From positions 1 through 22,705 of the IMG/VR virus record IMGVR_UViG_3300005613_003664: a stretch of 22,705 nucleotides of DNA. One strand, 5' to 3'. Positions 1-22,705 of this stretch are shown here, piece after piece. The stretch's first letter is position 1, and every line of letters starts with the position of its first letter. The position numbers were made by a program, and so were the translations under genes. Origin of the DNA: a virus. Under the pieces are notes generated by a model. The model saw only the letters and a program-made list of their open reading frames with translations, had not been told where the DNA came from and did not search any database.

Positions 1-123
1 ACAGATACTATAATTAAGTGGAGATGGAATAGTAGTGATTTGTATGCTTCTTTGGATGCAAACCAAACTTGTCAGATAAAAACTCAAGGATGGAGATTTC
101 CATTGTTTTCCGATTATAAAAAT
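1..123. repeat. Left copy of 123-bp terminal direct repeat (circularity overlap)
   Basis: These bases are identical to 22583-22705. A gene reads through the joined ends without a break, so the simplest reading is a circular molecule of 22,582 bp whose assembly ends overlap. A short direct terminal repeat of a linear genome is the alternative. Confidence 0.95.
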
Positions 124-147
124 ATACTGGGGGCAGTATGCAACTAA
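1..147 (+). CDS. 3' end of small membrane protein that crosses the contig junction
   Basis: This is the C-terminal part of the gene that starts at 22274; frame 1 continues it exactly and ends at TAA 145-147. When joined, the protein has 151 residues. The C-terminal half here is soluble and aromatic (KWRWNSSDLYASLD, then GWRFPLFSDYKNI). Its last codons (124-139) also form a small hairpin with a GGGG loop between ATACTG and CAGTAT. Function unknown. The N-terminal half with two membrane segments is at the other end of the window. Confidence 0.85.
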   Translation, partial: TDTIIKWRWNSSDLYASLDANQTCQIKTQGWRFPLFSDYKNILGAVCN

Positions 148-198
148 GACGATTTGGGACGGAACTAAATTCCTATTAAACTCTCCGTTAGGAAAAAA

Positions 199-408
199 AT
201 GACACTTGACGATATTTTAGTGAAAAGGGTAGAATTTAATGCAGAGTTTATCCGAGCTGTGCAAAGTAATCCAGATATACCCAGAAGTAACATAGAAGTT
301 TATAAACAAAAAGATGAAGAACAGATATATTGGTTTTGTGATAACTTTGGAGTTGAACCGGGAGAATATATTAAACTTTATAGGACTATGATCAGTGGCA
401 ATTTATAG
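199..408 (+). CDS. Small acidic hypothetical protein (69 aa)
   Basis: I do not recognise this 69-residue protein. It begins MTLDDILVKRVEF and is mostly predicted helix with a mixed-charge middle (YKQKDEEQIYWF); no membrane segment or signal peptide is visible. A weak AGG lies just upstream of the start. It is the first gene after the membrane protein crossing the junction. Its last codons overlap the GTG start of the C2HC finger gene at 395, so it probably belongs to the same transcript as the finger and the serine recombinase. The 51 bases before it (148-198) hold only a weak GGAA/TTCC hairpin at 161-173. Confidence 0.6.
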   Translation: MTLDDILVKRVEFNAEFIRAVQSNPDIPRSNIEVYKQKDEEQIYWFCDNFGVEPGEYIKLYRTMISGNL

Positions 409-520
409 AAATCTTCCATTTTATTGTATAAAATGTGGTGAGGAGTTTAAGAATACTGATGATTTAATGGAACATCAAGTGAGGTGTATGGAGGAACATG
501 AAAGTTGCGATATATTGTAG
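395..520 (+). CDS. Tiny C2HC zinc-finger protein (41 aa)
   Basis: A short frame starting at GTG 395 encodes 41 residues with one classical zinc finger: Cys11-x2-Cys14-x12-His27-x3-Cys31. The structural Phe18 and Leu24 are at the usual positions of a C2H2-type finger, with Cys as last ligand. An AGGA at 382-385 lies about nine bases before the GTG. The frame overlaps the previous gene by 14 bases and the recombinase start by 23, as is usual in this compact genome. Single-finger proteins of this size are common in archaeal viruses and usually act as DNA- or protein-binding regulators. That role is inferred here. The non-ATG start is the main doubt. Confidence 0.6.
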   Translation: MAIYRNLPFYCIKCGEEFKNTDDLMEHQVRCMEEHESCDIL

Positions 521-995
521 GGTTTCAACATCTGAACAAGATGCTGATAAACAAGAATATCTCTGTAAGGAGTATTGTAAAAGGAACGAACATCAAGTTT
601 ACAAAGTGTACAAAGATGTTATAAGTGGAACGAAGACATCAAGAGTATCTTTCAATGAACTCATAAATGATATGAGACATTTTAAGTTTGATGCAATAAT
701 GGTGACAAAACTTGATAGACTAGGGAGATCACTTCAACATCTTTTAAGCCTTTTTGATGAGTTTAAAGCAAAAGGTGTACATTTTATCGCTGTTACACAA
801 AATATAGATACTAGCAGTCCTTCAGGGAGGTTACAATTACAAATAATGGGAGCCTTCGCAGAGTTTGAACGTAATATTATATCTGAAAGAACAAAAGAAG
901 GTATGAAACGTGCAACAGGGGTAGGGAAGAGGGGAAAAGATAAACAACCAAGAAAAAGAAGGGGGGGTCTTAAAAAGCGTATAACTTACACCTAA
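498..995 (+). CDS. Serine recombinase (resolvase/invertase), catalytic domain with basic tail
   Basis: This is a small serine recombinase of 165 residues. The N-terminus (AIYCRVSTSEQ) holds the nucleophile Ser10 and Arg8. The KLDRLGRS stretch near residue 70-77 carries the active-site arginines. GRLQLQIMGAFAEFERNIISERTKEG is the usual long E-helix/dimerisation region (written here from positions about 110-135). The family normally ends in a helix-turn-helix of about 40 residues; here only a very basic tail (KRGKDKQPRKRRGG, then KKRITYT) follows, after a run of seven G at 961-967. Shifting frame there gives no HTH, so the short form appears real rather than a recent frameshift. It could resolve multimers of the circular genome, integrate it, or invert segments. 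No att or res site was recognised. Confidence 0.9.
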   Translation: MKVAIYCRVSTSEQDADKQEYLCKEYCKRNEHQVYKVYKDVISGTKTSRVSFNELINDMRHFKFDAIMVTKLDRLGRSLQHLLSLFDEFKAKGVHFIAVTQNIDTSSPSGRLQLQIMGAFAEFERNIISERTKEGMKRATGVGKRGKDKQPRKRRGGLKKRITYT

Positions 996-1026
996 ATTTT
1001 TGTAGTTAAAAACGCCCCTTTTTATA

Positions 1027-1350
1027 ATGGAAAATAGTAAATATATCATACCACATGTGAACACCGAAACAGGGCAGATATTTGGATGTGAAGAAGGAAG
1101 CCTGAAATGGTTTCACGAAAAAGGACATATAGAGTTCGGAAAATCTGCCTTTGGTTCATCAATCTTAATGATAAGGCAATACTTACAACAGATATTCTTA
1201 TTTTCTCTAATGCTTTCAATACCGTTTAGGATCTTATATTTTATACCAGTTACTTCATGGGGCTTGGATACTATGTTATTCCTATTTGAGGAATGGTGGG
1301 CGAATCAGTACGCATCAGAGAACTTTGAACACTCTTATAAAGTAGGTTAG
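1027..1350 (+). CDS. Small membrane-embedded HEXXH metallopeptidase-like protein
   Basis: A 107-residue protein with the zincin motif HEKGH at residues 30-34, followed by a hydrophobic stretch (about 43-83) able to form one or two membrane helices. A later EEWWANQYA at 88-96 matches the place where M48-like gluzincins carry their third zinc ligand (Glu) and an Asn/Asp. The motif order and the membrane spacing support a minimal membrane metallopeptidase, but it is far shorter than typical M48 enzymes, so activity is unproven. Possible roles are processing of virion membrane proteins or cell envelope escape. It starts at an ATG without a Shine-Dalgarno sequence, so the message may be leaderless. 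Confidence 0.6.
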   Translation: MENSKYIIPHVNTETGQIFGCEEGSLKWFHEKGHIEFGKSAFGSSILMIRQYLQQIFLFSLMLSIPFRILYFIPVTSWGLDTMLFLFEEWWANQYASENFEHSYKVG

Positions 1351-1363
1351 TTACTCACTTAGT

Positions 1364-1489
1364 ATGTTAAGGGTTACCGAAGTTTTCACTGACGAAGAAG
1401 CCATAAAACTTAAGATTGCAAAAGGTTCTATGACGTGGAGAGATTTTATTCTAAGTAAATGCTGTGAGGATAGTAAAGATGAAGTTTAG
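1364..1489 (+). CDS. Short helical hypothetical protein (41 aa)
   Basis: A 41-residue frame starting MLRVTEVFTDEEAIKLK and containing KGSMTWRDFIL, a pattern seen in small phage and archaeal proteins of unknown role. It ends at TAG 1487-1489, overlapping the start of the next gene at 1479 by 11 bases, which favours a real translated gene in this coupled cluster. No convincing ribosome-binding site is seen upstream. Function unknown. Confidence 0.45.
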   Translation: MLRVTEVFTDEEAIKLKIAKGSMTWRDFILSKCCEDSKDEV

Positions 1490-1697
1490 ATTAGGTCAAG
1501 TTGTTAGGCATAAAGTTAGTAAACAAAAAGGTGTAATAATCAAATTTACAAAAAGAAATGGATTATATCATGCTATAATCTCATATGGTGAAGATTATAG
1601 TGCTATTAAAAAGAGATGGTTCTTCAGAAACGATTATTTGGATTGTTATTTACAAGAAATAGAGGAGGATAAAGATGTCACAGATATTTGGGATTGA
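1479..1697 (+). CDS. Small beta-barrel-like protein (72 aa)
   Basis: The frame is open from GTG 1464, but ATG 1479 is preferred because GAGGA at 1466-1470 sits eight bases upstream. The 72 residues begin MKFRLGQVVRHKVSKQKGVII, an opening like SH3-fold or CarD/KOW-type small domains (a 'GxVVxHK...GVI' strand-turn-strand). An aromatic segment (KKRWFFRNDYLDCYLQ) and an acidic C-terminus follow. Nucleic-acid or protein binding is plausible but not shown. Its end overlaps the next gene by 23 bases. Confidence 0.6.
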   Translation: MKFRLGQVVRHKVSKQKGVIIKFTKRNGLYHAIISYGEDYSAIKKRWFFRNDYLDCYLQEIEEDKDVTDIWD

Positions 1698-2373
1698 TTT
1701 AGGTATAAATCTCCCATCATTATTGGGTGGTTTTACTGGTTCTACTGTGATGATAATTATTGCAGTAATATTAATGGCCATATCTGGTGTAATAGTAATA
1801 TATTTTATCTTAGATAATAGGAACTATAATAAGAAAGTTATCATATGGGAGAATCTTGGCGGAGGTAAATTTGAGATGGCCGGACGTGATAAGGCCAGGC
1901 TTGTCAAGGTTGGTGACGCTGGAGAAGAGATTTTATTCTTAAAGTATCGTAGAATATACCGTTCTGCTTATGGTAGAAAGATGGGTAAAAATACCTACTG
2001 GTTTGCTATCGGCCAGGATGGTTACTGGTATAATATTATACTTGGAGACTTAGACGCTAAAATGGGTATATTGGACATTGAACCTATTGATAGGGATATG
2101 AGATATATGCACGTTGCTATAAGAAAGAATATTCAAGAACGTTATAGAAAAGTAAGTTTTATGGAAAAATATGGTATAATATTAATGAGTGGTATTTTCT
2201 TATTAATAATGATTGGGTCACTTTTCTTTTTGATTGACCAAATAGGCGAACTAATGACACAAGCATCTTCAACAGTTAAATCAATCCAGGAATCTAACGA
2301 GTTGATAATGAAGGCATTGTCAACCGTTTCACAGTCTTGTAATGGTGGTTCAGGGATAATCACAGTGAAATAA
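1675..2373 (+). CDS. Two-helix membrane protein with cytoplasmic central domain (232 aa)
   Basis: I do not recognise a named family. The protein has a membrane helix at about residues 22-46 and another at about 166-190. Between them lies a soluble, basic and aromatic domain of about 115 residues (IIWENLGGGKFEMAG, YGRKMGKNTYWFAIGQDGYWY). A polar, probably coiled-coil tail follows the second helix. A strong GAGGAGGA at 1663-1670 precedes the ATG. It heads a chain of small membrane or coiled-coil genes (1675-2915) joined by overlaps, which suggests a membrane-bound complex made during infection or a minor virion component. Confidence 0.75.
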   Translation: MSQIFGIDLGINLPSLLGGFTGSTVMIIIAVILMAISGVIVIYFILDNRNYNKKVIIWENLGGGKFEMAGRDKARLVKVGDAGEEILFLKYRRIYRSAYGRKMGKNTYWFAIGQDGYWYNIILGDLDAKMGILDIEPIDRDMRYMHVAIRKNIQERYRKVSFMEKYGIILMSGIFLLIMIGSLFFLIDQIGELMTQASSTVKSIQESNELIMKALSTVSQSCNGGSGIITVK

Positions 2374-2558
2374 TGGATAGTGGTATAATACTTATTATTA
2401 TTCTAGGGTTGTTGGCCTTCCTCACATTTATCTTTTTTATCTTAGATTGGTATTTAACAAATCTTCAACTAAAAAGACTAATGGAGGCATATAATGAACG
2501 AGACAACAAATCAAGAAACGGACAAGTTCAAGGAACAAGTTCAGGAACTCTTGAATGA
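2373..2558 (+). CDS. Single-pass membrane protein (61 aa)
   Basis: The start overlaps the previous stop in a TAATG arrangement. The N-terminus is one hydrophobic helix (residues 4-28, GIILIIILGLLAFLTFIFFIL), and a short polar, charged tail (KRLMEAYNERDNKSRNG) follows. The last third overlaps the coiled-coil gene at 2494. Function unknown; likely a partner of its membrane-protein neighbours. Confidence 0.6.
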   Translation: MDSGIILIIILGLLAFLTFIFFILDWYLTNLQLKRLMEAYNERDNKSRNGQVQGTSSGTLE

Positions 2559-2670
2559 GAATAATACACTTAGGGATTTAGTTAATTATAAAGATGAAGT
2601 ATTTTTTAGAATGCAGTTAATCAGAGTTCTTGAAGACATCAAAGATGAACTTAAGAACTTGAAAACATGA
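2494..2670 (+). CDS. Small coiled-coil protein (58 aa)
   Basis: A 58-residue frame with GGAGG at 2483-2487, six bases before the ATG. It begins MNETTNQETDKFKEQVQ and ends VLEDIKDELKNLKT. Leucine and other hydrophobic residues recur every three to four positions, so it should form a coiled coil. It overlaps the preceding gene by 65 bases in another frame and the next gene by ATGA. The good ribosome-binding site and the coupled stop/start make it a credible gene. Role unknown, probably oligomerisation with the neighbouring membrane proteins. Confidence 0.65.
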   Translation: MNETTNQETDKFKEQVQELLNENNTLRDLVNYKDEVFFRMQLIRVLEDIKDELKNLKT

Positions 2671-2915
2671 AAACTCTAGATCTTATAATAATTCTTACAA
2701 TATTTATATTCATAACAATAGCATCATGCCTTATAACAACATTCTATATCTTATATGAAACTAATTCTTGCACAGTAGATCCTATTGGTTATGGAGTTGA
2801 AGAGATTAGGAGTATCACTGGTGCAACATACGTTTACGGTAATATAAACATAATAAGATCAGATGGTAAGATTATGTCCGAACCTTTTGGAGATTATAAT
2901 ATTTCTATTGAATAA
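2667..2915 (+). CDS. Membrane-anchored small extracellular protein (82 aa)
   Basis: An ATGA overlap links it to the coiled-coil gene. Residues 5-30 form a hydrophobic signal-anchor (LDLIIILTIFIFITIASCLI). The remaining 50 residues are probably outside the cell and beta-rich (EEIRSITGATYVYGN, GDYNISIE) with a single Cys in the exposed part. No family recognised. It is the last gene of the left-hand plus-strand unit. Confidence 0.6.
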   Translation: MKTLDLIIILTIFIFITIASCLITTFYILYETNSCTVDPIGYGVEEIRSITGATYVYGNINIIRSDGKIMSEPFGDYNISIE

Positions 2916-2952
2916 AAAAAAGAAAAGGAAAAAATAAAAAAATCCTTTATTG
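2916..2952. terminator. A-rich/T-rich terminator between convergent genes
   Basis: Between the stop of the plus-strand unit and the end of the convergent capsid-like gene lie long A runs on the plus strand. Read from the minus strand these are oligo-T tracts just after the capsid-like stop, the usual archaeal termination signal. No stable hairpin is evident. Confidence 0.5.
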
Positions 2953-2967
2953 ATTATGTTGGATCAC

Positions 2968-3285
2968 TTAAAGTGAACCACCGCTACCACCTACACCCAT
3001 TCTTTTACTTTGCATTACAAGTAATACTAAAGCACCAAATAGGAATACAACTGCAACGATAAGTAAGATTGTTGGAATCTTAGCAGAGATGTTATCTAGT
3101 CCCTCTGTAAAATTACCAGCCATTCTATCTGACACATTATCATATTCACTGTTAGCAGTAAGTAAGTTTGCCCCAATAAGTGTAGCGATTACAACAAGTA
3201 CCACAACAACGCCAATGATTAAACCACCAACGCCTTGTACAGTATCGTTTACAACACCACCCTTTCTTTTAGAAATTGCTCTCAT
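2968..3285 (-). CDS. Putative major capsid protein, spindle-shaped-virus type (105 aa)
   Basis: A 105-residue protein with a basic N-terminus (MRAISKRKGG), then two long hydrophobic helices at about residues 17-42 and 70-91 separated by a polar, Asn-rich linker. It ends in a short basic, Gly-rich tail (SKRMGVGGSGGSL). Small size and two membrane helices are the hallmark of capsid proteins of spindle-shaped archaeal viruses (fuselloviruses, His1, PAV1). It stands alone behind its own promoter with a strong GGAGG (3301-3305), as expected of a protein made in bulk. The gap from GGAGG to ATG is long (15 bases). The assignment rests on architecture and context, not on sequence identity that I can verify; another small membrane protein, such as a holin-like one, cannot be excluded. 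Confidence 0.6.
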   Translation of the reverse strand: MRAISKRKGGVVNDTVQGVGGLIIGVVVVLVVIATLIGANLLTANSEYDNVSDRMAGNFTEGLDNISAKIPTILLIVAVVFLFGALVLLVMQSKRMGVGGSGGSL

Positions 3286-3471
3286 GTTATTATATTATAA
3301 CCTCCTTTCATGTCATGGTTATATTTCATGTATATATAGCTATTTTGACATATTTAAAGTAATGTTTCACTTGTTACAATGTAACATCCTTTTAAGTGGT
3401 GGCAATTATCACCACATTTTGAAAGAAATTAATTATTTACGAGGCATTTAGCTAGAAATTAGACATTTTTC
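3286..3471 (-). promoter_or_regulatory. Promoter region of the capsid-like gene, with operator site
   Basis: On the minus strand a TATA box (GCTATATATA, 3331-3340) precedes the GGAGG at 3301-3305, with the expected transcription start near 3309. Upstream at 3372-3386 is TGTTACAATGTAACA, a 15-bp palindrome (apart from its centre) matching the two sites before the virion operon at 4885 and 4906. A second inverted repeat, GTGGTG/CACCAC with an 8-base loop, is at 3396-3415. Placement upstream of the TATA box fits an activator site, which is inference. Confidence 0.6.
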
Positions 3472-4338
3472 TTAAGAAATTACCTTATTATCCTGTATTT
3501 TACCCCTAATCTGGTAAATTCGTTTAACTCCTACACCCAAAATACCTGAAAGTGTATCAACATCTATGTGCATATTTGATTTTATTATTTCATCTCTCTT
3601 CTCCAGCCATATCTCTCTTTCAGTTTTAGGTTTCTTAAGCTCCGCACCACGAAAAGCACTCATTAAGGTTTCTTCCTTAACCTTCTTGTACTCCACATTC
3701 TCTAGAAGATCACATTGTGTGAACCTTCCCCTAAACATTGGCTTAACAGCATTATAATCGTGTTCTTTCTTACCTAATCTATATAATTTCGCCTTAGCTT
3801 TATCACCATAATATGCAAAACGTCCACGTTCATTATTTTTAACATAGGTTCTTATCATAAACCTTGTTCTATCTAGTGTGAAGTAATTACTCATACGGAA
3901 AAAACTCGGTGCAACAATAAGGAAGAATAAATTTTTCTGTCTTATGATGGAGAATATCTTAACTAGATCTCTCTGTGATTTTTTCATTGTTTCTATTGAC
4001 ATGAACAATAAATAACCTTCATCAAACATAACAGCACTACCCCTCTTAGCATTTGACAGTATCCTAAAAGCATCATCTTCATCTTTAATTATCTGGTCAA
4101 CAGGATTAAACTTATTTTTTGTCATGAATTGCATTATTGTTCCACCAAGAGAAGATTTTCCTGATCCTTCACTCCCACAAACAACACCACCAACATCATG
4201 ATCCTTCTTTATTTGTTCTCTAGCAAATAATAGTTTTTTATATAAGAAACCGTCAAGATAAATGTCACCATCTTGTTTATCTTCACTAGATATTACAACC
4301 CAATCATCCTTTTCCTTATCAAATCTTAACAATACCAT
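3472..4338 (-). CDS. P-loop ATPase (FtsK/HerA or Zot-like), probable virion assembly or packaging motor
   Basis: A Walker A motif (GSEGSGKSS, about residues 55-63) and a Walker B motif (SAVMFDEG, about 101-108) are clear. A FFLIVAPSFF strand about 35 residues later is placed like a sensor strand. The C-terminal 50 residues include a helix-turn-helix-like stretch (DTLSGILGVGVKRIYQIR). The size and motif order suit Zot/FtsK-type ATPases found in filamentous, spindle-shaped and other membrane-containing viruses, where they act in assembly or genome movement. The frame is open from ATG 4347, but AAGGTGG abuts that codon. ATG 4338 is spaced correctly and overlaps the upstream stop as TAATG, so I chose it (288 aa). 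It shares a transcript with the 146-residue gene upstream. Confidence 0.75.
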   Translation of the reverse strand: MVLLRFDKEKDDWVVISSEDKQDGDIYLDGFLYKKLLFAREQIKKDHDVGGVVCGSEGSGKSSLGGTIMQFMTKNKFNPVDQIIKDEDDAFRILSNAKRGSAVMFDEGYLLFMSIETMKKSQRDLVKIFSIIRQKNLFFLIVAPSFFRMSNYFTLDRTRFMIRTYVKNNERGRFAYYGDKAKAKLYRLGKKEHDYNAVKPMFRGRFTQCDLLENVEYKKVKEETLMSAFRGAELKKPKTEREIWLEKRDEIIKSNMHIDVDTLSGILGVGVKRIYQIRGKIQDNKVIS

Positions 4339-4778
4339 TAATCCCATCCACCTTCTTCTTCTTGTTTTGGTGCGGTCAGGTCATGTTCTTCTAAATATTC
4401 ACGTACCCTAAGTTCAAAGATATTAAGTAACCTCTTTATATCCTCCCAGTTTGAAGTATTTAACATTCTCTTTATCTTAACATTACCGAAGCTCTCTTCA
4501 TGATATTCTGTAAATACTGGACGATACTTTATGAAATCTTCAACCAAAATCCTAATTTTTTCCCCTTCAGTCTTTTCTTTAGCACTCATCTTACTCCAAA
4601 CTTCAGACAACAATGAAGATGTACAGGTAAGTATAGCCTCATAATTATATGTTTGAGTTGTAGGATTAAACATTAAAGGGTTAAGTTTTAATCTATTAAT
4701 ATTATCTTGTAAATCATTAATTCTTCTTATCTGTAAAGCACCTTCATTAAAAGCTGAACTTATTCCGTCATCACTCAT
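4338..4778 (-). CDS. Helical hypothetical protein (146 aa)
   Basis: A soluble, mainly helical protein with no membrane segment, beginning MSDDGISSAFNEG and ending in an acidic tail (APKQEEEGGWD). No family recognised. It is the first gene of the minus-strand unit, 60 bases downstream of a likely TATA box, and lacks a clear Shine-Dalgarno sequence. Coupling to the ATPase gene (TAATG) suggests the two proteins work together, for example as an adaptor of the motor; this is inference only. Confidence 0.65.
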   Translation of the reverse strand: MSDDGISSAFNEGALQIRRINDLQDNINRLKLNPLMFNPTTQTYNYEAILTCTSSLLSEVWSKMSAKEKTEGEKIRILVEDFIKYRPVFTEYHEESFGNVKIKRMLNTSNWEDIKRLLNIFELRVREYLEEHDLTAPKQEEEGGWD

Positions 4779-4937
4779 ATAGTTACTAGGTTAGTATGTT
4801 ATTTAAGATTATTCATTGAGGCAACACCTTAGATATATTTATATAGTTTAATAATTATTAATATTCATGTGTAAAAGATGTGAGTGTAACACTGTAACAA
4901 TTCTATGTAACATTGTGACATCCAAGGATATATTATA
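4779..4937. promoter_or_regulatory. Divergent promoter region with two tandem operators
   Basis: An AT-rich stretch at about 4832-4858 contains TATA-like sequence readable on both strands: CTATATAAAT on the minus strand for the ATPase unit and ATATTTATATAG on the plus strand for the virion operon. At 4885-4899 (TGTAACACTGTAACA) and 4906-4920 (TGTAACATTGTGACA) are two copies of TGTNACANTGTNACA, starting exactly 21 bp apart, so on one face of the helix. The second is followed by TCC, as at 3387-3389. If the plus-strand TATA is correct the sites lie in the leader, where a bound protein would repress. Confidence 0.6.
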
Positions 4938-7118
4938 ATGGCTGTGATTTTAACAAAAGGTGGTCTTGTGTCTGTTGGTACTCCAAGTCAACAGGCTAGT
5001 TCTATACTAAAGAAAAAGAAACCAGTAACACAACCAACAAAGACTAAGATAACTTTTAAGAAGAGTAGTGGTTCTAAAAAAAGTAATACCCCAAAACCCA
5101 CACCTCAAACAACAAAAGAAGAAGTAAAGACATTAAAGGTTACAACAAATCAGAAAGATATATCTGCATTAGTGCAAGAAAAAAGAGAAAAGGATTATAT
5201 TGCACAAAAACAAACATTAAGAAGTTCTAAGGTTGATGGTTATAATTTAGAGTATTTACCACGATCATCAACACCAGCAAACGTTAAGAGTGGTGGAGTT
5301 CCAAGACCATCACAAAGACCAAAGAAGATTACTGGTTTTGCTAGGGTGGAAGGACAAGTCAGGGAAAAGATTACAGAACCGTTAATATTTAGGCCAATTG
5401 AGAAGGCGACAGGTGGTGACATCCGTTCTACTTTAACACAACTTAAGACAAGCAAAACTCTAAATGTTTTAGTCCCAGCGACATCTCCAGAATTTAGGAG
5501 ATTTACTGTGGGGGTTATTAGTCAAGTAAGAGAAAAACCACTTCAAACTGGTATTACTGCTGGTATAGGTTTTGGTGTGGGTGCTATAACTCCCTTGTTT
5601 CCAACAACTGTAAAGGTTGCATCGGTTGGACTTGGTGGTACTTTTGCTGTCACCGAAGGCGTAAGACTTTATGGAGCAAAGAAAACAGGAAATCTACCTG
5701 AAGAATTAGGTAGGACTGCTGTACAAGTTGGAGCTTTCGGAGTAGGTTATAAAGCTGGTTCAAGCACTGCAAGTTTCATTAAGACCAGAGGTTTAACATC
5801 AAGAGATCTTAAAGGATTTAGAAAACTGAGTAAACGTGAAGAGTTCCTTCTGGGTGAAGTTAGAAAGGGTAAGGACTTTGCATCAGTCAATATTGTTGGT
5901 GTTAAAAAGAGTGGTAGGTTAGTAATAAGAACAACTCGTACAGCTAACTTGCTTGAATCTGGTAGGCTTACAAGGGGAAGAGTTACAACTGAATATATCA
6001 AAGGGGGCATAGTCAGAACAAAAGTTACACAACCTTTTGATATAAAAAATCTTAAAGTTTCTGGTGCTAAGGTGGGAAGACCTGATGGTCTTAAGTTGTA
6101 CGTTGAGGATATTTCTTCTGTTAAAGCACAAAGGGTTACAACATACTTCAAGAAAACTGGAGCTGTTGACGGTTTAATATTGAAAGATAAACCTTTCATT
6201 CGTCAAAGTGTTACTGCTGGTTTTGGTAGGCAAGTAAAAGATGATGTAATATTCATTGAGGGTTTCAAGAGTGTAGGAAAAGGTAGAGGGAATGTCGATA
6301 TATATGGTGGAAAGAGTTTAAGTTTTACAGGGCAAAGGACAGGGCGTGGTTTTGTTAAAGTCACCACACCAAAGGCTACTTCTGGCCTTACAATTATTAG
6401 ACCTAGTGGTGCTAAGACTCCATCACTTGCAAGTATCCAAGCCCAGGAATTAAAACTGGCTTCTATCTCCTCCGTATCCACAGCACAAGGGGTGAAAACC
6501 TTACCATCTATAAGTCCTACAATCAACAAAGGGGGACAATTAACTAAACTGGCATTAGTTCCATCTTATCAAACTCAGAGAACTTCAAGCATTACAACCC
6601 AAAAGTCAAGACAGTTACCACGAAGTGCTACGAGGTTATCTTTAAGCACAGCACAATCTCCATCTCAAATTTCTAGTACGAGGTTATCTTTAAGCACAGC
6701 ACAAGTAAGTTCTACAAGTAGTTTAACACGTACTAGGACTGAACAGAAGTTGTCACAAGAGTCTAGGACAGAGCAACGATTGAGGGCGGATACAGTTCAA
6801 CGAACAGTGTTCAAGACTGTTAGCCTAAATGCACCAAATATCAGGACTAGGTTTAATAATGAAACATTGACTGGTTTTGATTACAAACTAAGACCGATAA
6901 GGGATAGTGAAAAACAAAGCTCAACAGTAACATTAAGGACTCCTTCGGGAAAAAGGTATAATATTCGTGGTGTATTTGGAAGCACAACACAAGCTATTAA
7001 GGGTGGAGTACGTGCAGGTTTTGGAACTTTCCAGGTCTTAGGGACTGGTTCATTATCAACACCAGAAGGTTTTATAAGAAGTGGTACGATATTTAAAAAG
7101 AAAAGGAAAAAGAAATGA
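4938..7118 (+). CDS. Large Ser/Thr/Gln-rich putative virion protein (726 aa)
   Basis: No named family recognised. Residues 1-140 are basic and low in complexity (KKKKPVTQPTKTK, SSGSKKSNTPKPT). About 195-275 are glycine/alanine-rich and hydrophobic (QTGITAGIGFGVGAITPLF, VASVGLGGTFAV, TAVQVGAFGVGYKAG), able to sit in a membrane. About 290-480 are predicted beta-rich. Residues 520-630 are Ser/Thr/Gln-rich and include two copies of TRLSLSTAQ from a 28-bp DNA repeat. The end is strongly basic (KKKRKKK). AAGGA lies ten bases before the ATG. It opens the long virion operon and overlaps the next gene by ATGA, so a structural or genome-associated role is likely. Very basic ends could contact DNA or the membrane surface. 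Confidence 0.75.
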   Translation: MAVILTKGGLVSVGTPSQQASSILKKKKPVTQPTKTKITFKKSSGSKKSNTPKPTPQTTKEEVKTLKVTTNQKDISALVQEKREKDYIAQKQTLRSSKVDGYNLEYLPRSSTPANVKSGGVPRPSQRPKKITGFARVEGQVREKITEPLIFRPIEKATGGDIRSTLTQLKTSKTLNVLVPATSPEFRRFTVGVISQVREKPLQTGITAGIGFGVGAITPLFPTTVKVASVGLGGTFAVTEGVRLYGAKKTGNLPEELGRTAVQVGAFGVGYKAGSSTASFIKTRGLTSRDLKGFRKLSKREEFLLGEVRKGKDFASVNIVGVKKSGRLVIRTTRTANLLESGRLTRGRVTTEYIKGGIVRTKVTQPFDIKNLKVSGAKVGRPDGLKLYVEDISSVKAQRVTTYFKKTGAVDGLILKDKPFIRQSVTAGFGRQVKDDVIFIEGFKSVGKGRGNVDIYGGKSLSFTGQRTGRGFVKVTTPKATSGLTIIRPSGAKTPSLASIQAQELKLASISSVSTAQGVKTLPSISPTINKGGQLTKLALVPSYQTQRTSSITTQKSRQLPRSATRLSLSTAQSPSQISSTRLSLSTAQVSSTSSLTRTRTEQKLSQESRTEQRLRADTVQRTVFKTVSLNAPNIRTRFNNETLTGFDYKLRPIRDSEKQSSTVTLRTPSGKRYNIRGVFGSTTQAIKGGVRAGFGTFQVLGTGSLSTPEGFIRSGTIFKKKRKKK
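6629..6704 (+). repeat. 28-bp in-frame direct repeat inside the 726-aa gene
   Basis: Bases 6629-6656 are repeated exactly at 6677-6704. The 48-bp offset is a multiple of three, so both copies encode TRLSLSTAQ. Identity at the DNA level, including wobble positions, points to a recent duplication in a low-complexity linker. Confidence 0.9.
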
Positions 7119-7912
7119 GTCATGATAAAATAATTGAACAATATGAAAAGGCAATCTCAGAAGCAAGAATGGAAGCAGAACAAAATAAACTTCGAATGAT
7201 CCAGACAGATATGTCCCAACATGAACCCGAACAAGGGATGATTAAGGAGCAGTTGGATGTTAATGAAATACTTGAAAATGTACACCATTTATTACAAGGT
7301 GACATCTTGAAACGTGATATTAAAGATGGTAGAACAAAATGGTTTCCAGCAGATTCAAACGATTTAAGGGTGTTCACCGAGTATGGAATTTCTACGATAA
7401 TGAGTGCAGTCCAGTGGTATGTTAATAAGAACACTTTACTTTCAAATTATGATGATCAACAGATAATGTCAAAGATGGAAGATTTTGCAAATACTTTGAA
7501 CGATTCAATCTTTATGGAGTATGATAAGATTTTCTTATATCCTACACTAGAAGATTGTAAAGATGAGATTGAATCTAGGATTCAGAATAAGATTGATATT
7601 AAACAATTTGCACAAAAGTTATCAGGATTAGATTTTGATGAAGCTAAAACAAGACAGTTAGTCATAAAGGAAATGGAGAATAGGATTGATAATGAACTTA
7701 GAACTATACGAGAACAAAAGATTAAGAATAAATTAAAGAGGTTTGAAAGTATAATTCGGTATGTCCAGGACACTGTTCACAGTGCTTACCAGAGGGCATG
7801 GAAAGGTCAAGAACGTACAACCTTAAGACAACATATCCATATTTCTGAAAATAAAGGAGGTGTACCTGTATTGGGTCAACAACGTAATTCATGGAATCCT
7901 TTCGCAAAGTAA
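7115..7912 (+). CDS. Helical hypothetical protein (265 aa), virion operon
   Basis: It begins at an ATGA overlap with the 726-aa gene. The protein is soluble and highly charged. It has a coiled-coil start (DKIIEQYEKAISEARMEAE) and a long helical region near residues 150-225 (DCKDEIESRIQNK, ENRIDNELRTIREQK). The C-terminal tail is Gly/Gln/Asn-rich (GGVPVLGQQRNSWNPFAK). No domain recognised. Position between two structural-type genes suggests an assembly or internal virion protein. Its last 22 bases overlap the next gene. Confidence 0.65.
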   Translation: MSHDKIIEQYEKAISEARMEAEQNKLRMIQTDMSQHEPEQGMIKEQLDVNEILENVHHLLQGDILKRDIKDGRTKWFPADSNDLRVFTEYGISTIMSAVQWYVNKNTLLSNYDDQQIMSKMEDFANTLNDSIFMEYDKIFLYPTLEDCKDEIESRIQNKIDIKQFAQKLSGLDFDEAKTRQLVIKEMENRIDNELRTIREQKIKNKLKRFESIIRYVQDTVHSAYQRAWKGQERTTLRQHIHISENKGGVPVLGQQRNSWNPFAK

Positions 7913-8742
7913 TATTATTATTCATCATGCTTTTAATGTTTATGACTTTCGTATATTCACAAGATAGTTCGATTGGTATTTATTCCAGACAAGGTGCTGA
8001 TTATCTTGATTCTGGGATTGTGGTGAACAATCTGAATTATCGTGTAATAGAAATTAATAAAGATTTAACTTTATATCTTACACCTTATGAAGTTAGTGGT
8101 AAAACATTAGATAACTCTACAACTGAGTGTAGAGTCGGAATAGTAAATCATCAGGGTAGTAGATTATATCTTGTTCTTCAAGAGAACTTTACTGTCATTG
8201 GAGATGATGATATATTCACAGTGACAATTCCTGGGGAGTTCTTAAACGAGACAGGAGATTACCTTGTAAATATTGATTGTCAAGCAGTAAACAAGGGTGG
8301 GTATTTTAACTGGATTATTACTGTAACTCATACAGGGGAAGAATTAAACCTCCCGATAACTTTTTCTTATTTCTTCTCATGTTTAATGTTATTCTTATTT
8401 TGTTTACCAATACTATATATTACAATCAATCTACCATCGAATGATACTATGAATGAAGATGGAGAGATTATAAGTATAAACCAGTTAAAACATTTAAGAC
8501 CAATATTATATACTTTGATGTGGTGTTTACATCTAGCAATACTTTTTATCATATCTAATTATACTTTAATGTATCTTAATTATAATCTCTTGGGTAATTT
8601 CTTCTTTATGCTTTTCCAAGTAATGTTATGGACTACTATTATCTGTGTGCCGATATATTTCGTTTGGATAATTTATAAGTTATATGTTGACGGAATTAAA
8701 AAACAATTACTTGATAGGGGGGTCGGATATAATACACCATGA
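7891..8742 (+). CDS. Secreted/membrane protein with Ig-like ectodomain and C-terminal membrane helices (283 aa)
   Basis: Residues 1-23 are a signal peptide (RKVILLFIMLLMFMTFVYS). About 24-150 form a beta-rich outer domain with two conserved-looking Cys (TTECRVG and NIDCQAV) and the ending GGYFNWIITVTHTGEEL, typical of an Ig-like fold. Three hydrophobic segments follow near 157-180, 207-228 and 237-262, joined by a charged loop. The start at 7891 is forced by a stop at 7885; a strong AAAGGAGGTG at 7853-7862 is too far (29 bases) to serve it. Probably a surface-exposed virion membrane protein. Confidence 0.7.
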   Translation: MESFRKVILLFIMLLMFMTFVYSQDSSIGIYSRQGADYLDSGIVVNNLNYRVIEINKDLTLYLTPYEVSGKTLDNSTTECRVGIVNHQGSRLYLVLQENFTVIGDDDIFTVTIPGEFLNETGDYLVNIDCQAVNKGGYFNWIITVTHTGEELNLPITFSYFFSCLMLFLFCLPILYITINLPSNDTMNEDGEIISINQLKHLRPILYTLMWCLHLAILFIISNYTLMYLNYNLLGNFFFMLFQVMLWTTIICVPIYFVWIIYKLYVDGIKKQLLDRGVGYNTP

Positions 8743-8948
8743 GTAGTTTAAATAAAAGAAATAAATCATTAAGAGTAGATCCCGATTTTGCGAAGGATCT
8801 AGATGAAGTTATGTCATTCAGAGAATATCAAAGGTTAGATAAGAGAAGAGATTTAAGTCCAAGAGAGATTACAAGGATGATGAGGAACACGAGTGCATAT
8901 AAACAGATGTTATCGGAACTTAAAACAAAGCCCAGGAGGACAGTATGA
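8739..8948 (+). CDS. Small basic helical protein (69 aa)
   Basis: Starts in an ATGA overlap. It is very basic (LNKRNKSLRVDPDFAKDLDEV, YQRLDKRRDLSPREITRMMRN) and fully helical, resembling small viral proteins with an 'LRVDxxFAKxLxE' opening and an arginine-rich 'xREITR' helix, which I have seen but cannot name. A ribbon-helix-helix or nucleic-acid-binding role is possible. Both ends overlap neighbours by ATGA, so expression is tied to the virion genes. Confidence 0.6.
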   Translation: MSSLNKRNKSLRVDPDFAKDLDEVMSFREYQRLDKRRDLSPREITRMMRNTSAYKQMLSELKTKPRRTV

Positions 8949-9481
8949 ATAAGAAAGGTAACCCCATGTTGATAATCTTTTTATTTCTTGGTATGTTTTT
9001 ATTAATGATTCTTGCAGTTTTAATGGTGATTGGGTCATCTGTTGTAAACTGGACACTTGACGAAACAGTGCCAGAGTTAATGAATCTAGGACAAGTGGGA
9101 GATGTTAATATGACGGAAGTTGCCAGTGTAACAATACAACCCCTTAATACTTTCTTACAGCAAATGACCTGGATGACTGGATTAGTTTATGTCTTTGGAT
9201 TAATCTCTTTACTTGGTCTAGCTTTTGTGTACAGGTTTTCGGGTCAAAGATGGTTAATACCTTTCTTCTTTGTTTGTGTTGTCTTAGTGGTTGTTGCTGG
9301 GATATTCATAAGTAATATATATGAAGATTTTTATGATGACCCATCCAACGATTTAAGTTTTAGACTTAAAGAACATATCTTATTATCCAACATGATACTA
9401 TACTCTCCATTAATAATGATGATTATATCATTCATCGCAGGTATTATAATGTTCTCGGGTTCAGGAGGTGATTTTACATGA
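8945..9481 (+). CDS. Four-helix membrane protein (178 aa)
   Basis: AGGAGGAC lies just before the ATG, which overlaps the preceding stop. Hydrophobic helices are at about residues 8-32, 76-95, 103-125 and 150-172. The loop after helix 1 (VNWTLDETVPELMNLGQVGDVNMTE) carries two N-glycosylation sequons, so it probably faces outside. The order 'DETVPEL ... NTFLQQMTWMTG ... SNIYEDFYDD ... LKEHILLS' recalls a membrane-protein family in DPANN-associated viral contigs, from memory rather than from a search. Likely a structural membrane protein. Confidence 0.7.
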   Translation: MNKKGNPMLIIFLFLGMFLLMILAVLMVIGSSVVNWTLDETVPELMNLGQVGDVNMTEVASVTIQPLNTFLQQMTWMTGLVYVFGLISLLGLAFVYRFSGQRWLIPFFFVCVVLVVVAGIFISNIYEDFYDDPSNDLSFRLKEHILLSNMILYSPLIMMIISFIAGIIMFSGSGGDFT

Positions 9482-12400
9482 AAGAAAAACATATAGTCAT
9501 CGGTTTAATGTTATTACTTTTCTTAACAGTATTAATACCAGTAGTTAGCGCCGAGTGGTATAATCCTTTTTCTTGGGGTGTTGATAGTAGTAATGCCATA
9601 AACAAAGTTGGTAAATGGTCTTTGGATTATTCAACGGACAAAAATACTTATGTTCATGTAATGGATAAAAATAAACAAAAAACTACAATATGTTTAATTT
9701 ATACAAATGTTACAAGTAAGAAAGATTTGCCTGACATTAATCTATATTATGGAGATGATAAGGAAGGAAAGAAGAAGAATAAAGATAAACTAAAAGCTAC
9801 AACCATCAAAGAAAAAGATAGTCCCTTCTTCCAAGATATGTACGGTTATTGTTATACTGTTAAAGATAAAGAGAAATATGTTAAGTTTAATGACCATTCA
9901 ACGGTTTTACAATACTTAGAGGATAGTCTAGAGTTGAGGGACGAATACAATAATCTTATAGCAGAAACTTCTTTGATTACTAAGGATTATGTTTACAAGA
10001 ATAATAAACCACATAAAGATGTGGGCATTGGTTCAGATGTTTTATTACATGAATTTAAGATAAATGGTTATGCTAGTTATGATGATTTAGTTAATAATAT
10101 ACATGCTGTTGATATGCGTACTGGTGAAGTTGTTGAGAGAGATTTAAAGTTGTTTAAAAAGATTCAAGTTGAAGAAACTTTTATGGACTTTGAAGTATCG
10201 GAAACGTTAGTTAACGGTACTAACCTTTATACTCAAACGAAGGAAGTCACAAGGTTAAAAGATGATTGGGTTTTATTATCCCCTTTAGATTTAGAGTTTA
10301 GTGAATCATTAGACATAGCAATATTTGGTGAAGTTCAACAAGGAGATTATTATGATGTTGTGTTTAATATCGGAGGTGTGGATGTTGGATATTATTTCGC
10401 TACAATATCCGGAGATTTTTCTTCTAATCTTGAATATTACTACTCCTTAGATGAAAATAGTGGTTCTACTGCCTATGATCAGTTAGGTAATGAAAATCTA
10501 ACTAATACTGGTTCAGTCACAGTGGGTAATTCTGGATTACAAAATAAGTCCTACACATGGGATGATGGTTCACTACAATATCTCGCAGGTTCAGTAACAC
10601 CATTTGAAACTTCTGGGAGTATGACATTAAGTTTATGGTTTAGGTCGAATGATACTAATGGTAATAAAATATTGTATAGTGAAGGATATTCATCAGGTAC
10701 TAACGTCTTTCAGATAACAATTGATAGTCGTTCAACATCTGGAGATGGGTCTATCGAATTTTTTGGGCGTGATAACTCTGCATCCACTTTTATTAGTCAA
10801 CAATTCGGTTCTGGATATGATGACGGAGACTGGCATCATATAGTATTCGTTAACTCAGGTAGTACGAGTTATAAGATTTATATTGATGGGACTAGTGTGC
10901 TAAACGCATCATATTCGCCAGGTTCAGTATCGAATTATAATAATATAAAATTTGGTGCATCCGCTAAGTCTCCAACAGATGACGCGAGGTTTGATGGTCA
11001 AATGGACGAGATAGGATTTTGGTCATCAGTCTTAACTCATGATGATGTGGAGACAATTTATAATGGAGGGTCGGGAATACCTTATGGGGGTGCAGGACCT
11101 TCTCCAGTAGATAACCCACCAACTGTCACTTTATCAAGTCCAGCAAATAATACGGTTTATAATAGTAATAGTCAGTTAGTAAACTTTCAGTGTTACTACG
11201 AGGACGACCAATCAATCACTAACGGTTCATTATATATTGACGGTTCATTAGACCAAACAGATACAACAATAAGTAACGCCTCAACAGTAACATTTCCAAA
11301 GACATTGACTCCTGAAAATTATACATGGTATTGTGATGGATACGATAATTCAAGCCAACGAACAGTTACACAGGCAAGATGGCTAGAAGTGAGAGCAGTA
11401 CCTAACACTCTAGAAGTAACATCATTACTTCCGATTGATGCTTATAATAGTACTTCAAGTTCTGTTAACTTTACATGTAATGCTAGTGATAATTATGGTG
11501 TTGTTAATATTAGTTTAAGTGTTGGTGGTTCGATAGTTGAAACTGTCACTGGTTCTGGTAATACAAACTTATCCTTATCTTCAATAGAAACTGTATCAGA
11601 TGGGAATAATATTAACTGGTATTGTATCGCATACGATAATATGACTATGGTCACCAGTGATACAAAAAAGTTAAGTGTTGACACTTTTAACCCCTTGCTT
11701 GATATAATAATACCATATAGTGCTTATGGTGAACTTGAATCTGGTCAGGAGTTAAATTTAAACTTTACAGTATCAGACAATAATCTTGCGAATTGTACTT
11801 ATGCTTATAACATTACACCAGAACTTGAAGAGAGTGATGGAAGTTATCTTGGTAACTTCTCAGGGTGGTTCTATGTTGCTGATAAGGACACAGCACAACT
11901 TAATTTAAATTTTGTTTACCCAGTTGGAAGCACTTCACAGATAAGGGTATATGATTCTGCTTATAGTACCAGTGGATCTCAACATTCCTTCCAGTCAAAT
12001 TATGCTAATACTAATGAAAGCCTTAGCTTTTTAGATGATAATGGATGGCATTACATAACAGGGTCTTATAACTGTCTTGGAACTTGCCCAAGATATGAGA
12101 AGGTAATAGTCTATGATACAGGTAAGATTACAAATGTTTACAAGGATTATGTTCCAATTGATTGTGAACTTAATACAACTTTCAATTATACCTCTGGTAA
12201 TAATAAAATTGTAGTTACAGCTAATGATACTTTTGGTAATACTGTAATTGATAAAAAAAGTTGGGCTGTTGTTTACTCTGAAAATTCTAGAACGTTCAAC
12301 ACTAGGGTGATAGAATTGACAGATGAAGATTTTAAACTGAACATCACCCTTGATAATGGTTATAGTGTGACCTCCGCAAAGTTATATTATAATGGTACTG

Positions 12401-13755
12401 GTCACACTTCAAGTCTTGGGATAAGTGATGATTATGTTGTACTTTCAAATACATTGACAATATCTGATGTGAACGCTGTTGAAAATGTTTCGTTCTTCTG
12501 GTCAATAATATTGAATGATACATCTGTGATTAATACAACTTTATCTAATCAAACGATAATATCAATCTTAGTAGATAATTGTTCAACTTACACTTTTCCT
12601 TTATACAATCTAACTATGAGGAATGAAGAAAATAAATCTATACTTAATGCAACTGAGTATAAAACATATATAGAGGTTGAAATAGTTTTAAGAGATAGGG
12701 TTTATAATGAACTTGTTGCAAATTATTCGGATTCTTTTAGTGAAATTAATCCGGTGACCATCTGTATTAATGAAGATATTGATGGTAATAGTCTAAGGGC
12801 TGACAGCATTTTCAAGTATAAAGCTGAAAAAATGACAGAAGAATATTTCCATGTCCAGAATTTTACTTTCGATAGTACCAGTATGTACCAGAATATTTCA
12901 TTGTATCCAGTTAATGTAAGTAAAGGTCAGGAGTTTAAAATTACTTACCGTGACAGTTCATATAATAAGGTTCCAGAAGCGATAGTTCATATAGTAAGAC
13001 AATATAATTCTGATGGTACAACAAGGATCGTTGAAGCTCCAAAGATTGGAGCTGATGGTTCAACCATAGCACACCTAGTAATAAACGATGTTGTATATAA
13101 TATCATCTTCTTACTTGATGGTACAGTACTTGCAACGTTTAATAATGTCATTGCTAAATGTCAGAATCCGTCTTTTGAAACATGCGAGATTGATGTTAAT
13201 TCATTTGGGTCGAGCATTGAACCTGAGGATTTTGAGAATATTGGAGATTTTAGTTCAACTTTAACTTATAACCGTGACACTAGAAGAGTAAGTTCAACAT
13301 TCGTTATCCCTTCGGGTATTGCTGACACGATTTCAATGCAAGTTTCATTATATGATGGTCTTGGTAATACTTCTGTTTGTTCAAATACCTTACTTGCGAC
13401 ATCTGGTACACTGTTCTGTGATGTTCCACCTTCTTTTGGTAATAGTACTATAATTGCTAAGCTGTATAAAGGTGTAAGCGAGAAAAGGTCAGGGATTCTT
13501 ACAATGTCACAAGACCCACGTGACATCTATACTGGTAGTTTAATGTTCATAGCAATACTTGTGTTCTTAACATTCATTTCAATGGGCGTGTCAAGTCAAC
13601 CATTATATTCCGGAATATTTGCAGTGATAGGATTTATAATGTTAATAATGATGAACATAGTTTATACTCCTGGTTGGATTGGTGTAGGTGCAACTGTCTT
13701 ATGGTTAATACTTGCAGTGATAATGATAATAGTTAAAGGAGGAAACAGAGGATAA
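9478..13755 (+). CDS. Giant surface protein with LamG and Ig-like domains (1425 aa), putative host-attachment protein
   Basis: Residues 1-25 are a signal peptide ending VVSA. A first region (about 26-310) is beta-rich and unassigned. Residues about 315-535 are a LamG/concanavalin-like domain: it opens NLEYYYSLDENSGSTAYD, has the typical DGDWHHIVFV, and closes FDGQMDEIGFWSSVLTHDD. Two Ig-like domains follow (about 543-640 and 642-738), each with a 'xWYCxxYDN' strand, then more beta domains to about 1330. Three membrane helices anchor the C-terminus (1343-1418). N-glycosylation sequons are abundant. A perfect GGAGGTGAT at 9465-9473 precedes the ATG. PAV1 of Pyrococcus also has large LamG-containing proteins proposed to bind the host. 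It is the longest gene here and the best candidate for the receptor-binding spike. Confidence 0.85.
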   Translation: MKEKHIVIGLMLLLFLTVLIPVVSAEWYNPFSWGVDSSNAINKVGKWSLDYSTDKNTYVHVMDKNKQKTTICLIYTNVTSKKDLPDINLYYGDDKEGKKKNKDKLKATTIKEKDSPFFQDMYGYCYTVKDKEKYVKFNDHSTVLQYLEDSLELRDEYNNLIAETSLITKDYVYKNNKPHKDVGIGSDVLLHEFKINGYASYDDLVNNIHAVDMRTGEVVERDLKLFKKIQVEETFMDFEVSETLVNGTNLYTQTKEVTRLKDDWVLLSPLDLEFSESLDIAIFGEVQQGDYYDVVFNIGGVDVGYYFATISGDFSSNLEYYYSLDENSGSTAYDQLGNENLTNTGSVTVGNSGLQNKSYTWDDGSLQYLAGSVTPFETSGSMTLSLWFRSNDTNGNKILYSEGYSSGTNVFQITIDSRSTSGDGSIEFFGRDNSASTFISQQFGSGYDDGDWHHIVFVNSGSTSYKIYIDGTSVLNASYSPGSVSNYNNIKFGASAKSPTDDARFDGQMDEIGFWSSVLTHDDVETIYNGGSGIPYGGAGPSPVDNPPTVTLSSPANNTVYNSNSQLVNFQCYYEDDQSITNGSLYIDGSLDQTDTTISNASTVTFPKTLTPENYTWYCDGYDNSSQRTVTQARWLEVRAVPNTLEVTSLLPIDAYNSTSSSVNFTCNASDNYGVVNISLSVGGSIVETVTGSGNTNLSLSSIETVSDGNNINWYCIAYDNMTMVTSDTKKLSVDTFNPLLDIIIPYSAYGELESGQELNLNFTVSDNNLANCTYAYNITPELEESDGSYLGNFSGWFYVADKDTAQLNLNFVYPVGSTSQIRVYDSAYSTSGSQHSFQSNYANTNESLSFLDDNGWHYITGSYNCLGTCPRYEKVIVYDTGKITNVYKDYVPIDCELNTTFNYTSGNNKIVVTANDTFGNTVIDKKSWAVVYSENSRTFNTRVIELTDEDFKLNITLDNGYSVTSAKLYYNGTGHTSSLGISDDYVVLSNTLTISDVNAVENVSFFWSIILNDTSVINTTLSNQTIISILVDNCSTYTFPLYNLTMRNEENKSILNATEYKTYIEVEIVLRDRVYNELVANYSDSFSEINPVTICINEDIDGNSLRADSIFKYKAEKMTEEYFHVQNFTFDSTSMYQNISLYPVNVSKGQEFKITYRDSSYNKVPEAIVHIVRQYNSDGTTRIVEAPKIGADGSTIAHLVINDVVYNIIFLLDGTVLATFNNVIAKCQNPSFETCEIDVNSFGSSIEPEDFENIGDFSSTLTYNRDTRRVSSTFVIPSGIADTISMQVSLYDGLGNTSVCSNTLLATSGTLFCDVPPSFGNSTIIAKLYKGVSEKRSGILTMSQDPRDIYTGSLMFIAILVFLTFISMGVSSQPLYSGIFAVIGFIMLIMMNIVYTPGWIGVGATVLWLILAVIMIIVKGGNRG

Positions 13756-14189
13756 TGGGTCAAATTAAGTTTATAACAGGTTTAGTAATGACAGCAGTTT
13801 TCTCAATAATATTAGTATCTATGGCCTTACAGTTTAGTTCAGATAACAATACAGTAGTCAGTTTAAATAATGATTCTGATTATAGTACTATGATTTCCAC
13901 ACTTAAATCTAATCTTAGTAGCTTTCAAGATGATTCAGGTACAAGTTTTGATGATTTAAGTAAAACCTCTGCGGAAAGTGGTAATGAGGTTGCAGAAGGT
14001 GGGGGGCAGTTCAAGGTAGGGGTTACTGGATCGTTTGGTACTGCGAAAACTATAATGTTAAATTCATATCGTAAGATATTTGGTCAAGATAATACTTACT
14101 CTTTTATCTTTAATACAATGTTTGCAGTTTTCATCTGGATCATTGGACTTTATATTTATAAAACATGGTTTGGGAGGAATCCAGATTAA
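13755..14189 (+). CDS. Small virion-operon membrane protein (144 aa)
   Basis: Coupled to the giant protein by TAATG with AAAGGAGGA about ten bases upstream. There is one hydrophobic N-terminal helix (residues 6-27, ITGLVMTAVFSIILVSMAL), a Ser/Asn/Asp-rich outer segment (about 28-88) with sequons, and a C-terminal helix at about 115-134 before a charged tail (KTWFGRNPD). The pattern 'MGQIKFITGL...QFSSDN...' recalls a family next to LamG/Ig genes in DPANN-type viral contigs (from memory). Probably a small spike or anchor partner. Confidence 0.7.
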   Translation: MGQIKFITGLVMTAVFSIILVSMALQFSSDNNTVVSLNNDSDYSTMISTLKSNLSSFQDDSGTSFDDLSKTSAESGNEVAEGGGQFKVGVTGSFGTAKTIMLNSYRKIFGQDNTYSFIFNTMFAVFIWIIGLYIYKTWFGRNPD

Positions 14190-14190
14190 G

Positions 14191-14514
14191 ATGGTAATGT
14201 ATGATGTCCCAAATATGACAGGTGGTGGTGATGAATTGCTTTATGGTATAGCAACAACAATCCCTTTATTTACTCCAATGTTCTTAATGTTCATTTGGTT
14301 TTTTGTAGTAATAACTGGGAGTTCGGCACAAAGTAACAGGGTTGGTTATATTGATTTTCCTTTATGGACAATGATGGGTTCAATGATTACAACCATGATG
14401 TCTTTAATCTTGACTCTAAAAGTTGGAATGATTGATGGTACAACTCTTGCGATTGTGGTTTCTATCACATTACTTAACAGTTTATGGTATTTTATGAGTA
14501 GAGGGAGAAATTAA
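14191..14514 (+). CDS. Multi-pass small membrane protein (107 aa)
   Basis: An upstream open frame reaches 14080, but ATG 14191 is preferred because GGGAGGA at 14172-14178 sits at a suitable distance and the previous gene ends at 14189. The 107 residues form three or four membrane helices (about 20-42, 56-74, 79-97) after a short polar start (MVMYDVPNMTGGGDE). Last gene of the virion operon. Function unknown; holin-like or structural are both possible. Confidence 0.65.
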   Translation: MVMYDVPNMTGGGDELLYGIATTIPLFTPMFLMFIWFFVVITGSSAQSNRVGYIDFPLWTMMGSMITTMMSLILTLKVGMIDGTTLAIVVSITLLNSLWYFMSRGRN

Positions 14515-14584
14515 TCAGTATAATTTTAATATATTGAATAATAATCATTAATTAACTTTAAAAGTCTTCTTAGAATAGCTGTAA

Positions 14585-14605
14585 TGCCCAAATCGGCACT
14601 TTTTT
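14585..14605 (+). terminator. Possible terminator of the virion operon
   Basis: A short TGCC/GGCA hairpin with a 6-base loop is followed after one base by six T (14600-14605), 70 bases beyond the last stop. The stem is short, but an oligo-T run alone can terminate in archaea. Confidence 0.4.
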
Positions 14606-14613
14606 AATATATT

Positions 14614-14787
14614 TTATGTGTAAACGAAGTGATAATTTACTGGCTGAATATCATTTATATTATAAAAATCCTTATTACTTTCTTTAACATAACAAACTCG
14701 GCACAAAAAACAATGTTTATATCTGATAATACCATTAGAATTAAATCTTCTGTGACATTCATCGCATCTGATCTTAACACGTGTCAT
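14614..14787 (-). CDS. Antisense zinc-ribbon/treble-clef protein (57 aa)
   Basis: A minus-strand frame of 57 residues begins MTRVKIRCDECHRRF and continues to RYKHCFLCRVCYVKE. Cys8, Cys11 and His12, then His25, Cys26, Cys29 and Cys32, give two CxxC knuckles suitable for one or two zinc ions. The start codon is 25 bases from the centre of a TATA box (14806-14818), the exact spacing for a leaderless archaeal message. It lies in an otherwise gene-free stretch where the plus strand has only an unconvincing frame. It runs toward the virion operon, so the two units converge. Role probably regulatory; not known. Confidence 0.65.
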   Translation of the reverse strand: MTRVKIRCDECHRRFNSNGIIRYKHCFLCRVCYVKESNKDFYNINDIQPVNYHFVYT

Positions 14788-14805
14788 ATAATTAATAAAA
14801 CAAAC

Positions 14806-14818
14806 TTTTATATATATG
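14806..14818 (-). promoter_or_regulatory. TATA box for the leaderless zinc-protein gene
   Basis: On the minus strand the sequence reads ATATATATAAAAG, centred 25 bases upstream of the ATG at 14787. Such spacing places transcription start at or next to the start codon. Confidence 0.6.
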
Positions 14819-14855
14819 TTTGTATTTGCTATATTAAATTTGGGGTAGTTCGTCT

Positions 14856-14907
14856 TTTTTGAGTGGAATTGTTCAGGGATAAAACCCTGGACTTTTTCAC
14901 TTTAAAA
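14856..14907. other. Long strong hairpin in the intergenic region
   Basis: An 8-bp stem (GTTCAGGG 14871-14878 with CCCTGGAC 14885-14892, one G-T pair) closes the loop ATAAAA. Beyond a TT/TT internal loop another 8 bp pair (14861-14868 with 14895-14902), and after one T-T mismatch four more T-A pairs. In total about 20 pairs in 52 bases. It sits between the leaderless zinc gene and the replication operon. Candidates are a replication-origin cruciform, an operator or a structured RNA. Confidence 0.75.
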
Positions 14908-14919
14908 TAATTACACAAA

Positions 14920-15017
14920 CTATTTAAAGATTAAATCTTATTTATGTTTATTACTCTTCATAGGGAGAAACGAGTGATGAAATCAAGCGTCTTCCTGGGA
15001 AAGAGGTGATGAACAGA
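14920..15017 (+). promoter_or_regulatory. Promoter and leader of the replication operon, with possible 10-codon leader peptide
   Basis: A TATA-like CTATTTAAAG at 14920-14929 predicts a start near 14950. The leader has AGGGAG (14962-14967) placed nine bases before ATG 14977, which opens a ten-residue frame (MKSSVFLGKR). That frame stops at TGA 15007-15009, inside the perfect GAGGTGAT (15003-15010) that serves the next gene. Translation of this peptide could influence initiation downstream. The palindrome AAGATTAAATCTT is at 14927-14939. Confidence 0.45.
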
Positions 15018-15203
15018 ATGGAAAAGAACAAGGTGTATAATATTAAGGTCGAAGTTGCTGGAAAGATCTTATTGTATTCTAAATGTTTTATAACGGAGAT
15101 AACAAATAATTTTATCACGTTTATTGATTCTCACACAAATAAACCTATATCTTATAACATTAACGTTATAGTGTTTTATGAGGAGGTTAAAGATGTCCAG
15201 TAG
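15018..15203 (+). CDS. Small Sm-like beta-barrel protein (61 aa)
   Basis: The frame is open from 15006, but ATG 15018 lies seven bases after a perfect GAGGTGAT and gives MEKNKVYNIKVEVAGK. The rest is alternating hydrophobic (KCFITEITNNFITFIDSHTNKPISYNINVIVFYEEV), as in small beta-barrels of the Sm/SH3 type found beside replication genes in phages. Function unknown. Its end overlaps the helicase start by 11 bases, so the two are probably made together. Confidence 0.6.
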   Translation: MEKNKVYNIKVEVAGKILLYSKCFITEITNNFITFIDSHTNKPISYNINVIVFYEEVKDVQ

Positions 15204-16617
15204 TATCTATAAAATATGGAGAAATCATAAAATTGAAGAATTATTCAAAAAACATGATATTACTTCTAATGATGAAAAGGAAAAAGTACAAGATATATTA
15301 CATGAATTAAAAGATAAGGAAGTTTTAGAAAAGTCAATAAAATCTTTTACAGATAAAATGGACTTGGCACATAAAATAATATCGTGGAAAGAAAATAATA
15401 TCCCTGTAATGCCATTATATTATGATAAAGCGTGTATATGGTGGAGGTGGAACTCAGGAAAATTCTTATGGGAAATGATAGATGAGGTGGATTTAATGAA
15501 CTATGTTACGTGGAGTAGTCCGGCTAATACAATCAACTCAAAAGAAAGGAGTGAAATAATTCAGGCATTTAAACAAGTCGCAAGAGCTAATCAACCCATA
15601 GAAGCTAAAACAAGTTGGATTCAGTTCGGAGACGAGGTTGTTGACCTAGAAACTGGAGATAGGTTTACTGCATCATCATGTTATTTTTTAACTAATCCAC
15701 TACCATTTAAGTTAGGTAAAAGCGAGGACACGCCAAACATTGACAGAATATTTTCTGAATGGGTTGGAGAGGATAATGTTTTATTGTTGAAGGAGATTAT
15801 TGCATATTGTATGATTCGAGATTATCCAATACATCGTATATTCTGTTTTATTGGTTCTGGCCTGAATGGTAAAAGCAAATATTTAGAATTTCTAAGAAGG
15901 TTTATCGGTGGTTATAATGTATGTGCAACAGAACTTGATACTCTACTTAATTCTAGGTTTGAAGTAACAAGATTGCACAAAAAACTTGTTTGCCAAATGG
16001 GTGAAACTAATTTCAATGAAATGAATAAAACATCATTACTAAAAAAATTGTCTGGAGACGATTTAATAAACTTTGAGTACAAAAATAAAAATCCTTTTGA
16101 GGATAAGAATAGTGCAAAAATTCTTATAGCTACTAATAATTTACCAACAACTACGGATAAAACAAAGGGTTTCTATCGTAGATGGATAATTGTAGATTTT
16201 CCAAACGAGTTTTCAGAGAAAAAAGATATACTTTCTGAGATTCCAGAAGCGGAATATAATAATCTTGGAAATCAATTAATTCGTATTTTGATGGACTTAC
16301 TTAAAAAAAGAGAATTTCATAATGAAGGCTCGATTGATGAACGAATGGCAAAATATGAATCAAAAAGTAACTTTTTGGAGACATTCTTGAAGGATAGTAC
16401 TATAAGGGATGATGACTCATATATTACTAAATCAGATTTTAGTAAAAAGTTTATTTCATGGTGCAAAGAAAATAGACATCGTGAAATGTCTGAGACAAGT
16501 ATCGGCATTTCTATGAAAAAATTGGGGATTTCATCATCAAGGAAGTGGTTTGACTGGGTTTTTGATGGAAAAGGTGGTCAATTAAGGGTATGGGAGGGCT
16601 TAAAATGGTCTATTTAG
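15193..16617 (+). CDS. D5-type SF3 replicative helicase (474 aa), no recognisable primase domain
   Basis: ATG 15193 follows GAGGAGG at 15180-15186 by six bases; the frame itself opens at 15178. Residues 1-80 are charged helices. About 80-200 resemble the D5 N-terminal linker (SWIQFGDEVVDLETGDRF, LTNPLPFKLG). The SF3 ATPase has Walker A GSGLNGKS near 220-227, a Walker B-like LVCQMGETNF near 266-275, and motif C ILIATNNLP near 309-318 followed by the FYRRW arginine finger. A C-terminal winged-helix-like domain (about 395-474) ends in WEGLKWSI. Family members unwind DNA at the origin and are usually fused to a primase. No primase motifs are visible in the N-terminus, so priming must come from elsewhere. 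The stop codon lies in the first iteron of the presumed origin. Confidence 0.88.
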   Translation: MSSSIYKIWRNHKIEELFKKHDITSNDEKEKVQDILHELKDKEVLEKSIKSFTDKMDLAHKIISWKENNIPVMPLYYDKACIWWRWNSGKFLWEMIDEVDLMNYVTWSSPANTINSKERSEIIQAFKQVARANQPIEAKTSWIQFGDEVVDLETGDRFTASSCYFLTNPLPFKLGKSEDTPNIDRIFSEWVGEDNVLLLKEIIAYCMIRDYPIHRIFCFIGSGLNGKSKYLEFLRRFIGGYNVCATELDTLLNSRFEVTRLHKKLVCQMGETNFNEMNKTSLLKKLSGDDLINFEYKNKNPFEDKNSAKILIATNNLPTTTDKTKGFYRRWIIVDFPNEFSEKKDILSEIPEAEYNNLGNQLIRILMDLLKKREFHNEGSIDERMAKYESKSNFLETFLKDSTIRDDDSYITKSDFSKKFISWCKENRHREMSETSIGISMKKLGISSSRKWFDWVFDGKGGQLRVWEGLKWSI

Positions 16618-16707
16618 TCAACCTAGTCAACCTAGACAAGTTAGTCCACTCAGCTCCCCTATGTGTAATTGACTGGGTAAACCTGTCTAGGTTGTCTACC
16701 CTGTCTA
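16615..16707. repeat. Two opposed arrays of 9-bp iterons, candidate replication origin
   Basis: Starting at the helicase stop codon, four 9-bp units follow without gaps: TAGTCAACC, TAGTCAACC, TAGACAAGT, TAGTCCACT (16615-16650). After 30 bases three units stand in the opposite orientation: ACCTGTCTA, GGTTGTCTA, CCCTGTCTA (16681-16707). Adjacent short direct repeats in two opposed sets, next to the replicative helicase gene, are typical of an iteron-type origin or of a site controlling that gene. The repeats leave an overlapping frame open (VNLVNLDKL), which is probably a by-product. Confidence 0.75.
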
Positions 16708-16778
16708 GTAAACCGAATAACTCCTACTCACAAGAACTAAATACAGCCTATATGGTATGCACAAAACAAAATAAGATT

Positions 16779-16806
16779 ATTAGAGATCTCTAATCGCCTC
16801 TTTTTT
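16779..16806. terminator. 16-bp perfect palindrome followed by T6
   Basis: ATTAGAGATCTCTAAT (16779-16794) is a perfect palindrome; six T follow at 16801-16806. This could be a terminator after the helicase and origin region or a dimeric operator. A further AAACGA/TCGTTT hairpin with a 7-base loop is at 16832-16850, just before the winged-helix gene. Nothing else is seen in 16708-16881. Confidence 0.5.
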
Positions 16807-16881
16807 GAAACATACATCAGAGGTTGATGATAAACGAAGGCACATCGTTTTGAAACCTTGTTCTTGTGGGATAATCTAAAC

Positions 16882-17076
16882 ATGGGTCAAGCTGAAGTAT
16901 TAAAATATCTTAAAGGGAAGGGATGGACTAGAAGTAAAACTATTGCTGATGATCTAAAAGTCAATCAAAACAATATAACAGAGGCCACAAGGAAGTTGAG
17001 AAAACAAAAACTCGTAAAACATAAAGTAACTAATGGGAGGATTTACTGGTATAAGCTATCAAACCGAAAGGTTTAA
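16882..17076 (+). CDS. Winged helix-turn-helix regulator (64 aa)
   Basis: The frame opens at TTG 16858, but ATG 16882 gives the natural start MGQAEVLKYLKGKGW. The 64 residues are one winged helix: helix 1 (EVLKYLKGKGW), helix 2 (SKTIADDLKV), recognition helix 3 (NNITEATRKLRKQ), then the wing (VKHKVTNGRIYWYKL). The size and pattern match MarR/ArsR-like single-domain archaeal regulators. No strong ribosome-binding site is visible, so the message may be leaderless. It is the best candidate in the window to bind the TGTNACANTGTNACA sites, but no sequence evidence links the two. Confidence 0.75.
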   Translation: MGQAEVLKYLKGKGWTRSKTIADDLKVNQNNITEATRKLRKQKLVKHKVTNGRIYWYKLSNRKV

Positions 17077-17146
17077 TAGATTGCGATATTGTTGAATGTT
17101 GTAAGATTGAAGTTGCAGTTTATGATGACCTTAGTACATTTGAACG

Positions 17147-17272
17147 ATGATTCAACAAAAGTTGACCAGAGAGGCTCTAAACGAGTTTAGAACCTATTGT
17201 AAAACTCTGGTGATAGAATCAGATAATAATCTAATTAAATCAAAGGAGGACACAAAAGATGGTAGAAGTTAA
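17147..17272 (+). CDS. Small helical protein (41 aa)
   Basis: Forty-one residues (MIQQKLTREALNEFRTYCK, then VIESDNNLIKSKEDTKDGRS), all helix and charged. It overlaps the next gene's start by 14 bases and its ATG lies in an ATGA with the stop of an upstream open frame that has no usual start codon (17055-17150). A TCTAAAC/GTTTAGA hairpin lies within it (17176-17191). Weak ribosome-binding site; function unknown. Confidence 0.4.
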   Translation: MIQQKLTREALNEFRTYCKTLVIESDNNLIKSKEDTKDGRS

Positions 17273-17618
17273 TTTTTCTGGAAATTTTCTTAGTGCTGAG
17301 AACTGTAAAGCTAATGATGTGGGCGTATTTGTTGATGAAGGCACATTAAATGAAAGAAGTAAGAACGGTAAAACATGGAATCAGTTGTCAATCTCTGTTG
17401 AAGTTGGCGAGAAAAAGTATAATCACAGTTTCCGTTCATCTGAAGGTAAACGTTTTCAAGAAGCGTATGGTAAAGAAACTAAGAACTGGATAGGTAAAAA
17501 GTTTAAGATTACATTTATTCCCTATGTTGATAATGAGAAGAAGATTCAACAGGGTATAGAATTAGTTCCTGAAGTTGATATTGAATCACCAAAAGAAGTT
17601 TCATCGGTTCAAACTTAG
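17259..17618 (+). CDS. OB-fold-like single-strand DNA-binding protein (119 aa)
   Basis: GGAGG at 17244-17248 lies ten bases before the ATG. The protein has the strand pattern of an OB fold: MVEVNFSGNFLSAENCKAND, then KTWNQLSISVEVGEKKYNHSF, then ETKNWIGKKFKITFIPYVDNE. The 'WxxLxIxV ... NWIGK' signature is shared with a family of small phage proteins placed beside replication genes, likely ssDNA-binding. The C-terminus is acidic and disordered (PEVDIESPKEVSSVQT), as in SSB proteins. Its position after the helicase and origin supports a replication role. The family name is from memory, and specificity for ssDNA is not proven. Confidence 0.65.
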   Translation: MVEVNFSGNFLSAENCKANDVGVFVDEGTLNERSKNGKTWNQLSISVEVGEKKYNHSFRSSEGKRFQEAYGKETKNWIGKKFKITFIPYVDNEKKIQQGIELVPEVDIESPKEVSSVQT

Positions 17619-17778
17619 ATAGCACCTTACTTTATTCCATAGTATTCCTGGTTAGTGGGAAAATTTCCAGCCCACTTCATAGTCAATCACGACCATCACA
17701 GACGTTAAAGATTGATACAAGGAAAAAATAAACCCCTTTTCTTGGTTCATCGTCTAAGGTGGTTACCTCATAATCAAA
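17619..17778. other. Intergenic region with a GC-rich hairpin
   Basis: The 160 bases contain one clear hairpin: AGTGGG at 17654-17659 pairs with CCCACT at 17671-17676, and the enclosed loop itself holds GGAAA/TTTCC as an alternative pairing. No tRNA, promoter or gene is recognised in the rest. It may be a terminator for the ssDNA-binding gene or a small structured RNA. Confidence 0.5.
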
Positions 17779-17955
17779 ATGGCAAGAAGATTAATAATAC
17801 ATCATATAAAATGTGAAGTTTGCAAGAATAAGGTTTTAATCTCAAAGGATGAATGGTATATCCAAGGGGGTAAATTTTATTGCATGAACGAAAAATGTCT
17901 AAGAAAGATGAAAAGTACTGCAAATAAACAAAAACAAAAGGTGAAAAGTTTATGA
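17779..17955 (+). CDS. Zinc-ribbon protein (58 aa)
   Basis: A 58-residue basic protein. Residues MARRLIIHHIKCEVCKNK give the first CxxC (Cys12, Cys15). About 20 residues later FYCMNEKCLRKMK gives the second pair with four residues between. The tail is lysine-rich (KSTANKQKQKVKSL). One zinc-ribbon or treble-clef domain, possibly nucleic-acid binding. No good Shine-Dalgarno sequence. It overlaps the next gene by ATGA. Confidence 0.6.
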   Translation: MARRLIIHHIKCEVCKNKVLISKDEWYIQGGKFYCMNEKCLRKMKSTANKQKQKVKSL

Positions 17956-18113
17956 AAAGAGAATATATAAGTATAAGTTGCCCTTTTTGTCATGGAAATA
18001 AAAGTGTTAAGGTTGATATAACTGAGGTCTTAGACAAGAAAATCCAAGATGCCCTTATTAAAGTTTATTCATCATTAAAACAAAATGAGGAGTTAGATAA
18101 AAATGAACATTAA
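17952..18113 (+). CDS. Small CxxCH zinc protein (53 aa)
   Basis: Fifty-three residues starting MKREYISISCPFCHGNKSV, with a single CxxCH knuckle followed by a helix (EVLDKKIQDALIKVYSSL). The fold may need a dimer to complete a zinc site. AAAGGTGAAAAG lies upstream and the start overlaps the previous stop by ATGA; its own end overlaps the methyltransferase start by 11 bases. Function unknown. Confidence 0.55.
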   Translation: MKREYISISCPFCHGNKSVKVDITEVLDKKIQDALIKVYSSLKQNEELDKNEH

Positions 18114-18837
18114 CTATTTATTAAAATATTTTAATTTGAAACTTCAAAGAAGAATAAAGAAAGATAATATTATGGATAATGATAAATTATTTATTGATTT
18201 TTATGATAAATGCAAAGATTATACTGCCTTATCCAAAGAGAGATTATTTTCATTATACAAATGCGTAAATTATATTTTAGATAATAATATTAAAGGAGAT
18301 TTTGTTGAATGTGGGGTTTATAAGGGTGGTGCTGTAATGATGATAGCATACATCTTAAAATATCGCAAGATAGATGATAGAACAATTTGGTTATATGATA
18401 CATTTAAGGGCATGACGAGGCCTTCCATTAAGGATAAGTATATTCATAATAATGAAGATTTAGAACAGAGATGGTATAAACAACAAAAAAGATCTTATAA
18501 TGAGTGGGTTTATTCTCCTGTTGAGGAAGTTTATCGTAACATTCTTAAAACTGATTATGATCAGTTTATATTCGTCCAAGGTGATGTATGTGAAACCTTA
18601 AAACATGAACATAATCTCCCTAAAAACATTAGTGTATTAAGATTAGATACTGATTTTTATGATTCTACTAAATCAGAACTAAACAAATTGTATCCTAGAT
18701 TAACAAAAGATGGAATATTAATTATTGACGATTATGGCACGTTTGAGGGTTGTAAAATAGCTGTCGACGAATATTTTAATAATCAATTACCATATTTTAC
18801 TAGAACAGATGAAACGGAGATTGTGATAAGAAAATGA
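18103..18837 (+). CDS. TylF/MycF-family SAM methyltransferase (244 aa)
   Basis: The SAM-binding motif I is GDFVECGVYKGGAVMM (about residue 65-80). TIWLYDTFKGM follows where the next strand binds the ribose. FVQGDVCETL and SVLRLDTDFYDSTKSEL, then GILIIDDYGTFEGC, match the metal-binding Asp pair of TylF/macrocin O-methyltransferases. The family methylates sugar hydroxyls in antibiotics and surface glycans. Here the target may be glycans on virion or host-surface proteins, since the giant surface protein carries many glycosylation sequons. A GAGGAG about 12 bases before the ATG supports this start, with ATG 18172 as an alternative. Coupled to a second methyltransferase by ATGA. Confidence 0.8.
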   Translation: MNINYLLKYFNLKLQRRIKKDNIMDNDKLFIDFYDKCKDYTALSKERLFSLYKCVNYILDNNIKGDFVECGVYKGGAVMMIAYILKYRKIDDRTIWLYDTFKGMTRPSIKDKYIHNNEDLEQRWYKQQKRSYNEWVYSPVEEVYRNILKTDYDQFIFVQGDVCETLKHEHNLPKNISVLRLDTDFYDSTKSELNKLYPRLTKDGILIIDDYGTFEGCKIAVDEYFNNQLPYFTRTDETEIVIRK

Positions 18838-19346
18838 AACTTCATTTAGGTTGTGGGCGTAATAAATTAAAAGGATATACAAATTGTGATATATCTTCAG
18901 AAGTTAATCCTGACAAGTTGGTAAACTTGGAATCTCCATTAGACTTTGAAGATAATAGTGTGGAAGAAATAATTATTGAACATTGCTTAGAACATATTAA
19001 TAATTTATATCCTCTCCTAAATGAATTTCAAAGGATATGTTGTGATGGAGCTATAATAAAAATAAAAGTGCCTTATTTCTCTAGTGAGAGTGCTTTTAGT
19101 ACGATGACTCATGTAAGATTCTTTACACTGACAACTTTCGACTTTTTAGATGCAAGAAGTAAAGTTCATTATGATGCCCCAATGGTAGATATGAGAATAT
19201 TAAAAAAGAGATTGAGATGGAGAAGGATTTTTAGTTTTATGCACATCTTAAACAATTCTCAGAAATTATTAAGGATATACCAAGAAATATTATGTTGGAT
19301 AATTCCTGCTCGAGAGCTAGAAATATGGCTAGAGGTGAACAAATGA
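18834..19346 (+). CDS. Class I SAM-dependent methyltransferase (170 aa)
   Basis: The opening MKLHLGCGRNKLKGYTNCD is the glycine-rich SAM motif I with an acidic residue at the end of the second strand. DNSVEEIIIEHCLEHI follows as the usual 'fDxI...hvleHi' motif of Methyltransf_11-type enzymes, and KIKVPYFSSESAF forms the next strand. At 170 residues it is a minimal domain without added modules, often found in glycan loci. ATGA overlap with the TylF-like gene implies shared use, probably sugar or surface modification. Substrate cannot be read from the sequence. Confidence 0.75.
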   Translation: MKLHLGCGRNKLKGYTNCDISSEVNPDKLVNLESPLDFEDNSVEEIIIEHCLEHINNLYPLLNEFQRICCDGAIIKIKVPYFSSESAFSTMTHVRFFTLTTFDFLDARSKVHYDAPMVDMRILKKRLRWRRIFSFMHILNNSQKLLRIYQEILCWIIPARELEIWLEVNK

Positions 19347-19465
19347 TATTTCCACAAGAAATGAAGGTCACTTCCTATGGAAAGCCTGTGGAGTACGTGG
19401 AGGATGTCGCATCTCACAATATTAAACGAAATTTCAGTTTCGGCTCCCAAGCGAGGTTCAACTAA
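19343..19465 (+). other. Left boundary of the cassette array: half spacer, readable as a 40-aa frame
   Basis: A frame starting in ATGA with AGAGGTG upstream encodes 40 residues ending NIKRNFSFGSQARFN. The same ending pattern occurs when the spacers at 20546 (NNIICNF), 21143 (NANIKSNF) and 20129 (NPNIRRN) are translated, so this is the same DNA element. It has the ATATTA (19419-19424) and, at 19432-19444, TTTCAGTTTCGGC, the left private arm of the methyltransferase cassette. Only weak hairpins (19372-19382, 19403-19413) and no TAATAT partner arm are seen, so it looks like the outer half of a spacer. Whether the peptide is made is unknown. Confidence 0.55.
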
Positions 19466-19469
19466 AACT

Positions 19470-20168
19470 ATGGCAAGAAAATCATTTGACGCAAACAAAA
19501 AAGCAGGAATGGATGAGAATTATAGTATGAAGTTTAATACTCCCAAACAATTAGTTGAAGATTTGTTAAAACTTATTCCATTTGAAAAGGAAGATTTTGT
19601 TTTAGATGCTGGAAGTGGGAGGAATAAAGTTTGGTTTAATTGTATTCCAACAACTAATAAAGATGAGTGTGAATTAGATGAAGGTAAGGATTTTTACGAT
19701 TATAAAAATCAAGTTGATTGGGTTGTTGGAAATCCTCCCTTTCCAGAATTTATTGGCTTCCTTTTCAAATCAGCAGACATTTGCAGAAAAGGTTTTGGCT
19801 TTTTAACAAATCACTCAAGGATTAATCAAATAACTCCAAAACGCTTAGATGATTTGAAAGCAAAAGGTTTTCATCTAAGCAAGATACATATTTTTGGAGT
19901 TAAAATGTGGTTTGGGAGATATTACTTCCTGCTTTTTACGAAGAAGTCAAATGATTGTATAAGTTTTAGTAGAATAAATTATGGGAATACTATCGCCGAA
20001 ACTGAAACTCAAGCGAAATCAAAGATTTCGTCGTTTAATATGGGTTTAGAGGTTCAGAAATCAAAGATTTCTTCTCCCAAATTATCTCCTACGGAGATAA
20101 CTTCTCCAAACCCTAATATTAGGAGAAATTCGGACACACCCCTTAAAAGTATGGAGCAACTAAAATGA
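19470..20168 (+). CDS. DNA N6-adenine methyltransferase-like protein (232 aa), first cassette
   Basis: An upstream frame opens at 19377, but ATG 19470 gives the natural MARKSFDANKKAGMDE start. FNTPKQLVEDLLKLI leads into motif I (DFVLDAGSGRNKVWF). The catalytic motif IV is VVGNPPFPEF, the NPPF of N6-adenine methyltransferases. TNHSRINQITPKRL and KMWFGRYYFLLFTKK follow. The last 58 residues (from about 175) are low-complexity Ser/Lys and are encoded by the hairpin-rich spacer, so they are not part of the fold. Probable role: protecting the element's DNA from host restriction, or acting with the nuclease-like gene at 21329. The private repeats at 19432-19444 and 19995-20007 bound this cassette. 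Confidence 0.7.
   Translation: MARKSFDANKKAGMDENYSMKFNTPKQLVEDLLKLIPFEKEDFVLDAGSGRNKVWFNCIPTTNKDECELDEGKDFYDYKNQVDWVVGNPPFPEFIGFLFKSADICRKGFGFLTNHSRINQITPKRLDDLKAKGFHLSKIHIFGVKMWFGRYYFLLFTKKSNDCISFSRINYGNTIAETETQAKSKISSFNMGLEVQKSKISSPKLSPTEITSPNPNIRRNSDTPLKSMEQLK
19995..20164. repeat. Hairpin spacer 1 of the cassette array
   Basis: It opens with GCCGAAACTGAAA (19995-20007), the perfect inverse of 19432-19444. Hairpins: 20014-20030 and 20056-20072 (7-bp stems, loop AAA) and 20082-20100 (8-bp, loop TAC). Long stem: TAATAT (20036-20041) and GGGTTT (20042-20047) pair with AAACCC (20108-20113) and ATATTA (20116-20121), with a TA bulge. It ends with TTCGGACACACCCC (20129-20142), the left arm of the next cassette, and GGAGCAACTAAA before the next ATG. 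The first part is translated as the tail of the methyltransferase. Confidence 0.85.
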
Positions 20169-20530
20169 GAGAAATAAAATTTAGAGCTTGGAGTAGAGGG
20201 GAAATTATTTATGATGAAAGTTGTTATGGGGATGTATTAATGTTAAAAGAATTTGATGACCCAGAAGCAGAGATTATGCAATTCACAGGACTAAAAGATA
20301 AAAATGGAAAAGAAATTTATGAGGGAGATATTGTTAAAGTTAATGTTCCTTTTGATGCAGATATAACTTTTGGCTATAATGGTTTAGCGATTATTGAATA
20401 TATAAATCATAGAGCTTCATTTGAATTGTGCATGGGAGATGAAATTGTTGAAACAAAATGGGAACAGAAACAACTTAAAGTAATAGGAAACATCTACGAG
20501 AACCCAGAATTATTGGAGGAACAGAAATGA
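20165..20530 (+). CDS. YopX family protein (121 aa)
   Basis: MREIKFRAWS at the start, IMQFTGLKDKNGKEIYEGDIVKV in the middle and KQLKVIGNIYENPELLEE at the end are the diagnostic segments of the YopX family (PF09643), small beta-barrel proteins common in phages and mobile elements, whose molecular function is unknown. Length is normal. GGAG at 20153-20156 lies eight bases before the ATG, which overlaps the previous stop. The gene fills a cassette bounded by private arms at 20129-20142 and 20546-20559. Presence of a typical bacteriophage family in an archaeal-looking element suggests cassette acquisition. Confidence 0.9.
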   Translation: MREIKFRAWSRGEIIYDESCYGDVLMLKEFDDPEAEIMQFTGLKDKNGKEIYEGDIVKVNVPFDADITFGYNGLAIIEYINHRASFELCMGDEIVETKWEQKQLKVIGNIYENPELLEEQK

Positions 20531-20545
20531 ACTGTGCAACTAAAC

Positions 20546-20711
20546 GGGGTGTGTCCGAACTCAAGTTGAGCAAAGCTCAATCTCCTAATATCAATTTAAA
20601 GGATAATTCTAACGAATTATCCCAAATTTCATCTAACGATGAAACTTCTTTAAACAACAATATTATCTGCAATTTCAAAAACCCCCTCGTTAGTAGGGAG
20701 CAACTATAACA
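20546..20711. repeat. Hairpin spacer 2 of the cassette array
   Basis: It opens with GGGGTGTGTCCGAA (20546-20559), the perfect inverse of 20129-20142. Hairpins: 20566-20580 (6 bp, loop AAA), 20601-20622 (9 bp, loop TAAC), 20627-20644 (7 bp, loop TAAC). Long stem: TAATAT (20586-20591) and TTTAAAG (20595-20601) against CTTTAAA (20648-20654) and ATATTA (20660-20665). It ends with TTTCAAAAACCCCC (20673-20686), the arm of the next cassette, and GGGAGCAACTA. A 60-codon frame (20527-20709) runs through it without a stop and is probably not a folded protein. Confidence 0.85.
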
Positions 20712-20831
20712 ATGGCTAAAATAAAATGTTACAAATGTGGAAAGAAGATTGGGGAAACTAATTGGTGTTTTGTTTGTGCGGTTTCAAGATTAAATCAAAA
20801 TAGATTAAAATTAGGTGGAGGGAAAAAATGA
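20712..20831 (+). CDS. Tiny zinc-ribbon protein (39 aa)
   Basis: Thirty-nine residues: MAKIKCYKCGKKIG and then NWCFVCAVSRLNQ, giving two CxxC knuckles 10 residues apart, a minimal zinc ribbon, followed by a basic tail. GGGAG at 20696-20700 belongs to the spacer's conserved start signal. Its stop overlaps the winged-helix gene as ATGA, so the two share one cassette and may work as a pair. Confidence 0.65.
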   Translation: MAKIKCYKCGKKIGETNWCFVCAVSRLNQNRLKLGGGKK

Positions 20832-21175
20832 AAGGAAGAGGTAAAATAAAATGTGTTTTAGATAGTAGTGCTTTTAGAGAACTTTTATTAAGAATACATC
20901 ACGGGGAAAACTATGCACATAAAATTGCTTCAAGTATGGGAAAAAAATATAGTTCTCCAATTTTATTTCAACTTAAAAAACTTGAAGCAATGGGTTTATT
21001 AAAATCCAAAAAAGAGAAACTTCTTAACAAAACAATATTTCACCCAACTCCTTTAGGAATTACTACAATTTTATTTTGCGGTAGAATTGAAAAAGAAAAA
21101 AGAATGTATTTAAGGAGATTAAAAGATTTAGGTTTTAAACAAAACGAGGGGGTTCAACATGACGGGGGTTTTTGA
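20828..21175 (+). CDS. Winged-helix (MarR-like) DNA-binding protein (115 aa)
   Basis: AFRELLLRIHHGENYAHKIASSMGKKYSSPILFQLKKLEAMGLLKSKK is a standard winged-helix with recognition helix near SPILFQLKKLE (about residues 43-53). The wing follows (LLNKTIFHPTPLGITTILF), with 'TPLG' as in MarR/PadR-like regulators. A basic helix comes next (EKEKRMYLRRLKDLGF). GGTGGAGGG just upstream of the ATG is the ribosome-binding site. The last residues (NEGVQHDGGF) are encoded by the next spacer. Likely a regulator of cassette genes or of the host. Confidence 0.75.
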   Translation: MKGRGKIKCVLDSSAFRELLLRIHHGENYAHKIASSMGKKYSSPILFQLKKLEAMGLLKSKKEKLLNKTIFHPTPLGITTILFCGRIEKEKRMYLRRLKDLGFKQNEGVQHDGGF

Positions 21176-21328
21176 AACTCAAACTCTACGAGTTTGTCCT
21201 ACGGAGCAGATAATATGCGTTAAAGAGGATTTACTTCGTAAATCCCAAAATTCTCTAACGAGAACTTTCCTTAACGCTAATATTAAATCCAATTTCAGAC
21301 GGGGCTTACTCGTCGGGAGCAACTAAAA
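21143..21328. repeat. Hairpin spacer 3 of the cassette array
   Basis: It begins with two arms matching spacer 2: AACGAGGGGGTT (21143-21154, inverse of 20680-20691) and GGGGGTTTTTGAAA (21164-21177, inverse of 20673-20686). Hairpins: 21180-21196 (7 bp, loop TAC), 21227-21245 (8 bp, loop TTC), 21251-21264 (5 bp, loop TAAC). Long stem: TAATAT+GCGTTAA (21211-21223) with TTAACGC (21271-21277), bulge TA, ATATTA (21280-21285). It ends with TTTCAGACGGGGC (21293-21305) and GGGAGCAACTAAAA. A frame of 55 codons from ATG 21160 stays open across the element. Confidence 0.88.
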
Positions 21329-22072
21329 ATGAAGCATAATGATATTGTTTTGAAAATAAATAAAGAAAGGTTGGCATTACTTTTATGCCATAAATTTGGC
21401 GATATGGGTTGTTGGAGTCCTTTTCATTGGGTTGTTCAGAAGAAAATTGATGATTGGAAACAAGAAGAAACTGCCCATCTATTACAAACTTTAAGGGAAG
21501 AAACTTTTGACAATCTAAAGGATATAAAAGAGAAGTTTGTAGAAGCAAGTAAATCTATTTTAGAATTGTCAAAAGAAAAAAGTTTGCAGATTGAAAAAAC
21601 ATTTGAGTTTCCAATAATAAAAGGAGATGGGCAGTATAAATGCACAAAAGGATTTATTGATTTAATTGTGCATTGTCGTCCAATCAGAATACATCAATTT
21701 TCAACATACCAAAAAGACAACCCAATAGAATTTGTTATTGAAATTAAAAAGGAAAAGGACTTTGATGATTTTGGAGATATACTTCGCCAAATTAAAGAGT
21801 ATAGGGAATACTATAATACTTATGGCATAAAAAGATGGACAAGTCAAGTAATGCCAACAAATGAAGAACACAGATATGGAAACTCTGGAAATGATTTTAT
21901 TTTCTGTGTTCTTTCAACTAAAATTCCAAACAATATCAAAGAGTTATTTGAGGACGAGGGAATTATGTGCTTAGAGCTTGATAGTCTAAACGCCCCGTCT
22001 GAAACTTCGCCTGAAGGCGATTCTGCTACGCAGAAGGATTTAATATGCGTTAAAGAGGAGTTTCAAAAATGA
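21329..22072 (+). CDS. PD-(D/E)XK nuclease-like protein (247 aa)
   Basis: The core reads KGFIDLIVHC (catalytic Asp), then about 25 residues later EFVIEIKKEKDF (the ExK), then DILRQIKEYREYY (the Gln of motif IV with helix). This order and spacing define PD-(D/E)XK nucleases, and the IEIK and QIKEYR motifs are strong. The N-terminal 85 residues are helical and unassigned (HKFGDMGCWSPFHWVV). The last 27 or so residues are encoded by the next spacer and are low in complexity. The start has GGGAG nine bases upstream. As part of the same array as an adenine methyltransferase it could be a restriction or defence enzyme, or a recombination nuclease. The cassette arms are 21293-21305 and 21992-22004. 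Confidence 0.7.
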   Translation: MKHNDIVLKINKERLALLLCHKFGDMGCWSPFHWVVQKKIDDWKQEETAHLLQTLREETFDNLKDIKEKFVEASKSILELSKEKSLQIEKTFEFPIIKGDGQYKCTKGFIDLIVHCRPIRIHQFSTYQKDNPIEFVIEIKKEKDFDDFGDILRQIKEYREYYNTYGIKRWTSQVMPTNEEHRYGNSGNDFIFCVLSTKIPNNIKELFEDEGIMCLELDSLNAPSETSPEGDSATQKDLICVKEEFQK

Positions 22073-22162
22073 AACTCTCCAAATTCCTTTCAGGAACTTT
22101 CCTTAACGCTAATATTAAACTCAATTCGCAAGTCCTCCTCCAAGTGGGGCAATCAGATTAAA
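21992..22162. repeat. Hairpin spacer 4 of the cassette array
   Basis: It opens with GCCCCGTCTGAAA (21992-22004), the perfect inverse of 21293-21305. Hairpins: 22007-22020 (5 bp, loop TGAA), 22021-22035 (6 bp, loop TAC), 22058-22077 (8 bp, loop AAAA), 22084-22096 (5 bp, loop TTC). Long stem: TTTAATAT+GCGTTAA (22039-22053) with TTAACGC (22103-22109), bulge TA, ATATTAAA (22112-22119). The 3' part (AATTCGCAAGTCC, about 22123-22135) should be the arm of a next cassette, but I find no partner before or after the contig junction. A short frame (22069-22161, MKLSKFLSG...) is open here. Confidence 0.85.
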
Positions 22163-22273
22163 ATGGCTAATATAATAAAAGAAATCTTTTGGAAAGGAAA
22201 AACCGAGATGGGAGTAGTTTGGCTTATGTTTATTTTAGGATTAATCTTTGGGTTTTTCCTAAGGAGTTGTTAA
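22163..22273 (+). CDS. Single-pass membrane miniprotein (36 aa)
   Basis: Thirty-six residues: a basic start (MANIIKEIFWKGKTEMG), then one hydrophobic helix (VVWLMFILGLIFGFFL) and RSC. It follows spacer 4 and stops directly before the ATG of the junction-crossing membrane gene (TAA-ATG). The spacer's start signal here is weaker (GGGGCAATCAGATTAAA). Function unknown. Confidence 0.5.
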   Translation: MANIIKEIFWKGKTEMGVVWLMFILGLIFGFFLRSC

Positions 22274-22705
22274 ATGATAAAGAAAACTAAAAATCCAAAA
22301 AGAGTAAGTATAACAAAATTAATAGTTTTTACTATGTATGCTTTTATTGTAGGAATTATTGGAGTTTCACTTCCAAAAACTATTAATTTTATAGAAGTAT
22401 TTTTAATCGGAGCAGGAGTTTTTATAGTTATTTTGCTTGTCTTAGGTTTTATTGGTTATAGTTTAATGTATGCTCTAACAACTGGAAGCGAAACTATAAC
22501 AATAAAAGAGAAATGGGTTAAGTATCATGGAGACGACGCAAAATATCTTGTAAGTTCAATAGATGGACAAGTTTTTCAAATCACAGATACTATAATTAAG
22601 TGGAGATGGAATAGTAGTGATTTGTATGCTTCTTTGGATGCAAACCAAACTTGTCAGATAAAAACTCAAGGATGGAGATTTCCATTGTTTTCCGATTATA
22701 AAAAT
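22274..22705 (+). CDS. 5' part of junction-crossing small membrane protein
   Basis: It starts MIKKTKNPKRVSITKL with AAGGAG ten bases upstream. Two hydrophobic helices lie at about residues 16-34 and 42-66, then a soluble C-terminal half. The frame is cut by the contig end in its 144th codon and completed at 1-147, giving 151 residues in the circle. The arrangement, two helices followed by an aromatic C-terminal domain with GWRFPLFS, resembles small membrane proteins in phages whose role is unknown. Confidence 0.85.
   Translation, partial: MIKKTKNPKRVSITKLIVFTMYAFIVGIIGVSLPKTINFIEVFLIGAGVFIVILLVLGFIGYSLMYALTTGSETITIKEKWVKYHGDDAKYLVSSIDGQVFQITDTIIKWRWNSSDLYASLDANQTCQIKTQGWRFPLFSDYKN
22583..22705. 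repeat. Right copy of 123-bp terminal direct repeat
   Basis: Identical to 1-123; see that entry. Removing one copy leaves the 22,582-bp circle. Confidence 0.95.

Follow-up and report, generated by a model that had tools for sequence, protein, structure and literature searches.

The DNA analysed here, which we refer to as the window, is the whole linear IMG/VR record IMGVR_UViG_3300005613_003664 (22,705 bases). Its last part carries a series of cassettes on the + strand. Cassette 1 (19422..20118) contains a DNA methyltransferase-like gene, recognised by eye from an NPPF motif and without a Pfam match, and has an arm pair at 19432-19444/19995-20007. It ends in an attC-like site (19995..20118) comprising the back arm, hairpins and an inner stem up to the crossover, and the putative crossover A^TTA would lie at both ends of the cassette. 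Cassette 2 (20119..20662; arm pair 20129-20142/20546-20559; attC-like site 20546..20662) encodes a YopX-family protein (PF09643, 20165-20530). Cassette 3 (20663..21282; arm pair 20673-20686/21164-21177; site 21164..21282) has a small zinc-ribbon-like ORF and a winged-helix-like ORF (20828-21175), and cassette 4 (21283..22114; arm pair 21293-21305/21992-22004; site 21992..22114) has a nuclease-like ORF (21329-22072) with an EFVIEIKKE motif seen by eye and no Pfam match. The boundary before cassette 5 reads TAATATTA-AACTC-AAT (22110-22125), and cassette 5 itself (22115..22705), whose front arm begins TTCGCAAGTCCTCC, is cut by the end of the record. An Rfam search of the window gave no match.

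Ahead of cassette 1 lies an attI-like insertion point (19371..19431, + strand), in which CTTCCTATGGAAAG (19371-19384) is followed by CAATATTA-AACGA-AA (19417-19431). This first boundary is without a preceding site stem, which the other boundaries have. The same arrangement, TTTCCAnTGGAAAG / (C)ATATTA-N5-AA and then the arm, precedes the first cassette in loci L044 and L211, and first-cassette fronts of ATATTA or GTATTA type were also found in L093, L187 and L213. The viral cassettes of L211 (2508-6871) carry methyltransferase-like genes and an RNA-ligase-like gene, identified by eye; such a cargo seems well fitted to the evasion of host defence.

Most viral-type sites have a single fixed reading frame that is open through the site into the leader of the next cassette (window 20031-22125; L003, L005, L006, L010, L013, L026 and L050). 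The resulting peptide resembles FNMGLEV..SPKSP..TSPNPNIKLN, and most of the sites with the open frame are 87, 93 or 99 nt long, which are multiples of three. This frame may couple the translation of neighbouring cassettes.

Private cassette ends and a shared site core

An earlier note on this DNA had described four cassettes, each bounded by its own perfect inverted match of 13-14 bp. All four (4/4) were recovered at the positions given above, and all five arm pairs that the note listed are exact reverse complements. The fifth is a second, overlapping private match further inside cassette 3 (20680-20691/21143-21154; AACCCCCTCGTT/AACGAGGGGGTT), which may be left over from an earlier pairing of arms. 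In a check against 2000 dinucleotide shuffles of 19301-22705, with the partner sought within 900 nt, a 13-nt perfect inverted match arose at 0/8000 boundary positions, compared with the 4/4 observed. Nested within the arm pairing is another private one, of 5 nt: the 5-mer that follows TAATATTA at the front of each cassette is reverse-complementary to the one that precedes TAATAT at its own back (aacga/tcgtt, ggaga/tctcc, tctgc/gcaga and aatcc/ggatt for cassettes 1-4).

Both pairings extend beyond the window. Across 66 viral and archaeal cassettes lying between consecutive sites, 3.80 of the 5 positions of the 5-mer agreed with the cassette's own back; comparison across one and the same site gave 2.12, and shuffled sequence 2.00±0.14. 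A 13-nt arm matched at 12/13 or better in 39/66 own pairs, 18/4180 mismatched pairs and 0/66 pairs across the same site. This confirms that the pairing of a cassette's two ends is what is kept. Retention within the cassette but not across the junction would follow from a site whose halves come together only in an excised circle. In the remaining 27/66 cassettes, the own arm pairs were weaker; missed sites in between, decay and real exceptions are candidate causes. Patescibacterial arrays gave similar figures (5-mer 3.93 versus 2.48±0.20; arms 9/28 versus 0/692). As a positive control we used two class 1 integrons with three scorable cassettes, in which the cassette front matched its own back over 12-13 nt from GTT, indicating that private ends are a property of integrons. 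R-box pairing has been given as 9-11 nt (PMC2727003). The private-arm rule provides an exact way to delimit cassettes.

The core YAATATTA-N5-AAT is common to every boundary in the window, and a spacer stem to all but the first. The earlier note had taken the private arms to argue against a shared recombinase site. However, this core is such a site, and since integron-type sites should have private matching ends, as the class 1 control does, the arms are no argument against it. The note's statement that boundary sequences differ between cassettes thus applies to the arms, but not to the core and spacer stem. Two subtypes of the site were found, TAAC/GTTA in chromosomal arrays and TAAT/ATTA in viral arrays. 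By homology, the crossover would be G^TTA or A^TTA respectively, which fits the cassette junctions, including the step in identity between the window and L003 described below. Given the difference between cellular GTTA and viral ATTA, the enzyme may also differ. The R boxes RYYYAAC and GTTRRRY were both present in 6/92 GTTA sites. All sites within one array point the same way (22/22 in the Patescibacteria loci).

By thermodynamic estimates, sites reconstituted as in a circle were more stable than integrated sites in 39/39 cases, a result partly built in because these 39 were picked for strong arms, and the bottom strand was more stable than the top in 37/39. Triloops reading GNA made up 189/263 on the bottom strand and 1 on the top, compared with 100 and 56 of 1422 in shuffled sequence, and a 2-nt bulge is conserved in the sites. 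DNA minihairpins with GNA loops are unusually stable (Yoshizawa et al. 1997, cited in PMC6479982), and integrons use folded single-stranded bottom-strand DNA as their site (PMC2727003). On the basis of the GNA triloops and the strand energies, we favour folded single-stranded bottom-strand DNA as the acting form of the present sites. Among the three explanations that the earlier note had offered for end pairing, single-stranded DNA folding for cassette exchange is best supported; its suggestion of mRNA end-pairing runs against the loop sequences and strand energies, which point to bottom-strand DNA.

Occurrence in viruses and cells, and adjoining recombinases

Pattern scans detected the same site in eight other viral records and in archaeal contigs of the Pacearchaeota bin Meg19_1012_Bin_465 and archaeon BMS3Abin17. 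Many pattern matches, in Borrelia, Prochlorococcus, Clostridia and others, lacked arms and look like chance, as do most later pattern matches; among the new loci, sites were present only in L211 and L213. Searches with two covariance models, R1 and R2, recovered sites in 9/9 records first tested, in 52/378 genomes of the class of the BMS3Abin17 genome and in 65/240 genomes of a Patescibacteria class, compared with control frequencies of 2/152 (the phylum of a methanogen) and 1/148 (a clostridial class). The patescibacterial class had originally been chosen as a negative control and came out positive, and its positives were verified by private arms and integrases. The Patescibacteria loci L286-L305 show the same arrays, private ends and a divergent Xer-type recombinase, indicating that the system crosses domains. 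Those array-bearing genomes that carry a name are MAGs or metagenome contigs. BMS3Abin17 is placed in NCBI among unclassified Archaea only; we take the array-bearing archaeal class to belong to DPANN from the Pacearchaeota bin and general knowledge.

Cellular arrays (20+ loci) adjoin a tyrosine recombinase of about 260-300 aa that is encoded on the other strand, and they run away from this gene. In many of them, the first front arm follows GTTA-N5-AA and is at most ~170 nt from where the recombinase begins. Of three array-linked enzymes tested, two scored above the cut-off of NF040815 (archaeal XerA), while TIGR02249 scores were below cut-off. The best PDB match of an array-linked enzyme was Pyrococcus abyssi XerA (4a8e, E 2.5e-48). 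The IntI insertion is absent, with a motif spacing of 87-92 as against 133 in IntI1. Array-linked enzymes were separated from the housekeeping XerA of the same lineages by one label change with support of 91/91, in a set without L137 (a fragmentary sequence) and L143 (searched in its near surroundings only); the fuller set, with these two counted as unlinked, required 2 label changes versus 10.4 when shuffled. Canonical IntI scored above cut-off in 1/43 array genomes. This genome, G597 of the Patescibacteria, encodes it on a contig other than that of the arrays (435 bits, G597:C17:2627-3577). The tyrosine recombinase of the Pacearchaeota genome is of a zinc-ribbon type rather than the array-linked type.

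PF00589 had no match in the window or in records G001-G006, and among viral records a nearby recombinase candidate was found only in G386. There, an eight-site ATTA array is followed by a 196-aa Phage_integrase protein (G386 14833-15423; L279 1159-1749), a tyrosine recombinase consisting of the catalytic domain only. A BMS3Abin17 contig (L064) has a 49% homologue at its extreme end, and no homologues were found in other viral contigs. The window also encodes a resolvase-family serine recombinase of 165 aa (498-995, PF00239). It was rejected as the shared enzyme, being present in the window only among the array-bearing records tested.

The methyltransferase cassette of the window recurs beside different neighbours in L003, a record of a head-tail virus with terminase-, portal- and capsid-like genes recognised by eye. 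Identity between the two is ~40% outside the cassette and mostly 87-100% inside it, and the rise lies at ATATTA, the putative crossover. In the hairpins of this cassette, the sequence has changed and the pairing has been kept, for example GAAATC-AAA-GATTTC versus GAACTC-TAC-GAGTTC. At the level of sequence, the cassette has evidently been exchanged between unrelated viruses.

Comparison with known systems and alternative explanations

In a canonical integron, the integrase IntI has an insertion near patch III, the R boxes read RYYYAAC and GTTRRRY, the folded bottom strand takes its polarity from unpaired extra-helical bases, and exchange takes place at G^TT; a CALIN is a cluster of attC sites lacking an integrase. 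The present systems share with canonical integrons, among them class 1 integrons, superintegrons and the archaeal integrons, their arrays of cassettes in one orientation, every one with a recombination site of its own; cassette ends that are privately complementary (R'' at the back, R' front at the cassette start); and, in cellular arrays, a divergent tyrosine recombinase with an attI-like site between. A folded bottom strand and a crossover next to TT would be further points in common. They differ in their XerA-like enzymes without the IntI insertion, in R boxes that are mostly off consensus, in the viral ATTA in place of GTTA, in an extra private outer stem of 12-14 nt beyond the R-box stem, and in several GNA hairpins between these two stems. 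Site model R2 gave 0 matches in the two class 1 integrons, which marks the sites as distinct from class 1 attC. Because neither the IntI insertion nor, in most sites, the canonical pair of boxes was found, we do not class these arrays as canonical integrons. The window, unlike integrase-bearing integrons, has an attI-like site only and no integrase. In this it resembles a CALIN, as do most viral records with arrays, but its sites are not canonical attC, and in G386 a small tyrosine recombinase follows the array. XerA/dif (P. abyssi XerA) involves the same enzyme family, but the substrate here is an array of folded sites rather than one dif, and the array-linked enzymes stand apart from the housekeeping copies that these genomes also carry.

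Archaeal integrons with canonical IntI and attC have been reported (Ghaly et al. 2022, PMC9668308), and since that survey included Nanoarchaeota, some of the present sites could be among its attC. We found no description of integrons of the present type in DPANN, Patescibacteria or archaeal viruses in the literature searched, which was without preprints and most subscription journals. The earlier note's remark that no described system has this exact plan thus holds for the present lineage within that literature, but not for the plan itself, which integrons follow.

One alternative is that the arrays belong to the familiar integrons or CALINs, as described from archaea in 2022, and that only their attC are divergent. 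The layout of arrays, divergent integrase, attI-like site and private ends is the same, canonical IntI also occurs in G597, and NCBI names NF040815 a 'tyrosine recombinase/integron integrase'. However, the motif spacing and TIGR02249 scores of the array enzymes, the rarity of canonical IntI among array genomes and of the paired R boxes among GTTA sites, and the failure of the site model to match class 1 integrons make this reading unlikely. Considerably less probable still is that exchange occurs only by homologous recombination between spacers, the arms being mRNA structures that protect or insulate each gene. Spacers are in places similar enough to recombine, front arms lie near ribosome-binding sites and one frame is open through most viral sites, but such exchange would not keep a cassette's own ends matched when none match across the junction, the GNA loops are on the bottom, non-mRNA strand, and the adjacent divergent recombinase and attI-like sites would go unexplained. 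The idea in the earlier note of a cassette-specific inversion, carried out by the element's serine recombinase at the private repeats, is almost certainly wrong: a resolvase-family gene does exist in the window, but none of the 8 further records or genomes with arrays that were tested has PF00239, the sites of an array all point one way, and 13-bp cassette-private arms offer a serine recombinase no common site.

Proposed mechanism and significance

We consider it very probable that 19422-22705 is an integron-like array of promoterless cassettes in a DPANN archaeal virus, CALIN-like in having no detected integrase. Private pairing, the shared core, arrays, the adjacency of Xer-type integrases in cells, attI-like sites and viral cassette exchange can be read from the sequences themselves; the exact crossover, the strand, the circle intermediate, the host and the enzyme of the viral A^TTA subtype are what we infer. 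In the proposed model, each cassette would have one composite recombination site, split by a crossover that is probably A^TTA inside YAATATTA. The front part would be about 25 nt (TTA-N5-AAT-arm), and the back part would consist of arm', small hairpins, N5', TAATAT, the inner stem and the 2-nt bulge. Excision to a circle would join the halves, so that, as in the logic of the integron attC, the site would be whole only there. The joined bottom strand would fold into a branched hairpin with the private outer stem, and a tyrosine recombinase would then insert the circle at the attI-like site or at another such site.

Recombination of folded attC sites is considered to require the IntI-specific insertion (PMC8138268, PMC9668308). 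Here, Xer-type enzymes without this insertion adjoin arrays of folded-site cassettes. We lean towards the view that these represent a second integron lineage, one that relies on XerA-like recombinases lacking the IntI insertion, is widespread among DPANN archaea and Patescibacteria, and provides DPANN viruses with cassettes; it would be either an ancestral form of the integron or an independent invention of folded-site capture. The cassette system appears to be of an undescribed, integron-like type and is widespread in two groups of very small prokaryotes, one archaeal and one bacterial, with sites in ~1/7 of the sampled genomes of the DPANN class and ~1/4 of those of the Patescibacteria class. 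It is a concrete route by which genes for methyltransferases, nucleases and the like could pass among ultrasmall symbionts and the viruses that infect them, and it makes directly testable whether integrons arose from Xer recombinases.
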